A DNA stretch of 64,000 bases from Phycisphaeraceae bacterium (lineage in GTDB: Bacteria; Planctomycetota; Phycisphaerae; Phycisphaerales; UBA1924): the NCBI GenBank assembly GCA_007693965.1, contig RECQ01000042.1:1-64000 (forward strand), written 5' to 3'. The stretch's first letter is position 1. Each line of letters opens with the position of its first letter. Below the pieces are notes generated by a model. The model did no database searches and was not told the DNA's origin. It saw only the letters and a program-made list of their open reading frames with translations. Below are positions 1 through 64,000 of the stretch, one piece after another. Position numbers and translations under genes: made by a program.

Positions 1-1
1 G

Positions 2-48
2 CTGCCCGGGATCGCCTCCTCGCTTCGCTCGTCGGCGATCCCGGGCAG
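2..48. repeat. Perfect 15-bp inverted repeat (hairpin)
   Basis: Bases 2-16 and 34-48 are exact reverse complements (arm CTGCCCGGGATCGCC) around a 17-nt loop. No T-tract follows on either side, so a simple intrinsic terminator is not shown. It may close a gene lying left of the window or be a palindromic repeat. Confidence 0.6.
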
Positions 49-88
49 TGTTCCGTGTCAAACAACTTGGACTATCGTGAGAACATAC

Positions 89-195
89 AAGGCACAGAGG
101 CACTGAGAGGGATTTTATTTGTGATGGAGTGTGGAATGGAATGTCAATGTGGGATTGCGAACGAATCATCTATTCTCTCTGTGTCTCTGTGCCTC
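89..195. repeat. Long imperfect inverted repeat, GGCACAGAG family (copy a)
   Basis: The left arm at about 90-112 (AGGCACAGAGGCACTGAGAG) is matched by the reverse complement of the right arm at about 171-194, around a core of about 60 nt. It sits directly upstream of the ABC ATPase gene. It is the first of seven related elements in the window (others near 7.4, 21.8, 37.4, 47.1, 49.6 and 57.7 kb). Confidence 0.7.
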
Positions 196-215
196 TATGG
201 TGAATCTGAACAGTC

Positions 216-1415
<1,200 letters not shown>

Positions 1416-1482
1416 AAAGGGGGACAATTGCCCCGCATCGCCTTGGCGTGAATGCAGATTTTGCGAGTATCCGATAAATAGA

Positions 1483-1512
1483 TTGATCCAACGTTCGACG
1501 GCGACGTATATT
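1483..1512 (+). promoter_or_regulatory. Candidate sigma-70-type promoter for the 1580-4639 operon
   Basis: TTGATC (1483-1488) and TATATT (1507-1512) are separated by 18 nt. The start codon of the first gene is about 68 nt downstream of the -10 box. Predicted by eye only. Confidence 0.4.
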
Positions 1513-1579
1513 GCTTGCGGATCGAGCGTGTGTGCATCATGTTCACTCGCAATCGCTCGCTGATGTGGGAGGGCGACCC

Positions 1580-2626
1580 ATGCGATGGTTTGGAATCGCA
1601 ATCGTGTTGCTTTTGTCGGGCGCTGCACACGCTGTGGCGGGAGATGAGCCGCTTTCGGTCACACCGGCCTCCGGCGGCCTCGGGACGGTGATCACCATCG
1701 TCTCCACCGAACAGACTGCAATCAGAAATCAGTTCAACGCCACTACGACGGTGCAATGGGAGGGGCTGTACGTCTCTCCGATGCAGGAAGAATCTGCGCC
1801 GTTCACCGTCACATACAGCGCCAAGGACGTGATGCTGATCGACGAGTGGAGGATCTCCGTCGTGCTTGGTGGCGGGAGCATCTCACCGAAGCCGAACATC
1901 GAAAGTCTCGCGGGCTTCGGTGTTCTGGAGGGGACGGTCACGACGACCACCCAGATCGCTTGCCAGGGCGATATCAACGGCGACGGCGTCGTGAATGCGC
2001 AGGATCTGGCAATTCTGCTGTCGTTCTGGGGGACATCGGAGAAGTCAGCCGATCTGAATGATGACGGCGTCGTGAACGCTCAGGATCTGGCGATTCTTCT
2101 CAGTTGGTGGGGCTCCTGCACCGGCGTGCTCACAACGGTGATGAACTTTGCGCCGGAGACGGATGCGGCAAGGTGGTCGTCCGTCACCTACATCGACGGA
2201 TTTGGGGGGATCTTCCCGCCGCGACTATTGGCCTTCCTCGATGAGTTGCCGATGTACCTCCTGTCCCTAACGCCGGACCCGATGAATCCGACCGCCGAAC
2301 AGTTTGCCGCAGGAGCAAGCAATCACCTCGCCATGGTTCTTGATGTCCGTCGAAATGCATCCAGTGAGCTCGCTGCGCCTACATCCATTTTCGTCGATGT
2401 TGTCATGTACGACGCCGCTGGCATGGAGATGAACAGGGCGCAGGGGATCGAACTCATGTTGCAGTCTGAGCAGCCCGATTCGAAGGTCCTCCTATATCAC
2501 AACGACCTGCAAAGGCCGGTGATCCTTATAGACACGCCCATCGACACCAAAGCGTTTCCAGATTTCCACCTGATTTTCGGAGCAGCGGATGGATCCGCAG
2601 CGATTGTTCCTTCAACATCTGACTGA
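1580..2626 (+). CDS. Secreted protein with an internal dockerin-like module
   Basis: A 348-aa exported protein of unknown function. The chosen ATG gives a clean signal peptide (MRWFGIAIVLLLSGAAHAVA) and follows a GGGAGGG stretch; an in-frame upstream ATG at 1511 would add 23 residues and spoil the signal. Residues about 127-180 hold two tandem dockerin-like repeats (GDINGDGVVNAQDLAILL and LNDDGVVNAQDLAILL), which resemble Ca-binding F-hand loops. In this lineage such modules usually close a protein; here about 170 unrecognised residues follow. The next gene starts 11 nt after its stop, so the two are probably co-transcribed. Localisation to the periplasm or cell surface is inferred from the signal peptide and module. 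Confidence 0.75.
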   Translation: MRWFGIAIVLLLSGAAHAVAGDEPLSVTPASGGLGTVITIVSTEQTAIRNQFNATTTVQWEGLYVSPMQEESAPFTVTYSAKDVMLIDEWRISVVLGGGSISPKPNIESLAGFGVLEGTVTTTTQIACQGDINGDGVVNAQDLAILLSFWGTSEKSADLNDDGVVNAQDLAILLSWWGSCTGVLTTVMNFAPETDAARWSSVTYIDGFGGIFPPRLLAFLDELPMYLLSLTPDPMNPTAEQFAAGASNHLAMVLDVRRNASSELAAPTSIFVDVVMYDAAGMEMNRAQGIELMLQSEQPDSKVLLYHNDLQRPVILIDTPIDTKAFPDFHLIFGAADGSAAIVPSTSD

Positions 2627-2637
2627 GGCAGCAGGAT

Positions 2638-3486
2638 ATGATCAGTGGATTTAGCCTGCGCTTGCGGCTTTTCACCATATGGGTCTGCATCCTCTGTCTT
2701 GGCGGATGCAGCGGCACCACTAGCACCATCAATCCGGGCACAGGCAACGTCGACATAAAAGTTTGGGTGGTTCTAGGGCAAGATGATTTTTTCGGAGACA
2801 GAGGGAACGACGGTTGCCGGCTGAATGCCCAAGAGATCCGCGATCGCATCCAAAGCCTACAAAACAATGCTATTGTATTCGGGCCCAACGCCACGTTCAA
2901 TTGGGACGACCAGTTTAACATCGTGATTGACACGGACTTGCCTTTTGTTGGACGAACCCAGTCGTCCTCTTTTTGGGTCAGTCCTGTGTATAATCTATGG
3001 CAACAAGGGCGATGGGACTCGCAGAAAATCAACATATACTTTGTCGGCAATGTGCAGCCCACTGGAAAAACGGCTCGAAGCTTCGCTGCAACGGTTGAGC
3101 CCTTTCAAGGTGCTTTCTCCGAGATTCCAGCATTCATCTTTATCAATGATGGGGGGTTTGATGAAATCAATGGATTTCACCCAGATTTCCCTCCGCCTGT
3201 TGGGCTGAACAGGAGAACAATTGAACATGAAATGGCTCATTACCTGTCCAGATTCGCAGGGCGAACATTCGATTCTGGCGGCAAGAACCCGAGAACATAC
3301 GATCCGAATACAGAACATGCCGCGTTGGGTTCAAACAATCTGTTGGCTCAACCTCCCATTCCAATTCTAAACTTTCCAGAATTTCAATATCGTCTCCGAA
3401 TTCCTCCCGGCGATGTCGACTCACCCGGAACAGAAATGTTCGAGATCTGGCAAAGGATTCTGGCGGGCACCTGGAATCAACCATAA
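2638..3486 (+). CDS. Lipoprotein with an HExxH metalloprotease-like motif
   Basis: A 282-aa predicted lipoprotein: a hydrophobic N-terminus ends in the lipobox LGGC (Cys24). Near residue 197 is HEMAHYL, which fits the zinc-binding HExxH motif of metallopeptidases; a histidine further on (EHAAL) could be a third ligand, but no known family is recognised. The gene is visibly poorer in GC than its neighbours, with TTT, AAT and ATA codons common, which may mark later acquisition. It is spaced 11 nt after the previous stop and 10 nt before the next start, consistent with one transcript. A GAGG lies about 7 nt before the ATG. Peptidase activity is a suggestion from one motif only. Confidence 0.65.
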   Translation: MISGFSLRLRLFTIWVCILCLGGCSGTTSTINPGTGNVDIKVWVVLGQDDFFGDRGNDGCRLNAQEIRDRIQSLQNNAIVFGPNATFNWDDQFNIVIDTDLPFVGRTQSSSFWVSPVYNLWQQGRWDSQKINIYFVGNVQPTGKTARSFAATVEPFQGAFSEIPAFIFINDGGFDEINGFHPDFPPPVGLNRRTIEHEMAHYLSRFAGRTFDSGGKNPRTYDPNTEHAALGSNNLLAQPPIPILNFPEFQYRLRIPPGDVDSPGTEMFEIWQRILAGTWNQP

Positions 3487-3496
3487 GAGAAGCACC

Positions 3497-4639
3497 ATGT
3501 CATTCATCACCGTAGTATTGTTCAGCGGCGTCTTCAGTATGCTTTCATTCAACATCGCTTCAGATGGCTTCGTGTACACGAACGGTGAAGATCGGTTGCA
3601 GAGCGCCTTGTCCGCATTGCTTGTTATGCGCCCCGGGGCGGGTAGGTCGGCTGTGGATGCGCATCTGGATATAATTGAAACAGAGCTCGCGTCGCGCAAA
3701 GGCGCCGCTTGGCGTCAGATTGCAGAAACTCTTCTGCTGTTTGACAGGCGGGAACACATTCAACACCACATCACGGTCCGCATTGTCGACATTGCCCTCG
3801 ACACCGCCGACGATGACACGGCCAACGCCATCATCCAGACCTGCGCAGAGTGGGTCGCCGCGGATGACAAGCCGGGCGTTTTCTCGGGCCAGCTCCTTGC
3901 CCGAGCCGCAGACTCCCCTTGGCGCGAGCGTCTGGCCCGCCATCCGGATATCGCCGAGTTGCTCAGCGGCTCATACGGACCCGGCGCAGGCGTGGTGCTC
4001 GACGCCATCGCCTCCCTCCCGCTGGACGACCGGACGCGCGATCGCATTGCCCTCGGGATTGTCGAAAGGAATCCGCGCAGCGGGTCCGTTCCGACGATCC
4101 TGCTGCCCTTCTTTTCTGATGCATCGCTTGATCTGCTCCGCAACCTCGTGGCGACGTCGGGGAACGACGTCGCGGAGCTCCATTTCGCCGCAGCCTCCGT
4201 GCTGGCCCACCGCGGCGACGAGGCGATTCTTCCCGTCCTAAGGCGCCTCTACGAGCAAGCCGTGAACTTGTCGCTGCGTACAGGACGATCTTTCCTCCGG
4301 GGATACATCCTGAAAATCGAACTCCAGAACCCCCCTGAGCGCCTGATCGAATACATCGCCTCCACCGAGCACGCCACTCACGCCGATCTTCGCATGTGGG
4401 CGATCCATCGCGCGGTCGAACGAGGCTTTCCTGCGGAGATGGTACGAGAGGCGATTCTTCAGCACGCGGCCGCTGTCGAGTCTCAGCGCGTTGTTCTGGC
4501 GCCGGACAGAGACCGGCAGGGCATGGTCGATTGGTCATTGCAGCAGGTGAAGGCCGCGGGGGTTGATGTCGGTGCGCTTACCCCTGACGACCTGCCGTCG
4601 ATCGCTCTCCCTGAACGAAGCCGAGAGCATCACCACTGA
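3497..4639 (+). CDS. Hypothetical exported helical protein
   Basis: A 380-aa protein with a hydrophobic N-terminus (residues 2-22) that could be a signal peptide or membrane anchor. The rest is rich in short amphipathic helices with Ala, Leu and Asp/Arg, reminiscent of HEAT-like repeats, but no family is recognised. The ATG at 3497 is preferred over one at 3413 because the upstream one would overlap the previous gene by 74 nt and bury the hydrophobic segment; AAGAGAAG precedes it. It is the third member of the secreted operon. It ends with EHHH close to a simple repeat. Confidence 0.6.
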   Translation: MSFITVVLFSGVFSMLSFNIASDGFVYTNGEDRLQSALSALLVMRPGAGRSAVDAHLDIIETELASRKGAAWRQIAETLLLFDRREHIQHHITVRIVDIALDTADDDTANAIIQTCAEWVAADDKPGVFSGQLLARAADSPWRERLARHPDIAELLSGSYGPGAGVVLDAIASLPLDDRTRDRIALGIVERNPRSGSVPTILLPFFSDASLDLLRNLVATSGNDVAELHFAAASVLAHRGDEAILPVLRRLYEQAVNLSLRTGRSFLRGYILKIELQNPPERLIEYIASTEHATHADLRMWAIHRAVERGFPAEMVREAILQHAAAVESQRVVLAPDRDRQGMVDWSLQQVKAAGVDVGALTPDDLPSIALPERSREHHH

Positions 4640-4839
4640 CAGCCTTCGGTCGCTCCCGGTCGATCGTCTCCCGGGAGGCGCACAGTGGCGCTGCTTGATC
4701 ACAAATCGCGGGCGCCGGGAGGGAGAAGTTCCGAGTGCCGAGTTCGGAGTTCGGAGTGTTGCGGGGTGAGGTTGATGTGGGTGGTGGCGGCTGGGGGGTG
4801 CGTTCGGGAGGGGTTTGGGGGGTCCGAATTTCTGGAGTC
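4640..4839. other. Intergenic region with a short direct repeat
   Basis: Holds a degenerate direct repeat of about 8 nt (GAGTTCGGAGTTCGGAGTG, about 4739-4757) and a G-rich stretch up to the lysW-operon promoter. Bases 4696-4718 match 1298-1320 (inside the ABC ATPase gene) at 22 of 23 positions. No gene or terminator is seen. Confidence 0.5.
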
Positions 4840-4867
4840 TTGACATCGGGGGGCCGATGGGTATTCT
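4840..4867 (+). promoter_or_regulatory. Promoter of the lysW operon
   Basis: A perfect -35 TTGACA (4840-4845) and TATTCT (4862-4867) are 16 nt apart, the best sigma-70-like match seen in the window. Transcription would start near 4874, about 40 nt before the 37-aa ORF and 350 nt before lysW, leaving a long leader. Confidence 0.65.
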
Positions 4868-4914
4868 TCGGCTGCTCGCCCTGATCGGGCGGGCGACCTG
4901 GAGCGACCCTTTTC

Positions 4915-5028
4915 ATGGCCCTTGAGATCACGAATTTCGGCCTGAACCAGCGAATGCACGATGTGTGCGCCGCCTGCTCCGCCTGCGCCCTGAAAAAACT
5001 GAACGGCAAAGAGAAAACCGGCTTCTGA
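4915..5028 (+). CDS. 37-aa cysteine-rich small ORF in the lysW leader
   Basis: ATG to TGA encodes 37 residues with three cysteines in the pattern CxxCxxC (DVCAACSACALKK) and a basic C-terminus (KLNGKEKTGF). A GGAG lies about 11 nt before the ATG, and a strong promoter is just upstream, so it is the first ORF of the lysW transcript. CxxCxxC could bind metal, or the ORF could be a leader peptide controlling the operon. No known family is recognised. The support is its position and ribosome site; conservation was not tested. Confidence 0.45.
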   Translation: MALEITNFGLNQRMHDVCAACSACALKKLNGKEKTGF

Positions 5029-5224
5029 CCGGTTGACCGTTCGGGCGCGTCCCCCTTTCACCCAGTTGAAAAGACCGCCAGACCCTGAGTCGACCGCGTC
5101 GGAGCCGCGATGCGGGCGTTTTTCTGCGCCCGCCGCGGGCCCTGCGGGGCGCGACCGGTCTTGTTCCGCATTTTCAGTGATTCTCACTCCCCCACTCACA
5201 ACTCACACACAAGGAGATTTCACG
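5029..5224 (+). promoter_or_regulatory. Leader segment before lysW with a GC-rich hairpin
   Basis: Bases 5112-5118 (GCGGGCG) and 5127-5133 (CGCCCGC) form a 7-bp stem with an 8-nt T-rich loop; GC-rich sequence follows to about 5158. With the preceding small ORF this may act as an attenuator or a processing site. No known riboswitch consensus was recognised. A strong ribosome site AAGGAG (5211-5216) serves lysW. Confidence 0.35.
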
Positions 5225-5404
5225 ATGCCGACGACCATGACGATCGAATGTCCCGAGTGCGCCGCCGGCGCCGAGCTGCGGCCGGACGCGATGGCGGGCG
5301 AGGTGCTGCAGTGCCCGGACTGCGGCGTGGAGCTCGAAGTGATCAGCGTGAGCCCGCCGCAGGTCGAGCTGGCGCCGACCGTTGAAGAGGACTGGGGCGA
5401 ATGA
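5225..5404 (+). CDS. lysW: Amino-group carrier protein LysW
   Basis: A 59-aa carrier whose C-terminal Glu gamma-carboxyl is joined to the alpha-amino group of alpha-aminoadipate (or glutamate), shielding it while the side chain is reduced. The sequence shows the zinc ribbon CPEC...CPDC, an acidic body that offers a docking surface, and the diagnostic C-terminus EEDWGE. AAGGAG sits 8 nt before the ATG. The last codon and stop overlap lysX by ATGA, so the two are translationally coupled. The length and EDWGE end are typical of the family. It acts in the cytoplasm with LysX, LysZ, LysY and LysK, all encoded next. Confidence 0.96.
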
Positions 5405-6357
5405 GCGATTCAACCCCACGGATCGGCGTGCTGTGCGACCGCCTGCGCGTCGAGGAAAAGCTGATCATCGAGCGGCTGCGCGAGCGCGGGATCGACCATG
5501 AGGTGATCGACGTTCGCCGGGCCGGGTTCGAGCTGTGGCGGCGCGGGGCGCCGAGGTGCGATGTGTACCTGGCCCGGTGCGTGAGCCATTCGAAGGCGCA
5601 GGCGGCGCTGCACATTCTCGAGTCGCTGGGGGCGGTGTGCGTGAACCGGACTGGTGTGAGCGATGTGTGCGGCGACAAGATGCGCACCACGCTGGCGCTG
5701 GAGCGGGCGGGGGTTCCGACGCCTCGGACGGAGATCGCGCTTTCGGAAGAGGCGGCGCTGGAGGCGATCGAGCGGATCGGCTATCCGGCGGTGCTGAAGC
5801 CGGCGACGGGGTCGTGGGGTCGGCTGCTGTCGCTGGTGCGCGACCGGGACGCGGCGGAGGCGATCATCGAGCACAAGGCGACGCTGGGGTCGCACCACCA
5901 CTCGATTTTTTACATCCAGGAGTACATCGACAAGCCCGGGCGCGACATCCGCAGCTTCGTTGTCGGCGACCGCGTGATCTGCGCGGTGGCGCGGCGGGCG
6001 GCGCACTGGGTCACCAACACCGCCCGCGGCGCCGTGACTGAGAATATTCCGGCTTCCGAGGGGATCGAGACGCTGTCGCTGGCGGCGGCGCGGGCGGTGG
6101 GCGGCGGGGTGCTGGCGATCGACCTGTTCGAGACGCCGGACGGGCTGCTGCTGGTGAACGAGGTGAATGACAACATGGAGTTTCGGAATTGCATTGCGCC
6201 GACTGGTGTGGATATTCCTGGGGAGATTGTTGAGTTTGTTGTTGGGGTTGGTTTTGGGGGTGGAGCGGTTGTGGACGGGCGGCGTGGCATGGCTGAGGAC
6301 AGCCATACCACGGCGCCCTTACCCGCACCCGTGGTTGTGGGAGACGTGTCATGGTGA
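5401..6357 (+). CDS. lysX: LysW-alpha-aminoadipate (or LysW-glutamate) ligase LysX, ATP-grasp/RimK type
   Basis: ATP-dependent ligase that attaches the alpha-amino group of alpha-aminoadipate or glutamate to the C-terminal Glu of LysW. The ATP-grasp fold is seen from about residue 90 ([32 protein letters not shown]) and ends with the metal-binding [11 protein letters not shown]. The protein is 318 aa, about 35 longer than typical LysX. The extra tail starts after EIVEFVVGV; it is encoded by GT-rich sequence and by a palindromic repeat (6283-6312), and is probably not part of the fold. It overlaps lysW by 4 nt and lysY by 7 nt. Sequence by eye does not decide between LysX and ArgX substrate choice. 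Confidence 0.92.
6283..6312. repeat. Palindromic CGTGGCA...TACCACG element in the lysX 3' end
   Basis: A hairpin with arms CGTGGCATGGCT and AGCCATACCACG, perfect except for one C-A mismatch at the sixth pair, followed by GCGCC. It lies inside the lysX coding tail and about 39 nt before the lysY start codon. The same architecture recurs at 9922-9951 and 11085-11114. Confidence 0.75.
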
Positions 6358-7376
6358 GGGTTTCGATTCTGGGCGCCTCGGGGTACACGGGGGGGGAGGC
6401 GCTGCGGCTGTTGCTGGATCATCCGCATGTCGAGGTGGCGAAGGCGACCTCGGAGCGGATGGCGGGGAAGTTTGTGCATGCGGCGCATCCGAATTTGCGC
6501 GGGCGGACAAAGTTGCAGTTCACTTCGGCGGAGTTCTTGGAGCCCTGCGATGTGCTCTTCGTGTGCCTGCCGCACGGGCGGGCGGCGGGGCGGATCGAGC
6601 ATCTGGCGGGGCTGGCGGAGCGCATCATCGATCTTTCCGCCGATTTCCGGCTGCGCGATCCGGGGCGGTATCGCGCCTGGATGGGCGCCGAGCACGCGGC
6701 GCCGGCTTGGTTGGACCGGTTCGTGTACGGGCTTCCCGAGCTGCACCGTGAAGAATTGCGCACGGCGAAGTATGTCAGCGGCGTGGGGTGCAACGCGACG
6801 GCGACGATTCTGGCCCTGGCGCCGCTGGCAAAGGCGGGGCTGCTGGAGCGGGCTGTTGTGGAGGTGAAGGTGGGCTCGTCCGAGGCGGGCGCCGAGCCGG
6901 GGCCGGGGGGGCACCATCCGGAGCGATCGGGCGCGGTGCGCTCCTTCGCGGCGACGGGGCATCGGCATCAGGGGGAAATCCTGCAGGCTCTGGGTGATTT
7001 CGAGCTGCACTTCTCGGCGACGGCGGTGGAAATGGTGCGGGGCGTGCTGTGTACGGCGCATGCTTTTTTGCGCGAGGACATCGATGACCGCGGGTTGTGG
7101 TCGGTGTATCGCGATGTGTACACGAACGAGCCCTTCGTGCGCATCGTGAAGGACCGGACGGGGCTGTACCGGCTGCCGGAGCCGAAGATCCTGGCGGGGA
7201 CGAACTACTGCGATGTGGGCTTCGAGCGCGACGAGCGGACCGGGCGCGTGGTGTGCCTGGGGGCGATCGACAATTTGATGAAAGGCGCCGCGGGATCAGC
7301 GGTGCAGAGCATGAACGTGATGCTGGGCTTTGAGGAGACGGCGGGGCTTGGGTTTGCGGGGTTGCATCCTGTGTGA
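6351..7376 (+). CDS. lysY: LysW-aminoadipyl-6-phosphate reductase LysY (ArgC family)
   Basis: NADPH-dependent reductase turning the LysW-bound acyl phosphate into a semialdehyde, the step after LysZ. The N-terminal Rossmann motif is [15 protein letters not shown]. The catalytic cysteine is Cys147 in [13 protein letters not shown]. The [12 protein letters not shown] and GTNYCDVGF segments fit the family, and 341 aa is the usual length. It starts inside the end of lysX (7-nt overlap), with GGGAG upstream. Unlike the rest of the operon it is separated from lysZ by 265 nt, almost all filled by a palindromic repeat. The alternative is ordinary ArgC, but the LysW context argues for LysY. Confidence 0.93.
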
Positions 7377-7381
7377 GTTTT

Positions 7382-7612
7382 GAACTCGGAGGTCGCGGAG
7401 GTTCGCGGAGGGGATTTTTGAACGCGGAGTGAGACGGAGTTTTTGAGTCAGACGGAGTCGGAAAGAGATGGGTCATGATTGAGTGGTTGAACTTGGATGT
7501 GCCTGGAAGATTTCTGGAGTGGAATCACAATTCTTCCATTCTTCGCCTCCGCCTCACTCCGTCTTCCTCCGCGTTCCTTCTTCTCTGCGCCGCTCGGCGG
7601 CCTCTGCGTTCA
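7382..7612. repeat. Long imperfect inverted repeat between lysY and lysZ (copy b)
   Basis: Left arm (7382-7465, with AACGCGGAGTGAGACGGAG) and right arm (about 7540-7612) are imperfect reverse complements over about 70 nt. Its left arm closely matches that of the copy at 37.4 kb over about 46 nt. It breaks an otherwise overlapping operon. The in-frame sequence could be read as an N-terminal extension of LysZ but carries no homology. Confidence 0.75.
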
Positions 7613-7641
7613 ATCCAACCGATCGAAGTACGGAGCATGGC

Positions 7642-8448
7642 ATGATTGTTGTCAAGGTCGGCGGCGGTGAGGGTGTGGATCTGGATGCGGTGTGCGATGA
7701 CGCCGCGGAGCTGGTGCGCGAGGGCGAGCGGGTCGTGCTCATTCATGGTGGGTCGCACGAGACGAATGTGTTGTCTGAGAAGCTCGGGCATCCGCCGGTC
7801 TTCATCACATCGCCCTCCGGGCACACCAGCCGGCGCACCGATCGGCGCACGCTGGAGATCTTCGAGATGGCGTACTGCGGCAAGGTGAACAAGGGCGTGG
7901 TGGAGCGGCTGCAGAAGTGCGGCGTGAACGCGGTCGGGCTGTCGGGGCTGGATGGGCGCATCTGGGAGGGGCGGCGCAAGGAGGTGATTCGGTCGGTGGA
8001 GGCGGACGGGCGTGTGCGCATCATTCGGGATGATTACACGGGCGTGGTGGACAAGGTGAACGTGCGGCTGCTGATGGCGCTGCTGAAGGATGGATACACG
8101 CCGGCGCTGACGCCGCCGGCGGTGAGCGTGGAAGGCGAGGCGATGAACGTGGATGCGGACCGGGCGGCGGGGGCGACGGCGGTGGCGCTGGGGGCGGATG
8201 CGCTGCTGCTGCTGTCGAACGTGCCGGGGCTCTTCCGGTCGTTTCCTGATGAATCGTCGCTGATCGGTCGTGTCGAGCGAGGCGCCATCGAGGAGGCGGC
8301 GGCGTGCGCCGAGGGGCGGATGAAGAAGAAGGTGATGGGCGCCGCGGATGCGCTGGAGGGGGGCGTGGGTCGTGTGGTGCTGGGCGATTCGCGTGTTGAG
8401 AACCCGATCCGGGCGGCGCTGGAGGGGCGCGGGACGGTGTTCGCATGA
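7642..8448 (+). CDS. lysZ: LysW-aminoadipate kinase LysZ (ArgB family)
   Basis: Amino-acid kinase that phosphorylates the free side-chain carboxylate of LysW-bound aminoadipate or glutamate. The start at 7642 gives the canonical N-terminus MIVVKVGGGEG, with GGAG 6 nt upstream; a longer in-frame ORF starting at 7483 would be translated from the repeat and is rejected. Family motifs include LIHGGSHETN near residue 35, VGLSGLDGR near 95, NVDADRAAGATAVALGADALLLLSNVPG near 170-200, and the C-terminal MKKKVMGAADALEGGVGRVVLGD. It has 268 aa, as expected. The stop overlaps lysK by ATGA. Confidence 0.94.
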   Translation: MIVVKVGGGEGVDLDAVCDDAAELVREGERVVLIHGGSHETNVLSEKLGHPPVFITSPSGHTSRRTDRRTLEIFEMAYCGKVNKGVVERLQKCGVNAVGLSGLDGRIWEGRRKEVIRSVEADGRVRIIRDDYTGVVDKVNVRLLMALLKDGYTPALTPPAVSVEGEAMNVDADRAAGATAVALGADALLLLSNVPGLFRSFPDESSLIGRVERGAIEEAAACAEGRMKKKVMGAADALEGGVGRVVLGDSRVENPIRAALEGRGTVFA

Positions 8449-9533
8449 AGACCGACCAAGCCGTTCAAACCGGTGTGCAAGTCGATGTGGTCGAGCTGCT
8501 GCGGGGGATGCTCGAGATCGAGAGCCTGTCGGGGCGGGAGGAGCGTCTGGCGGCGTTTCTGGTCGAGCGGATGTCGGCGCTGGGGCTGCATGCGCACACG
8601 GATGAGGTCGGAAACGCCGTCGGCGTGCGCGAGACGCCGAACGGGGCGGGCGAGATCGAGCGCGAGATCGTGCTGATGGGGCACATGGACACGGTGCCGG
8701 GGCGGATTCCGGTGCGGATCGAGGATGGCGAGCTGTGGGGACGCGGCGCGGTGGACGCGAAGGGGCCGCTGGCGGCGATGATCGCGGCGGTCGCGTTGCA
8801 GGCGCCACCGGAGGGCGTTCGTTTCACGGTCATCGGCGCGGTCGAGGAGGAGTCGGCGACCTCGCGCGGCGCGCGGCATGTGGCGGCGATGCGCCGGGCG
8901 GACATGTGCATCATCGGCGAGCCGAGCGGATCGGGCGCGGTGACGATCGGCTACAAGGGGCGGCTGTTGCTGCGCTGCGGGATGGAGCAGGCGAGCGCGC
9001 ACACGGCCGGGCCGGGCCCCTCGGCGCCGGAGCGGATGGCGGACTGGTGGATCGGTGTGCGCACGCTGTGCGCGGCGTTGAGCGCGGGTCGGGAGCGGCT
9101 GTTTGACCGCTATCTGCCGTGCCTGCGCGAGTTGCAGTCCGGATCGGATGGGATCACGGAGTGGGCGATGGCGGTGGTCAGCGTGCGGCTGCCGCCGGGG
9201 GCGGAGGTCGATGAGCTTGCAGGGCGCGTGCGCGAACTTGCTGGCGACGGGCGCCTGGCGGTGGATGCGCATGAGCCGGCGTGGGAGACGGGGCGGGATG
9301 ATCCGCTGGCGAAGCTTTTCATGCGTTCGATCCGGGCGCACGGCGCGCGACCCGCGCTGAAGCTGAAGACCGGGACGTGTGATATGAACATCGTGGGTCC
9401 GGCGTGGCGCTGCCCGATCGTGGCGTACGGGCCGGGGGACAGCGGGCTGGACCATGCGCCGAACGAGCGCATCTGCATCGAGGAGCTGCAGCGCGGGGTG
9501 GAGGTTCTTCGAGGCGTGCTGGCGCAGGTGTGA
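8445..9533 (+). CDS. lysK: LysW-lysine/ornithine hydrolase LysK (M20 peptidase)
   Basis: Zinc carboxypeptidase that frees the finished lysine (or ornithine) from LysW, the last pathway step. M20 motifs: GHMDTVPG with His80 and Asp82, WGRGAVDAKGPLAAMI with the bridging Asp near 105, and VEEESATSRG with the catalytic Glu near 138. It has 362 aa, matching LysK. It overlaps lysZ by 4 nt. The aminotransferase LysJ that should act before LysK is absent from this cluster, so a shared aminotransferase elsewhere must supply it. An ArgE-like role is possible but less likely next to lysW. Confidence 0.92.
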   Translation: MKTDQAVQTGVQVDVVELLRGMLEIESLSGREERLAAFLVERMSALGLHAHTDEVGNAVGVRETPNGAGEIEREIVLMGHMDTVPGRIPVRIEDGELWGRGAVDAKGPLAAMIAAVALQAPPEGVRFTVIGAVEEESATSRGARHVAAMRRADMCIIGEPSGSGAVTIGYKGRLLLRCGMEQASAHTAGPGPSAPERMADWWIGVRTLCAALSAGRERLFDRYLPCLRELQSGSDGITEWAMAVVSVRLPPGAEVDELAGRVRELAGDGRLAVDAHEPAWETGRDDPLAKLFMRSIRAHGARPALKLKTGTCDMNIVGPAWRCPIVAYGPGDSGLDHAPNERICIEELQRGVEVLRGVLAQV

Positions 9534-9712
9534 GCGGCGGGGACTCTCTTCACGAGAAACTTGACAAGCTGTTGCGCGATCGAAACCACGGCGGAATTTT
9601 GCTGGGTATTTTCCCTCTCAGTGTTCTTCTTCCCAGCTTCCTTCTCTCCTGCACGGAGAGGAGGAGGCTTCCGAGCCCCGGATTGTGTTGAGAGAGAGTT
9701 CGTGGAGGAGAG

Positions 9713-9752
9713 CCGCCGCGACGGATTCACCCCGTCGCGGCGGTTATTTCTT
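9713..9752 (+). terminator. Rho-independent terminator after the lysW operon
   Basis: A perfect 12-bp stem (CCGCCGCGACGG, 9713-9724, with its complement at 9732-9743), a 7-nt loop and a T-rich tail TTATTTCTT. It lies 180 nt after the lysK stop. Confidence 0.75.
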
Positions 9753-9986
9753 CACGGGCGATTTCCGCCGCCCAGGCGGGACGCATCCCCAGAGGCGAGG
9801 AGTGGCGATTCTTGATGCGTTCTTCACACTCGATTCATACGGTTCCTTGTTGTAAAAGGGGACTCTGAGTGAGCGCCTTGGCAAGAGCGGCTTCGCCTTT
9901 GCCAAGGCGAACTTCCAGACGCGTGGCAGATCCGGGGACGGCTCTACCACGGCGCCCCCCGCCACACCCGATTCAAGGGAGGGAAC
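9753..9986. other. Intergenic region with two palindromic repeats
   Basis: Contains a perfect 11-bp inverted repeat CGCCTTGGCAA (9874-9884 with 9899-9909) and a CGTGGCA...TACCACG element (9922-9951). No gene is seen. GGGAGGGAAC precedes the next start codon. Confidence 0.6.
9922..9951. repeat. Palindromic CGTGGCA...TACCACG element (second copy)
   Basis: Same outer arms, the same C-A mismatch and the same GGCGCCCC downstream as the copy in lysX; the inner stem pairs AGATCCG with CGGCTCT imperfectly. It is preceded by CTTCCAGACG, shared with the 11.1-kb copy. Confidence 0.75.
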
Positions 9987-10994
9987 ATGCGTCCACTGAC
10001 CGCCGCCTTCGTGATTGCGATTTTTGTGCTCTGTCAGCCCTCCCCGTTCGCGTGGGGCTGGAGCGCCCACGGGCACCGGGTGATCACGCTGCTGGCGCTG
10101 GACGGGCTGCCCGAGGAGGCGCCGGACTGGCTGCGTGAGGCGGAATATCGCCACCGGATCGCGCATCAGTCGAACGAGGCGGACCGCTGGCGCAGCACGC
10201 CGGCGCTCGCGTTGAGCCACGTGAACCGGCCGGATCACTACATCAACATCGAGCGGCTGGATGATTTCGGAATCCACTTCGAAGAGATGCCGCGGCTGCG
10301 GCATGAGTACCTGGCTGCCCTGGCGGTGGCGGCGCATGAGCATCCGGAGCGGTTCACGCACTACGACCCGGAGCTGGATGCGGACCGCTCACGGCTGTGG
10401 CCGGGCTTCCTGCCGCACGCGATGGCGGAGCACCACGCGAAGCTGCGGGCGAGCTTTCTGACGCTGCGGATCATCGAGGAGCTGGAGGATCCGGCGAGGG
10501 CGAACCAACTGGCGCAGGCCCGGGCCAACGCGATCTACCACATGGGGATGCTGAGCCACTTCGTGGGCGACGCGGCCCAGCCGCTGCACACGACGATGCA
10601 CTTCAACGGGTGGGTGGGCGACAATCCGAGGGATTACACGACGAACCAGCGTTTCCATGCGTTCATCGACGGGGGCGTGGTGCGGCTGCATGGGATAACG
10701 TATGAGTCGCTGCGCGATCGAGAGCCGCCGCGTGTGGAGGTGGATGCGGCTGATCCGTGGGAAGCGATCATGGCGCACATCGGGCGGTCGTTCGAACTGG
10801 TTGTGCCGCTGTACGAGCTCGAGCTGAGCGGCGCCCTCAACGGCCGGGCCGGAGGCGAGTTCATCGAGGAGCGCCTGCTGGACGCGGCGGCGACACTGTC
10901 GGCGCTGTACTGGTCGGCGTGGCGTGCGGCGGAGCCGACGCAGGCGGACGCGTCGGCGTTCATGCGATTCGATGAATTCGAGGGGGATGAGTGA
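9987..10994 (+). CDS. Secreted S1/P1-type nuclease-like protein
   Basis: Predicted exported zinc phosphodiesterase of the S1/P1 nuclease and phospholipase C fold, which degrades single-stranded nucleic acid or related phosphoesters. A signal peptide ends at about Ala22, leaving Trp23 at the mature N-terminus, as required for zinc binding by the N-terminal amine in this family; WGWSAHGHRV follows. The hallmark HFVGDAAQPLHTTMHF is at about residue 191, and other conserved His/Asp (SNEADRW, SHVNRPDHYIN) fit the trinuclear site. Its 335 aa is normal. It stands alone between repeats; the next gene is convergent. Confidence 0.8.
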   Translation: MRPLTAAFVIAIFVLCQPSPFAWGWSAHGHRVITLLALDGLPEEAPDWLREAEYRHRIAHQSNEADRWRSTPALALSHVNRPDHYINIERLDDFGIHFEEMPRLRHEYLAALAVAAHEHPERFTHYDPELDADRSRLWPGFLPHAMAEHHAKLRASFLTLRIIEELEDPARANQLAQARANAIYHMGMLSHFVGDAAQPLHTTMHFNGWVGDNPRDYTTNQRFHAFIDGGVVRLHGITYESLRDREPPRVEVDAADPWEAIMAHIGRSFELVVPLYELELSGALNGRAGGEFIEERLLDAAATLSALYWSAWRAAEPTQADASAFMRFDEFEGDE

Positions 10995-11067
10995 CGCGGA
11001 TCAGGGTAGAAAAACAGGCGGTCTGAGTGGGCGCGGTGGTCATGGCGTCTTTGTCTTTGCTTCGCCA

Positions 11068-11150
11068 CGCAGAGCTTCCAGACGCGTGGCAGAGCCGCGG
11101 ACGGCTCTACCACGGCGCCCCACTTCCACGGCCCTCTGCCACGGCGCCCC
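11068..11150. repeat. Palindromic CGTGGCA...TACCACG element (third copy) plus a partial copy
   Basis: Hairpin at 11085-11114: CGTGG-C-AGAGCCG against CGGCTCT-A-CCACG, again with the C-A mismatch, followed by GCGCCCC. A second half-element (CCACGG...GCCACGGCGCCCC) follows to about 11150. It sits between two convergent genes. Confidence 0.75.
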
Positions 11151-11160
11151 CTCTACACCG

Positions 11161-13494
11161 TCAGGGCGCGCCCCAGCTTCCGAGGACGATGCCGAGATCC
11201 TGCGCGTTCACGACGCCGTCGCCGTTCACATCGGCGGGGCAGGGCTCTTCCGGATCGGGGCAGGGCCCCCACGAGCCGAGGAGGATGGCGAGGTCCTGCG
11301 CGTTCACGACGCCGTCGCCGTTGAGATCGCCGATCGGGCCGCCGGGACATGCGGCGAATTCGAGGCGCACATCGTCCACGCCCGCCTCCACGACTGCCAT
11401 GTCCATCTCGGAATGATCGCGGGCGATGAAGCGGATGCGCAGGGCGTCGGTGGGCTCGACGAAGTCGGCGATGCGCCAGCGGCGCAGGAGCCATTCCTGC
11501 CTGTTGTCGCGCGCGGCTTCGAGCAGTGTCCACGTCTCGCCATCGTCGTTGGAGATCTCGATCAGCATGGACTGGGTGAAGGTGGCGCCGCCCATGTTGT
11601 TCGAATACCAGCGTCTGTAGGAGATCCACGCCTCGCCCGGCGCCGCGGTCGCGTCCAGCCGCGGCGAGGTCAGTGTCGTCTTGCCGCCGCGAACGCTGCT
11701 GGCGCTTGCAGGCTGGCCTTGGACGGCCTGTCCGGTGATATAGCAGAAGGGCGGGCTGTGGCAGTCCGAGGGTTGCGCATCAGTGCCGAGAGGATTGATG
11801 CGCTCCCAGAGTCCGGCGGTCGCATCGTCGTCCGGCGCTGCGGGGGACCAGCCGGTGTCTGTTGAGAAATCATCCATGAAGACGGTGTGGACTTCGCGCG
11901 CGGTTGTTTCGTGCGGCGTCTCGGCGCCTTCGCCCGGTCCGATGGCGGTGGCGCCTTCGGCGGTGGTCATCTCGAAGTAGTAGTGGATCACGGCGCCGCA
12001 GGGGGCGGCGGGGAGCTCGCCCTCGTACACGCCATCCCCGAGCGGCGTCATGGGCGCGGATGAGAATTCGCCAGCAGCGCCGATGCGCGTGTGCAGAACA
12101 GGCGGGGCGGCGCCGGGCAGAGCGCCCATGCGCACCGGCTTCATGCGCACCATCGCGGGCTCATCGGCGGGCGTGAAGTCGGGCGGTCCTTCGATGACGA
12201 GGAATTCCAGCGGCGTCATGAGGCGCTCGCCGAGGACGAGGGTCGCGGCGAGCGTTTCCTCGCCGGCGGGGATGATCTGCTCGGGGGGCAGGAGGAACCC
12301 CGTCTCGCCGGTGTCGCGCAGCTCGAGTGTCCAGGCGTGTGCTTTGGCGACGTGGGACACCCAGTCGGTCATGATTCCGGAGGCGAGTCCGAGCTGGAAG
12401 CCGCCGTGACCGGCGCTGTGTTCGGCGTCATCGACATCGGTCATCGCTTCGGCGATCTGTTCGGCGAGGGGGAATGTGACATCGCGGTCGGCTGGTTCGC
12501 TGACCGTGTGTCCCCAGGCGCCGAGAACGAGTTGTGAATAGTTGTGGACGTCGTACGCGGCGCGGATGTGAGGGTTGTCAAGGATGAAGTCGCGGACGTG
12601 GCGCGAGCAGGGCTCGGAGAAGGGGATGGCGCCGCGGTAGAGTTCGGAGGAGATGAGGCCGCTGGAGCCCTCACCGCCCCAGGCGACGCTCCAGTTGCGG
12701 TTGAGATCGACGCCGAAGTGCGGGAATGAGATGAGCTTGCGGTTCTTGCGCCAGAGTCGGTCGGTGGTCCATGAATAGAGATAGCCGTCGGGGTTGACGA
12801 CGGGGATGACGATGATCTCGACGTTGTCGAGAAGCGTGGTGATGCGCTCGTCGAGCCCGTCGCCGGCGACGATCTGCTCGGCGACGTAGAGGGGCGCCAT
12901 GGCGGAGACCCACTCGCGCGCGTGCTGGCAACCGGCGATGAGCAGTGCGGGGCGGGTGATGGCGGAGCCGCCGCCGCCACCGGCGCCGGGAATGGGTCCC
13001 TCGATGCGCACGCCGCGGATGGGGCGGCCCTGCACGGAGTTGCCGATGCTGAAAAGCGAGACGCGGTCGGGGTCGAGGGCGGCGAGGTGGTCGAGGCGGG
13101 CGTTGATCTCGTTCAGCGTGCGATAGGCGTCGTAGAAGCCGGCGCCTGCGCGGGCGAGCTGATCGCGTTCGGCGTCGATGAGGATCTGGATGTCGGGGTG
13201 GAGGATCTTCAGCGTCAGGCCGGCGGCTTCGAGTTTCTCGACGGCGCCGGGTGGGAGGCGGAAGTCCTGCGGCCCGAGGCCGAGGCGCTCGCCCCAGTGG
13301 TCGGTGGTGTGCTGAAGGACGAACTCGAGATCGTCGCGGTCGCGGATGAGAATGCGGCCCAGGGCGTGGCCGTCGTAGCGGACCTGTTCAGCGCGGGCGC
13401 CGGGCGCGGCGTCGGCGCGGACGGCGGTTCGGGTCGCCGGCAGGCACGCCGCGATGGCGAGATACACAATCGCCAGTCGGAGCTTGGGCATCAT
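11161..13494 (-). CDS. Secreted M14 zinc carboxypeptidase with C-terminal dockerin-like module
   Basis: A 777-aa exported peptidase that should trim C-terminal residues of peptides. The start MMPKLRLAIVYLAIAACLPA follows GAGAGGCGC and gives a signal peptide; a longer ORF upstream would run into the next gene. M14 features in order: HAREWVSA (zinc, near 190), GVDLNRNW (near 265), YDVHNYSQLVLGAWG (near 312) and the catalytic Glu in ELRDTGETGF (near 388). An unrecognised, probably beta-rich region follows. The C-terminus (about 720-777) has two dockerin-like repeats ending in LGSWGPC and LGSWGAP. The neighbouring deiminase-like gene lies upstream on the same strand with a 41-nt gap, suggesting joint expression. 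Confidence 0.88.
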   Translation of the reverse strand: MMPKLRLAIVYLAIAACLPATRTAVRADAAPGARAEQVRYDGHALGRILIRDRDDLEFVLQHTTDHWGERLGLGPQDFRLPPGAVEKLEAAGLTLKILHPDIQILIDAERDQLARAGAGFYDAYRTLNEINARLDHLAALDPDRVSLFSIGNSVQGRPIRGVRIEGPIPGAGGGGGSAITRPALLIAGCQHAREWVSAMAPLYVAEQIVAGDGLDERITTLLDNVEIIVIPVVNPDGYLYSWTTDRLWRKNRKLISFPHFGVDLNRNWSVAWGGEGSSGLISSELYRGAIPFSEPCSRHVRDFILDNPHIRAAYDVHNYSQLVLGAWGHTVSEPADRDVTFPLAEQIAEAMTDVDDAEHSAGHGGFQLGLASGIMTDWVSHVAKAHAWTLELRDTGETGFLLPPEQIIPAGEETLAATLVLGERLMTPLEFLVIEGPPDFTPADEPAMVRMKPVRMGALPGAAPPVLHTRIGAAGEFSSAPMTPLGDGVYEGELPAAPCGAVIHYYFEMTTAEGATAIGPGEGAETPHETTAREVHTVFMDDFSTDTGWSPAAPDDDATAGLWERINPLGTDAQPSDCHSPPFCYITGQAVQGQPASASSVRGGKTTLTSPRLDATAAPGEAWISYRRWYSNNMGGATFTQSMLIEISNDDGETWTLLEAARDNRQEWLLRRWRIADFVEPTDALRIRFIARDHSEMDMAVVEAGVDDVRLEFAACPGGPIGDLNGDGVVNAQDLAILLGSWGPCPDPEEPCPADVNGDGVVNAQDLGIVLGSWGAP

Positions 13495-13535
13495 GTCGGT
13501 GCGCCTCTCGCGCGGTGCGCGCCGAGATTCATCGC

Positions 13536-15173
13536 TTATGGGCAGGGCCCCCAGGCGCCGAGCAGGGCGGCGAGGTCCGAGCTGCCGACGGAGCCGTTGC
13601 CATCCATGTCCGCGACGGAGAACTCTGAGCCCCAATCGCCGAGAAGCACGCTGAGGTCTGCGGAGCCGACATTGCCGGAACCCGTGAGGTCGCCGGGGCA
13701 GGAGCCGAGAATGGTGAAGTCGACGTCGCCGGTATCGGCGCCGGTGAGCCCGTCGCCGTTGCGGGCGACGACCTGGATGCGTCCGCGGGCGGTGTAGATG
13801 TCGGGGACGTCCCAGTTGAAGGCGCCGGTGTCGGGGATGGCGGTGGCGATGGTGGTTCCGTAGGTGGCGCCGCCGTCGAGGGAGAGGAGCAGGTCGACGT
13901 TCTGCACGCCCTCGCGGTCGTCGGTGCTCCAGGTGATCAGGACGTTGTCGCCGGGGTTGTAGGTGTCAAATTCACGCGGCGTCCGCAGGTAGGCGGTGGG
14001 GTTGTCGCCGCCGAGGTGGGCGGGCATGTGCATCATGATGCAGTGGAAGACGCCGGAGGCGGTGACGATGGCCTGGCCGTTGACCTGGACGACGGTCTTG
14101 TCCGGCGCGGCGGCCTGCCACGCGGCGAGGGCCTGGCTGTTGTGCGGCGAGACGGTCGCGTTGGTGTAGCTGGGGATGATGATGAGGTCGTTGCAGATGA
14201 CGACGTTGGTGTAGGTGTAGTGCGTGCCGCTGACGGAGCGTGCGGGGACGCGGTGGACGGTGTAGCCCTCGGCGGCCATGGCGGCGGCGGTGCTGTCGCA
14301 GATGTTGGCCTGGATGGAGCCGGGGTTGTTGGGCCACTCGCTGATCATGACCTCGTTCTCGCCGAAGACCTGCATCCACATGTCGATGTGCTGGGTCGAA
14401 TCGACGAATGTGGGGAATGGCTGGTAGAAGGCGGTGTCGATGTTCTGATAGTCGAGCCAGTAGTTGTAAATCTGGCTCTGGGTGAGTCCGGGGTTTTCGT
14501 CGTTGATGAGCGTGGTGGTGCGCCCGCGATCCTCGCCGACGTGGTAGTTGCCGCCGCCGTGGACGAGGGGGATGAGGTAATACTCATGGCCCATGATGTC
14601 GCTGAAGTGGCCGGGTATGTTGTTGTCGTTCAAGCGGGGGCGGTTGTAGGTGTGATCGACAATGCCGCGGACCTGGCCCTCGTAGATGTAGCGGGGGCCG
14701 TAGTCGCGCATCCAGATCGAGTCGAGGGGGCGGATGTGGAAGAAGACGCGCGACATGTCGGCGCCGGCGTTGCTGATGCGGGTGAAGGCGTCGTTCTGAT
14801 TGGCGCTCGAGGTGACGAAGACGTGCACATCGGCGTCGCCGGTGTTGGTGATGTGGTTGCTGAGCTGCGAGATGATGGTGCGCCACGAGATGGGCAGACC
14901 GGCGGACCAGCCGAAGAGCACGCCGTCAACGGGGGCGTATTCCGGCGGGCACCAGACAGGGCCGGTGGGCGGAGGCGTCGAGCCGCGCAGCAGGTGCAGC
15001 GGCGACTCCTCGACGATCGCCCGCTCCTCGTCGGTCAGATGCTGCGGCAGCGGGTTGAACGTCGTCATCTCGGCGTCGAGCGACACGGAGGGCTCGGCGT
15101 TCGTGGCGGCGGCGAATGTGAGACCGGCGGCGACAGCGCCGACCAAGGCGAACGACAGCGACGAATCAGGCAC
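13536..15173 (-). CDS. Secreted agmatine deiminase/peptidylarginine deiminase-like enzyme with dockerin-like module
   Basis: A 545-aa exported guanidino-group hydrolase of the agmatine deiminase/bacterial PAD superfamily. It starts with GTG, supported by GGAGGA 7 nt upstream and a signal peptide (to about Ala26). Active-site segments are all present: MRDYGPRY (Asp, near 154), QHIDMWM (His/Asp, near 258), THYTYTNVVICND and the nucleophile in FHCIMMHMP (Cys, near 373). A beta-rich domain (LITWSTDDREGVQNVDLLLS) and two repeats of the VGSADLSVLLGDWG type close the protein. Cytosolic agmatine deiminases lack the signal and dockerin parts, so peptidyl-arginine or an external guanidine is the likelier substrate; this is inference. 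Confidence 0.82.
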   Translation of the reverse strand: MPDSSLSFALVGAVAAGLTFAAATNAEPSVSLDAEMTTFNPLPQHLTDEERAIVEESPLHLLRGSTPPPTGPVWCPPEYAPVDGVLFGWSAGLPISWRTIISQLSNHITNTGDADVHVFVTSSANQNDAFTRISNAGADMSRVFFHIRPLDSIWMRDYGPRYIYEGQVRGIVDHTYNRPRLNDNNIPGHFSDIMGHEYYLIPLVHGGGNYHVGEDRGRTTTLINDENPGLTQSQIYNYWLDYQNIDTAFYQPFPTFVDSTQHIDMWMQVFGENEVMISEWPNNPGSIQANICDSTAAAMAAEGYTVHRVPARSVSGTHYTYTNVVICNDLIIIPSYTNATVSPHNSQALAAWQAAAPDKTVVQVNGQAIVTASGVFHCIMMHMPAHLGGDNPTAYLRTPREFDTYNPGDNVLITWSTDDREGVQNVDLLLSLDGGATYGTTIATAIPDTGAFNWDVPDIYTARGRIQVVARNGDGLTGADTGDVDFTILGSCPGDLTGSGNVGSADLSVLLGDWGSEFSVADMDGNGSVGSSDLAALLGAWGPCP

Positions 15174-15254
15174 GATGTGCTCCTCCAGGTTTCTCGGACG
15201 CGACGGTGGCGGGCCCAGCGAACGGCCCGGCAGCGCGAGTTTTTCGCTGCCTGC

Positions 15255-15282
15255 ATCTTAAAGGCAGCCGGGGGGATGGCAA
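15255..15282 (-). promoter_or_regulatory. Candidate promoter for the deiminase-M14 gene pair
   Basis: On the minus strand TTGCCA (15282-15277) and TAAGAT (15260-15255) are 16 nt apart, about 80 nt before the GTG start at 15173. Prediction by eye. Confidence 0.35.
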
Positions 15283-15418
15283 CATGAAGTTTCACAAACG
15301 GTGACCGGACACCGTTTCTTGCCTGACTTGACAGGATTCTGTTCGGGTTCGGGGGTCCGAGCACGCAGATTTCATGCGGCGGCGCCCGGGGCTCGGCCGT
15401 GTGGGGAAGCGGCCGGAG

Positions 15419-17020
15419 TCAGTGCCGGAAGTGGCGGACGCCAGTGACCAGGCAGGTGACCCCGCGCTGCTCGCAGAGGGCGAAGGTTTCGTCGTCGCGT
15501 TTGCTGCCGCCGGGATGGACGATGAGATCGACGCCGGCGCTGATAAGGATTTCGGGGCCGTCGGGGAAGGGGAAGAATGCGTCGCTGGCGCCGATGGCGC
15601 CGCGGGCGCGGTCGCCTGCTTTCTCGACGGCGAGTCGACAGGCTGTGACGCGATCCATCTGTCCGGCGCCGACGCCGAAGAGGCGCACGACGCCATTGCG
15701 CGACGCATCGGCGCCGCCGATTGCGAGGGCGTTGCTGCCGAGATGCTTGACGATGGTCCAGACAAAGGCGGCCTCAACGAGACGTTCGGGCGCGGGGGCG
15801 GGGCCGGCGGCGTGGCGCCACTGCTCGGTGGAGGCTGTGCGCGTGTCGCGATCCTGCAGCAGCAGGCCGCCGGGAATGGAGCGGAAATCGAGCTTGCGCG
15901 CGGAGGAGCCCTTGCGATCGCCGACAGCGAGGAGGCGCATATTGGCGGAGTTGGCGCGGAGGATTTCGAGCGCATCGTCCGTGAATGAGGACGCGATGAC
16001 GACTTCCAGGAAGACGCCTTTTTCGCACAGTCGCTCCGCGGCGGGCGCATCGAACTCGCGGTTGACGGCGAGGATGCCTCCGTACGCGGCGAGTGGATCG
16101 CCGGCGAGGGCGGAGTCCACGGCGTCGCGGGCGGCGGGGCCGATGGCGGCGCCGCAGGTGTTCAGGTGTTTCACGATCGCGGCGCCGACCTGATCGGGAA
16201 CGCCGCGGCGCAGATCCTTCACGACTTCGAGGGCAGCAGAGGCGTCGCCGATGTTGTTGTAGCTGAGTGTGCGCCCGTGGAGCTGTGTGGCGTTGACGAT
16301 GGTGGGGCCGGTGGAGGCGGGGTCGCGGTAGAGGGCGGCGTCCTGGTGCGGGTTTTCGCCGTAGCGCAGCTCTTCGACCTTCATGTAGCTGATGCGCATG
16401 ATCTCGGGGAAACCGCCGGGAGAGCGCCGACCGAGATAGGAGGCGATGGCGGCGTCGTACTCCGCGGTGCGTCCGAAGGCGCTGGCGGCGAGCGAGGCGC
16501 GCAATCGCCAGCTCGTGGCGCCGTCATTGGCCTCGAGATCGTTGATCACACGGTCGTACTGGCGCGGGCTGGTGACAACGGTGACCGAGTCGAAGTTCTT
16601 GGCGGCGGAGCGGATCATGCTCGGGCCGCCGATGTCGATCATCTCGATGGCCTCGCGCTGCTCGATATCCGGCTCGGCGACGGCGCGTTCGAATGGATAG
16701 AGGTTGACGCAGACGAGGTCGATCGGCGCGATGTCGTGCTCCTGCATGGCGCGCTGGTGGTCGGGGTTGTCGCGCACGGCGAGCAGGGCGCCGTGGACCT
16801 TGGGGTGCAGCGTCTTCACGCGCCCGTCCATGATCTCGGGGAAGCCGGTGATCGCATCGATGTGCGTGACGGGGACGCCTGCCTCTTCGAGGGCGCGGGC
16901 GGTGCCGCCGGTGGAGATGATCTCGACGCCGCGGCCGACGAGGGCCTTGGCGAATGGCGCCAGGTCCGTCTTGTCGTTGACGGAGAGAATCGCTCGCTTG
17001 ATGGGGATGAGATCGACCAT
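15419..17020 (-). CDS. purH: Bifunctional AICAR formyltransferase/IMP cyclohydrolase PurH
   Basis: Catalyses the last two steps of IMP synthesis. The N-terminal IMP cyclohydrolase domain (MGS-like fold) shows ALLSV-type start RAILSVNDKTDL, ISTGGTARAL, GFPEIMDGRVKTLHPKVHG and NLYPFE. The formyltransferase domain carries the KH motif in VKHLNTCGAA near residue 280 and DAFFPFPDG near 495. At 533 aa it is full length and ends with the usual CLVTGVRHFRH. It lies 30 nt downstream of a lipoprotein gene on the same strand, but a functional link between them is not evident. Confidence 0.97.
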   Translation of the reverse strand: MVDLIPIKRAILSVNDKTDLAPFAKALVGRGVEIISTGGTARALEEAGVPVTHIDAITGFPEIMDGRVKTLHPKVHGALLAVRDNPDHQRAMQEHDIAPIDLVCVNLYPFERAVAEPDIEQREAIEMIDIGGPSMIRSAAKNFDSVTVVTSPRQYDRVINDLEANDGATSWRLRASLAASAFGRTAEYDAAIASYLGRRSPGGFPEIMRISYMKVEELRYGENPHQDAALYRDPASTGPTIVNATQLHGRTLSYNNIGDASAALEVVKDLRRGVPDQVGAAIVKHLNTCGAAIGPAARDAVDSALAGDPLAAYGGILAVNREFDAPAAERLCEKGVFLEVVIASSFTDDALEILRANSANMRLLAVGDRKGSSARKLDFRSIPGGLLLQDRDTRTASTEQWRHAAGPAPAPERLVEAAFVWTIVKHLGSNALAIGGADASRNGVVRLFGVGAGQMDRVTACRLAVEKAGDRARGAIGASDAFFPFPDGPEILISAGVDLIVHPGGSKRDDETFALCEQRGVTCLVTGVRHFRH

Positions 17021-17050
17021 CGTGTTCCCAGATGCGCAGCGGCGGCGCGA

Positions 17051-18220
17051 TCAGCGCCGCGGCGAGAGCTTCGCGATGACGCCGTCGCGAGTCGCGGTGT
17101 ACATGTCTCCGTTTTCGAAGGGCGCCACGATGATGCGCTCGATGCCGGGCAGACGGACGCGCTCGAGCACATCGCCACGATCCATGTCGAGCAGGGTGGC
17201 GTGCGATCCGTCCCAGGTGATGATGCGTCCATCACTGATGCCGACGACCCTGCCGCGGACGTCCGGTGAACTCCAGAGATGATCGCCTGTAGCGCCGTCA
17301 AGGGCGGTGAGCCCCTCGCCGGGAATCTCGATGTAGAGCGTGCCGTCGTGAATGACCGGCTGGGCCGTGATGGGCGCCTCGGCGCGGTGACGCCAGGAGA
17401 TGCGGCCTGAGACGGGGCTGAGGCAGTAGATGGACTGGTCGAGCCCGGCGACATACATGCCCTCTTCATCGCCGACGGGATTGTTGTCCAGCCCTCCGAA
17501 GATCTGATCGCGGGCGCGGGACGAACCACTGGCGGGGTCGATGATGATCATGTCGCCGCGACGGCTGACAGCGCCGACGAGGCCGTTGACGATCGTCGGG
17601 CGGGACTCGATGGCGCCGTCGAGCATGTAGCCCCAGTGGCGGTATCCGGTGGCGAGGTTGTGCCCGAGCACTTCGCCTCTGGACGTGCCAAATATGGCGA
17701 CGGAGCCGATGATGACTGGCTTGTTGTTCACCACGAGCGCGAGGTTCTGCCGGTCGAGCAGTTCGCCGGTGTCGATGCCGAGAACGAAGAGCTCGTTGTC
17801 GCTGGAGCAGAGGATGCGCTCGCCCACGCGCACGGTTCCGAAGAAGCGTGTGAGCCGTTGACCAAGCGGCGTGGACCAGCGGTTGCGGCCGGTGGCCTCC
17901 TCCATCAGCGTGACGGTGGTTCCGCTCTCCTGGACGACGATGACATCGTCGAAGACTTCGAAGTCGATGATGCGCCCGCCGCGGCTCATGACGGGGAAAC
18001 CGCGCCAGGTGATGCGGTAGCCGAGCGTGGCGTAGGCGTCGTGGTTGACGGGGGCTCGCTCCGCCCGTTGTGTGGCGGGAGCGGCGGCGCCGGGGCCTGT
18101 GGAAGAGAGACCGTTGCATCCGGCGCTGAGCGCCAGCAGCGCGCCCGCGGTCACCGCGCCAACAGCGCGAAGTGTGCGCCGTGCAACGCCGCTCGTCGAG
18201 ATATTCATGAGTCGTGACAT
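17051..18220 (-). CDS. PQQ-type beta-propeller lipoprotein
   Basis: A 389-aa predicted lipoprotein: a Tat/Sec-like N-terminus leads to the lipobox LSAGC (near residue 35). The rest shows repeated short strands with Gly-Trp patterns (GRNRWSTPLG, GRISWRHRAEAP, GDHLWSSPDV) typical of PQQ-like propeller blades as in BamB. It may act in outer-membrane protein assembly or as a sensor, but BamB identity is not shown by eye. Two starts (18220 or 18208) are possible; neither has a clear ribosome site. It precedes purH. Confidence 0.7.
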   Translation of the reverse strand: MSRLMNISTSGVARRTLRAVGAVTAGALLALSAGCNGLSSTGPGAAAPATQRAERAPVNHDAYATLGYRITWRGFPVMSRGGRIIDFEVFDDVIVVQESGTTVTLMEEATGRNRWSTPLGQRLTRFFGTVRVGERILCSSDNELFVLGIDTGELLDRQNLALVVNNKPVIIGSVAIFGTSRGEVLGHNLATGYRHWGYMLDGAIESRPTIVNGLVGAVSRRGDMIIIDPASGSSRARDQIFGGLDNNPVGDEEGMYVAGLDQSIYCLSPVSGRISWRHRAEAPITAQPVIHDGTLYIEIPGEGLTALDGATGDHLWSSPDVRGRVVGISDGRIITWDGSHATLLDMDRGDVLERVRLPGIERIIVAPFENGDMYTATRDGVIAKLSPRR

Positions 18221-18496
18221 CCTGTGCTTTCCCCGGACGCCGGCGCATCAGCCGCCGGGCCCGATCATGCAGACCAATTCATCGGGGGACGCCCCCGATC
18301 CCCCAGAAACGCCCCGCGCCCCCGGAATCGCCCTCGGTATCGCCCCCCGGGAATCGCCCCCGGAAAACTCTCCCGCCGCAACGCCTGCGGAACGGCTTCC
18401 ACGCGAACACCCCCCACCGCGACGCCGAGCAGAGCAGTATCCGGCCCCCCTTCTATCCGGTCAACCCGCTCGAAGGTTCGCGGCTATCCTCCCCGC
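18221..18496 (+). other. Region upstream of riboflavin synthase
   Basis: A C-rich stretch with three degenerate copies of a 13-nt unit (AATCGCCCCCGG-like) near 18325-18363. No FMN riboswitch consensus and no convincing promoter were recognised. The open frame through it is a compositional artefact. Confidence 0.4.
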
Positions 18497-19090
18497 GTGT
18501 TCACAGGACTCATTGAAGCCGTGGGACGCGTGGTCGAACTGGCGGAGTCCCCGGCGGGGCGGCGCCTGCGGATCGACCCCGGGGGCCTCGCCGGGCCCTT
18601 CCAGGAGGGAGAATCGATCGCCGTCTCCGGGTGCTGTCTGACGCTGGTGGGGACCGAGACGCCGCTGACGTTCGACGTGGTGGGCGAGACGCTGGCCCGC
18701 ACCACGATCGGCGGCCTCAGCGCCGGCGACCGGGTGAACCTGGAGCGGTCGGTGCGGCCGGAAACGCTGATGGGCGGCCACATCGTGCAGGGGCACGTGG
18801 ACGGTGTCGGCGAGGTGGTCCGCGTGCAGGACGACCCGCAGGACTGGCGCCTGACCCTCCGCTCCCCCGCCGACCTGCTGCCCTGCATCGTCCCGAAGGG
18901 GTCGGTGACGGTCGAGGGCGTCTCGCTGACCATCGCGCGGGTGGAAGGCGACATCCTCGAGATCGCGCTGATTCCGACCACGCTGGAGCGGACCACGCTG
19001 GGGGCTCTGGCGTCGGGCGACCGGTGCAATATCGAGACGGACATCGTGGCGCGGACGGTGGTTCACTGGCTGGGCCGACAGCAGAGTTGA
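18497..19090 (+). CDS. ribE: Riboflavin synthase alpha chain
   Basis: Converts two 6,7-dimethyl-8-ribityllumazine molecules into riboflavin. The start GTG gives the canonical MFTGLIEAVGRV. Two tandem lumazine-binding barrels are seen: residues about 1-95 (GCCLTLVG, FDVVGETLARTTIG, NLERSV, GGHIVQGHVDG) and 96-190 (SVTVEGVSLTIA, IPTTLERTTLG). It has 197 aa as expected. No Shine-Dalgarno sequence precedes the GTG, so the start is chosen on family alignment. No other rib gene is adjacent. Confidence 0.95.
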   Translation: MFTGLIEAVGRVVELAESPAGRRLRIDPGGLAGPFQEGESIAVSGCCLTLVGTETPLTFDVVGETLARTTIGGLSAGDRVNLERSVRPETLMGGHIVQGHVDGVGEVVRVQDDPQDWRLTLRSPADLLPCIVPKGSVTVEGVSLTIARVEGDILEIALIPTTLERTTLGALASGDRCNIETDIVARTVVHWLGRQQS

Positions 19091-19379
19091 ATGTCCTCAA
19101 TTCGCCCTTGGACAGCCAGGACCATCCGGGAGAACCAGATAAATGCAGTGCTTCGTTCCGCGGCAGGGAAGGAAGGGAATCTCATACATTTCCTCCCGGG
19201 CGCCGCAGGACAGATGATGGGGAATGGCACACATAAGAATCGCTCCATTGCACGAGGCGGCGACATGCAGTTCTTGCCGGGTCGCCCGCCGGAACGTTCA
19301 TCGCCGGGGTTGTTGTGATCGCGCTCAGGGCACATCGCCGCCCGCGGCCGCGGAATCCCGTCCGCAACGCAAAAAAACA

Positions 19380-19408
19380 TTGACTCCCCCCGGCCCCTGC
19401 AGTATAAG
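19380..19408 (+). promoter_or_regulatory. Promoter of the PEP-CTERM-like gene
   Basis: TTGACT (19380-19385) and TATAAG (19403-19408) are spaced by 17 nt, preceded by an A7 run. The mRNA leader would be about 110 nt. The rest of the 19091-19526 gap shows nothing recognisable. Confidence 0.6.
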
Positions 19409-19526
19409 AATATTGCCTCTTCGCATGGGGCAAGAACTCTGCATGGGATCACAGGCCTGGGCTTCGAACATCGGTTCGTCGGAAGCCTCAGGCGACACGT
19501 CACAAGGGAATTTGAAAGGGAGCGGT

Positions 19527-20681
19527 ATGAACATTCGCACGTCGTCGTGGCGCCTTGCGCCGAGCCTGTCCATCCTTGCCCTGTTCGCTTCGTTCTCACC
19601 CGCCGATGCGAGCATCATCTTCGAGAACCGTCCCCCCGGCAACGTCGGCGGGGGACAGTCGATCGGCGACAACTTCCCCGGTCACACCTTCCGCCTGCAC
19701 GAGCGAACCGAGGTTTCGGCCCTCGGCGCGTACGTCTCGGCCTTCTCCGATCAGTCCGTCTTCGCGGCCCTCTACAGGGTCGCCACGCCCGACACGCTGC
19801 CGGATGTCATCAACGAATCCAACTTCCTTGGCGCGACGCTCCTGAACGTCGGCGCCAGCGCCGGCGTCCCCTCTGATGTCTCCGGACCTATTTCCCTCAT
19901 GCTCGAACCCGGCTGGTACTCGATCCTCACCGGAAGGGGACGCCACGGCGCCACGGCGTTCCAATTCGGCGTCAGCCTCAACAACACCGGCACGGCGGCG
20001 CACCCCGATTCATGGGGCAACGCCTACACCATCAACCCCGCCACCAACGCGCGCGTACTGAGCTCGGCTACGACGCGCTACTTTGTCGAGGGCGGCGTTC
20101 TGCCCCCCGCGCCGACAGATCCCTACGCCTTCAAGTTCGAAACCGCGCGCTCCCACGCGCGATGGTCCTCGTCAAGCTTTTTCATCAACGATTCGACCTT
20201 CTGGGGCACTCGTTTCGACATCACCGAAACCACATTCATCGATGAGGCTTCGAGCTGGCTTCGCAGCGGAAACGGCTCCATCTTCTACGCGATCGTCGAG
20301 CTTTCATCCCCCGGCGCCAACCCTCCTTTGCCGACCGATCCCGGGTTCGCATCCTCCGTCGTCGCCTCCGCGCTCGTCGATGTCGGGGCCGGATCAGACG
20401 AATACGCCGCCGACTTCGGAGGCCTCGAACTTGCGCCCGGCTCCTACGCGCTTGTCCTCGGGACCGGCCTCTTCGGCGCCACCGGCTCGGCCAACATCAT
20501 GGAGGTGAGCGACCAGATCCTCCCCTCCGAGAGCCTCAATTGGTTCGGAACCAACTGGAGCTCCGGCCCACCCATCAACTACCGTTTCGCGATCTCCGGA
20601 ACGATCATCCCCACTCCCGGCGCCGCCGCTCTCGCCATCATCGCCTTCTCCATGACGCGCCGCCGGCCCACCCGCGGCTGA
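19527..20681 (+). CDS. Exported protein with PEP-CTERM-like sorting signal
   Basis: A 384-aa secreted protein of unknown function. The ATG at 19527 follows AAAGGGAG and gives a signal peptide ending near Ala-Ser-Ala; the upstream open frame is discarded. The body is rich in Gly, Ser, Asn and beta-prone segments with two similar halves: FRLHERTEVSALGAYVSAF...GWYSILTG and FDITETTFIDEASSWL...GSYALVLGTG. This suggests a repeated beta-sandwich. The C-terminus IPTPGAAALAIIAF followed by TRRRPTRG is a PEP-CTERM-type tripartite signal (short motif, TM helix, basic tail), implying sortase-like processing and surface display. Confidence 0.75.
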   Translation: MNIRTSSWRLAPSLSILALFASFSPADASIIFENRPPGNVGGGQSIGDNFPGHTFRLHERTEVSALGAYVSAFSDQSVFAALYRVATPDTLPDVINESNFLGATLLNVGASAGVPSDVSGPISLMLEPGWYSILTGRGRHGATAFQFGVSLNNTGTAAHPDSWGNAYTINPATNARVLSSATTRYFVEGGVLPPAPTDPYAFKFETARSHARWSSSSFFINDSTFWGTRFDITETTFIDEASSWLRSGNGSIFYAIVELSSPGANPPLPTDPGFASSVVASALVDVGAGSDEYAADFGGLELAPGSYALVLGTGLFGATGSANIMEVSDQILPSESLNWFGTNWSSGPPINYRFAISGTIIPTPGAAALAIIAFSMTRRRPTRG

Positions 20682-20725
20682 TCGCCCGGACCGCCGCCGG
20701 CGGCGACGAATGATCCGGAGATCAG

Positions 20726-21619
20726 TCAGTCCAGCGGGCTGTGGTGGGTGAGCACAGGCTGGTCAGTACGCATGTGCCGCATCGGCCCGGCCACGCCGCG
20801 GCGGCGGGGCGGGGCCTGGTCGAGGGCGTCGCGGATGAACTGGATGAATGTGGCGGCGGCGGAGGTCCACTCATGCTGCTCGGCTTCGTGGAGGCGTTCG
20901 CTGAGTGTGCGCTCGTCGCGGCGCCGGTAGAGCAGTTTGTAGGCGCGTTTCAGCTCGTTGCGCTCTACAGGTGAGAAGCGGCCGCTGCGCGTGAGGCCGA
21001 CGCGGTTCAGTCCGACAACGGTGTTCACGCCGGCGGTGATGACATAGGGCGGGATGTGCATGCTTACGGCGGAGAGGCCCTGGAACATCACCAGCTCCCC
21101 CACCATGCAGAACTGGTGGACCATCACGCCGCCGGAGAGGAAGGCGCCGGCGCCGATGTGGGCGTGGCCGGCGATGCCGACGTTGTTGGCGAGCGTGGCG
21201 GCGTTCCCGACGACGGCGTTGTGGCCGATGTGCGAGCCGCACATGAGGAAGCACCCATCGCCGAGGCGGGTCGGGTGCTCATCGCCGACGCTGCGGTTGA
21301 TGGTGACGTGCTCGCGGATGATGTTGTTGTCGCCGATGATGACGCGTCCGGGGACGGCGGGGTCGTACTTGCGGTCCTGGGGGTCGCCGCCGAGGACGGC
21401 ATAGGGATGCACATCGTTGCCGGCGCCGAGGGTGGTGTGCTCGAGCACGATGGCGCGAGGGCGGAGGCGGGTTCGGTCGCCGATCTTCGAGTGGGCGCCG
21501 ACGATGCAGCCGGCGCCGATTTCACAGCCGGCGCCGATCTCGGCGGTCGAATGAATGTCGGCGGTGGGATGGATGACGGTCTCGCGGTCTGTCAAGGTCA
21601 GAGGCTCCTCGGGACGCAT
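20726..21619 (-). CDS. lpxA: UDP-N-acetylglucosamine O-acyltransferase LpxA
   Basis: Transfers a 3-hydroxyacyl chain from ACP to UDP-GlcNAc, the first step of lipid A synthesis. A left-handed beta-helix of hexapeptide repeats fills residues about 15-200 (IHPTADIHSTAEIGAGCEIG, LGGDPQDRKY, IREHVTINRS, CGSHIGHNAVVG). The conserved His region (GSHIGHNA, HAHIGAGAFLSGG) and a helical C-terminal domain match the family. The length of 297 aa is slightly long because of a Pro/Arg tail. It stands alone rather than with lpxD and fabZ. It indicates an outer membrane with lipid A-like lipids. Confidence 0.93.
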   Translation of the reverse strand: MRPEEPLTLTDRETVIHPTADIHSTAEIGAGCEIGAGCIVGAHSKIGDRTRLRPRAIVLEHTTLGAGNDVHPYAVLGGDPQDRKYDPAVPGRVIIGDNNIIREHVTINRSVGDEHPTRLGDGCFLMCGSHIGHNAVVGNAATLANNVGIAGHAHIGAGAFLSGGVMVHQFCMVGELVMFQGLSAVSMHIPPYVITAGVNTVVGLNRVGLTRSGRFSPVERNELKRAYKLLYRRRDERTLSERLHEAEQHEWTSAAATFIQFIRDALDQAPPRRRGVAGPMRHMRTDQPVLTHHSPLD

Positions 21620-21744
21620 CGCGTGATCCTGCGAACTGACAGTGTATCCCGCACCGGGGCCGATCGCGTCCGGGCCAGACGGCGGCGAGGTTGTGGCGGT
21701 CGGCCCGGGGGCGGAGTCAATGCTGAAGCGCCGATTCTGGGGGG

Positions 21745-21871
21745 CTCACGCAGAGCCGCTGAGTTCGCGGAGCGGAGAGGAGATGTGGGAGGTGGACCGG
21801 GGTATAGATTGGCATTCAAGCATAGTCACTGCGCCCTTCTCTTCTCTGCGAACTCTGCGCCTCTGCGTGAG
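21745..21871. repeat. Long inverted repeat (copy c)
   Basis: Arms 21745-21782 and 21832-21871 begin with CTCACGCAGAG and pair over about 38 nt, including GAGTTCGC, around a 50-nt core. It lies between lpxA and the 5S terminator. Confidence 0.8.
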
Positions 21872-21884
21872 ATGAGATTCTGGT

Positions 21885-21926
21885 TAAATGAAAAGGACCC
21901 GACCAGGTTTACCTGATCGGGTCCAT
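21885..21926 (-). terminator. Terminator of the rRNA unit
   Basis: On the minus strand a 13-bp stem (GGACCCGATCAGG against CCTGGTCGGGTCC, one G-T pair) with a TAAA loop is followed by TTTTCATTT. It begins a few nt after the 5S rRNA 3' end. Confidence 0.85.
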
Positions 21927-21930
21927 AAAT

Positions 21931-22036
21931 GTCGGCGATGACCTACTTTCCCGCAGAACAGTATCATCGGCGGCCCGGGCTTAACTGCTGTGTTCGGGAT
22001 GGGAACAGGTGTCTCCCCGGACCTATTGTCACCGAC
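21931..22036 (-). rRNA. rrf: 5S ribosomal RNA
   Basis: Read on the minus strand it has the universal 5S core CCCATCCCGAACACAGCAG, followed by a GCGGGAAAGTAGGTC segment. The terminal helix is GTCGGTGAC against GTCATCGCCGAC. About 106 nt. It follows the 23S gene after a 160-nt spacer. Confidence 0.93.
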
Positions 22037-22196
22037 AAGCCTCGGCGTCCCTTTGGGGGGACGCCGGAGCGGAATGTGCCGGATTGAACGCGTGACGCAC
22101 AGCGTCGAAAACGAACAAGTGTGTTGTGTTGCGCTTGTGAGCGCGTCAGTGGTTGTCGCCGATGGTCTCAAGGGAGACGATTCGGCGGCGCCTGGT

Positions 22197-24978
<2,782 letters not shown>

Positions 24979-25399
24979 CAACCGGACGCCGACTTCATGA
25001 CCGCTCCCCGCGTGCTTTCACACACGGCTCGCGACACTTCGACGACGCCAACCAACGCATCAAGCGCACTCACAACATACGTCATGCTTACAAACTACTT
25101 ACTACTAAAAAAACGAAGTTCACATCTCCGCCGACCCGTGTCGGCTTCAATGCGTTTTCGCCTTCGGCGTTCGATTCTCGATGCAAACTCCACCGGGGTT
25201 CCCAACTTGTTGACGCACGGACAAAGCCGCGCGCCGACGGAAGACCCAATGTCGGGATCCGATGGAGCCGCGTTACGCGTTCATATCCGGTTGTCAAAGA
25301 AATCTGGTCACAGACAGCGGCGTAGTCCCGACCGATCGAAATCGGGTCGAAAACCCATCTCTGCTGTGTCCGGAGTCCCCTTTCAGGACTGGATCGAAG

Positions 25400-25427
25400 A
25401 GTGTATCGACCCCCAACGGTCTGTCAA
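25400..25427 (-). promoter_or_regulatory. Candidate promoter of the 23S-5S unit
   Basis: On the minus strand TTGACA (25427-25422) and TACACT (25405-25400) are 16 nt apart, with an AT-rich patch upstream (25450-25465). It would give a leader of about 415 nt before 23S, with a GCCGACNNGGGTCGGC hairpin near 25130. It is the only strong candidate in the 500-nt gap and implies independent transcription without 16S. Confidence 0.5.
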
Positions 25428-25486
25428 GCGGCCTGGGGGTAGATCTTCACAAAATTACGAAAGTCCCCCCGTTTCTCATCCGGTGC

Positions 25487-27520
25487 TCAGTTTCTGAATC
25501 CGTCCAGCTGCCGACCCGGCTCCGAACGCTGGTCACGGGGCTCCTCGCGGGGCGCCTGTCGGCCGGGGCGGGCGCGGCCGTCGGCGCCATCGGTCTGCCC
25601 TTCCGGGGTGCGGACCACGGCGGTCCGGCCGGTCTCAGCGCTGCGGCGGAGGCGGGTCAGACGCTCGGACTGGCGGTCGCGTTCGGGCTGGCGCACCACA
25701 AGCTCGCCGGTGGGATCGCGGAGCACGGCCTGGAGGGCCTCGCCCTGGCCGCGGGCGGCGAGTTCGCTCACATCCACCAGGTACCACCCGGCGACGCGGA
25801 AGGGCAGTGTGCCCTCAAGGCGCATCTGTTCGACGACTTTCGACGTCCCTTCGTCTTCTTCGATGACGAAGTAGGGCAGGTCGAGCTGTTCGAGGCGGAG
25901 CGCTCCGGAAACGGCGTCTCCGGGCTCGAGGGTGACTCGATCGCTCCGCCAGTAGCCGTTGAAGAAGCGAAAGATCTCGGCGCTGACGTTGGGTGACTGG
26001 ACGCCACGCCCGATCCCGCCGCCAAGACTGGCGTTGGTGATGAAGAGGTAGGAATCCTCATCGATGGCGACGGGCTGTGACCAGGGCGAAGCGTCGCTGC
26101 GGAGGATGGTGGATTCGCCGAACTGACGGATGTCTTCGTGCAGGGTGGCGCCGTGACCAAAGAGGGGATTGGGGGTGACGACGCGGAATCGGTAGCGATA
26201 GGTGGCGCCGGGACGGGCCGAGATGTCATGGGCCCAGAGGCGCATGTCGGCGCTGTCGCGGAGCCTTCCGACCGGCGCCGCCAACGCATCGCGCGCGGGG
26301 TCAAGCATCCGCACGCCCGCGGGATCGACACCCTGGTCGCGGAGGCTCTGGGCGATGACATCCCGACGTGCGCGCAGCTCATCGAGTCGGCGCGTGAGGC
26401 CGTCGCGGCGCTGCTGCATGCCGGTGGAGGTGGTGTTCGGTCTGCGATCGCGTTCGCCGGGCGACCCGCCGCCGCCGGGGCCGGTGATCTGCCCCATTGC
26501 CGGAGGGCTGCTGGATGCAGGGGGCGCCATGGACTGCCTGCCGAGGTTGTCGAGCTGCTCCTGGATCTGAGTGATCTCGCGGTTGACGCTCTGGAAGTCG
26601 CGCCGAAGCCGATCGACTTCACCGAGCTGTGCGCGGGCCATCTGGGCGTCGGCGGGTGGCAGCCACGGATCGCCGGCGATCATGCCAAGCGGACGGGGCC
26701 TCAGGATCGCGCGGCCGTTCTCACGGGCGAGCTGGGCGAGGGTGCGATTGTCGCTGAGCGTCTGAATGTTCTGCAGGCGATCGCGCAGTGTGAATCGGCC
26801 GGGCAACGGGGGAAGCAATTCTTCGGGGCCGTAGGCGCCATCGGGGTAGATCTCCTGTCGATAGAGCTCGACGTCGACGATTTCCAGCACGCTGCTCCAC
26901 CACAGCTCGGGAAGCCGCTGAACATCGGCGTCGGGGGACGGATCCGCTCGGAGGGCGGCCACGAGCGAGCCGGCGTCGAAGGATGACTCGATGGTCACCT
27001 TCTGGAGATCGAAGGGCTGATCGGAGGGGAGATACTCGGCGACATCGCGCAGTTCGGGGCGCTGGGCGATGAGCAGCGGATCGACGGCGCCGCCCATGGT
27101 GTTCACCATGGGCCTGTCGGGCCGGGGAAGCCGGGGCGGATCGACGCGCAGGGCCTGGACACCCGTGAGCGTGCCGATCTCGCCATCGGCGCCTTCCTGC
27201 TGACCGAAGGGTATCCCCTGAGCGAACTGCGCCACGGGCTGTTCGAGCGAATTGAGGAACTCACTGACGTAATCGGGGACGGGGACGCGGGCCTGCTCTG
27301 CGGGCTCGTTGTCGCGGATGCGGGCGAGTTGGCGTTGGGCCTGCTCGGCGATGCGCGCGTGGGCGCGGTCGATGGGGACGCCATCCTCGGAGCCGACCTT
27401 GACGGTGTTGCCGCCACCGACAAACTGCAGGGCCAGAACGGCGAGCAGCGTGACAACCATGACTGCGAGAAAGATCTTCTCGACGTGCTGTTCGATGGGT
27501 TTGATCCCTTTGAGCTTCAT
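25487..27520 (-). CDS. Membrane-anchored protein of the PilMN operon, function unknown
   Basis: A 677-aa protein with one N-terminal transmembrane helix (IFLAVMVVTLLAVLALQFVGG, residues 17-35) and a large periplasmic part. The region around 310-400 is a predicted coiled coil (EVDRLRRDFQSVNREITQIQEQL, then RRDGLTRRLDELRARRDVI) split by a Pro/Gly-rich linker. C-terminal segments contain ATYRYRFRVVTPNPLFG, which looks like a beta domain. As the third gene of the operon with PilMN and a PilO-like protein, it probably belongs to the same inner-membrane assembly platform, but no named family is recognised. AGAGGAACAGG precedes the ATG. The end is Arg-rich and low in complexity. Confidence 0.65.
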   Translation of the reverse strand: MKLKGIKPIEQHVEKIFLAVMVVTLLAVLALQFVGGGNTVKVGSEDGVPIDRAHARIAEQAQRQLARIRDNEPAEQARVPVPDYVSEFLNSLEQPVAQFAQGIPFGQQEGADGEIGTLTGVQALRVDPPRLPRPDRPMVNTMGGAVDPLLIAQRPELRDVAEYLPSDQPFDLQKVTIESSFDAGSLVAALRADPSPDADVQRLPELWWSSVLEIVDVELYRQEIYPDGAYGPEELLPPLPGRFTLRDRLQNIQTLSDNRTLAQLARENGRAILRPRPLGMIAGDPWLPPADAQMARAQLGEVDRLRRDFQSVNREITQIQEQLDNLGRQSMAPPASSSPPAMGQITGPGGGGSPGERDRRPNTTSTGMQQRRDGLTRRLDELRARRDVIAQSLRDQGVDPAGVRMLDPARDALAAPVGRLRDSADMRLWAHDISARPGATYRYRFRVVTPNPLFGHGATLHEDIRQFGESTILRSDASPWSQPVAIDEDSYLFITNASLGGGIGRGVQSPNVSAEIFRFFNGYWRSDRVTLEPGDAVSGALRLEQLDLPYFVIEEDEGTSKVVEQMRLEGTLPFRVAGWYLVDVSELAARGQGEALQAVLRDPTGELVVRQPERDRQSERLTRLRRSAETGRTAVVRTPEGQTDGADGRARPGRQAPREEPRDQRSEPGRQLDGFRN

Positions 27521-27574
27521 GCCTGTTCCTCTGGCGACCCGTGGCCGCGTCTGTGCCGGACTATCCCGGAATGC

Positions 27575-28909
27575 TCAGAACTCGATGTTCGATGCGCCGG
27601 ACGCTCCGCCGCCTTCGCCCACACCCACGGCGTTGCGCACCTCGGGGGGCATCAGCCTGGACATCCACGAGCGGAGCCACAGCGTCTCGACGGTGATGCG
27701 GGCGCGTACGACGTGGTCCGCGCCATAGACATACCCCTGCGCGAGCGCAGACTGGTGGTCCACGTGCTCGATGTCAATATCGATCACGGTCATGAAATTG
27801 ACGGCCGAGAAGCCGTTGATGAGATCGATAATCTTGTCGCTGGCGACGATCAGCGTGAGCTCCGCGTAGCGGGTGTCGTAGAGCGGATTGGGCCGGAGGG
27901 GCCAGCCGGCGCGGCCGGTGATCGAGGCGTCGAAATTGCGTGAGATCTCGCTTGAGATATTGCCGCCGGTGGACGGCGTGGCGCCTGCCTCGTCAAATCT
28001 CCACGGGTTGACCCGGATCCGCTCTACGCGCTTGACGGCGGCTTCGGGAACGAAGCGGGGCGCGCCGGTGTCAGGGTCGATGTTGGCCCTGGCGATGGCG
28101 GCGAGCAGATCTTCATGCACCCAGAGGCGGTGCTGCCAGTCCCAGATGGTCGGAAGCGTGGGCAGTGACGCCTCGGTCCAGGGTGAAACTCCGGCGAAAA
28201 CGCTCATGTCGGCGTAGAACGATGAATCCTGGGCCCGTTGGCGATACAGGCTGAGGCGCTCGGCGGTGAGGCGTTCGCGCAGCTCGCGCTGATCCTCCTC
28301 GTCCATGACGGTGCGGCCATCGGTCATGAGGCGGCTGCGCTCCTGATCCCAGCGGCTCTGAAGCTGCTGCAGGACGACCTGCGGACTCGGCGGCGCGCCG
28401 GCCCCGTTGCGTCGGAGCGCCTGGCGATGGGCTTCGATCCATGCGGAACTGACTTCCTGGCGCAGTCGCGTCTCGCGCCCGGAGTCGGGTTCGGGAAAGA
28501 GGCCGGGGGGCTTCTCGCCATTGTCGATCATGACCAGCGCCTCATCAACGGTGGGCCCGAGCAGGATGCGCTTGCCCTCTCGATTCCGGCGCTCCGCGAC
28601 AACGCGGAACTCTTCACTCTGGTTACTCAGATCCTCAATGCGCTCGCGGATCAGATCGATGGTGGGCTGATTGGGCGGGCGCGTGAACTCGATCGCCGGC
28701 TCGGTGGGATCGAGCGAGGGGATCCTGAAGCGCGCGCTGATCTGCTGAATTGCGCGGTAGTCCTCATCGACTTCGCTCTGCACCTGGTTGCGAAGACCGG
28801 TGCTCATGCGCGCGCTCAGGAAGAGAAGCGTGGGCAGCGCGATGATGGCGACGGCGGCGATGATGACGATCGCCAGATTTGATTTGATCCATCCAAGGGC
28901 CTTGTTCAT
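27575..28909 (-). CDS. PilO-like inner-membrane protein
   Basis: A 444-aa bitopic membrane protein: a short cytoplasmic start (MNKALGWIKSN), one TM helix (about 12-33) and a helical periplasmic region (GLRNQVQSEVDEDYRAIQQI), the topology of PilO/GspM. The start at 28909 is chosen because it overlaps the PilMN stop as ATGA and has GGGAGGA 6 nt upstream; an ATG 15 nt earlier has no such support. In type IV pilus machines PilO pairs with PilN to link PilM to the outer-membrane complex. This protein is about twice the size of a classical PilO, so the assignment rests on topology and context. Confidence 0.6.
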   Translation of the reverse strand: MNKALGWIKSNLAIVIIAAVAIIALPTLLFLSARMSTGLRNQVQSEVDEDYRAIQQISARFRIPSLDPTEPAIEFTRPPNQPTIDLIRERIEDLSNQSEEFRVVAERRNREGKRILLGPTVDEALVMIDNGEKPPGLFPEPDSGRETRLRQEVSSAWIEAHRQALRRNGAGAPPSPQVVLQQLQSRWDQERSRLMTDGRTVMDEEDQRELRERLTAERLSLYRQRAQDSSFYADMSVFAGVSPWTEASLPTLPTIWDWQHRLWVHEDLLAAIARANIDPDTGAPRFVPEAAVKRVERIRVNPWRFDEAGATPSTGGNISSEISRNFDASITGRAGWPLRPNPLYDTRYAELTLIVASDKIIDLINGFSAVNFMTVIDIDIEHVDHQSALAQGYVYGADHVVRARITVETLWLRSWMSRLMPPEVRNAVGVGEGGGASGASNIEF

Positions 28910-31071
28910 CTGTTGTCCTCCCACGCCGCGGCCTGGCTCTGCGATGGGTCATCGGCCGCTTCGTCTGCGGCGTCTGCGGCGTCTGCGGCGTCCGCCCTAC
29001 GATGTTCACCCGGCGCCTTGAGCGTCGCCTGCAGGGTGAGGGTGTACCGGTAGATGGTGGCGCCCTGCGGCAGCGCCGTGGGCGATGGTGGTAGCGGCGC
29101 GAGCTGCGTGAGTTCGCCGGGCGCTGCGGTGGTTTCCTCATTGGAGGACTGGCCACGCTGGCGATCAGGGCCCGCGGCGCTTTCCCGTCGACCCGCGGCG
29201 CCGGACGTGGTCTCACCGATCACGATCTCTTCGACCCTGACCTGGTCGACGGTCGGCACAGTCAGTGTGTAGGGCGCGTCATCGCGTTCGGCGTTCTCGC
29301 GCAGCCAGCGGAGCAAGTGCGCATCAACGAACGCCTGCTTGTCGGCGTTTGGAGACTCAACCACAAGATTGATGAAGAGTGAGCCGTAGGGTGTCTGTCT
29401 CGGCGCGGCGGCGCCGTTGTCGCCGCCTCGGCGCTGTTCGCGGGAATCCACCATGCCGTCCATGCCGCCGCCCATGCTTTGTCCCCCACCCAACATGCCT
29501 CCGCCCCCGCCGCCACGTCGGCGTGTGCCGCCGGGACGACGGTCGTCCCGTGCGCCGGGCTCGGCGATCGGCCCGGAGGGCAGCTCGCCGGAGGGTGTGA
29601 GGTACCGGACCTGGAGTTCGTGCAGACGGAAGAGCCTCCATTCTTCGAGGGGAATGTCATTGGGTCGGCCCATGACCAGTTCAGGCTGCGGATCGGAGGC
29701 CGCGAGCAGGCTCGATATGTCCTTCATCAGGTGGGCGTGCACATCGCGCCGATCGACGAGTCGTCGGATGTTCTCGGCCTTAAAGCCGAAGTTTGCCTGC
29801 TGTTCGACTTCGCGCCACGCGCTCACGAGCGTCTGGCCCTGGGTGCGGGCCTGACGGATCTGCTGCGTGGCCTCGCCGCTGCGGGTCTGTTCGACCTGTG
29901 CGCGATCGGTCATGGGCCGGTAGAAGCTCACGCCGCCGGCGACAAGCGCGATGGCCGCCGCGGCGGCGAACCATGGAGTCTTGCGCTTCCACACCGATTC
30001 GCGAATGACAGCGGTGGGGACAAGGTTGGCGTTGATGGCGCCGAGTCCGACGCCCTGCAGGGCCAGGCCGTACGCCGTCGCCATGTTGAGCGTGACCGAC
30101 TGCAGGTCGCTCGCCTTTGTTCCTTCAGCGGTCGCCCGGCCGAGCTTGTCGAGACGGACCACATCCATCTGCAACTGCTGGCTGAGGAACTTGCGCAGCC
30201 CCATGAGCCGGAAAGTGGAGCCGACGCCGATGACGCGCTTGAGATCGGTGTTGGGGTGGAGCTGCTGGTAATAGGAGAGAGACCGCTGCACGTCCTGAGC
30301 CAGATCGGCGAAGACGGGGCGCATCGCCTGGAAGACGTGCCGCTTGTGCTGTGAGCGATCGGCCTCGCGCTTGAGCTTCTCTGCCTTGGAATACGGGAGT
30401 TTGAACGAGTTGACCAGCGCCTCGGTGAAGTGGTGGCCGCCGAGCGGGAAGGTGCGGATCCAGACGCGTCCGCCCTCGGCGACGATGAGGTCTGTCGCGA
30501 GGGTGCCCACGTCAATGATGACGGTGCCGGGCGTCTCCTCGGTGAAGGACTGGTCGTAGGCGATGGCGTTGTAGACGCTGACGGGGCTGATGTTGAGGGC
30601 GTCGGGCTGCAGGTTGACATCGGCGCAGAGATTCAGCCGCTCCATCACGCGCTCGCGGGTGATGGCGAAGATGCCGACCTCGATATCGGGCGTCTCTTTG
30701 CTGATGAAGGTCTGGAAATCCCACTCCACTTCCTCGATGGGGAATGGGATCTGCTGCACCGCCTCGAACTTGACGATGTCGGGGACCTTCTTGGGCTCGA
30801 CGGGCGGCAGCTTGGCGAAACGAACGAAGGCCGCGTGCCCCGGCGCCGAGATGACGATCGACGCCTTGGAGAGATCGTGCTGGGCCGCGAGTGTGCCGAG
30901 GGCGACGCGCAAGGCGTCGGCCTGGTCGATGTCGGGCGTGGAGAGCACCTTGGAGTGCGGCACGACGGCGAAGTCTTCGACTTTCACGTCGGCGCCGTCG
31001 CGAGACAGTTTCAGGGCCTTGATGGCCCCGGCTCCGATTTCGATGCCCCAGCAGACGTTGGATGAAGCCAT
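28906..31071 (-). CDS. pilM: PilM-PilN fusion protein, type IV pilus/secretion platform
   Basis: A 721-aa fusion. Residues about 1-345 are PilM, an actin-like/FtsA-fold cytoplasmic ATP-binding protein (CWGIEIGAGAIKALKL, KFEAVQQIPFPIEEVEWDF, IIDVGTLATDLIV, VIGVGSTFRLMGLRKFL). The PilN-type junction motif INANLVPTAV follows near 350, then one TM helix (about 370-390) and a coiled periplasmic part. PilM and PilN are normally separate proteins that bind through exactly this INLLP-like peptide. The PilN half holds a long Gly/Met/Arg low-complexity stretch (RRRGGGGGGMLGGG) and ends with an Ala-Asp repeat encoded by a 9-nt tandem. The start has GAGGAG close upstream; a longer frame to 31215 is rejected. 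Confidence 0.82.
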   Translation of the reverse strand: MASSNVCWGIEIGAGAIKALKLSRDGADVKVEDFAVVPHSKVLSTPDIDQADALRVALGTLAAQHDLSKASIVISAPGHAAFVRFAKLPPVEPKKVPDIVKFEAVQQIPFPIEEVEWDFQTFISKETPDIEVGIFAITRERVMERLNLCADVNLQPDALNISPVSVYNAIAYDQSFTEETPGTVIIDVGTLATDLIVAEGGRVWIRTFPLGGHHFTEALVNSFKLPYSKAEKLKREADRSQHKRHVFQAMRPVFADLAQDVQRSLSYYQQLHPNTDLKRVIGVGSTFRLMGLRKFLSQQLQMDVVRLDKLGRATAEGTKASDLQSVTLNMATAYGLALQGVGLGAINANLVPTAVIRESVWKRKTPWFAAAAAIALVAGGVSFYRPMTDRAQVEQTRSGEATQQIRQARTQGQTLVSAWREVEQQANFGFKAENIRRLVDRRDVHAHLMKDISSLLAASDPQPELVMGRPNDIPLEEWRLFRLHELQVRYLTPSGELPSGPIAEPGARDDRRPGGTRRRGGGGGGMLGGGQSMGGGMDGMVDSREQRRGGDNGAAAPRQTPYGSLFINLVVESPNADKQAFVDAHLLRWLRENAERDDAPYTLTVPTVDQVRVEEIVIGETTSGAAGRRESAAGPDRQRGQSSNEETTAAPGELTQLAPLPPSPTALPQGATIYRYTLTLQATLKAPGEHRRADAADAADAADEAADDPSQSQAAAWEDNR

Positions 31072-31428
31072 TGTGCTCCTCAGGGTCGATGTGTGAGACG
31101 TCCCGCCTCGCCAGAGGCCGCGCCCGGTTCGGCGCCGGCGACCTCGTTCGCGGCGGCGGCGCGAAAAATCAATGGGAAGTCGATCTTCTGAAACAATACG
31201 AGCGCCGGAGCGCACTTGTTCCCGTTGCAGACGAGAGAGGCCCTATTCGGCTTTTCGCCCCATCATTGCACCAACCGGCCTCGCGGGTGTCAATTTTCGC
31301 CAATTTCACGCCGATGACCGGGTGGCTGGCGTCCGCGGTGGTCTCTATGATTTCCTGCGGTACACTGGCTGGCTCTCCGCCGCCGGTGGAGAATCGAGAT
31401 TCTGTTCCTCTTTGCCCAGGGTTCGCTC
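31072..31428. other. Divergent intergenic region between pilMN and the S1 gene
   Basis: Must hold the promoters of both divergent genes. TACACT at 31361-31366 is a possible -10 for the S1-like gene but has no good -35. No clear site for pilMN was found. No small gene is seen. Confidence 0.4.
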
Positions 31429-33015
31429 ATGTCCGCCGCACCCCAGGATCGTTCGTCGGACGCCGCCCAGGCGCCTGCGAACCACTCCGAAACGAACTCA
31501 GATTCCGAGTCCAACGCGCCTCGCAACGCGGAGTCCCCGCCCGATGAGGGCGGCTCGACGCCGACTGCGAAGCCGGCCGCGGCGCCTGCCCCGGCGTCGG
31601 AATCGCCCCCAGCCATCCCCAGCGACATGAGCCGCGAGATGGACCGGGAGATGGAAAAGGCGATGCAGGGCGAAGACGCCTCCGCCCCCACTCCCACCCC
31701 CGGCGCGAACGGCGGCCCGTCCACCGACGCAAGTCCTGGTGCGCCAGACACTTCCAGCTCTCCGGCGCCCGTCACGGACCCCGGCGCCAGGCGTCCGGCG
31801 ATCCGCGGGCCGCGGGTGGTGCAGGCGGGTCGCGAGCACCGCTCCGGGCGGGTTGTCTCGGTCGGCCCCTCCGACATCTTCATCGAGTTCGGCCCCAAGG
31901 AGCTGGGCGTGGCCCAGCGCACCCAGTGGCCGGACGACGAACTGCCCAAGGTCGATGAGACGGTGCAGGTCGTGGTCGATCGCTTCGAGCCCAACGAGCA
32001 GATCTACATCTGCTCGCGCCCCGGCGCCGTCCAGAAGGCCCAGTGGGAGCTGCTGGAGCCGGGGCAGATCGTCGAGGCACGCGTCACCGGTGTGAACAAG
32101 GGCGGCCTGGAGCTGGAAGTCGCCAACCATCGCGCCTTCATGCCCGCCGGCCGGGTCGATGTCCGCCACATCGAAGATCTGTCCGTCTTCGTGGGCGAGA
32201 AGCTCAAGTGCCGCGTGGCCAAAGTGGATCGCTCCGGGCGCGGCAACATCGTGCTTTCCCGGCGCGAGCTGATCGCAGCGGAGATGAAGGAGCTGAAAGA
32301 GCAGCTCAAGGGCAAGCTCAAAGAGGGCCAGACGGTCGAGGGCGTGGTGCGCAAGATTATGCCCTTCGGCGCCTTCGTCGACATCGGCGGCGTGGACGGG
32401 CTGGTCCACATCTCCGACCTGAGCCACGACCGCGTGCACAACGTCGAGAAGGTGGTGAAGGAAGGCGACACAGTCACCGTCAAGATTCTCAAGCTGGAGT
32501 GGGAGAAGGACCGCATTTCGCTGGGCATGAAGCAGGCCCAGCCGGACCCCTTCGCCACAGCCGCAGAGGAAGTCGCCGCCGGCGCCGAGATCACCGGCCG
32601 CGTGACCAAGCTGCTCGAGTTCGGCGTCTTCGTCGAGCTGTCGCCGGGCGTCGAGGGGCTGATTCACATCAGCGAACTGGCGTGGCGGCGCGTCGGGCAG
32701 GCGTCGGAGATCGTGCAGGTCGACGAGGTCATCACCGTCAAGGTGCTGGAGGTCGACCCGGATCGGCGGCGCATCAGCCTGAGCCTGAAGCAGATGACGC
32801 AGGCGCCGGCGCCGAAGGGCGGCGGACGCAAGGGCCGCGGCGAGGAATCGCGCTCAGAAGAAGAGATCCGCAAGGAAACCCCCGCCCAGCGTCGCATGCG
32901 CGAGCAGTTCCAGGCCAAGCAGAAAGCCAAGGGCGAACAGGGCCTCAAGAGCGGCCTCGGCGAAGTCGAGGGCGTGGGGCTGGAAGGGCTCGCGAGCCAG
33001 ATCAAGCTGGGGTGA
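31429..33015 (+). CDS. rpsA: Ribosomal protein S1-like RNA-binding protein
   Basis: A 528-aa protein with four S1 (OB-fold) domains at about residues 133-205, 208-287, 303-372 and 384-455. The third and fourth carry the classic GAFVDIGGVDGLVHISDLS and GVFVELSPGVEGLIHISELA. It probably recruits mRNA to the 30S subunit or acts as a related translation factor. The N-terminal 130 residues are a disordered extension rich in Pro, Ala, Ser and acidic residues, and the C-terminus is basic (KGGGRKGRGEE). Four domains instead of six is common outside proteobacteria. A terminator follows immediately. Confidence 0.85.
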   Translation: MSAAPQDRSSDAAQAPANHSETNSDSESNAPRNAESPPDEGGSTPTAKPAAAPAPASESPPAIPSDMSREMDREMEKAMQGEDASAPTPTPGANGGPSTDASPGAPDTSSSPAPVTDPGARRPAIRGPRVVQAGREHRSGRVVSVGPSDIFIEFGPKELGVAQRTQWPDDELPKVDETVQVVVDRFEPNEQIYICSRPGAVQKAQWELLEPGQIVEARVTGVNKGGLELEVANHRAFMPAGRVDVRHIEDLSVFVGEKLKCRVAKVDRSGRGNIVLSRRELIAAEMKELKEQLKGKLKEGQTVEGVVRKIMPFGAFVDIGGVDGLVHISDLSHDRVHNVEKVVKEGDTVTVKILKLEWEKDRISLGMKQAQPDPFATAAEEVAAGAEITGRVTKLLEFGVFVELSPGVEGLIHISELAWRRVGQASEIVQVDEVITVKVLEVDPDRRRISLSLKQMTQAPAPKGGGRKGRGEESRSEEEIRKETPAQRRMREQFQAKQKAKGEQGLKSGLGEVEGVGLEGLASQIKLG

Positions 33016-33046
33016 GGCCGGGATCGACAATTCAATCGCTACGTGC

Positions 33047-33079
33047 CACCGTCCATCGTTTCGATGGTCGGTGTTTTTC
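33047..33079 (+). terminator. Terminator after the S1-like gene
   Basis: Stem 33047-33058 (CACCGTCCATCG) with 33062-33073 (CGATGGTCGGTG), one T-T mismatch, a 3-nt loop and TTTTTC. It starts 31 nt after the stop codon. A further GC-only hairpin (CGCCGACCGCT, 33133-33143 with 33150-33160) has no T-tract. Confidence 0.8.
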
Positions 33080-33235
33080 ACCGGCATTCTTCACCGGTAT
33101 GTTGTTTCACTCCAGGCGATGTTGAACGGAGGCGCCGACCGCTCAGGGCAGCGGTCGGCGGCGCGGCGTGCCATGAATTCATGCTCCGAGTGCGGGATTT
33201 CGAGCTGATCTCACGCAACTGAATTGCGCCCACCA

Positions 33236-33512
33236 GACGCCGAGGCTGAGTCTGCCAAGCCTCGGGAAGTGGGCGCGTCGCTTCGAGATGACGCAGGTCG
33301 CGAGGGGCGCCTTTGTGGAGATTCTGGCTGTCTCTCCGAGCGACCGAGGCTTCGTCGAAGACTCCTCAGCCTCGGCGTCTGGTTGTTCGCTGCCGGAGGG
33401 TAGTGGAGCGCTGGTGTGGAGACGCCGTCGCAGGCGTCGATCGCAGCTTTCCGCAGTTTTTTTCGCGCTTCGCAGTGCGATGAAACGCCGAGGCTGAGTC
33501 TGCGAAGCCTCG
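33236..33512. repeat. Composite palindromic repeat A (element, spacer, partial element)
   Basis: Element A1 (33236-33379) has terminal inverted arms starting GACGCCGAGGCTGAG and ending CTCAGCCTCGGCGTC. A spacer of about 100 nt (33380-33482, containing GGAGCGCTGGTGTGGAGACG) and a second, cut-short element (33485-33512) follow. The whole unit is repeated in the same order and orientation at 34979-35410. Confidence 0.75.
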
Positions 33513-33595
33513 GGAAGTGGGCGTCCGAGCCGGGCGAAGTGAAGTCACCAGACCCTCTCCGCCGATCGTGCGTAGAAGAAGGCAGGAGGAACTCG

Positions 33596-34252
33596 ATGGC
33601 GGGACGGGCCTGTGGAATTCGCACGGTTCTCGGCTTCACGGCGTGCGCGATGGGGCTGTTCTTCGGGCTGTCATCGCTTGCGATGGCTGCATCCTCGCAT
33701 TGGCGGCCCGTGGCGACGCCGAAGTGGGATCGGGACGATGCGACGTTTGACCAGTCGCGCGATCGACCTTCCGGCTGGAAGCTCGCGGGCTGGTGCATGG
33801 CATCAAACACCGACCATCTCTCCCTGAGCGAAACTGGCTCCTGCTTCTATGGGAGCCGATCGGAGCCGGATCTGACGGCGCCAGGCGTCAGGCTCTTTGC
33901 CGAGTCCAGTGATGAGGCGCGGGCGATCTCGTTCCGGTATTGCGAGCGCTCGCAGCAGCTCATCCACATCGCATCTGTGGCCGATCCGGTCGGGCTGCTG
34001 GCCGGAAACGGCAAAGTCGCGCTATTCGCGCAGACTCCATATCGAAAGTCGTACTTCATCATCATTCACTCGGCGTTCTTGTGGAGCCTTGGAGCGGCGT
34101 CGCTCCTGTGCGCTGTGCCAGTGTGGCGGACGATCCGGCCGTGGAGGCGACGGAGGCGCGGGCTGTGCATGCGGTGCGGGTACGATCTGCGCGAGCTCGC
34201 GATCGGCGCACGCTGTCCGGAGTGCGGACACGGCGACGCTTGTCCAGAATGA
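33596..34252 (+). CDS. Membrane protein with C-terminal zinc ribbon
   Basis: A 218-aa protein with two hydrophobic segments: an N-terminal one (about 9-33) and a second near residues 155-180 (YFIIIHSAFLWSLGAASLLC). An Arg-rich linker (RRRRR) then leads to a cytoplasmic zinc ribbon CMRCGYDLRELAIGARCPECG. This layout is widespread in planctomycetes; the function is unknown. AGGAGG sits 5 nt before the ATG at 33596; upstream in-frame codons belong to the repeat. It has a paralogue in the next gene and the two are framed by composite repeats A and B. Confidence 0.7.
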   Translation: MAGRACGIRTVLGFTACAMGLFFGLSSLAMAASSHWRPVATPKWDRDDATFDQSRDRPSGWKLAGWCMASNTDHLSLSETGSCFYGSRSEPDLTAPGVRLFAESSDEARAISFRYCERSQQLIHIASVADPVGLLAGNGKVALFAQTPYRKSYFIIIHSAFLWSLGAASLLCAVPVWRTIRPWRRRRRGLCMRCGYDLRELAIGARCPECGHGDACPE

Positions 34253-34330
34253 ATCGGGCCACATATGCTCAGATCTGAGAGAGAGCGAAAGGCAGCGTCC
34301 AGAGAGTCGAACCCCGACGACTCAAACCGC

Positions 34331-35053
34331 ATGCATCGCAATGACTTGAAGTTGCTCGCCGTCGGGGCGCTGTTCCTGGGCTTCGCCCTCGCCATGCATG
34401 CGATTCGTGGCGAGTGGCCGTCGGGATTCGCGACCGCTACACCAGAAATCCTGGGGGAAACTCGGTATGCAACGGTGCTTTCCTGGGAGTTCGTATCAGA
34501 CAGGAAATCCTTTCAAATGGGGTCGATGCAGGTCGTAGGATGGAAGTATCTTGTCACTTTCGAGCCCCGAATTGAGATATTCGGATTCCGACTCTGGCGC
34601 ACCCATTGCGACGGCGCCATGCTGCAATGGGAGCCGAGCGCAGGGCCACAGGGGATTCGCAGCGCTGTTCTCGACCCGGTTGCGATCCAGATTCGCAGAG
34701 GCCGAATGACATTTGGTTGGCGATTCGAACATGGCTCGACATGGATCGTCAGCTTCTCCTCAACGCCGTTCTGGCTGCTCGGCTCCCTCGTGTTCATCTT
34801 CGCCATCACATCGATGGCCGTGCGGCTCTGGCGGGGAGCGCCAGCGGGGCATTGCCCGTACTGCCATTACGATCTTGGCGGACTCGGCAAAGGCGCCAGA
34901 TGCCCGGAATGCGGTGGACGCACGGCGCTCACCGACCGTCAACAAAACCTTCGTCGGCGCGCCCCATCACTCGATCAAGGCTCCGAGGCTGCGTCTGCGC
35001 AGCCTCGGGAAGTCGGCGCGATGTCTCGGGGTGAGCGGGAAGCCTCGGGTTGA
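34331..35053 (+). CDS. Paralogous membrane protein with zinc ribbon
   Basis: A 240-aa protein with the same plan as its upstream neighbour: N-terminal hydrophobic segment (LKLLAVGALFLGFALAM), extracytoplasmic domain with VVGWKYLVTFEPRIEIFGFRLW, a second TM (PFWLLGSLVFIFAITSMAV) and the zinc ribbon CPYCHYDLGGLGKGARCPECGG. The last 30 or so residues are encoded by composite repeat B, so the natural stop has probably been replaced by repeat sequence. The start is uncertain: ATG 34331 is chosen to begin near the TM, but 34265 is also in frame. Its composition is slightly poorer in GC than flanking genes. Confidence 0.62.
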   Translation: MHRNDLKLLAVGALFLGFALAMHAIRGEWPSGFATATPEILGETRYATVLSWEFVSDRKSFQMGSMQVVGWKYLVTFEPRIEIFGFRLWRTHCDGAMLQWEPSAGPQGIRSAVLDPVAIQIRRGRMTFGWRFEHGSTWIVSFSSTPFWLLGSLVFIFAITSMAVRLWRGAPAGHCPYCHYDLGGLGKGARCPECGGRTALTDRQQNLRRRAPSLDQGSEAASAQPREVGAMSRGEREASG

Positions 35054-35410
35054 GCGACAGTCGCGACGGGCGCCGGTGTGGAGATTCTGGCTGGCTCTCC
35101 GGGCGTCCGAGGCTTCGTCGAAGACTCCTCAGCCTCGGCGTCTGGTTGTACGCTGCTGAAGGGTTGTGGAGCGCTGGTGTGGAGACGCCGTCGCAGACGC
35201 CGACCGCTGCTGTCTTCAATTTTTTCGCGCTGCACAGTGCGATGAGACGCCGAGGCTGAGTCTGCGAAGCCTCGGGAAGTGGGCGCAATGCCTCGATGTG
35301 AGCAGGAAGCCTCGGGTTGAGCGACAGTCGCGACGGGCGCCGGTGTGGAGAATCTGGCTGTCTCTCCGGGCCTCCGAGGCTTCGTCGAAGACTCCTCAGC
35401 CTCGGCGTCT
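34979..35410. repeat. Composite palindromic repeat B (element, spacer, element)
   Basis: Elements at 34979-35142 and 35246-35410 share arms CCGAGGCTGAGTCTGCGAAG and CCGAGGCTTCGTCGAAGACT with repeat A. The spacer 35143-35245 matches the spacer of A (GGAGCGCTGGTGTGGAGACG; CAGTGCGATGA). It overlaps the 3' end of the preceding gene. Confidence 0.75.
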
Positions 35411-35437
35411 GTGTCGCTATCCTCTTCATCACTCAAC

Positions 35438-35565
35438 ATCGCCCTTCACCACTCCCCACTCTCTCTCCCCATTGCCCGCTTCCAATTCCCCATTCCCCAT
35501 TCCCCATTCCCCACTGCCCATTGCCCATTGCCATTTGCCCACTGCCTTCCCCTCCCCCACTTCCC
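35438..35565. repeat. Pyrimidine-rich simple repeat abutting argS
   Basis: Degenerate tandem copies of a 7-10-nt unit (CCCCATT, CCCATTG), including CATTCCCCATTCCCCATTCC near 35492. It runs up to the argS start codon and leaves no Shine-Dalgarno sequence. Confidence 0.8.
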
Positions 35566-37368
35566 ATGTCCCACGACCCACTTCAGATTCTGAGCGAGCG
35601 ATTTCTTGACGCCATGCGGGGCGCCTTCGGCGACCGGTTGCCCGAGGGGGCCGATCCGATGATCGCCGCCTCGCGCAATCCGCAGTTCGGCGATTACCAG
35701 TCCAACGCCGCCATGCCGCTGGCGAAGGCGCTCGGGATGAAGCCGCGGGACATCGCGGCGCAGATCGTCGAGAAGCTGGATCTTTCCGGTGTGGCCGAGC
35801 CGGTGGACGAGCACACCATCGCGGGGCCGGGGTTCATCAACATCCGGCTGGACCGGGGGGCGCTGGCGGGGCTGCTGGACGCCCTCGACTCGCCGGATCT
35901 CGGCATCGAGCCGCCGGAGTCGCCTTCGACCATCGTCGTCGATCTCTGCGGCGTGAACCTGGCCAAGCAGATGCATGTCGGGCACCTGCGTTCGACGGTC
36001 ATCGGCGACACCATCGCCCGTGTCTTCGAGCGGCTGGGGCACCGCGTGATCCGGCAGAACCACCTGGGCGACTGGGGGCTGCCCATCGCGATGGTGACGC
36101 GAGCGGTGATGGATCGGGCCGCGAAGGGCGAGATCGATCTCGACGCGATCGACCTTGATGAACTGGATGCGCTCTACAAGTCGGCGCAGAAGTCGTGCGA
36201 CCCCGAGTCGGCGGGCGAAGCCGCGGCGGAGAACCTGGCCCGGGCGAAAACCACCTTGGTAGCGCTGCAATCGGGCGACGCCGAGACGGTCGCGGCGTGG
36301 AAGCGCATCAGCGACATCACGGTGAACGAGTGCGTGGCGGTGTGCGCACGGCTGCATGCGACGGTGCTGCCCGAGCATACGGCGGGTGAGTCGACGTACC
36401 GCGATGAGCTGGCGGGGATCGTGGATGATCTGCTGTCGCGGGGCGTGGCGGAGGAGAGCCGGGGGGCTGTGATCGTGGATCTGAAGGACGCCGGCATCGC
36501 AGAGCCGCTGCTGGTGCGTAAGAGCGACGGCGGTTTTCTCTACGCCACGACGGACATGGCGGCGATCCGGCGCCGGGTGCAGAAATTCGGGGGGGATCGG
36601 ATCATCTACGCGGTGGATGCGCGCCAGTCGCTGCACTTCCGCCAGCTCTTCGCCGCGGCGAAGAAGGCGGGATACGCGAAACGTCCGGACGGGACCGATG
36701 CGCAGCTCGATCACGCGGCGTTCGGCACGGTGCTTGGCGAAGACAACCGCCCCTTCAAGACGCGGACCGGTGAGAACGTGAAGCTGGCGGACCTGCTGGA
36801 TCAGGCTGTGGAGCGGGCCGGCGCCGCGGTGAAGGAGAAGAACCCGGATCTGTCGCCCGAAGACCAGCGGATCGTGGCGGAGGCGGTGGGGATCGGGGCG
36901 ATCAAGTACACGGATCTGGCCAACGACCGGGTGCGGGATTATGTGTTCAGCTTCGACCGCATGCTGGCCTTCGAGGGGAACACGGGGCCGTACCTGCAGT
37001 ACGCGCTGGTGCGCATCCGCAGCATCCTGCGCAAGGCGAAGGCGGAGCATGGCGTTGATGAAGCGGCGCTCGGCGGGGACGGCGCGATGCTGCGCATCGA
37101 GGCGCCGGAGGAGAAGGATCTGGCGCTGTTGATCCTGCGTTTCCCCGGCGTGGTGCGCACGGTGGCGGACTCGCTGGAGCCGCACCGGCTGTGCGGCTAC
37201 CTGTACGAGGTGTCGACGGCGTTCAGCGGGTTCTTCCAGAACTGCCCGGTGCTGCGGGCGCAGGATGATGTGATGCGCCTGTCGCGCCTGCGCCTGTGCC
37301 GCCTGACGGGGCGGGTGCTGGAGAGCGGGCTGGAGACACTGGGGATCGTGGCGCTGGATCGGATGTGA
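35566..37368 (+). CDS. argS: Arginyl-tRNA synthetase
   Basis: Class I synthetase charging tRNA-Arg. An N-terminal additional domain (GDYQSNAAMPLAKALGMKPR, IAGPGFINIRL) precedes the catalytic HIGH-type motif HVGHLRST at about residue 137 in GVNLAKQMHVGHLRSTVIGD. The KMSK site is of the relaxed ArgS form FKTRTGE near 396. The helical anticodon-binding domain carries YLQYALVRIRSILRK and LYEVSTAFSGFFQNCPVL and ends in GIVALDRM. It has 600 aa, normal length. The start MSHDPLQIL lies inside a pyrimidine-rich simple repeat with no ribosome site; it is chosen from family alignment. Confidence 0.96.
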   Translation: MSHDPLQILSERFLDAMRGAFGDRLPEGADPMIAASRNPQFGDYQSNAAMPLAKALGMKPRDIAAQIVEKLDLSGVAEPVDEHTIAGPGFINIRLDRGALAGLLDALDSPDLGIEPPESPSTIVVDLCGVNLAKQMHVGHLRSTVIGDTIARVFERLGHRVIRQNHLGDWGLPIAMVTRAVMDRAAKGEIDLDAIDLDELDALYKSAQKSCDPESAGEAAAENLARAKTTLVALQSGDAETVAAWKRISDITVNECVAVCARLHATVLPEHTAGESTYRDELAGIVDDLLSRGVAEESRGAVIVDLKDAGIAEPLLVRKSDGGFLYATTDMAAIRRRVQKFGGDRIIYAVDARQSLHFRQLFAAAKKAGYAKRPDGTDAQLDHAAFGTVLGEDNRPFKTRTGENVKLADLLDQAVERAGAAVKEKNPDLSPEDQRIVAEAVGIGAIKYTDLANDRVRDYVFSFDRMLAFEGNTGPYLQYALVRIRSILRKAKAEHGVDEAALGGDGAMLRIEAPEEKDLALLILRFPGVVRTVADSLEPHRLCGYLYEVSTAFSGFFQNCPVLRAQDDVMRLSRLRLCRLTGRVLESGLETLGIVALDRM

Positions 37369-37369
37369 T

Positions 37370-37640
37370 GGAACGCGGAGGGCGCGGAGGGGCGCGGAGG
37401 GGGAGGAACGCGGAGTGAGAGGGAGTTTTTGAGTGAGACGGAGTTGGGAAGAGTGGGGATTGTGTGGGTTTGGAATGATCGCTTGGGGTGAATTTGGAGC
37501 GCGCTCGGAGGTGTTGGGCGGCTTCTTTCACCAATCTTTCTTTTCCTGATTTCTTCCTCTGAGCTTCTCCGCGCCCTCCGAGTTCAATCTCTTCTTCTCC
37601 GACTCCGTCTTCCCCAAAATTCCATCCCACTCCGCGTTCA
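37370..37640. repeat. Long inverted repeat (copy d)
   Basis: Left arm 37370-37452 and right arm about 37540-37640 are imperfect complements (GGAACGCGGAGGGCGCGGAG against CTCCGCGCCCTCCGAGTTC). Positions 37409-37452 repeat the left arm of copy b near 7420-7465 with few changes. It lies between argS and a convergent gene. Confidence 0.75.
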
Positions 37641-37649
37641 TCCCCCCGA

Positions 37650-38297
37650 TCAGCGGGCGAAGCGCATCACATCCGCGGCCCGCTCGACTCCGGGGCGGCG
37701 GCCGTTCAGGCTTTGCCAGTCGATGGTGTCGAGGATCCATTCGTCGTTGTCGCCGCGGCGCCAGTCGAGGCGCCACCAGGTGACGGAGGGCGGGCCGATA
37801 TTGGAGATGACGCGGACGCGGAACTGGGTGCGGGCGGCGATGGGCGAGGAGACGACGGCCTGGGTCTCGAGGATCGTCATGCCGCGGGGCTGCACCTCGG
37901 CGGGGAAGTTTTCGACGATTCCGAGCAGCACATCGCGGTTGATCTGGCTGAGGCGGGTTCCTGAGATGGCGAGGGCGAAGTCATCGCCGATGATCTCGCC
38001 AGCGCGTCCGGAGTCGCCGGTCTCGGCGGCGTCGACGAGCTGGTGTGTGAGGCGTATCACGCGCTCGCGCTCTGTGGTGACGATGGCGCCGAGCAGGAAG
38101 ACGCCCAGCCCGGCGAGGACAAGGACGGCGCCGATCGCGCCGCCCAGTCGAGCCTGGCTGCGCCGGGCCAGCAGGGCGACAATGAGGAGCCCGACGATGA
38201 TGAGCAGGATCGCGGCGGGCAGCGGCCGCTCCAACGCCCAGACCTGGAGGAACGGGGGATCGGGCAGGGGCGTGATGATGGCGAAAAGGTGCGTCAT
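37650..38297 (-). CDS. Hypothetical two-TM membrane protein with NTF2-like domain
   Basis: A 215-aa protein with two membrane helices (about 26-45 and 52-73) followed by a soluble domain. The pattern TERERVIRLTHQLVDAAETGDSGRAGEII...WRLDWRRGDNDEWILDTIDW resembles SnoaL/NTF2-like folds (a helix, then strands ending in a Trp-rich sheet). The function is unknown. ATG 38297 is used; 38306 is also possible. It is divergent from the MAF gene 131 nt away. Confidence 0.6.
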   Translation of the reverse strand: MTHLFAIITPLPDPPFLQVWALERPLPAAILLIIVGLLIVALLARRSQARLGGAIGAVLVLAGLGVFLLGAIVTTERERVIRLTHQLVDAAETGDSGRAGEIIGDDFALAISGTRLSQINRDVLLGIVENFPAEVQPRGMTILETQAVVSSPIAARTQFRVRVISNIGPPSVTWWRLDWRRGDNDEWILDTIDWQSLNGRRPGVERAADVMRFAR

Positions 38298-38428
38298 GGC
38301 GAGCATTCTTGCAGGTGGTCGTCGGCTCCCCCCGATACTTTCGTTACAGGAGGATAGCGGCGCGACACCCGCCGAGCGCCCCCCGCCATGCACGCGCCGG
38401 CGCCACGCTCGTAGCCGCACGAACCATC

Positions 38429-41400
38429 ATGCTGACCACGCCTTCATACTCGCCCGATGCGCCCCTGATCGGGGGCGGCCTGACGCTCGAATCGAACCTG
38501 TCGGCGATCGGCGCCGCCTCGCCGCACATCGTGGCGATGCTGCGCCAGACGGATGCGGCGCCGGGGATCGAGTTCATCCCGACTGAGGACAACGGCGCCC
38601 TGAGCGCCATGATGGACGGAAAGGCCCTCGCCAGCCGGCGCCGCCCGCTTGAGGAAGCGAAGCGGCTGGCGGAGACGGTGGATCTGCGCAAAGCGGGCGC
38701 GGTGGTGGTGATGGGCTTCGGGCTCGGCCACCACGTGGCGGCGCTGGCGAAGCGGATGAAGCGCGAGGGGATCATCATCGTCTACGAGCCGGATCTGCGG
38801 CTGCTTCGGGCGGCGATGGAGCGGATTGACCATGGCTCCTGGCTGCGCGAGAGCAACGTCGTCTTCCTGACGGATGCGGAAGACACGGCTTCGATGTCGG
38901 CGCTCCTCAACGGCGCGGAGGGCGTGCTCGCGATGGGAGTACACATTCTCGAGCACCCGCCCAGCCGCTCGAGGCTTGGCGACAGCGCCCGACGCTTCGG
39001 AGTGAACTTCTCGGGGCTGGTCACTTCCGTGCGCACGACGGTCGTCACCACGATGGTGCAGACCGAAGTCACGATGCGCAACCTCTTCATGAACGCAGAC
39101 CATTACTGCCTGCGCGCCGGTGTCGCTGACCTGGCGGGGGCGTGCGCCGGGCGTCCTGCGATCGTGGTGTCCGCGGGTCCGAGCCTGGAGCGGAACATTC
39201 ACCTGCTGAAGACTCCGGGGGTGCGCGAGCGGGTGGTGATCATCGCGGTGCAGACGACGCTCAAGACCCTGCTCGCGATGGGCGTGAAGCCGCACTTCGT
39301 GACGGCGCTGGATTATCACGAGATCAGCCGGAGGTTCTACGAAGGATTGACCGAGTCGGATGTCGAGGGCGTGACGCTGGTGGCGGAGCCGAAGGCGAAC
39401 CCGGCGATTCTTGATGCGTTTCCCGGCGCGATCCGCTGCGCGGGCGATGGGCTGCTGGACAGAGCGCTGGGCGAGGAGCTGGCCGGCGAGCACGGCGATC
39501 TGACGCCGGGGGCGACGGTGGCGCACCTGGCGTATTACCTGGCGCGTCATCTCGGGTGCGACCCGGTGGCGCTGATCGGTCAGGATCTGGGCTTCACCGA
39601 CGGGCAGTATTACTCGGCGGGCGCCGCCATTCATGATGTGTGGGCGTGCGAGCTGAACTCGTTCAACACGCTGGAGATGATGGAGTGGCAGCGGATCGCG
39701 CGGGCGAAGTCGATGCTGCGTCGGGCCACCGACCATCTCGGGCGTCCGGTGTATACCGATGAGCAGATGTCAACGTACCTGGCGCAATTCGAGCGCGATT
39801 TCAAGGCCGATGCGCAGCGCGGACTGACGACGATCGACGCCACCGAGGGAGGCGTGGCCAAAGCGCAGACGCGTCCTATGGCGCTGTCAGATTTTCTCGA
39901 ACGACATGCGGGGCCCGACGCCCCCCTGCTGCCGGCGCTTGCGCCGGCTGCGCCTGCGGGGGAGGCGTCGATGCGCGCGGGGGCGCGCAAGCGGCTCGAT
40001 GAGGTTCGCCGCGGCGTGGTGCGAATGGGAGCGCTGAGCCGGCAGACCGCATCGCTGCTGGAGCGAATCCGGGAGAACCACGGCGATCAGAAGCTGGTGA
40101 ACAAGCTGATCGCGCAGGTGAACCGCATCCGCGACGAGGTGCAGGCGATCGACCCCGGCTACGAGCTGGTGCAGAAGCTGAACCAGACGGGCGCCTTCAA
40201 GCGAGCCCGGGCCGACCGCGAGCTGCGGCTGGAGGCGGGGCTGACCGCGCTCGAGACGCAGCGGCGACAGATCGATCGCGATGCAATGAACGTCCGCTGG
40301 CTCGCAGAGGCTGCGGATGCGATGGCGGAGATTCTCGAAGAAGCCTGCAAGGCGCTGGACGGCGCACCGAAGCGCACGCGCGATGTGTCGCGCGGGGAGA
40401 TTGCGTCGATCGATTCACCGGATGGCGCCGGAGAACGCAAGAACGCGCCGTCGCGGCGGGCCACGCGCCGGATCGGCGCGGTGATTCCCGTGGAGCTCGA
40501 GCGCACGGCGCTGGGAACCCGGCGCGATCAGGGCGCGACGTTCCTCGGGCGCCATCCGCTCCGGGCAACGCTGGAGCGGCTGGCGCGTTGCAGGCGGCTG
40601 GACCGCGTTGTGTTGCTCACGGATGCGCCGGAAGCGCTCGAGCGCATCGTGCGGCCGGAGATCCGGGGATTGCGGATCGAGATCGTCGCGACGGAGGGGC
40701 CGCCGCTGGGCAGGCGGGTCGAGGGATTGCGCGGGGCGCGGCTGTGGACGGACAACTCTTGGCGGGGCGGGCTGGGCTCGTTCACGTGCTTCGACGAGGC
40801 GCTGGCGCCGGAGGCGACGGCCGCGGCCCTGGAGCGGTTCGATCTGGACGGGGCCCTGCTGGTGGGCGCGGACTGGTGCCTGGTTGATCCCGAGTTGTGC
40901 GACGCCGTGATCGAGCGGCACCTGGAGCGTCCGGAGAAGCACCGGGTGTCTTTTTCGCAGGCGCCGCCGGGGCTGGCGGGGTGCGTGATCGAGCGCGGGC
41001 TGGTGACGGACCTCGCGGCGACGATGGACAAGGGTGGGAGTTTCGCGAGCGTGGCGGGCCTCTTGGGATATGTGCCGGTGAAGCCGCAGGCGGACCCGAT
41101 CGCGCATCCGATGTGCGCGCCGGTGTCGCCATTGGTGCGCGACACGCTCTTCCGGTGCATTCCCGATTCGGCGCCGCGGCGGGTGATGCTGGAGCAGGCG
41201 ATGCTGCTCATCGCGGGCGATCGCGGCTGGAGCGCGGTGGTGGAGGCGGATGCGGAGACGATCGCGCAGGCGATCCGTGAGCGCATGCGCGATATGCCGA
41301 CGGGGCTGCCCAAGCAGACCATCGTCGAGCTGTGCCCGGGGAGGCGCTCGCTCGGGCGGCGGGTGGAGTGGCTGTGGCCGGGCGGCGATGTCGTCGAGCG

Positions 41401-42127
41401 TCCGGTGATGACGCGCGAGCTGGCGGACCGGATTTTCACAGCGCTGGGTGAAGAGCGGAACGACGCGGTCGTCGACTTCGCGGGATTCGGCGACCCCCTG
41501 CTGCATCCGGAGTGCATCGAGTTCGTGAAACTTGCGAAGGATTGCGGCGTGGCGGGCGTGCATGTGCGCACGGATCTGCTGTGCGATGAGGCGACGGTCG
41601 ATGCGCTGCTGGAGAGCGGCGTGGACATCGTCAGCGTCGACCTGATGGCGCAGACGGCGGAGACGTATCGCGCGATCATGGGGCAGGATGCGTACAAGAC
41701 CGTGCTGACGAACGTCGATCGGCTGCTGAATGGCCGCACGAGCAACGGCGGCCTGCCGACGCCGTGGATTGCGCCGCGGATCACGCGGTGTGATGCGGTG
41801 TACGAGGAGATCGAGTCGTTCTTCGACAAGTGGCTGCTGCTGGCGGGGGCGGCGGTGATCGACCAGGCGCCGCGGGCGATCGAGGGCGAGCGGATCAGGC
41901 CGCTGGGCAAGCCGAATGCGGCGAAGCGGCGCGACTGGCGCAGCCGGATGATGGTGCTGTCGGACGGCGCGGTCGTGGTTGATGAGCGCGATGCGGCGGG
42001 CGAGGGGGCGATCGGGAACCTGACGGATGAGCCCTTGGGAACGGTGTGGAGGCGACTGCTGGAGCGGCGCCGGGATACATGGCGGCGCGAGGGGTATGGT
42101 CATGCAGACTTGTGGACGGGGTGGTGA
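38429..42127 (+). CDS. MAF-type glycosyltransferase fused to degenerate SpsF-like and radical SAM/SPASM-like domains
   Basis: A 1232-aa fusion. Residues about 60-560 match motility accessory factor (MAF/DUF115) glycosyltransferases, which transfer nonulosonic acids to flagellin: VMGFGLGHHVAAL, PAIVVSAGPSLERNI near 240-255, TALDYHEIS, and VALIGQDLGFTDGQYY near 385. Helical segments follow. About 679-930 resembles SpsF/KDO-cytidylyltransferases (GRHPLRATLERLARCRRLDRVVLLTD) but lacks their RxGSxRLPGK substrate loop. About 955-1170 has a radical SAM barrel pattern (FAGFGDPLLHPECIEF, SGVDIVSVDLMAQTAETYRAIMG) without the CxxxCxxC cluster motif. The C-terminus (SDGAVVVDERDAAG...GNLTDEPLGTVWR) is SPASM-like with no cysteines. 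It is followed by neuA, neuB and neuC. Confidence 0.83.
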   Translation: MLTTPSYSPDAPLIGGGLTLESNLSAIGAASPHIVAMLRQTDAAPGIEFIPTEDNGALSAMMDGKALASRRRPLEEAKRLAETVDLRKAGAVVVMGFGLGHHVAALAKRMKREGIIIVYEPDLRLLRAAMERIDHGSWLRESNVVFLTDAEDTASMSALLNGAEGVLAMGVHILEHPPSRSRLGDSARRFGVNFSGLVTSVRTTVVTTMVQTEVTMRNLFMNADHYCLRAGVADLAGACAGRPAIVVSAGPSLERNIHLLKTPGVRERVVIIAVQTTLKTLLAMGVKPHFVTALDYHEISRRFYEGLTESDVEGVTLVAEPKANPAILDAFPGAIRCAGDGLLDRALGEELAGEHGDLTPGATVAHLAYYLARHLGCDPVALIGQDLGFTDGQYYSAGAAIHDVWACELNSFNTLEMMEWQRIARAKSMLRRATDHLGRPVYTDEQMSTYLAQFERDFKADAQRGLTTIDATEGGVAKAQTRPMALSDFLERHAGPDAPLLPALAPAAPAGEASMRAGARKRLDEVRRGVVRMGALSRQTASLLERIRENHGDQKLVNKLIAQVNRIRDEVQAIDPGYELVQKLNQTGAFKRARADRELRLEAGLTALETQRRQIDRDAMNVRWLAEAADAMAEILEEACKALDGAPKRTRDVSRGEIASIDSPDGAGERKNAPSRRATRRIGAVIPVELERTALGTRRDQGATFLGRHPLRATLERLARCRRLDRVVLLTDAPEALERIVRPEIRGLRIEIVATEGPPLGRRVEGLRGARLWTDNSWRGGLGSFTCFDEALAPEATAAALERFDLDGALLVGADWCLVDPELCDAVIERHLERPEKHRVSFSQAPPGLAGCVIERGLVTDLAATMDKGGSFASVAGLLGYVPVKPQADPIAHPMCAPVSPLVRDTLFRCIPDSAPRRVMLEQAMLLIAGDRGWSAVVEADAETIAQAIRERMRDMPTGLPKQTIVELCPGRRSLGRRVEWLWPGGDVVERPVMTRELADRIFTALGEERNDAVVDFAGFGDPLLHPECIEFVKLAKDCGVAGVHVRTDLLCDEATVDALLESGVDIVSVDLMAQTAETYRAIMGQDAYKTVLTNVDRLLNGRTSNGGLPTPWIAPRITRCDAVYEEIESFFDKWLLLAGAAVIDQAPRAIEGERIRPLGKPNAAKRRDWRSRMMVLSDGAVVVDERDAAGEGAIGNLTDEPLGTVWRRLLERRRDTWRREGYGHADLWTGW

Positions 42128-42147
42128 ACTCGGATGAACGGAGTCGC

Positions 42148-42879
42148 ATGAGAGCGCTTGGACTCATACTCGGGAGGGCCGGAAGCAAGGGGTTGCCGGG
42201 GAAGAACCTCGCGATGATCGCGGGACGGGAGTGCGTGCGCTGGACGATCGACGACGCGGTGCAGGCGAAGTCACTGGCGCGGCTGGCGCTTTCCTCGGAC
42301 TCGGTGGAGCTGCAGCGGATCGCGCTGGAGTCGGGTCTGGACGCGGTGGCGCGGCCGGATGAGCTGGCGAGCGACAAGGCGACCGTCGACGCGGCGGCAC
42401 GGCACGCGGTGGAGTCGCTGGGCGACGACGGGCTCGACTCGGTGGTGATTCTGTACGCCAACGCGCCGGTGCGCCCGCCGGGGCTGATCGACCGTGCGGT
42501 GCGCATTTTCGAGGAGACGGGCGCCGACTCGGTGCAGAGCTACGCGCCGGTGGGCAAGCATCATCCGTGGTGGATGGCGCGGGTGGATCCTTCCTCGGGT
42601 CGTGTGGATCCGTGGGAGGGCGATGTGCTGAACAAGGGCGTGTATCGGAGGCAGGAATTGCCGCCGGCGTTCGTGCCGGACGGGGGCGTGCTGGTCGTGC
42701 GCCGGCGGGCGCTGTTCCTGGAGGTCGATGGTGTGGACCGTTCCAGCCCCCACGCGTTCTTCGGGCGGGAGATGCGAGGCGTGATCAATGAAGCGGGGGC
42801 GGTGGTCGATATCGATGATCGGATCGATCTGCTGGTGGCGGATGCGATTCTGCGCGAGCGAACCTCGGGCGTTCTCTGA
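42148..42879 (+). CDS. neuA: CMP-nonulosonate (sialic/legionaminic acid) cytidylyltransferase NeuA
   Basis: Activates a nonulosonic acid with CTP to give the CMP-sugar donor for glycosyltransfer. The CTP-binding signature GRAGSKGLPGKN is intact at the N-terminus (residues 8-19); further motifs are LARLALSSDSVELQRIA, VILYANAPVRPPGLIDRA, HHPWWMARVD and the metal-binding DIDDRIDLLVAD near the end. It has 243 aa, the usual length. GGAG precedes the ATG; the earlier in-frame start lies within the MAF gene. The gap from MAF is 20 nt and to neuB 12 nt, indicating one operon. Whether the sugar is Neu5Ac, legionaminic or pseudaminic acid cannot be read from this gene alone. Confidence 0.9.
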   Translation: MRALGLILGRAGSKGLPGKNLAMIAGRECVRWTIDDAVQAKSLARLALSSDSVELQRIALESGLDAVARPDELASDKATVDAAARHAVESLGDDGLDSVVILYANAPVRPPGLIDRAVRIFEETGADSVQSYAPVGKHHPWWMARVDPSSGRVDPWEGDVLNKGVYRRQELPPAFVPDGGVLVVRRRALFLEVDGVDRSSPHAFFGREMRGVINEAGAVVDIDDRIDLLVADAILRERTSGVL

Positions 42880-42891
42880 AGGGGAAGCCTC

Positions 42892-43953
42892 ATGGCGAAT
42901 GAATCGCTGGAGAGCAGCGGACCGGGGCGGACGCTGGTGATCGCCGAGATCGGTGTGAACCATGATGGTTCGCGCGGGCGGGGGCTTGAGCTTGTGGACG
43001 CCGCGGCGGAGGCGGGGGCGGACGCGGTGAAGCTGCAGATCTTCGAAGCGGCGCGGCTGCTGGGCGCCGGCGCCGGGCTGGCGACGTACCAGGCGAATTC
43101 GGGCGAAACGAATGCGGCGGCGATGCTCGAGCGACTCGAACTCTCGATCGACGATGCGCGGGCGCTGGTGAACCGGGCCAGGGAGCGCGGCCTGCTGGCG
43201 ATCGCGACGGTCTTCAGCGTGGAGCTGGTCGAGGCGACGGAGGGATTGGGGCTGGATGCCTACAAGACGGCCTCGCCCGACATCGTGCATCGGCCGCTGA
43301 TCGAGCGACTGGCGCACACGGGCAAGCCGCTGATCATGAGCACGGGCGGGGCGGAGATGGATGAGGTGAAGCGTGCGGCGGGGTGGGCGCGGGAAGCCGA
43401 CGCGAAGCCGCCCTTGACGCTGCTGCACTGCGTGAGCAGCTACCCGACGAAGGATGACGATGCGAGCCTGAATGGCGTGCGGGCGCTGGGGGAAGTTTTT
43501 TGCGGGGATGGGGCGACGGGGTTGCGGGCGCTGGTGGGGTACAGCGATCACACGCAGTCGGTGGATACGGGGGCGCTGGCGGTCGCCGCGGGCGCGAGTG
43601 CGCTGGAGAAGCACCTGACGCATGACCGCTCAGCGCCGGGCCCGGACCACGCGGCGTCGCTGGATCCGGGGCAGTTCGCTGAATATGTGCGCCTGGTGCG
43701 CCGAGCGGAGCAAATGCTGGGGCCGGTGGGCAAGCGCGTGCAGGCGTGCGAGCGCGAGGTGATGGCGGCGGCGCGGCAGTCGATCACGAGCGCGAGAACG
43801 ATCGAGGCGGGAGCGCGCATTGAAGCGAAGGATGTGACGGTGAAGCGCCCCGGGACTGGGCTCGAGCCGTGGCGGATGGAGGATGTGGTGGGGCGCACCG
43901 CTGCGGGCCGGATCGAGGCGGATGCGCCGATCCGCGAGGAGGATCTGAAGTGA
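42892..43953 (+). CDS. neuB: Nonulosonic acid synthase NeuB
   Basis: Condenses phosphoenolpyruvate with an N-acyl hexosamine (ManNAc or the legionaminic precursor) to form the nine-carbon acid. The TIM-barrel motifs are complete: IAEIGVNHDGSRGRGLELVDAAAEAGADAVKLQ split over residues 14-46, YKTASPDIVHRPLI, PLIMSTGGAEMDEV, LLHCVSSYPTK, GYSDHTQ and EKHLTHDRSAPGPDHAASL. A C-terminal SAF/antifreeze-like domain (ARQSITSARTIEAGARIEAKDVTVKRPGTGL) caps the partner active site. It has 353 aa. A GAAGGGGAAG ribosome site lies before the ATG. Its stop overlaps the GTG start of neuC. Confidence 0.94.
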   Translation: MANESLESSGPGRTLVIAEIGVNHDGSRGRGLELVDAAAEAGADAVKLQIFEAARLLGAGAGLATYQANSGETNAAAMLERLELSIDDARALVNRARERGLLAIATVFSVELVEATEGLGLDAYKTASPDIVHRPLIERLAHTGKPLIMSTGGAEMDEVKRAAGWAREADAKPPLTLLHCVSSYPTKDDDASLNGVRALGEVFCGDGATGLRALVGYSDHTQSVDTGALAVAAGASALEKHLTHDRSAPGPDHAASLDPGQFAEYVRLVRRAEQMLGPVGKRVQACEREVMAAARQSITSARTIEAGARIEAKDVTVKRPGTGLEPWRMEDVVGRTAAGRIEADAPIREEDLK

Positions 43954-45098
43954 CGGCGACGGAGCGGCAGCGCATCGCGGTGGTGACCGGATCGCGGGCG
44001 GAGTTCGGCCTGCTGGCGCCGGTGATGCGCGCCATCGAGGCGCATGCGGGGCTGGAGCTGCGCGTGATCGTGGCCGGCGCCCACCTGCTGGCGCCGGCCC
44101 GCACCGGGCGCGAGGTGGCGGCAGCGTTTCGTGTGGATGCGGAAGTCGAGATGCAAATGGATGGGCAATCGGGGCGGGCGGCGGATGCGCTGGCGCTGGG
44201 GCGCGGGGTGGCGGGGTTCGCGCGGGCGCTGGTCGAAATCGATCCGGACTGGACGGTGGTTCTCGGCGATCGCATCGAGCCGATGGCGGCGGCGTGCGCG
44301 GCGAGCGTGGGCGGGTTTCCGCTGGCGCACCTGCACGGCGGCGACCGGGCCGAGGGCGTGGCGGACGAGGCAATGCGCCACGCGATCAGCAAGCTGGCCC
44401 ACCTGCATTTTCCGGCGACGGAGCAGTCGCGCGAGCGGTTGGTGCGGATGGGGGAAGATCCGCAGCGCGTGCATGTGGTGGGATCGCCGGCGATGGACGG
44501 GCTGGCGGATGTTGCGATGATGAACGATGCGGAGGCGGCGGAGCTCGGCGATCCGGACACGGTGTTTCTGATGCACCCGGTCGGGGCGAGCGCCGAGACG
44601 GAGTTTGCGAACGCTTCGTGTGCGCTGGAGGCGCTGCGCGGGCGGCGCGTGCTGGCGCTGGCGCCGAATCACGATCCGGGGCGCGAGGGGATCGTGCGGG
44701 CAATCGAGGAATCGGGCGTGCGCATTGAGGCGCACCTGGCGCGAGAGCGGTTCGTCGGGCTGCTGAAGCGGTTGAGCGAACGCGGCGGGCTGCTGGTGGG
44801 GAACAGCTCAGCTGGGCTGATCGAGGCGGCGGCGCTGCGCGTTCCGGCCGTGAACATCGGGCGGCGGCAGAACGGGCGAGAGCGGGGCACGAACGTGGTG
44901 GATGTCGAAAGCGGCGCATCAATCGACGGTGTGCGAGGAGCGCTGGAATCGGCGCTGAAGATTGATCGCACCGGCATCACGCATCCCTTCGGCGACGGTC
45001 GGACGGGGGAGCGCGTGGCGAACATTCTCGCGAAACTGGACAAAGCGCGGGAAGCCGATGCGCGGGCGGAGATTCTGAGAAAGCGATGCACGCACTGA
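43950..45098 (+). CDS. neuC: UDP-N-acetylglucosamine 2-epimerase (hydrolysing) NeuC
   Basis: Makes the hexosamine precursor (ManNAc or an analogue) from a UDP-GlcNAc-type nucleotide sugar. The GT-B-type epimerase features are VVTGSRAEFGLLAPVM at the N-terminus, LVEIDPDWTVVLGDRIEPMAAA, LAHLHGGDRAEGVADEAMRHAISKLAHLHF, VHVVGSPAMD, LAPNHDPGREG and LLVGNSSAGLIEAAALRVPAVNIGRRQNGRERG. It starts with GTG overlapping the neuB stop (GTGA), preceded by GAGGAGGA; an upstream ATG frame is a shadow. It has 382 aa, full length. Together NeuC, NeuB and NeuA form the minimal set for Neu5Ac; LegB/LegC/LegH-type genes for legionaminate are not in the window. Confidence 0.93.
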   Translation: MTATERQRIAVVTGSRAEFGLLAPVMRAIEAHAGLELRVIVAGAHLLAPARTGREVAAAFRVDAEVEMQMDGQSGRAADALALGRGVAGFARALVEIDPDWTVVLGDRIEPMAAACAASVGGFPLAHLHGGDRAEGVADEAMRHAISKLAHLHFPATEQSRERLVRMGEDPQRVHVVGSPAMDGLADVAMMNDAEAAELGDPDTVFLMHPVGASAETEFANASCALEALRGRRVLALAPNHDPGREGIVRAIEESGVRIEAHLARERFVGLLKRLSERGGLLVGNSSAGLIEAAALRVPAVNIGRRQNGRERGTNVVDVESGASIDGVRGALESALKIDRTGITHPFGDGRTGERVANILAKLDKAREADARAEILRKRCTH

Positions 45099-45138
45099 AG
45101 CGATGCGCTTGCTCGGACTGAATCGCAACGTTCGAAGC

Positions 45139-45255
45139 AGACGCCGAGGCTGAGCCTGCGAAGCCTCGGGGAAAATCGCCGAAGCGACTGGCGCAGCGAT
45201 CGAACGTCTGGCCCTCGCTCCGGGCGACCGAGGCTTCAGCGACTGTTGTTCAGCC
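45139..45255. repeat. GACGCCGAGGCTGAG palindromic element (single copy C)
   Basis: Left arm 45139-45169 (GACGCCGAGGCTGAGCCTGC, then GAAGCCTCGG) and a shorter right arm (CCGAGGCTTCAGCGAC, about 45228 onward). Same family as composite repeats A and B. It separates convergent genes and reaches the stop codon of the next one. Confidence 0.7.
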
Positions 45256-45807
45256 GTCGCTGTCGTCTTCGTCGACTTCGTCGACTTCGTCGGGGCTCCA
45301 GTCGAAGTCGTCGTCGTCCATGGGGACGAACTCTTCTTCCTCGACGGGGATGAAGATCTCTTCGGGCTCGGCGGGGCCTCGTTCGGGGAGGACGGCGCCG
45401 GGCATCTCGCCTGGCTCGCGGATGCGCACATCGAGCAGGCGTGCGTCATAGGGCGGGACGGACATGCGGTTGTCGAGGGGGCCGAAGCGTCGGCCGAGGT
45501 CCATGACGCGCCACTGCATCATGTCGGCCATGGTGTCGTTGTCGCCGCGGTCGCGGATGAAGTTGACCACGAGCTGCTGACCGACGGGGACATCGACGGA
45601 CCAGAGCGTCTCGTCGGTGCGTGTGTCGATGAGCGAGACGGTCTGCGGCGCCCAGGAGTGGCTTGGGTAGGTGAAGCGGTCGGCGGAGTAGCCGGGGCCG
45701 CCGGCGAAGTAGCAGCCGCCGGTGAGGAGGAGGATGGAAAGGGCGCCGGCGGTGGCGATCGCGCTGCGACGGCGGGAGAGGAAGCTGGTCGGCCGGTCCG
45801 TGGACAT
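45250..45807 (-). CDS. Lipoprotein with acidic C-terminal tail
   Basis: A 185-aa predicted lipoprotein: signal sequence with lipobox LTGGC (near residue 32), then a compact domain (TYPSHSWAPQTVSLIDTRTDETLWSVDVPVGQQLVVNF). The C-terminal 45 residues are strongly acidic (PVEEEEFVPMDDDDFDW and DEVDEVDEDDSDG). Function is unknown. The start at 45807 is set by the signal peptide; a longer frame to 45897 exists. The stop codon lies at the edge of a palindromic repeat. Divergent from ispF. Confidence 0.65.
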   Translation of the reverse strand: MSTDRPTSFLSRRRSAIATAGALSILLLTGGCYFAGGPGYSADRFTYPSHSWAPQTVSLIDTRTDETLWSVDVPVGQQLVVNFIRDRGDNDTMADMMQWRVMDLGRRFGPLDNRMSVPPYDARLLDVRIREPGEMPGAVLPERGPAEPEEIFIPVEEEEFVPMDDDDFDWSPDEVDEVDEDDSDG

Positions 45808-45988
45808 CTGGGAGGCTCCGGAAGTTGGGATGGGGGCCGGGGTCCGGCCCGCGTGCGTGTTCCGTAAGATACGTCGGCAGGCGGCGAAGTTCACCATGAG
45901 GGCGGCGGGCGACGGGCGGTCCGTCGGCGCCAGCTTCGGACACCATCATCGTCCGAGAACGCCCGCCGCTCCACCTGAACTGGATGAA

Positions 45989-46567
45989 ATGACGAGAAAC
46001 GACGCGGAAGCGAGACAGGACGGCGGGCCGTCGGCGGGTTTAACGCCGGGAGGGCTGCGAATCGGGCATGGATATGACCTGCACCGGCTGGAGGAGCCCC
46101 CGCCGCGAGGGCAAGGGCGACCGCTGGTGCTCGGGGGCGTTCGACTGGAGCACGACCGGGGCCCGGTGGGCCATTCCGATGGCGACGCCCTGCTGCACGC
46201 GCTGACGGACGCCCTGCTGGGGGCGCTGGGGCTGCCGGACATCGGGCGTCTGTTCCCCGATACAGCGCCGGAGAACGAGGGACGCGATTCTCGGGATTTT
46301 CTGAATGAGGCGGTGCGGCGGGTGCGCGAGGCGGGGTGGGGCGTGGTGAACGTGGACTGCACGGTGATCCTGGAGCGGCCCAAGCTGGGGGCGCACCGGG
46401 AGGCGATGCGGGCCAACATTGCGGAGATGCTGGGCATCGGGGTGGAGGATGTGAACGTGAAGGGCAAGACACACGAGAAGGTGGACGCCGTGGGCGAGGG
46501 GCGGGCGGTGGAGGTGCATGTGGTGGCGCTGCTGATGCGCGCAACGAGCGCGGGGGCCGGTTCATGA
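45989..46567 (+). CDS. ispF: 2-C-methyl-D-erythritol 2,4-cyclodiphosphate synthase IspF
   Basis: Cyclises CDP-ME-2-phosphate in the MEP isoprenoid pathway. The metal ligands are in GHGYDLHRL (Asp30, His32); other motifs are GHSDGDALLHALTDALLGALGLPDIGRLFPD, VVNVDCTVILERPKL and NVKGKTHEKVDAVGEGRAV. The protein has 192 aa, with about 22 extra N-terminal residues before the conserved LRIGHGYD and a Pro/Arg insertion after HRL. ATG 45989 is the best start available. Its stop overlaps the next gene as ATGA, coupling translation. Confidence 0.94.
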   Translation: MTRNDAEARQDGGPSAGLTPGGLRIGHGYDLHRLEEPPPRGQGRPLVLGGVRLEHDRGPVGHSDGDALLHALTDALLGALGLPDIGRLFPDTAPENEGRDSRDFLNEAVRRVREAGWGVVNVDCTVILERPKLGAHREAMRANIAEMLGIGVEDVNVKGKTHEKVDAVGEGRAVEVHVVALLMRATSAGAGS

Positions 46568-47094
46568 GCGGCGCAGCGCTGTGGCAGCGGGCGGCATCGT
46601 ATGCGGCGCGGGCGCATGCGGGACATGTGCGCAAGGACGGCGTGACGCCGTATGTTGCGCACCCGTTCCGTGTGGCGATGGTCGTGCGCGATGTCTTCGG
46701 GTGCGATGATACGACCGCGATCGCCGCAGCGCTGCTGCACGACACCATCGAGGACACCGGGACCGATTACGACGAGCTGGCGGAGCTGTTCGGCGCGCAC
46801 GTTGCCGACTGCGTGGCGGCGCTGTCGAAGGACATGCGCCTGCCGGAGCCGCAGCGCGAGCCTGCGTACGACGAGGGGCTGCGCCGGGCGGACTGGCGGG
46901 CGAAGCTGATCAAGCTGGCGGATGTGTACGACAACCTGTGCGACCTTTCGGGCGATTCGAAGAAGGTTCTGGATAAGTGTCGTCGGGCAGTCGAGATCGC
47001 GAAGCCCGCGGCGACGGAGCATCCGGCGGTGGCGAAGGGCGTGGATGCTGTTGAGCGGCTGGTTGCGGAGAAGGGAGAACCACGGAGACACTGA
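46564..47094 (+). CDS. HD-domain protein of the RelA/SpoT/MESH1 hydrolase type
   Basis: A 176-aa stand-alone HD protein resembling the hydrolase half of RelA/SpoT and small alarmone hydrolases. The set of likely metal ligands is His33 (VAHPFRVA), His59-Asp60 in LLHDTIEDT and Asp120 in LIKLADVYDN; the HDTIED pattern fits the (p)ppGpp hydrolase subgroup. It could degrade (p)ppGpp or another nucleotide. There is no synthetase domain. It is translationally coupled to ispF (ATGA). The C-terminal EKGEPRRH and stop are encoded by the edge of a palindromic repeat, so the native end may have been different. Confidence 0.8.
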   Translation: MSGAALWQRAASYAARAHAGHVRKDGVTPYVAHPFRVAMVVRDVFGCDDTTAIAAALLHDTIEDTGTDYDELAELFGAHVADCVAALSKDMRLPEPQREPAYDEGLRRADWRAKLIKLADVYDNLCDLSGDSKKVLDKCRRAVEIAKPAATEHPAVAKGVDAVERLVAEKGEPRRH

Positions 47095-47226
47095 GGCACA
47101 GAGCGGGGGATGGGGACGTAGAGATGGGGTGATGCGAGGGACTGTGGCGGTGAGGGTGCGCCTTGTGACGGACGGCGCATCGGCATCGTTTATTACTCTT
47201 GTGGCGCCTTGGTTGCCTTGTGGTTT
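47072..47226. repeat. Long imperfect inverted repeat (copy e)
   Basis: Left arm at about 47072-47104 (AACCACGGAGACACTGAGGC) and a diverged right arm near 47185-47226 (CGCCTTGGTTGCCTTGTGGT). The left arm overlaps the last codons of the HD-protein gene. Confidence 0.6.
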
Positions 47227-47253
47227 GGTCGTTGGGGCGCGGTCAATTGAATG

Positions 47254-47283
47254 AAAAACGGGCCGCGGCTTTCGCCGCGGCCC
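47254..47283 (-). terminator. Terminator of the 47.3-kb PEP-CTERM-like gene
   Basis: A perfect 10-bp stem GGGCCGCGGC with a 4-nt loop, followed on the minus strand by TTTTTCATT. It also has T-rich sequence on the plus side and may work in both directions. Confidence 0.85.
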
Positions 47284-47315
47284 GTGTGGTTTTCAGTGTC
47301 GCTGTCGCAGCAGAA

Positions 47316-47891
47316 TCAGGCGCGGCGGCGGCGGGATGCGGCGAGGCCGGCCATGGCGAAGAGCCCGACGGCGCCGGGGGTGGGAATGAGCACCCAGGAG
47401 CCAAGGACGGCGCCGGAGCCGGGGATGCCCGCGGTGTCGCCGATGACGATATCGCCGGAGAGGTTGAAGGTCGCGGCGCTGAAATCGAACCCGGTGGTGG
47501 CGCCGGTGAAGGCGGGATCGGTGGTGTTGAAGGTCTGAGGGCCGCCGCCGATACCAGAGGCCCAGAAGTTCAGGCCGCTCGTGCCGAGGGCGCCGATGTC
47601 GTTGAAGACTCGGTTGTAGGCGTTGGTGTTCCCGTTGGGGCTGAGGTCGCCGCCGATGACCTGGGAGCCGCCGGTGTTGAATCCGGCACCGCCGAACAGG
47701 TCGAGCAGCGAGATGCCGCCGACAATACTTGCGCTGTCGTCAGTGACGGCGGCTGCAGCGCCGGTGGAGTTGAAGGTGACGCTGGACGGGTCGGTGTTGT
47801 CGACGATGATCAGAACGGGGATCTCCCCGGCGTTCGCGGCGGCGGTGGCCAGACCGGTGGCGGCAACGATTGCGAGAATGCTACGTGACAT
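47316..47891 (-). CDS. Small PEP-CTERM-like exported protein
   Basis: A 191-aa secreted protein: signal peptide to about Ala21 (LAIVAATGLATAAANAG), a Gly/Asn/Thr-rich beta-prone body (VDNTDPSSVTFNSTGAAAAV) and a C-terminal sorting signal of IPTPGA followed by a hydrophobic stretch and SRRRRA. An AAGGAAGAAG ribosome site precedes the ATG, and a strong terminator follows, so it is a monocistronic gene. It probably ends up on the cell surface or exported through an exosortase-like system; the ligand or role is unknown. Confidence 0.75.
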   Translation of the reverse strand: MSRSILAIVAATGLATAAANAGEIPVLIIVDNTDPSSVTFNSTGAAAAVTDDSASIVGGISLLDLFGGAGFNTGGSQVIGGDLSPNGNTNAYNRVFNDIGALGTSGLNFWASGIGGGPQTFNTTDPAFTGATTGFDFSAATFNLSGDIVIGDTAGIPGSGAVLGSWVLIPTPGAVGLFAMAGLAASRRRRA

Positions 47892-48330
47892 ATACTTCTT
47901 CCTTTTCTCCTGGCAACGTAGTCGAATTTCCCTGACGCGGCGCCGACTTCAAACGAGCATCCAGGATCATGCTCCGAATTCGATCCGGCAATCGCACAAT
48001 GCGCCGTACAGGCGGCGAACTGGCGAACTCGTTCTGCTGGCGCGAACCGTGAAGACACGGGTTCAACGTCAGTGAACATGTGCGAACATATCACAGATGG
48101 AGTGCCATTCAATATTTTTCTGTTGCATTTCGTCGATCGCGTGATCATAAAGTTGAATACAGTGGGGCATTTCGCCCATGCACAGCAGCGCCGACCCCCG
48201 CACGCGTCTCAAGCAACATGCGACCGACACACCGTATGGCGCCGCATCGCGAATTATCGGTGCTAATTCCTCGATGTATATCACCGAGATTGCCCAGATT
48301 TCCACCAGGGCAAGGCCGTTCGCCACGCAC
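47892..48330. other. AT-richer intergenic region with a possible promoter
   Basis: A 440-nt gap, poorer in GC than its surroundings. On the minus strand TTGAAT (48112-48107) and TATGTT (48090-48085) are 16 nt apart and could serve the PEP-CTERM-like gene, giving a leader of about 190 nt. No gene or repeat was recognised. Confidence 0.35.
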
Positions 48331-49551
48331 TCACTTCGGCAGCATTTTCCCCACCGTTCGCGGCGAGAAGGGGAACGCCTCGAAGACGGCGCGCATGTCG
48401 TCGATGGTCACCGCGTTGATGGAGTCGAGTTCTTCTTCGAGTGTGAGGTGCTTGTGGAGGTAGGTCCACAGGCGTCCGAGTCGCTGCATGCGTCCGCCGG
48501 GGCGCTCGCCGGCGAGCGTGACGGCGGTGGCGAGCTTGTTGCGCAGTTTTTCGAGATCGGATTCTTCGAGGGAATCGACCAGATTGTCGATCTCGCGCTC
48601 GATGACTGACCAGACCTCCCCGGCCCGCTCCGGCGGACAGGATGCATAGACGAAATAGTCGCCGACGCCGTCGTGGGGGTCGTAGGCGGACTGGGCTTCT
48701 TCGGCGAGTCCGGTCTCGACAAGGGCCCAGTGCAGGCGGCTGTTGTCGGGATCGCCGAGGGCTTTGGCGAGCAGCATGGCGGCGTAGCGGCGCGGATCGT
48801 CGGCGGAGGGAGCGGGGCAGAGCATGAGCTGGTAGCAGCGCGTGACTTTGTCATCGCGCATTTCGAACTTTTCATCGGGTGTCGGCGTCGTTCCCATGTC
48901 GCGCCGGGCGTCGGTGCGGGCCCACTCGCCGCAGAGTTTGCGGAGCTGCTCCACCGCGGCGTCGAAGTCGAGTCGCCCGGCGAGGGCGACGACGGTGTTG
49001 TCGGCGGAGTAGCGGTTGTTGAAGTAGTCGAGCATCTGGCCGCACTGCATCGAGGTGATGGTGGTGTCGAGGCCGAGGACTCGATGACTGAGCGGATGGC
49101 CGCCGTAGCGGCGGGCCATGGTCTCTTCGTAGAGAACCCAGAAGGGGTTGTCCTTGTACATCGCGATCTCTTCGAGGATCACGCCTTTTTCACTGGTGAA
49201 GTCGTCCTCGCGCAGGGCGGGGCGCAGGATGTCGGCGAGGATGTCGTTGGCGTGGGGCAGGTGCTCGGGGAGGACGCTGGCGTAAAAGCAGGTTATCTCG
49301 CTGGTTGTGTAGGCGTTGTAATTGGCGCCGATCTCATCGAACTCGCGGTTGACATCGTCGGCGCTGCGCCGCTCGGTGCCCTTGAACATCATGTGCTCGA
49401 GGAAGTGGCTGACGCCCATGATTTCGGATGCTTCATCGCGGGCGCCGGCGCGGACGAAGAAGCCGCTGGCGGCGGTGTGGGCGTCGGGATCGACCTCGGC
49501 GAGAATCGTGAGTCCGTTGTCGAGGGTGGCGTGCTTGAATTCGACTGGCAT
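48331..49551 (-). CDS. M16-family zinc peptidase (processing-peptidase type)
   Basis: A 406-aa inverzincin-type peptidase (M16, as in mitochondrial processing peptidase beta and bacterial PqqL/YmxG proteins). The inverted zinc motif HFLEH occupies residues 49-53 in GVSHFLEHMMFKGTERR; the downstream glutamate is in EKGVILEEIAMYKDNP near 135. The C-terminal inactive half (YFVYASCPPERAGEVWSVIEREI) is present. No signal peptide is evident, so it is likely cytoplasmic or an MPP-like processing enzyme. It is single on its transcript, downstream of thiE but separated by a repeat. Confidence 0.9.
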   Translation of the reverse strand: MPVEFKHATLDNGLTILAEVDPDAHTAASGFFVRAGARDEASEIMGVSHFLEHMMFKGTERRSADDVNREFDEIGANYNAYTTSEITCFYASVLPEHLPHANDILADILRPALREDDFTSEKGVILEEIAMYKDNPFWVLYEETMARRYGGHPLSHRVLGLDTTITSMQCGQMLDYFNNRYSADNTVVALAGRLDFDAAVEQLRKLCGEWARTDARRDMGTTPTPDEKFEMRDDKVTRCYQLMLCPAPSADDPRRYAAMLLAKALGDPDNSRLHWALVETGLAEEAQSAYDPHDGVGDYFVYASCPPERAGEVWSVIEREIDNLVDSLEESDLEKLRNKLATAVTLAGERPGGRMQRLGRLWTYLHKHLTLEEELDSINAVTIDDMRAVFEAFPFSPRTVGKMLPK

Positions 49552-49610
49552 GGGAATGGTCCTGAGCGGGTGGGCGGGGGTTTCTGTGTGCGGGCTTTAT
49601 CGTAATGGGG

Positions 49611-49744
49611 ATTCACCACGGAGGCACGGAGGCAAAGAGAGAAGGACAATGTATTGCGCCAGCTCGTTTGGAATGGCCGGCGCCTCGCTCACCGGCTTCA
49701 ACTCATACTTTCTTTGTGTCTTTGTGTCTCTGTGGTTTTCTTCT
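49611..49744. repeat. Long inverted repeat (copy f)
   Basis: Arms 49611-49648 (CACCACGGAGGCACGGAGGC) and 49707-49744 (CTTTGTGTCTCTGTGG) are complements over about 36 nt. The right arm encodes the last residues of thiE in the opposite direction. Confidence 0.8.
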
Positions 49745-50999
49745 TCATGTGTTCAATCGCTTCAAGGAGCAGGCGCGTGGCCTGGGCGGGATCGCGCGCA
49801 GCGCAGATGGCGCTGCTGACGGCGACGCCGAAGGGGCGCCCCCCCGCCGCTTCGATGAGCTGCGGCAGGGTCTCCTCCGTGACGCCGCTGATTGCGAGCG
49901 CGGGCGGGAGCGGCGGGTCGTGATGCAGGTATTCGCGGAGGTAGTCGGGGTCGGCGAGCTCGGGTTTGTGTTTGGTGGCGGAGGCGAACATGGGGCCGAC
50001 GCCGCAGATGTCGGCGCCGTCGCGGAGAGCCTGCTTCGCCTGCTCGATGCAGGAGGTGGAGACGCCGATGAGCGTGTCGAAGCCGACGATGCGGCGGGCG
50101 TCACAGACCGGCATGTCGGTTTGGCCGAGGTGAAGGCCGGCGGCGCCGGAGAGGCGGGCGATGTCGGGGCGGTCGTTGATGACGACTGCGGCGTTGTGCG
50201 CATTCGCAACATCGACAAGGGAGCGGGCCCGTGCGAGCAGTTCGCGATCGGTGAGTTCTTTTTCGCGGAGCTGGATGCAGTCGGCGCCGGCTTCGAGGGC
50301 GAGGCGGGCGACATCGAGCCATGTGTGGTGTTCGCACAGCGATTCGGTGAGCAGGAGGCAGAGTCGCCAGCCTTTGAAGACGCCGCGGGACGGGGAGAGG
50401 GCGAGGAGGAGTTGCTTCTCAATGTCGTAGGCGCGGTAGCGGAGGGATTCGAAAATGGAGGCGGCGGACTCCACCCTCTCCCCTTGGGAGAGGGCGGGGT
50501 GAGGGCTCTTTCTTCTCTCTTCTTCTCCTTCGCTCGATTCGGATGTGTGCGCACTCTTGATCTGCGTCGCCGCGGTTGTTCGGGGCTTCTGGTCTTCGAG
50601 CGTGGGAGGAGAGGGAGAGAAGGAGCCCTCTCCCTGCCCTCTCCCAGGGGGAGAGGGTTGTGGAATCGACGCCGCTGGGGTGAGTTTGGCGTGTTCTTCG
50701 ATGACGCGCAGGGCTTCGGTGAGGCGTTTGGCGCTGGCGGCGGCGATGTCGCGGATGGTTGCGCGCGAGGATTCGGATGTGGTGGTGATCTGCGTTCCAA
50801 CGTCGCCGGTGGTGTCGCGCCAGGCGATCATGCCGGCGCGCTCGAATTGCGCGAGGGCGCCGGCGAGGTCGTGGCGGAGCGACTTGATCCGTGCGCACAG
50901 ATCGGCATCGTCCAGTTCGAAACGCGCGGCGTCCTCCATCACGCGCAGGGCTTCGCGGGCGCGGTTGGCGTTGGCGTCGATGAGGCGGAGGGAGGACAT
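49698..50999 (-). CDS. thiE: Thiamine-phosphate synthase ThiE with N-terminal domain and in-frame repeat insertion
   Basis: A 433-aa protein joining hydroxymethylpyrimidine diphosphate and thiazole phosphate. Residues about 1-105 are the N-terminal domain found with ThiE in cyanobacteria and planctomycetes (LRLIDANANRAREALRVMED), resembling ThiD2-type modules. The ThiE barrel spans about 205-420 (AGADCIQLREKELTDRELL, VVINDRPDIARLSGAAGLHLGQ, GVGPMFASATKHK). Between them, residues about 108-185 (PQPSPPGRGQGEGSFSPSPP...KSPHPALSQGERVESAAS) are encoded by a palindromic element inserted in frame. The C-terminal KKKTTETQRHKESMS is encoded by another repeat. Both insertions leave the catalytic motifs intact. 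Confidence 0.88.
   Translation of the reverse strand: MSSLRLIDANANRAREALRVMEDAARFELDDADLCARIKSLRHDLAGALAQFERAGMIAWRDTTGDVGTQITTTSESSRATIRDIAAASAKRLTEALRVIEEHAKLTPAASIPQPSPPGRGQGEGSFSPSPPTLEDQKPRTTAATQIKSAHTSESSEGEEERRKSPHPALSQGERVESAASIFESLRYRAYDIEKQLLLALSPSRGVFKGWRLCLLLTESLCEHHTWLDVARLALEAGADCIQLREKELTDRELLARARSLVDVANAHNAAVVINDRPDIARLSGAAGLHLGQTDMPVCDARRIVGFDTLIGVSTSCIEQAKQALRDGADICGVGPMFASATKHKPELADPDYLREYLHHDPPLPPALAISGVTEETLPQLIEAAGGRPFGVAVSSAICAARDPAQATRLLLEAIEHMKKKTTETQRHKESMS
50473..50658. mobile_element. 186-bp palindromic element with 34-bp terminal inverted repeats inside thiE
   Basis: Left end 50473-50506 and right end 50625-50658 are inverted repeats, 31 of 34 positions matching, each beginning ACCCTCTCCCC and itself folding as CCTCTCCC-GGGAGAGG. 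The core (about 118 nt) has no ORF beyond the thiE frame. It looks like a non-autonomous MITE or REP-type element. Its length (a multiple of three) and lack of stop codons keep thiE open. Confidence 0.75.
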
Positions 51000-51090
51000 G
51001 GGGGTGGGAGATGGTAGGTGGTAGACGGGGAGGTCGGATATGTGGGCGCCTGCTTTTCCAACGCCCCATCCGCCATCTACCGTCCCCCGT

Positions 51091-52287
51091 CTACCGCAAC
51101 GCCTGCTCCAGATCTTCGATCAGGTCGTCGCAGTCCTCGATGCCGACGCTGAGGCGGACGAGCGAGTCGGAGATGCCGAGCTGCTGGCGGGTTTCGGGGG
51201 GGACGGAGGCGTGGGTCATGATGGCGGGGTGCTCGATGAGGGACTCCACACCGCCCAGCGACTCAGCGAGCGCGAAGATGCGCACACGCTCGAGGAACGC
51301 CCGGGACTCATTCACCCCTCCCTTGAGGAAGATGGTGATCATGCCGCCGAAGCCGGACATCTGGCGCTTCGCGACGTCGTGGCGCGGGTGCGACGCGAGC
51401 CCGGGGTAGACGACGCGATCGACCTTCGCATGCTCTTCAAGAAACGTTGCGATGCGCCCGGCGCTCTCGTTGTGGCGGCGCATGCGCACATCGAGCGTTT
51501 TGATCCCCCGCAGCGTCATGTAGGCGTCGAAGGGCGACATGCTCGTGCCGAGCGTGTTCTGGTGGAAGCGGAGGCGTTCAGCGACATCGGGGCGGTTGGT
51601 GACGATCACGCCGCCGACGCAGTCGGAGTGGCCGTTGAGGTATTTGGTGGAGGAATGCATCACCAGATCGAAGCCGTGCTCGAGGGGGCGCTGGTTGATG
51701 GGGCTGGCGAAGGTGTTGTCGCAGCAGAGGAGGGCGTCGGGGCAGACAGCGCGGGCGGCGCGGGCGATGGCGCCGAGGTCGGCGATCTTGAGCGTGGGGT
51801 TGGTGGGCGTCTCGACCCAGATCAGGGCGGTGTCGGCGCGGAGGGTCTTCTCGACGTTGGCGGCGTCGCTCATGTCGGTGAAGGAGACATCGAGCTTCTG
51901 CGAGCCGGCCAGGACGCGCCGGAAGAGGCGCCCGGTGCCGCCGTAGAGATCGTCCATGGAGACGACGTGGGCGGCGGCGTCGAGCAGGCTCATCAGCGTG
52001 GTGATCGAGGCCATGCCGCTGACGAAGGCGAAGCCGCCGCTGGTGCGGTCCTGGGCCTCATCGAGGGCGGAGCCTTCCAGGCGCGCGACCATGCGCTCGA
52101 GGGCGAAGCGCGTTGGGTTGTGCGTGCGGGAATACTCAAAGCCCTTGTGAACCCCCGGCGACTCCTGCGCGTAGGTGGAGGCGAGGGAAATGGGCGGCAT
52201 GACAGCGCCTGTGGAGGGATCGGGCGCCTGGCCCGCGTGGATGACGCGGGTGGCGATGCGCTGCGGCTGGTCGTTTTGTGCGCTCAT
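51091..52287 (-). CDS. Cystathionine gamma-lyase/gamma-synthase family PLP enzyme
   Basis: A 398-aa Cys/Met-metabolism PLP enzyme; beside cystathionine beta-synthase, the likely job is cystathionine gamma-lyase, completing methionine-to-cysteine conversion. Motifs: TRVIHAGQAPDPSTGAVMPPI, YSRTHNPTRFALE, YGGTGRLFRRVL, the PLP Asp in CDNTFASP and the Schiff-base Lys in SSTKYLNGHSD near residue 210, and SLGGVESLIEHPAIMTHAS. Its start overlaps the stop of the upstream gene (ATGA). A synthase or homocysteine role cannot be excluded from sequence alone. Confidence 0.9.
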   Translation of the reverse strand: MSAQNDQPQRIATRVIHAGQAPDPSTGAVMPPISLASTYAQESPGVHKGFEYSRTHNPTRFALERMVARLEGSALDEAQDRTSGGFAFVSGMASITTLMSLLDAAAHVVSMDDLYGGTGRLFRRVLAGSQKLDVSFTDMSDAANVEKTLRADTALIWVETPTNPTLKIADLGAIARAARAVCPDALLCCDNTFASPINQRPLEHGFDLVMHSSTKYLNGHSDCVGGVIVTNRPDVAERLRFHQNTLGTSMSPFDAYMTLRGIKTLDVRMRRHNESAGRIATFLEEHAKVDRVVYPGLASHPRHDVAKRQMSGFGGMITIFLKGGVNESRAFLERVRIFALAESLGGVESLIEHPAIMTHASVPPETRQQLGISDSLVRLSVGIEDCDDLIEDLEQALR

Positions 52288-53726
52288 GATGTGGCGAACT
52301 GTCGGCGGAGGTAGTTGATGAGGTCGATCCGCGTGATGAGGCCGAGGAAGGCGCCGTCCCCGTCGACAACGATGGCGACGCGGTCGGCGCGGAAGATGGG
52401 CAGCAGATCCTTGACGGACGCTGTGGGCGGGATGGTCTCGAGCCGGCTGGTCATGATGTCGGAGACCGGTTTCTCCAGCTCCTTCTGGTCGCCCGCCATG
52501 ATGGCCAGCAGCACATCGCTCTCATCGATGATGCCGACCACGCGGTCGTTCTCATCGAGAACGGCGAGCTGGGAGACGTCGTAGAGCTTCATGCTGGCGA
52601 TGGCCTGCTTGACGGGATCTCGCGGCGAGAGGATGTGGTCCTCGCGCTCTGCGTGGCGGCGCGCGATCAGGTCGCGCAGGTCGCCGGTCTGCTCGCGCTG
52701 GATGAAGCCCTGGTCGATCATCCAGTAGTCGTTGAACATCTTGGACAGGTACTTGGCGCCGCTGTCGCAGAGGAAGGTGACGACGTTCATGGGGCGGCTC
52801 TGGCGTGCGCACCAGGTGATCGCAGCGTGGAGCAGGCAGCCGGTGCTGGAGCCGGCGAGGACGCCTTCGAGGCGCAGCAGTTCACGGGCCGCGAGGAAGG
52901 ACTCTGCATCGGTGACGGCGACCGCCTCATCGACGAGGTTGAGGTCGCAGATGTCGGGCACGAAGTCCTCGCCCATCCCCTCAACGAGCCACGCGCCGGG
53001 ATCGACCTGCTTCCCCTCGTTGACGAGGGGCGCAAGGATGGAGCCCGCGGGGTCGGCGAGGATGATCTTGACATCGGAATTGCGCTCGCGAAGGGCGCGC
53101 CCCACGCCGCTGAGCGTGCCGCCGGATCCGACGCCGACGACGAGCGCATCCACACCCGATCCGGTGGCGCTCATCACCTGGTCCCAGATTTCAGGACCGG
53201 TGTGGGCGTAGTGGGCCTCGATGTTGGCGGGGTTGCCGAACTGGTTGATGTAGAACGAGTTCGGCGTGGTCTGGGCCAGGCGGGCGGCGACTTCCTGGTA
53301 GTAGTCCGGGTGGCCCTTGGAGACATCGGAGCGGGCCATGACGACCTCGGCGCCCATGGCGCGCAGGTGCTGCACCTTCTCGCGGCTCATCTTGTCGGGC
53401 ACGACGACCAGCATCTTGTAGCCGCGCTGCCCGGCGACGAGGGCGAGGCCGATGCCGGTGTTGCCGGCGGTGGCCTCGATGATGGTGGGCTTGGGATCGG
53501 CGCCCGGGTCGATCTTTCCCTCCCGCTCGGCGGTCTCGATCATCGAGAGACCGATGCGATCCTTGATGGAGCCCGCGGGATTCATCAGCTCGAGCTTGCC
53601 GAAAAGACGGCAGGGGCCGGTTTCGAGCCGGCGCAGCTCGAGCATCGGCGTGGCGCCGATCATGTCGAGCACGCCGGAATACACGGGAGCGGGCGGGGAC
53701 TGGACCTGGGTCTGTCGTTGGGTCAT
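52284..53726 (-). CDS. Cystathionine beta-synthase with C-terminal CBS domains
   Basis: A 480-aa PLP enzyme condensing serine and homocysteine to cystathionine. The catalytic core shows IGATPMLELRRL, the Schiff-base Lys in NPAGSIKDRIGLSMIE near residue 55, EATAGNTGIGLALV and the glycine loop GVGSGGTLSGVGRAL. Two CBS motifs follow (about 365-480: LAVLDENDRVVGIIDESDVLLAI and VAIVVDGDGAFLGLITRIDLINYL), as in eukaryote-type regulated CBS, where they may bind AdoMet or adenylate. ATG 53726 is used; upstream codons lack homology. It forms a two-gene reverse transsulfuration operon with the gamma-lyase. Confidence 0.92.
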   Translation of the reverse strand: MTQRQTQVQSPPAPVYSGVLDMIGATPMLELRRLETGPCRLFGKLELMNPAGSIKDRIGLSMIETAEREGKIDPGADPKPTIIEATAGNTGIGLALVAGQRGYKMLVVVPDKMSREKVQHLRAMGAEVVMARSDVSKGHPDYYQEVAARLAQTTPNSFYINQFGNPANIEAHYAHTGPEIWDQVMSATGSGVDALVVGVGSGGTLSGVGRALRERNSDVKIILADPAGSILAPLVNEGKQVDPGAWLVEGMGEDFVPDICDLNLVDEAVAVTDAESFLAARELLRLEGVLAGSSTGCLLHAAITWCARQSRPMNVVTFLCDSGAKYLSKMFNDYWMIDQGFIQREQTGDLRDLIARRHAEREDHILSPRDPVKQAIASMKLYDVSQLAVLDENDRVVGIIDESDVLLAIMAGDQKELEKPVSDIMTSRLETIPPTASVKDLLPIFRADRVAIVVDGDGAFLGLITRIDLINYLRRQFATS

Positions 53727-53835
53727 GGGCGCGGTGTAGGCTGGTGCAGTTGCAGTGTGGCGGGGTTCATTCGGCCCGCGCCGAACGTGAACTCCAGTGT
53801 AGCAGGCCCCGTGCGCCCCGCGGATCGAGCGCAAC

Positions 53836-54777
53836 TCAACCGGCTTTGGCGAGCGGCATGGCGTCTCCGGGGTTGCCTCCGGCGACGACGATCCTGTTGC
53901 GGCCGGCTTCCTTGGCCTGGTAGAGGGCCTTGTCGGCGGCCTCGACCCATGCGTTGGGATCGTTGCGGGCGCCGGGTGGGCCGTCGCAGAGGCCGAAGGA
54001 CGCCGTCACGCTGCGCTCGGGATGCCGCGGCCAGACCATCGAGGCCAGCTCGGAGCGGATGCGCTCCAGCAGGGACATGGCGCTGGCGGCGTCCGTATCG
54101 CGAAGGATGATCGCGAACTCTTCACCTCCGTACCTGCATGCGATATCGGTGCGCCGGATGAGCTGGCCGAGCTGGCGTGAGAAACCCTGAAGCACGGCGT
54201 CGCCGGCGGCGTGACCGTAGGAATCGTTGAGGCTCTTGAAGTTGTCCAGATCGCACAGGACGACGGTGAGGCTGCGATCGTTGCGCTCGCACGCCGCCAC
54301 TTCCTCCGCGAGGCGTTCGTCGAAGTGCTGACGATTCCACAGGCCGGTGAGTCCGTCGATGTGCGCCTTCTGGGCCAGGAGCTGCATGAGATGATGGATG
54401 CGCAGTGCGGCGCGGACGCGGGCGCGCAGCTCGGGGAAGTTGAATGGCTTGCACACGTAGTCGATGGCGCCGAGATCGAGTCCGGTGACTTTGTCCGCCG
54501 TCTGATCACTTCCGGAGATGACGATGACGGGAGTGTCCACGGTCTGCGGATCGGCTTTGAGCAGGCGCAGGACTTCGAAGCCGTCCATGTCGGGCATGTT
54601 GAGATCGAGAAGGATGAGCGCCGGGTTGATGCGCTTGGCGGTTTCGAGACCTTCGGCGCCTCGGAGGATCGAGACAAGCTCCAGATCCTCGGCGCGGAGT
54701 CGCGTCTCCAGCAGTCGATGGATGTCGATCGCATCGTCGATCAGCAGCACAACCGGTTTCGTCGATTGTTCGTGCAC
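53836..54777 (-). CDS. Response regulator with GGDEF diguanylate cyclase domain (PleD-like)
   Basis: A 313-aa signalling protein. Residues 1-125 are a receiver domain with acidic Asp14/Asp15, phospho-acceptor Asp58 (LILLDLNMPDMDGFE) and the conserved Lys in DYVCKPF. Residues about 150-305 are a GGDEF domain (IDGLTGLWNRQHFDERL, CDLDNFKSLNDSYGHAAGD) with an intact active site YGGEEF near 215 and an inhibitory I-site RRTD five residues before it. It should make c-di-GMP when phosphorylated and be feedback-inhibited. The HPt gene upstream on the same strand (51-nt gap) is its likely phosphodonor. Confidence 0.92.
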   Translation of the reverse strand: MHEQSTKPVVLLIDDAIDIHRLLETRLRAEDLELVSILRGAEGLETAKRINPALILLDLNMPDMDGFEVLRLLKADPQTVDTPVIVISGSDQTADKVTGLDLGAIDYVCKPFNFPELRARVRAALRIHHLMQLLAQKAHIDGLTGLWNRQHFDERLAEEVAACERNDRSLTVVLCDLDNFKSLNDSYGHAAGDAVLQGFSRQLGQLIRRTDIACRYGGEEFAIILRDTDAASAMSLLERIRSELASMVWPRHPERSVTASFGLCDGPPGARNDPNAWVEAADKALYQAKEAGRNRIVVAGGNPGDAMPLAKAG

Positions 54778-54828
54778 GTTCCGAAAACCTCCGTGCGCCC
54801 GCCCACCACGACTCGCGTGTAAACACAG

Positions 54829-55149
54829 TCAGGCGGCGACGCGCCGGCAAAGATCGATCAGTTGCGTCACCTGCTCGCCGATGGCGTCGATGTCAGCCTC
54901 GCTCTTGAGCGAATCCTCCAGGCGTTCGGCGGCGACGCCGACCGGCGTGAACCCGTACCCGCCGCAGGCCCCTTTGAGCTGGTGCGCCATGCGCTGCAGG
55001 TCCTCCAGATTTCGCTCGCGCCACAGCTCTGCGACGGTGCGGGCGCGGTCCGGAAGCTCCTGCACGAAGTAGCTGATCAGCTCGTGCATCTCGGGATCAT
55101 CAGCGAACAGGCTGTGAATCGGCTCCCCGTTGACATTCTGTTTCGACAT
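54829..55149 (-). CDS. Histidine phosphotransfer (HPt) domain protein
   Basis: A 106-aa stand-alone HPt protein that relays phosphate between a hybrid kinase and a response regulator. The phospho-acceptor is His56 in MAHQLKGACGGYGF, inside the typical four-helix pattern. GGAGAGAG precedes the ATG at 55149. It is followed by the GGDEF response regulator, so it probably feeds that protein. No sensor kinase is encoded within the window. Confidence 0.88.
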   Translation of the reverse strand: MSKQNVNGEPIHSLFADDPEMHELISYFVQELPDRARTVAELWRERNLEDLQRMAHQLKGACGGYGFTPVGVAAERLEDSLKSEADIDAIGEQVTQLIDLCRRVAA

Positions 55150-55406
55150 GGCTCTCTCCCCGCGCTGACCGCGAACAATGGCACAGGCGGACATCCGCGA
55201 CAGCGGATGACGCTCAACCACTCATCGGCCGACAGGATTGAGGACTCAATGGTCGATTGTTGCGCCGGCGCTTCAGTCCCCACAGCGCGGTGGCGCCCCG
55301 GGCGCCGCGCAGCCCCGCCAGGCGTCGCAGTCGGCGCAGACCGACATCCGGCGCGAGGCGTCGGTGGTCGGTGTTCAGCATTTCGGACCAGAGTTACCGG
55401 GCTTGG

Positions 55407-56120
55407 TTACGCGCGGCGGCGTCGGCCGAGGATCATGACGCCGGTGAGGCCAGCGGCGCAGAGCGCGAAGGGCGCCGGGGCGGGCACGAGGTGGCCGACA
55501 AAGAGCCAGTCCTGAGAGCCGCCGCCGGCGGCGCCGCCCTGAGGATCATACGTGTGCCAGCCGCGACCGACCCACGTGGAGTTGTCGCCCGAGAGGCGAT
55601 GGCCGTCGGGAACGAATCGCATGGACATGCCGCCCGAGACTTTCTCGTAGAAGAAGAACTGCTCACCCGCGGCGACGTCGGCGTTGCCGAGGGCGGTGAC
55701 GACGCCGGAGTTGGTGGCGGAGACGGGGTTCGTCTTCCATCCGTCGCCATCGGGCTGAACGCCCATGATGTAGTTGAAATCGACGGTGTAGAAGCCTTCC
55801 CCGAAGCCGTACGAGGCGCCGGTGTCGACGCCTCCGTAGATGAGTCCGGAAATATTGATGTCGATGCCGCCGCCCATGGCGGTTTCGTCATTGACGGTCA
55901 GCAGGACATCCACGAAGGAGAAAGTGGTGATCCCAGACGGTCCGGCGCCATGGGCGCTGAACATGTTGTCGAGCCGGAGCCCATAGGTCGGCGGGGCTGC
56001 GTTGCCGTCGGGATGGTCGGACAGGCGGAAGATATGGGTGGCCGCCGAGGCTGCCGAGGCGCCGACGGCGACAGCCACACACGCGACGCCGAGCGCCGAT
56101 GCACTGCGAACAAATGGCAT
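55407..56120 (-). CDS. PEP-CTERM-like exported protein
   Basis: A 237-aa secreted protein. AGGAGAGAG lies before ATG 56120, giving a signal peptide ending near ASAASAATH; a longer frame to 56231 is rejected. The body (THIFRLSDHPDGNAAPPTYGLRLDNMF, FVDVLLTVNDET, GWKTNPVSATNSG) is beta-rich and unclassified, with a C-terminal VPAPAPFALC hydrophobic segment and GRRRRA tail, a PEP-CTERM-like sorting signal. Lone gene, no partner visible. Confidence 0.75.
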   Translation of the reverse strand: MPFVRSASALGVACVAVAVGASAASAATHIFRLSDHPDGNAAPPTYGLRLDNMFSAHGAGPSGITTFSFVDVLLTVNDETAMGGGIDINISGLIYGGVDTGASYGFGEGFYTVDFNYIMGVQPDGDGWKTNPVSATNSGVVTALGNADVAAGEQFFFYEKVSGGMSMRFVPDGHRLSGDNSTWVGRGWHTYDPQGGAAGGGSQDWLFVGHLVPAPAPFALCAAGLTGVMILGRRRRA

Positions 56121-56402
56121 CTTTCTCTCTCCTGAAATTCGCTCCATGGCGCCGCCCGGAATACACGCACGGGGATTCAACGCCAGGACATACTGCTCTG
56201 GAGATCCGAAGGTAGGGAAAACAATTTTCATGTCCAGACCTCATTCGGGAATAACTCGTTGTTGACGCAACTTCGAGTTCTGGGACGACGCCCACGCCGG
56301 GCGTCGATAGAATGGCGGCGTCAATCGGGGCTGGAGCGCGACCGGTCATGTTCACCGGCGCGATTCCACTCGCGAGAGACCGGAAGAGGAGCGTTGAACG
56401 TG

Positions 56403-57710
56403 ATGAAACGTGTTGGAGCGCCGCTGGCGCTCATGATTGTTCTGGGACTCACCAGCGCCGCGAGCTTCGCGCAGGAGCGGGCGCGGGCCTTCGTGGGCGC
56501 GCAGATTTATCCGGTGTCCGGGGATCCGATCGAGCGCGGCGCCCTGGTGGTGCAGGACGGGAAGATCATCGGTGTTGGCCCTGTGGACCAGGTCCCTGTG
56601 CCGCGGGGCGCCGAGGTGGTGGATGCGGAGGGCCTGGTGATCATGCCGGGGCTGATCTGCACGCACAGCCACATCGGCGGGATCGGCGGCGCCGATCGAA
56701 GCGGACCCATTCAGCCGGACGTGCGCATCTTCGATTCGATCAACGTGCTCGACTCGGGCTTCCGGCGCGCGGTGGCGGGCGGGCTGACCACGCTCAACAT
56801 CATGCCGGGCTCCGGCCACCTCTTGAGCGGGCAGACGATCTATGTGAAGCTGCGTCCGGATGCGCGGCGCATCGAGGATTTCTTCATCCTTGATTCGGAC
56901 GGCGAGCCGATGGGCGGGCTCAAGATGGCCAACGGGACGAACCCGCTGCGCGCCCCACCCTTCCCCGGCACCCGCGGCAAGTCGGCGGCCCTGATGCGCG
57001 AGCGCTTCGTGCAGGCGCAGGAGTACATGGCGAAGCTTGATCGCGCCGGCGACGATCCCGAGAAGGCGCCGGCCCGGGATATCGGGCTCGAAGCGCTGGT
57101 CGAGGTTCTGCAGGGCAAACGCATCGTGCATCACCACACGCACCGCCACGACGACATCATCACAGTGCTGCGGCTTGCGAAAGAGTTCGACTTCCGGGTC
57201 GTGCTGCATCACGTCAGCGAGGCGTGGCTGGTGGCGGACGAGATCGCAGCGGCTGGGGCGCCGGTGTCGATGATCCTGCTCGACAGCCCGGGCGGAAAGC
57301 TGGAGGCGAGCCGGATCAGCCTCGATACCGGGCGCGTGATGGAGGAGGCGGGCGTGCGCACCGCGTTCCACACCGACGACTGGATCACCGACTCGCGGCT
57401 GTTCCTTCGCATGGCGGCGCTGGGCGTGCGGGCGGGCATGTCGCGCGCCGGCGCGCTCGAGGCGCTCACACTCGCCGGCGCTGAAATGCTGGATCTGGAG
57501 GATCGTATCGGCTCTCTCGAAGTGGGCAAGGATGCGGACTTCGTGATCCTCGACGGCGATCCGCTGAGCGTCTACACCAAAGTGCTCCAGACGTGGATCG
57601 AGGGAGAGAAGGTCTTCGACCGTGAGGATCCGGAGGATCGCCTGCACGCCGTGGGCGGCTACGGCGCGGGGCGCGACCAGACCCCCTACTTCTGCTGCTT
57701 CGGGCATTGA
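56403..57710 (+). CDS. Secreted amidohydrolase, catalytically complete
   Basis: A 435-aa exported amidohydrolase (imidazolonepropionase/dipeptidase-like branch). A signal peptide (VGAPLALMIVLGLTSAASFAQ) precedes the N-terminal beta-sandwich (QIYPVSGDPIERGALVVQDGKIIGVG). The barrel has the metal pair HSHIGG near residue 91, His-rich VHHHTHRHDD near 240, LHHVSEAW near 265 and the Asp in FHTDDWITDS near 325. GAGGAG precedes the start, which is set by the signal peptide. A shorter, metal-site-less paralogue follows 168 nt downstream on the same strand. The substrate is unknown. Confidence 0.87.
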   Translation: MKRVGAPLALMIVLGLTSAASFAQERARAFVGAQIYPVSGDPIERGALVVQDGKIIGVGPVDQVPVPRGAEVVDAEGLVIMPGLICTHSHIGGIGGADRSGPIQPDVRIFDSINVLDSGFRRAVAGGLTTLNIMPGSGHLLSGQTIYVKLRPDARRIEDFFILDSDGEPMGGLKMANGTNPLRAPPFPGTRGKSAALMRERFVQAQEYMAKLDRAGDDPEKAPARDIGLEALVEVLQGKRIVHHHTHRHDDIITVLRLAKEFDFRVVLHHVSEAWLVADEIAAAGAPVSMILLDSPGGKLEASRISLDTGRVMEEAGVRTAFHTDDWITDSRLFLRMAALGVRAGMSRAGALEALTLAGAEMLDLEDRIGSLEVGKDADFVILDGDPLSVYTKVLQTWIEGEKVFDREDPEDRLHAVGGYGAGRDQTPYFCCFGH

Positions 57711-57723
57711 GACTTCGCGTGGC

Positions 57724-57863
57724 GGCTCACGCAGAGGCGCGGAGACGCAGAGGCACTCATTCAGGTTTCGAAGAGGAGTTTGAAATGTTCGGCAGGATCC
57801 GCATCGCGTCGCGTTCCCACACACTTTCTCTTTGCTGCGGCCCTGCGTCTCGGTGCGCGCTGC
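57724..57863. repeat. Long inverted repeat (copy g)
   Basis: Left arm 57726-57758 (CTCACGCAGAGGCGCGGAGA) and right arm about 57818-57863 (GGCCCTGCGTCTCGGTGCGC) pair imperfectly. It fills the gap between the two amidohydrolase genes. Confidence 0.7.
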
Positions 57864-57877
57864 AGGGGAGCTCCATC

Positions 57878-59095
57878 ATGAATCGTCCTGTTCTGCTCGC
57901 GCTGGCGGTTGCGCTCGGTGTTCTGATCGCGCCCTGCGCCGCCGCCCAGCTCGCAGTTCGCGGCGATGTGGTCCACACCATGGCCGGCGCGCCGATCGAG
58001 AACGGCGTGGTGCTGATCCGTGATGGAAAGATCCAGGCCGTAGGACGCGCCAGGGACATCGCGATTCCCGATGGCTGGCGCGTGCTCGAGGCGCCCGTCG
58101 TCACGCCCGGGCTGGTGGATGTGCGCTCCACTGTGGGCCTCACCGGCATCTACAACCATCCGCATGATCAGGACCAACTCGATCCATCGAGCCCGATGCA
58201 GCCGGAGCTGCGCGCCATCGACGCGTACAACCCGCGCGAGCAGCTCATCGACTGGGTGCGGAGCTTCGGCGTCACCACGGCCCACACCGGCCACGCGCCG
58301 GGCGCGCTGATTTCGGGTCAGACGATCATTGTCAAGACGCGAGGCGCCACGGTCGAGGCGGCGCTGGTGCGCTCGCCGGCGGCGGTGGCGGCGACGCTCG
58401 ATCCATCGGCGCAACGCCAGGACGACTCACCCGGCACGCGCGGCAAGATGATGGCCATGCTGCGGGCCGAACTGATCCGGGCCCGCGAGCACATGACGAA
58501 ACGGGAGCAGGCCGGCGACGATGAGCCGGCGTCGCGAGATCTGCGGCTGGAGTCACTCGGCATGGCGCTCCGCGGCGAGACGCCCCTGATGATCACCGCC
58601 AACCGGGCCCAGGACATCGCCAGCGCGCTGCGGCTGGCGGATGAATTCGGCTTCACACTGTGGCTGGACAGCGCGGTGGAAAGCTACGTCATGATGGAGG
58701 AGATCCTGGCGGCGGGCGTGCCTGTGCTGCTCCATCCGACGATGATGCGCTCCGTCGGCAACGCCGAGAATCTGAGTTTCGAGACCGCCGCCCGGCTGGC
58801 GGATGCGGGCATTCCGGTCGCCATTCAGAGCGGGTATGAGGGGTATGTGCCCAAGGTGCGGGTGGTGCTCTTCGAAGCGGCCATCGCCGCGGCCAATGGG
58901 CTGGGCTTCGAGCGGGCGTTGGCGTCCATCACGATCGATGCGGCGCGAATCCTGGGCATCGAAGACCGCGCGGGCTCGATCGAGCCGGGCAAGGACGCCG
59001 ACCTGGCTCTCTACAGCGGCGATCCGTTCGAATACACCAGCAGATGCCTGTTCGTGGTCATCGAAGGGGACGTCGTTCGTGACGAACCCCGTTGA
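57878..59095 (+). CDS. Secreted amidohydrolase paralogue lacking metal ligands
   Basis: A 405-aa exported paralogue of the preceding protein: signal peptide (LLALAVALGVLIAPCAAAQ), beta-sandwich (TMAGAPIENGVVLIRDGKIQAVG) and barrel with the same landmarks (SPGTRGKMMAMLRAELIRAREHM against the partner's FPGTRGKSAALMRERFVQAQEYM). At the HxH position it reads PGLVDVRSTVGL, the later His cluster is LMITANRAQD, and HTDD is replaced by IQSGYEGY, so it should not hold the catalytic metals. It may be a structural or regulatory partner. AGGGGAG lies before the ATG. Confidence 0.85.
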   Translation: MNRPVLLALAVALGVLIAPCAAAQLAVRGDVVHTMAGAPIENGVVLIRDGKIQAVGRARDIAIPDGWRVLEAPVVTPGLVDVRSTVGLTGIYNHPHDQDQLDPSSPMQPELRAIDAYNPREQLIDWVRSFGVTTAHTGHAPGALISGQTIIVKTRGATVEAALVRSPAAVAATLDPSAQRQDDSPGTRGKMMAMLRAELIRAREHMTKREQAGDDEPASRDLRLESLGMALRGETPLMITANRAQDIASALRLADEFGFTLWLDSAVESYVMMEEILAAGVPVLLHPTMMRSVGNAENLSFETAARLADAGIPVAIQSGYEGYVPKVRVVLFEAAIAAANGLGFERALASITIDAARILGIEDRAGSIEPGKDADLALYSGDPFEYTSRCLFVVIEGDVVRDEPR

Positions 59096-59482
59096 GAGGC
59101 GGATGGCGCCAGAGGCGGGGTCGATCGCCCCCCATGCACCAATAAATATCGTGCTTGATTGCAGTTGAAAGTCCTGAAATAGGGGTCATTGGCGCCACAT
59201 GCATGTTTTTTCAGTGTTTCTATCGCATGACTGGCATATGACTACTACTCTACATCAGCAAGGCTTGAAAAGGCGAGGTCCGGGTCTTGGCGTCCCATGA
59301 TGGATGATTCTGCCCGGAAATATGCATGCATCCTGGAAGGCGAGATCGGAAAACCAGCAGAGTTGCGTCTGTTCTCACCCACCGTTGCGAAGTGGTTGTG
59401 CGCTGCGCAGCAGCCTCCTGTTCCGTCCGTCGCGAGACGATTCAGTATGCGTGCTTAAAAACCCAATAAGGAGAATCGCAAG
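59096..59482. other. AT-richer intergenic region
   Basis: A 387-nt gap, with T-runs near 59208 and an AAGGAG ribosome site just before the next gene. No promoter stands out, and no gene or repeat was recognised. Confidence 0.4.
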
Positions 59483-61198
59483 ATGAAGCTTGGATCGTTG
59501 CTGACGACAATCGGCGTGGTGGGAACATGTATCGTGTCGGGATCGGCGATGGGGTCGCCGACGGAAATCCCGGCGAACGCCGCGCACGAAGGACTCGGTC
59601 AGATCGCACGCGAACTGGATTCCGTGATCCAGCATGAGATATCCGTGAGCGCATACCAGCTTCAGCGCATGACGCTGCCTGCGACGGTGAATGAGCCTTT
59701 CAACGCGACTGTTGAGATTGCGGGTGAGCAGGTTGAGATGCTCCTCTCGCCGCACTCGGTGCGCTCTGAGAATTATCGACTGCTCGTCTCCGATGGCGCC
59801 GGCGGACTTCAGGAGATCGCTCCGCCGCCGTCGCGGCTGTATCGCGGCTTTGTTGAGGGGTTCGAGAACAGCGTCGTCTCTGCAACGCTGCTTGATGGCC
59901 AATTGAACGCATACATCCTGCTTGACGGCGACCAGGTCACGCCGTGGATGGTGACGCCTCTGACCGACGCCGCCGCCGAAGCAGACACGGACATCCACGT
60001 TGTGTACCGCGCGGCGGACACCGTGGATGGAGGCTGGACCTGTGGGGCGGACCACATGCTCGCCCCCCCACCCCAGCCCGATGATTTTGCGTTCTCCTCA
60101 CGCGGCGCCGACTGCTTCCGCCTCACTGAAATCGCATATGAAGCCGACTTCCCCTTCTTCCAGCTCAATGGAAACTCAGTGGAAAGCACCATCGCTGACA
60201 TCGAGTTCGTCCAAGCCAATGTGAATGTCGCATATGAGCGTGATATGGGCATAACGTTCATCATCCCCGCGATCATTGTGCGGACCACCGAAGCTGATGA
60301 TCCCTACAGTTCAACCGACGCCGGCACGTTGCTCAGCCAGTTCCGCAGCCACTGGCTCAACAATTTCAGCGGCCTCAATCGTGATATCGCTCACCTGATG
60401 ACTGGCCGCTCGCTCAACGGTTCGACAATCGGCGTCGCTTGGGTCGGCGCGGTGTGTGGCAACTTCGGATTCGGCCTTTCACAGAGCCGTTTCAGCCTCA
60501 ACACCAACTCGCGCATGGCCCTGACCGCGCACGAGATAGGTCACAATTTCAATGCGGGCCACTGCTCCGGCGGATCCTGCCACATCATGTGCGCCGGCCT
60601 TGGCGGCTGCGGCGGACTGGGCAACCCGCCCAAGTTCGGCGGGAGCTCGATCAGCGTGATCACCAGCTACGCCGCGGGCCGTCCCTGCCTGTCCGACGTC
60701 TGCGCCACGCTGACCGTGACCGCGAGCAGCCCCCCCTTCGAGATCATCGACGATCCGGACCCCACCGAATTCAACGTCGTGATCAACGCCAACAGCGACA
60801 TCCTCGTTCCCGGCGCGACGCCCGAGCTGATGTACCGCTACGGAACATTCGGCCAGTTCCAGGCCGTCCCGCTCCAGCCGTTGGGCGGCGGCAACTACCG
60901 TGCGACGCTCCCGGGCGGTGACTGCGGCGACGGCGTCCAGTTTTATGTTCGCGCCTGGGGCGCGGCGTCCGGCGAAGTGACCGACCCTCCCGCCGGATTC
61001 TCGGCGCCCTTCTTCGCTGACTGCCGCCAGGCATGCCCGCCCGACCTGATCGGCGACGGAACTGTCGGCAGCGCCGACCTTGCGGTTCTGCTCGGCTCCT
61101 GGGGCGAGAGCGGCAGCATCGCGGACATAAACGGCGACAACACCGTCGGCAGCGCCGACCTCGCCATTTTGCTCGGAAGCTGGGGCCCCTGCCAGTAA
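59483..61198 (+). CDS. Secreted metzincin (reprolysin-like) metalloprotease with dockerin-like module
   Basis: A 571-aa exported zinc protease. The signal peptide ends near Ala22; an N-terminal propeptide-like region (to about 190) is followed by the catalytic domain with the full metzincin motif HEIGHNFNAGH near residue 350 and a Met-turn in CHIMC near 366, as in M12B (ADAM/reprolysin) enzymes. A beta domain (residues about 405-510) and two C-terminal repeats of the VGSADLAVLLGSWG type follow. AAGGAG sits 9 nt before the ATG. A terminator follows at 61251. Confidence 0.9.
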   Translation: MKLGSLLTTIGVVGTCIVSGSAMGSPTEIPANAAHEGLGQIARELDSVIQHEISVSAYQLQRMTLPATVNEPFNATVEIAGEQVEMLLSPHSVRSENYRLLVSDGAGGLQEIAPPPSRLYRGFVEGFENSVVSATLLDGQLNAYILLDGDQVTPWMVTPLTDAAAEADTDIHVVYRAADTVDGGWTCGADHMLAPPPQPDDFAFSSRGADCFRLTEIAYEADFPFFQLNGNSVESTIADIEFVQANVNVAYERDMGITFIIPAIIVRTTEADDPYSSTDAGTLLSQFRSHWLNNFSGLNRDIAHLMTGRSLNGSTIGVAWVGAVCGNFGFGLSQSRFSLNTNSRMALTAHEIGHNFNAGHCSGGSCHIMCAGLGGCGGLGNPPKFGGSSISVITSYAAGRPCLSDVCATLTVTASSPPFEIIDDPDPTEFNVVINANSDILVPGATPELMYRYGTFGQFQAVPLQPLGGGNYRATLPGGDCGDGVQFYVRAWGAASGEVTDPPAGFSAPFFADCRQACPPDLIGDGTVGSADLAVLLGSWGESGSIADINGDNTVGSADLAILLGSWGPCQ

Positions 61199-61250
61199 TC
61201 AGCCTCAACGCTCGAGCCAGCGAACGAGCTTCCATCTGACTTACGATTCA

Positions 61251-61280
61251 CCCTCCCGGAGCTTTCCGGGAGGGTTTTTT
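61251..61280 (+). terminator. Terminator after the metzincin gene
   Basis: Perfect 10-bp stem CCCTCCCGGA/TCCGGGAGGG, 4-nt loop, TTTTTT. Starts 53 nt after the stop codon. Confidence 0.9.
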
Positions 61281-61344
61281 CGTAGCCGCAGGGACGCGCG
61301 ATGCAGCGTCGTGACTGATGCACACGTGCGCCCATCGCGCACAG

Positions 61345-61402
61345 AAAACCGCCCCGCGGCTTCTCTGGAGATCGGCTCTCCACAATGAAGCTGCGGGGCG
61401 GT
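61345..61402 (-). terminator. Terminator of the tRNA-Glu gene
   Basis: On the minus strand a 16-bp stem (ACCGCCCCGCAGCTTC with its complement, one mismatch; 61402-61387 with 61363-61348) encloses a smaller hairpin and ends in TTTTCTGTG. It begins 35 nt after the tRNA. Confidence 0.7.
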
Positions 61403-61436
61403 GTTCGATCGAGCGCAAGGCGTCTCGATGGGGAAG

Positions 61437-61511
61437 TGACCCCACGGGGATTCGAACCCCGGTTTCCAGGATGAGAACCTGGCGTCCTGGACCAGGCTAG
61501 ACGATGGGGCC
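61437..61511 (-). tRNA. tRNA-Glu (anticodon CTC)
   Basis: A 75-nt cloverleaf on the minus strand: acceptor GGCCCCA with TGGGGTC and discriminator A, anticodon arm CCAGG-TTCTCAT-CCTGG (CTC, reads GAG), T arm CCGGGGTTCGAATCCCCG. The CCA end is not encoded. A lone tRNA gene followed by a terminator-like hairpin. Confidence 0.95.
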
Positions 61512-61585
61512 GGACGCACCCTCTGGGGAGGGTCGGTCACTTTACACGGCTTCAGCCGCGGGTCAATCGAGGGCGGGGGTGGCCT

Positions 61586-61656
61586 ACGAAGCCCGAAGTG
61601 CAAGCGAGGGGCAGCGCGGCGGGGGATGGTCCCTCGCTGGCGCTTCGGGCTCGTTG
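61586..61656. repeat. GCCCGAAGCGCAAGCGAGGG palindromic repeat (first copy)
   Basis: Arms 61587-61610 and 61631-61654 (CCCTCGCTGGCGCTTCGGGC) are inverted, with two or three mismatches, around a 20-nt core. The same element recurs at 63901-63975. This motif is a known type of frequent repeat in planctomycetes (from memory). Confidence 0.8.
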
Positions 61657-61677
61657 TGGGAGTTCCCGGCGCTGCGG

Positions 61678-61980
61678 TCAGGCGCCGACGGCGGCCAGCT
61701 GGCGGCGGAGCTGGGCGAGGGCGTAGACGGCGGCTTCGGACTCCGACTGGCCAACCACGGCCCCGGCCGCGGCGCCGGAGGCGTCGGACCACTCGGCCCG
61801 GTGGCAATCGAAGAGCTGAACGAAGCGGATCGTCAGCGAGAAGCCGGCCCGCTCGAATTCCTGCCTGACGCGCTCGACGCGGGGGAATACGCGGCCATCC
61901 GGAGTGTGATCGCAGCCGGTTGAGTCCAGATCGGACCAGCCGGTGGCGTACAGCTCATCAATTGCGAAGTCGAGTCCCAT
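61678..61980 (-). CDS. Conserved-looking small hypothetical protein
   Basis: A 100-aa protein without signal peptide or known domain. It begins MGLDFAIDELYATGW, has an Arg/Glu-rich centre (RVERVRQEFERAGFSLTIRF) and ends in a regular helix (ESEAAVYALAQLRRQLAAV). The ATG at 61980 is preferred over 62019. The opposite-strand frame is longer but has poor amino-acid composition. Function unknown. Confidence 0.6.
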   Translation of the reverse strand: MGLDFAIDELYATGWSDLDSTGCDHTPDGRVFPRVERVRQEFERAGFSLTIRFVQLFDCHRAEWSDASGAAAGAVVGQSESEAAVYALAQLRRQLAAVGA

Positions 61981-62333
61981 GGTGATCAGCGTGCCTCCAG
62001 CAGCCCCTGGCCCACACACAGGCGGGCGTTCTCGGGTTCATGTCGCCGCAAGAGTCACGTCCGGCGGCGAGAGCCGACCTCGCGACGGGCTCCAAGGCCC
62101 GGCGACGGCGGCTCACCGTACCCACAATCTATCGACGCAGGAGGGCTGAGTCCACCGGCAGTCGGGGGGAGATGCGCGCCTCGGCGCCGACCAGGCAAGT
62201 TGGGAAAACTGGGTTGACGGGCCGAAAACTCCGCTTTGATCCGGTTTCCGGGCCCGCCTAGCCTCCCGGGCCTGTTCGGGCGCCGGCGAATCCATCGTCC
62301 GGCCGCACCGAACGTCCAGTATTCGGAGAAGAG
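61981..62333 (+). other. Upstream region of the AAA ATPase gene
   Basis: A 353-nt gap. TTGACG near 62213 could be a -35 for the AAA gene, but the -10 region (TGATCC, 17 nt on) is weak. GGAGAAGAG gives a good ribosome site before the ATG. Nothing else is recognised. Confidence 0.35.
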
Positions 62334-63839
62334 ATGTCCCAGATCCCCCCCACCATCCGCGACGTCGATCCGCCCTCGATTTCGACGCTGGGCGAGCTGC
62401 GAAAGTCCGGATATCGGCCGCGGTCGGTGAAGGCGGAGCTGCGTGAAAATACTCTGGCGCGCCTGGCGGCGGGCGAGCCGCTCTTCCCGGGGATCATGGG
62501 GTATGAACAGACCGTGACGCCGCAGATCGTGTCGGGGCTGCTGTCGAAGCACGACCTGCTGCTGCTGGGCCTACGCGGCCAGGCGAAGACGCGGATCCTG
62601 CGGTCGCTGACCGGCCTGCTCGACGAGTGGACGCCGGTGATCGGCTCGGACGGCGAGGGGCCGGAGGTCGAGCTGCCTGACGACCCGATGGCGCCGACGA
62701 CGCGGGCGGGGCGGGCGATCGTCGAGCGGCTGGGCGAGCGGACGCCGGTGCGCTGGATGCACCGCAGCGAGCGTTACCACGAGAAGCTGGCCACGCCGGA
62801 TGTGACCATCGCCGACCTGATCGGCGAGGTCGATCTTGTGAAGCACGCCGAGGGCAGGCGGCTGGCGGACATGGAGACGATGCACTTCGGGCTGATCCCG
62901 CGCTCGAACCGGGGGATCTTCGCGATCAATGAGTTGCCGGATCTGGCGCCACGGATTCAGGTGGGCTTGTTCAACCTGCTCGAAGAGCGCGATGTGCAGA
63001 TCCGCGGCTACCCGGTGCGGCTGGCGCTGGATGTGTGCGTGGTGTTCAGCGCCAACCCCGAGGACTACACCAACCGCGGGCGCATCGTGACGCCATTGAA
63101 GGACCGCATCGGCACGGTTGTGCGCACGCACTATCCGGCGGACAACCGCATGGCGATGGAGATCACACGCGCGAACGCGTTCCTGAAGCGGCGGACGGAG
63201 TCGGACAGCGCGAGCTCGCCGGTCGTCGATGTGCCCGAGGTCATGCACGAGATCATCGAGGAGACGATCGCGCAGGCGCGGCGGAGCCCGCATGTGAACC
63301 AGGCTTCGGGTGTGAGCGTGCGGGCGTCGATCGCGGCACTGGAGACGCTGGTCTCGGCGGCGGAGCGCCGGGCGGCGGTGACGGGTGAGAAGCGGGCGAT
63401 GGCGCGCGTGTGCGACGCGAGCGGCGTGACGGCGGCGCTGCGCGGCAAGATCGAGCTGATGCTCGCGGAAGAAGGCGCGGGGGCGGACGGGCGCTCGACG
63501 GAGGACCGTCTCATCGAGGCGTTCTTCGGCGAGGCGGTGAAGGAGGTCGTGGGGCGGCACATCGATCTTGACGATGTTGAGCCGCTGGCGGAGTCCTTCG
63601 GAACCGGCCTCAAGCTCGACCTCGGCGACGACTTGAGCGCGAAGGACGCCGTGGCGGGGATGGAGCACGTGAAGGGCCTCCTCGAACACGCCAGGGCGCT
63701 GGCTGAGCGCGCCGGGCTCAATGCGGGCGATGAGCAGGCGCTGGCGTGCGCGGGTGAGCTGGTGCTGGAGTTTCTGTATGTGAACAACCGGCTGAGCAAG
63801 GTGATGCGAAGAGGCGGCGGGCCGGCGTATACGCGGTGA
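62334..63839 (+). CDS. MoxR/magnesium-chelatase ChlI-like AAA+ ATPase
   Basis: A 501-aa AAA+ ATPase of the MoxR/ChlI-related group, chaperone-like proteins that usually work with a von Willebrand A-domain partner. The P-loop is GLRGQAKT near residue 78, with Ala in place of the usual Gly before Lys; the Walker B/sensor region is FAINELPDLAPRIQVGLFNLLEERDVQIRGYPVRL near 200-235 and CVVFSANPEDYTNRGRIVTPLKDRI near 240. A helical C-terminal half follows. No VWA gene is present before the window ends. GGAGAAGAG precedes the ATG. The specific client is not indicated. Confidence 0.85.
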   Translation: MSQIPPTIRDVDPPSISTLGELRKSGYRPRSVKAELRENTLARLAAGEPLFPGIMGYEQTVTPQIVSGLLSKHDLLLLGLRGQAKTRILRSLTGLLDEWTPVIGSDGEGPEVELPDDPMAPTTRAGRAIVERLGERTPVRWMHRSERYHEKLATPDVTIADLIGEVDLVKHAEGRRLADMETMHFGLIPRSNRGIFAINELPDLAPRIQVGLFNLLEERDVQIRGYPVRLALDVCVVFSANPEDYTNRGRIVTPLKDRIGTVVRTHYPADNRMAMEITRANAFLKRRTESDSASSPVVDVPEVMHEIIEETIAQARRSPHVNQASGVSVRASIAALETLVSAAERRAAVTGEKRAMARVCDASGVTAALRGKIELMLAEEGAGADGRSTEDRLIEAFFGEAVKEVVGRHIDLDDVEPLAESFGTGLKLDLGDDLSAKDAVAGMEHVKGLLEHARALAERAGLNAGDEQALACAGELVLEFLYVNNRLSKVMRRGGGPAYTR

Positions 63840-63896
63840 GGAGATGAGTGGGTGAGGAGATGAGTGGGTGAGTGGGTGAGTGGGTGAAGTGTGCGA
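63840..63896. repeat. Short tandem repeat after the AAA gene
   Basis: Copies of GGAGATGAGTGGGTGA and then GTGGGTGA units run from the stop codon to about 63888. Resembles the simple repeats near 4.74 and 35.5 kb in style. Confidence 0.75.
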
Positions 63897-63900
63897 GAAC

Positions 63901-63975
63901 ACGAGCCCGAAGCGCAAGCGAGGGTTGGCGCGTGTTGTTGCGCGTTTCCCTCGCTGGCGCTTCGGGCTCGTTGTG
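63901..63975. repeat. GCCCGAAGCGCAAGCGAGGG palindromic repeat (second copy)
   Basis: Arms 63901-63924 and 63948-63973 (TCCCTCGCTGGCGCTTCGGG) are inverted with one mismatch around a 23-nt core. Same family as 61586-61656. Confidence 0.85.
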
Positions 63976-64000
63976 TCGGGATGCTCCATTGAAACTTCTT

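Follow-up and report, generated by a model that had tools for sequence, protein, structure and literature searches.

A planctomycete Maf glycosyltransferase joined to a pseudo-cytidylyltransferase and a pseudo-radical-SAM domain

A contig of a Phycisphaeraceae bacterium (RECQ01000042.1), of which a stretch of 64,000 nucleotides was analysed (the window), encodes a 1232-residue protein that begins as a Maf glycosyltransferase and continues with two regions resembling enzymes whose catalytic signatures they do not carry. Is this C-terminal half a remnant, an enzyme in its own right or a partner of the glycosyltransferase? The answer that we favour, with moderate confidence, is that a Maf flagellin glycosyltransferase is here joined to its usual partner, a non-catalytic two-domain accessory in the nonulosonic-acid glycosylation of flagellin.

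A single reading frame next to neu-like genes

The reading frame is open from its ATG to the stop codon (38429..42127, 1232 aa; all features given here lie on the forward strand). As the initial annotation had proposed, the protein starts as a Maf. About 640 residues comprise an N-terminal domain (residues 1-215, 38429..39073; PF20157, E 2e-7, at residues 71-159), the glycosyltransferase core (residues 218-391, 39080..39601; PF01973, E 8.3e-36, 123.8 bits against a gathering score of 34.6) and a C-terminal region (residues 392-640, 39602..40348) that would be helical if it resembles the solved Maf. The latter has three domains, the C-terminal one being helical, and the roles of its N- and C-terminal domains are called unclear in the accessible text of the publication (PMC11339370). 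As compared to this structure and to the Maf / Maf_flag10 proteins (PF01973, PF20157), the query has about 590 more residues, which make up the two pseudo-domains.

Nonulosonic-acid genes adjoin the reading frame on its downstream side, in agreement with the neuABC cluster initially reported. A neuA-like gene for a CMP-nonulosonate synthetase (42148..42879, start codon uncertain) matches TIGR03584 (PseF) below the cut-off (E 5.3e-15), and its translation shows an intact P-loop, RAGSKGLPGKN. It is followed by a neuB-like nonulosonate synthase gene (42892..43953; TIGR03569, E 5.5e-89, 298.5 bits against a cut-off of 399.65) and by a neuC-like UDP-GlcNAc 2-epimerase reading frame (43869..45098, start codon uncertain; TIGR03568, E 4.1e-88, above the cut-off). 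Among the 52 homologous loci, 48 contain any neu gene and 46 of these have a neuA-like gene downstream. The genome of the query carries flagellin.

A linker (residues 641-682, 40349..40474) forms the fusion junction and coincides with the gene boundary in unfused relatives. The reading frame is intact across 42 fused sequences, in which mean pairwise identity is 60% for the Maf core and 44% for the Maf C-terminal region. The two pseudo-domains reach 37% and 38%, as against 18% for the linker, where none of the 42 columns is conserved at 90%. A model of residues 670-1232 (pLDDT 95, pTM 0.94) gave folds related to the cytidylyltransferases and to the radical SAM enzymes, the two kinships initially suggested. 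Together with the alignments described below, it bears out the view that two catalytic folds, both deprived of their signatures, are held in frame in one protein.

A cytidylyltransferase fold with a degenerate P-loop

The first pseudo-domain (residues 683-930, 40475..41218) was recognized by its modelled fold and by profile comparison. It resembles the CMP-sugar synthetases (SpsF, KdsB, NeuA; PF02348): the Leptospira cytidylyltransferase 6oew aligned to the model with a Z of 20.1 and an rmsd of 3.0 over 229 of 239 residues. In addition, hhalign of 18 unfused relatives against the genome's own four CMP-sugar-synthetase-like proteins gave a probability of 94% (E 1.4e-7), the agreement spanning 123 columns that correspond to the first half of the domain. 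With Pfam, no match above the cut-off was obtained in this part, the best being NTP_transf_3 (15.8 bits against 27), and neither the query nor five unfused relatives matched PF02348 itself, even with E values up to 10 allowed.

RxGSxRLPGK is the P-loop motif of SpsF-type enzymes, and R9, S12, P16, G17 and K18 of the RxxSxRxPGK loop are invariant in the genome's four synthetase-like proteins. At this place, the query reads VELERTALGTRRDQ, while many unfused relatives have LGLPS or LGLPSR where SpsF-type enzymes have RLPGK. The SpsF-like region without RxGSxRLPGK that had been postulated is therefore supported in its fold and in the absence of the motif; the loop, however, is degenerate rather than missing.

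Other positions of the domain are well kept. The fused clade conserves WRGG at 778-781 together with D815, F842, D889, R909 and D913. D815 aligns to the aspartate of the QGDEP-type motif of CMP-sugar synthetases and is found in 40 of 42 fused sequences; D913, a late aspartate located outside the profile alignment, is found in 41 of 42. These two residues may correspond to the Mg-binding aspartate pair of such enzymes. Their conservation in the fused clade, as well as the LPSR loop retained by some unfused relatives, would suit an active enzyme of altered chemistry, for instance a sugar nucleotidyltransferase or transferase with a non-canonical phosphate-binding loop supplying or trimming the sugar of Maf. 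We consider such an activity unlikely, because the RxxSxRxPGK loop has not been retained, several deeper unfused homologues have another residue in place of D815 and the neuA-like gene next door has an intact loop.

A radical SAM barrel and a twitch tail lacking cluster cysteines

The second pseudo-domain (residues 955-1148, 41291..41872) was assigned from profile, fold and conservation. Radical_SAM (PF04055) matched residues 992-1100 with an E of 5.6e-7 and 30.3 bits against a cut-off of 29.5. The model aligned with SuiB (Z 21.1, rmsd 2.8, 261 aligned) and with MoaA (Z 20.4, rmsd 2.8, 243 aligned), and most of the best hits in BFVD were radical SAM proteins of the ordinary kind. Conserved residues of the barrel lie immediately behind a strand (G1021, D1022), at the ends of strands (T1048, R1120) or inside them (S1069, W1113, R1117).

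A barrel devoid of CxxxCxxC had been predicted, and this proved correct. The first two cysteine positions read R972 and G976 in the query, and none of the 71 aligned sequences, the query among them, has the motif. Beyond the class, every one of the 14 two-domain relatives examined (13 genomes) lacks it too; these comprise all matches listed from there that extend over both parts. The loss is thus conserved, no two-domain homologue with an intact motif being found in either set. Relaxing the motif to C.{2,14}C.{1,5}C gave no match at residues 955-1000 of the 71 aligned sequences, a segment that is partly gapped in L067-L070 and some others. CxxxCxxC is kept in the six barrel-and-tail-only relatives examined (L103-L108, six of many listed).

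The tail (residues 1149-1232, 41873..42124) had been described as a cysteine-free SPASM-like end. SPASM cysteines are indeed absent, the four positions of the C..C..CxxC ligand set reading R, D, a gap and A, but the fold is a half-SPASM, or twitch, like that of BtrN and not a full SPASM. Barrel and tail together share the fold of BtrN and other twitch/SPASM radical SAM enzymes; the unfused relative L054 aligned with BtrN over 233 of 246 residues (Z 24.6, rmsd 2.3). Unfused relatives also match PF13186 (for example L049, E 4.7e-8) and can be aligned with the BtrN tail at its C..C..CxxC (E 6.6e-10). They differ from BtrN-type enzymes by the absence of CxxxCxxC, and the query lacks the twitch cysteines as well.

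The tail is the least conserved folded part of the protein (26% mean pairwise identity in the 42 fused sequences), and five fused relatives, L067-L071, stop short of it. Both observations, and the disappearance of the catalytic motifs, are consistent with a mainly structural module, that is, a scaffold or chaperone that would keep flagellin near Maf or fix the oligomeric state without any small-molecule ligand. To this reading also we give a low probability, since the conserved polar or charged residues R779, D789, R909 and D913 of the first pseudo-domain and T1048, R1117 and R1120 of the barrel look like a putative retained pocket.

The initial annotation asked whether homologues share the cysteine loss. 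They do so for CxxxCxxC; the SPASM cysteines, however, survive in most unfused homologues. All four twitch cysteines are kept in 27 of 28 unfused homologues, L047 being unfused yet deprived of them, and in the 14 two-domain relatives outside the class, among the matches listed. None of 43 fused sequences retains more than one; L101, a distant fusion, is fused and keeps them. The cysteine table omits L031, L035 and L043 (contig ends), L063 (stop-broken), L053 (own genome) and L072, whose end looks identical by eye to that of L021. As judged from these alignments, the radical SAM cysteines did not disappear at the same time as those of SPASM. One lineage presents a stepwise loss of both iron-sulfur sites, with the ligands of the auxiliary cluster outlasting the catalytic ones.

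The persistence of the four cysteines in unfused homologues despite the missing radical SAM motif, and also in the relatives outside the class among the matches listed, could reflect a lone twitch cluster, since lost in the query's clade, with a part in electron transfer or in the sensing of oxygen or redox state. Such a role seems improbable to us: it would apply to the cysteine-bearing proteins only, and the cluster may be structural.

Association with Maf and flagellin among relatives

In the whole-query scan, a single reading frame bridged the junction at 34 of 52 loci (contig ends cut some of them), and two adjacent reading frames were present at 18 of 52, a count of adjacency that is biased because four of the six search peptides lay within Maf. 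When the C-terminal part was used for the search, Maf was fused or adjacent in 12 of the 12 best loci of the class. In the phylum, among the matches listed, it was fused or adjacent in 9 of 14 loci, and no Maf was nearby at E 1e-5 in the other five. PF20157 was too insensitive for a census of the phylum (7 of 246). A plasmid collection yielded six records of 23-26% identity, none of which covers 80% of the query.

In a sample of 120 genomes of the class, the C-terminal part was in the same reading frame as Maf or next to it in 43 of 58 Maf genomes. Seven further Maf genomes have a reading frame of fused length, whose C-terminal half was confirmed by BLAST. In G115 the C-terminal part is interrupted by a contig end. 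In G052, G101 and G039 it is on a separate contig, with none in the stretch examined downstream of Maf, and in G068 a weak, partial match lies elsewhere (42.8 bits). These figures rest on 59 of the 78 rows listed for the C-terminal part in the class; the 19 omitted rows were weak (<49 bits), and none was on a contig with a Maf match except one in G002, more than 2 Mb off.

On a Maf tree, passage between the fused and unfused states requires one change, so we draw no causal link between fusion and cysteine loss. The tree omits L031, L035, L053, L072, L079-L082 and matches spanning <220 residues; in nine of its rows more than half of the columns are empty, and L077, on a very long branch, is placed with little certainty. 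From the sequence comparisons, the two added domains appear as an old, often separate protein encoded beside Maf and not as an ad hoc addition. A degenerate remnant of a read-through fusion, to which the absence of the full set of twitch cysteines in 43 of 43 fused sequences and the missing tail of L067-L071 might point, is highly improbable given that the frame is kept in the 42 fused sequences and that the domains are conserved at 37-38% against 18% in the linker. The idea that the query is merely a decayed copy was rejected on the same intact frame and on losses that homologues share.

Within the class sample, 58 of the 59 genomes that match Maf carry flagellin, as compared to 29 of the 61 that do not (raw counts, kinship ignored). 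Maf is not required for flagellin, since it is missing from 29 of the 87 genomes that have flagellin. The table omits weak second copies in G006, G080, G104 and G115 as well as the weak match of G102, a genome whose fused protein has diverged in its Maf part and in which there is no flagellin match and no neuA within 1.3 kb downstream.

A putative accessory for donor and acceptor

Fusion, neighbourhood and co-occurrence point to the C-terminal half as a partner of Maf. Because the same domain pair is a separate gene beside Maf in relatives, this half is probably a working partner and not a decayed remnant. Reuse of the two pseudo-domains as a putative sugar- or acceptor-binding module, as first suggested for this locus, is plausible, and we infer a ligand-binding role.

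Maf would move a CMP-activated nonulosonic acid, the product of the adjacent neuABC-like genes, onto flagellin. The pseudo-cytidylyltransferase could hold the CMP-sugar, the type of product made by its ancestor, and pass it to Maf or gate Maf. SPASM-type enzymes bind peptides, and by analogy the pseudo-radical-SAM/twitch barrel may bind the flagellin acceptor. The fused clade of the query would have dispensed with an auxiliary iron-sulfur cluster that was probably structural. Which of the two domains takes the donor and which the acceptor is guesswork here, and the reverse arrangement is conceivable. How Maf enzymes pick flagellin and sugar could be approached concretely through such a conserved partner, present as a fusion in some lineages, in which the fold of sugar-nucleotide enzymes is combined with one known from proteins that bind peptides or sugars.

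Relation to named families and to spiro-SPASM proteins

The open-access literature searched contained no paper on spiro-SPASM and none combining Maf, SpsF and radical SAM with flagella; of the papers listed for pseudo-SAM/SPASM, none appeared to concern such a protein. Judging from its model name, NCBIfam TIGR04347 (pseudo-SAM/SPASM, haloarchaeal) already groups radical SAM/SPASM proteins devoid of the motif; the match is weak, and scores of 12.5 bits for the query and 14.8 for its C-terminal half, against a cut-off of 525, indicate no specific kinship.

The initial impression that the arrangement was undescribed has to be qualified, because a close database family exists, although it was matched below its cut-off. 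TIGR04321 (spiro-SPASM) is the nearest named family and best NCBIfam match of the C-terminal half (E 2.1e-18). Against a cut-off of 250 bits, the full protein scored 62.2, the C-terminal half 66.3 and the top protein of the 120 class genomes 158.4; the query also differs by its lack of cluster cysteines. The family is presumably restricted to spirochaetes, as its name suggests. Treponema TPASS_0285 is given as a SPASM iron-sulfur protein, and a link to Maf is absent from the accessible part of that source (PMC4403809).

More tentatively, and with less confidence than for the partnership with Maf, the domain pair may represent a new accessory class in bacterial protein O-glycosylation. It would be a dedicated Maf partner of ancient standing in Planctomycetota, in which one pseudo-domain recognizes the donor, CMP-nonulosonate, and the other the acceptor, flagellin, and it would have undergone fusion with Maf on two or more occasions. 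The spiro-SPASM proteins would be its kin and, on this reading, would likewise act in the glycosylation of flagellin. A testable role is thereby offered for the spiro-SPASM family. In the TIGR04321 alignment, the best relative spans profile positions 75-506 of 510, whereas the best stretch of the query covers only 260-486; from this alignment, the best relative and TIGR04321 may share the same domain order, a nucleotidyltransferase followed by a SPASM-type barrel.

Domain matches and predicted folds of the C-half

The fused Maf ORF (38429-42127, + strand) encodes 1232 residues. Its Maf part is normal (Pfam PF01973, E 8.3e-36; PF20157, E 2e-7), and on sequence the protein belongs to the Maf family. 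Far downstream, Radical_SAM (PF04055) barely passes its Pfam cut-off (30.3 vs 29.5 bits). The nucleotidyltransferase-like region has no above-cut-off match in Pfam; one relative with separate genes, L042, passes the NTP_transf_3 cut-off (34.2 vs 27 bits). The top NCBIfam match of the C-half (residues 670-1232) is spiro-SPASM TIGR04321 (E 2.1e-18); the C-half resembles this family, yet scores well under its cut-off (66 vs 250 bits).

AlphaFold2 modeled residues 670-1232 from an alignment of 60 sequences (A1, which includes the query), giving a pLDDT of 95 and a pTM of 0.94. Against solved structures, the first half of the model matched 6oew, a Leptospira cytidylyltransferase (Z 20.1, rmsd 3.0, 229 aligned of 239). 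Radical SAM enzymes matched the second half, among them SuiB (Z 21.1, rmsd 2.8, 261 aligned) and MoaA (Z 20.4, rmsd 2.8, 243 aligned). The model of an unfused relative, L054 (pLDDT 89, pTM 0.91), matched BtrN (Z 24.6, rmsd 2.3, 233 aligned of 246) and 6oew (Z 21.3, rmsd 2.6, 220 aligned of 238). BtrN was also found by sequence with a profile of 27 unfused proteins (E 6.6e-10), all four tail cysteines being aligned. A profile built from the nucleotidyltransferase domains of 18 unfused proteins matched the genome's four CMP-sugar-synthetase-like proteins (hhalign probability 94%); the 123 aligned columns cover the domain's first half. Therefore, the cytidylyltransferase-type and radical SAM folds guessed in the initial annotation were right; the tail, taken there for SPASM, is a half-SPASM (twitch) and not a full one.

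Despite these folds, the C-half is not classifiable as a radical SAM enzyme, as a SPASM/twitch iron-sulfur protein or as a cytidylyltransferase, because defining motifs were tested and are absent. Searches of an open-access library, judged from listings, found no paper describing a Maf protein with two such pseudo-domains.

Loss of the cluster motifs

The CxxxCxxC motif at the barrel start was absent in all 71 aligned sequences (query included), most of which carry R and G at the would-be cysteine 1 and cysteine 2 sites. Among the matches listed from outside the class, none of the 14 two-domain proteins (13 genomes) has it either. It was present, for example as CNLRCPMC, in all six relatives fetched (L103-L108) out of the many that match only the barrel and tail of the profile. 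Since two-domain relatives lack the motif and barrel-only relatives have it, the catalytic cluster most likely disappeared in the two-domain family's ancestor.

The ligands of the auxiliary cluster show another pattern: of 28 unfused proteins, 27 have all four twitch cysteines, as do, among the matches listed, 14/14 two-domain relatives outside the class; the unfused L047 has none. The 43 fused proteins keep one at most (one in 3, none in 40). Within the window's family, five fused proteins (L067-L070, from one genus, and L071) stop short of the tail. In L067-L070 (genomes G003, G013, G032 and G046) the start of the barrel is difficult to align, and the nucleotidyltransferase part is still recognisable. 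The nucleotidyltransferase P-loop is degenerate in the sequences displayed, reading LGLPS or LGLPSR in many unfused proteins and LGxxR in many fused ones.

History of the fusion

A genome scan with the whole query gave 52 loci; four of its six search peptides lie in Maf, and it was therefore unable to reveal C-proteins without Maf. A single ORF spans the junction in 34 loci (some cut by contig ends) and two adjacent ORFs encode Maf and the C-protein in 18. In a quick-method tree of 74 Maf proteins, one branch (support 99) splits fused (43) from unfused (31), giving no direction of change. Outside the class, 9 loci show both Maf and the C-protein, and 8 of these encode them separately; we infer from this that fusion is the derived state.

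In the query's clade, fusion and cysteine loss coincide as a single event, which does not prove that one caused the other. A distant fused protein, L101, retains all four twitch cysteines; fusion and cysteine loss are therefore separable. Its genome, G289 (same phylum), has two C-protein copies, one unfused beside Maf (L100:2512-4182) and one fused (L101:123-3644, reverse-strand count), the latter apparently from an independent event. In L025 and L026 the two ORFs lie in one frame with a single stop codon between them, and in L028 they share a frame a few codons apart; these layouts are one step short of fusion, though outside the fused clade.

Association with Maf, neu genes and flagellin

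neuA-, neuB- and neuC-like genes directly follow the fused ORF, and at least one of them occurs in 48/52 loci (neuA in 46 of these). At L042:6297-8306, L045:10660-12552 and L052:11984-13732, one ORF carries both neuA- and neuB-like sequence, so that these two genes of the island appear to be fused.

When a class sample of 120 genomes was searched with the C-part's family, Maf lay immediately upstream in the 12/12 best loci. Maf matched in 59 of these genomes, of which 58 have flagellin vs 29 of the 61 others (kinship uncorrected). Three flagellins and a weaker flagellin-type match occur in the genome from which the window comes.

With the one flagellin-less genome (G102) excluded, the C-protein is in the same ORF as Maf or beside it in 43 of 58 Maf genomes, and in a further 7 the ORF has the length of a fused one and BLAST confirms its C-half. 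Among the remaining 8, it lies beside Maf truncated by a contig end (G115), on a different contig, with none in the sequence retrieved after Maf (G052, G101, G039), or as a match on a different contig (G055, G009, G019); in G068 the sole match is weak, partial and elsewhere (42.8 bits), and the Maf contig stops about 0.7 kb past Maf. Outside the class, Maf is nearby for 9 of the 14 two-domain proteins among the matches listed.

G102 (same order) has no flagellin match in its genome. Its fused protein (L077:386-3598) has a short, strongly diverged Maf part, with no neuA within 1.3 kb downstream of the gene, and is perhaps a version redirected to another target.

Conservation and a possible role of the C-half

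Mean pairwise identity was computed by region for 42 fused sequences: Maf core 60%, other Maf domains 41% and 44%, pseudo-cytidylyltransferase 37%, barrel 38%, tail 26%, linker 18%. At least 40 of the 42 share, among other residues, R779, D789, D815, W816, F842, G848, R909 and D913 in the first pseudo-domain, and G1021, T1048, S1069, W1113, R1117 and R1120 in the barrel; D1022 is kept in 50/50 sequences of the first alignment. Radical SAM enzymes bind ligands at strand ends. By DSSP, the model has strands at 1014-1017, 1043-1048, 1067-1071 and 1113-1120, placing G1021 and D1022 just after a strand, T1048 and R1120 at strand ends, and S1069, W1113 and R1117 inside strands. This predicted pattern would fit a retained pocket better than decay.

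PMC11339370 names CMP-activated nonulosonic acids as the sugars that Maf enzymes put on flagellin, and describes the roles of the other Maf domains as unclear. We propose that the C-half would be a standing partner of Maf, in which the pseudo-cytidylyltransferase may present or sense the CMP-sugar supplied by NeuA and the pseudo-radical-SAM barrel may contact flagellin. Evidence for the partnership comes from fusion, from the gene neighbourhood and from co-occurrence. The putative ligand of each pseudo-domain is drawn from its fold only, and the assignment could be reversed.

Dispersed repeats upstream of argS

Upstream of argS (33210-35411), dispersed repeats overlap and flank small ORFs. They comprise a 167-nt repeat at 34978 and 35245 (two copies, 92%), a 166-nt repeat at 33297 and 35060 (two copies, 89%) and, within the same region, a 66-nt element in four copies (61-100%).
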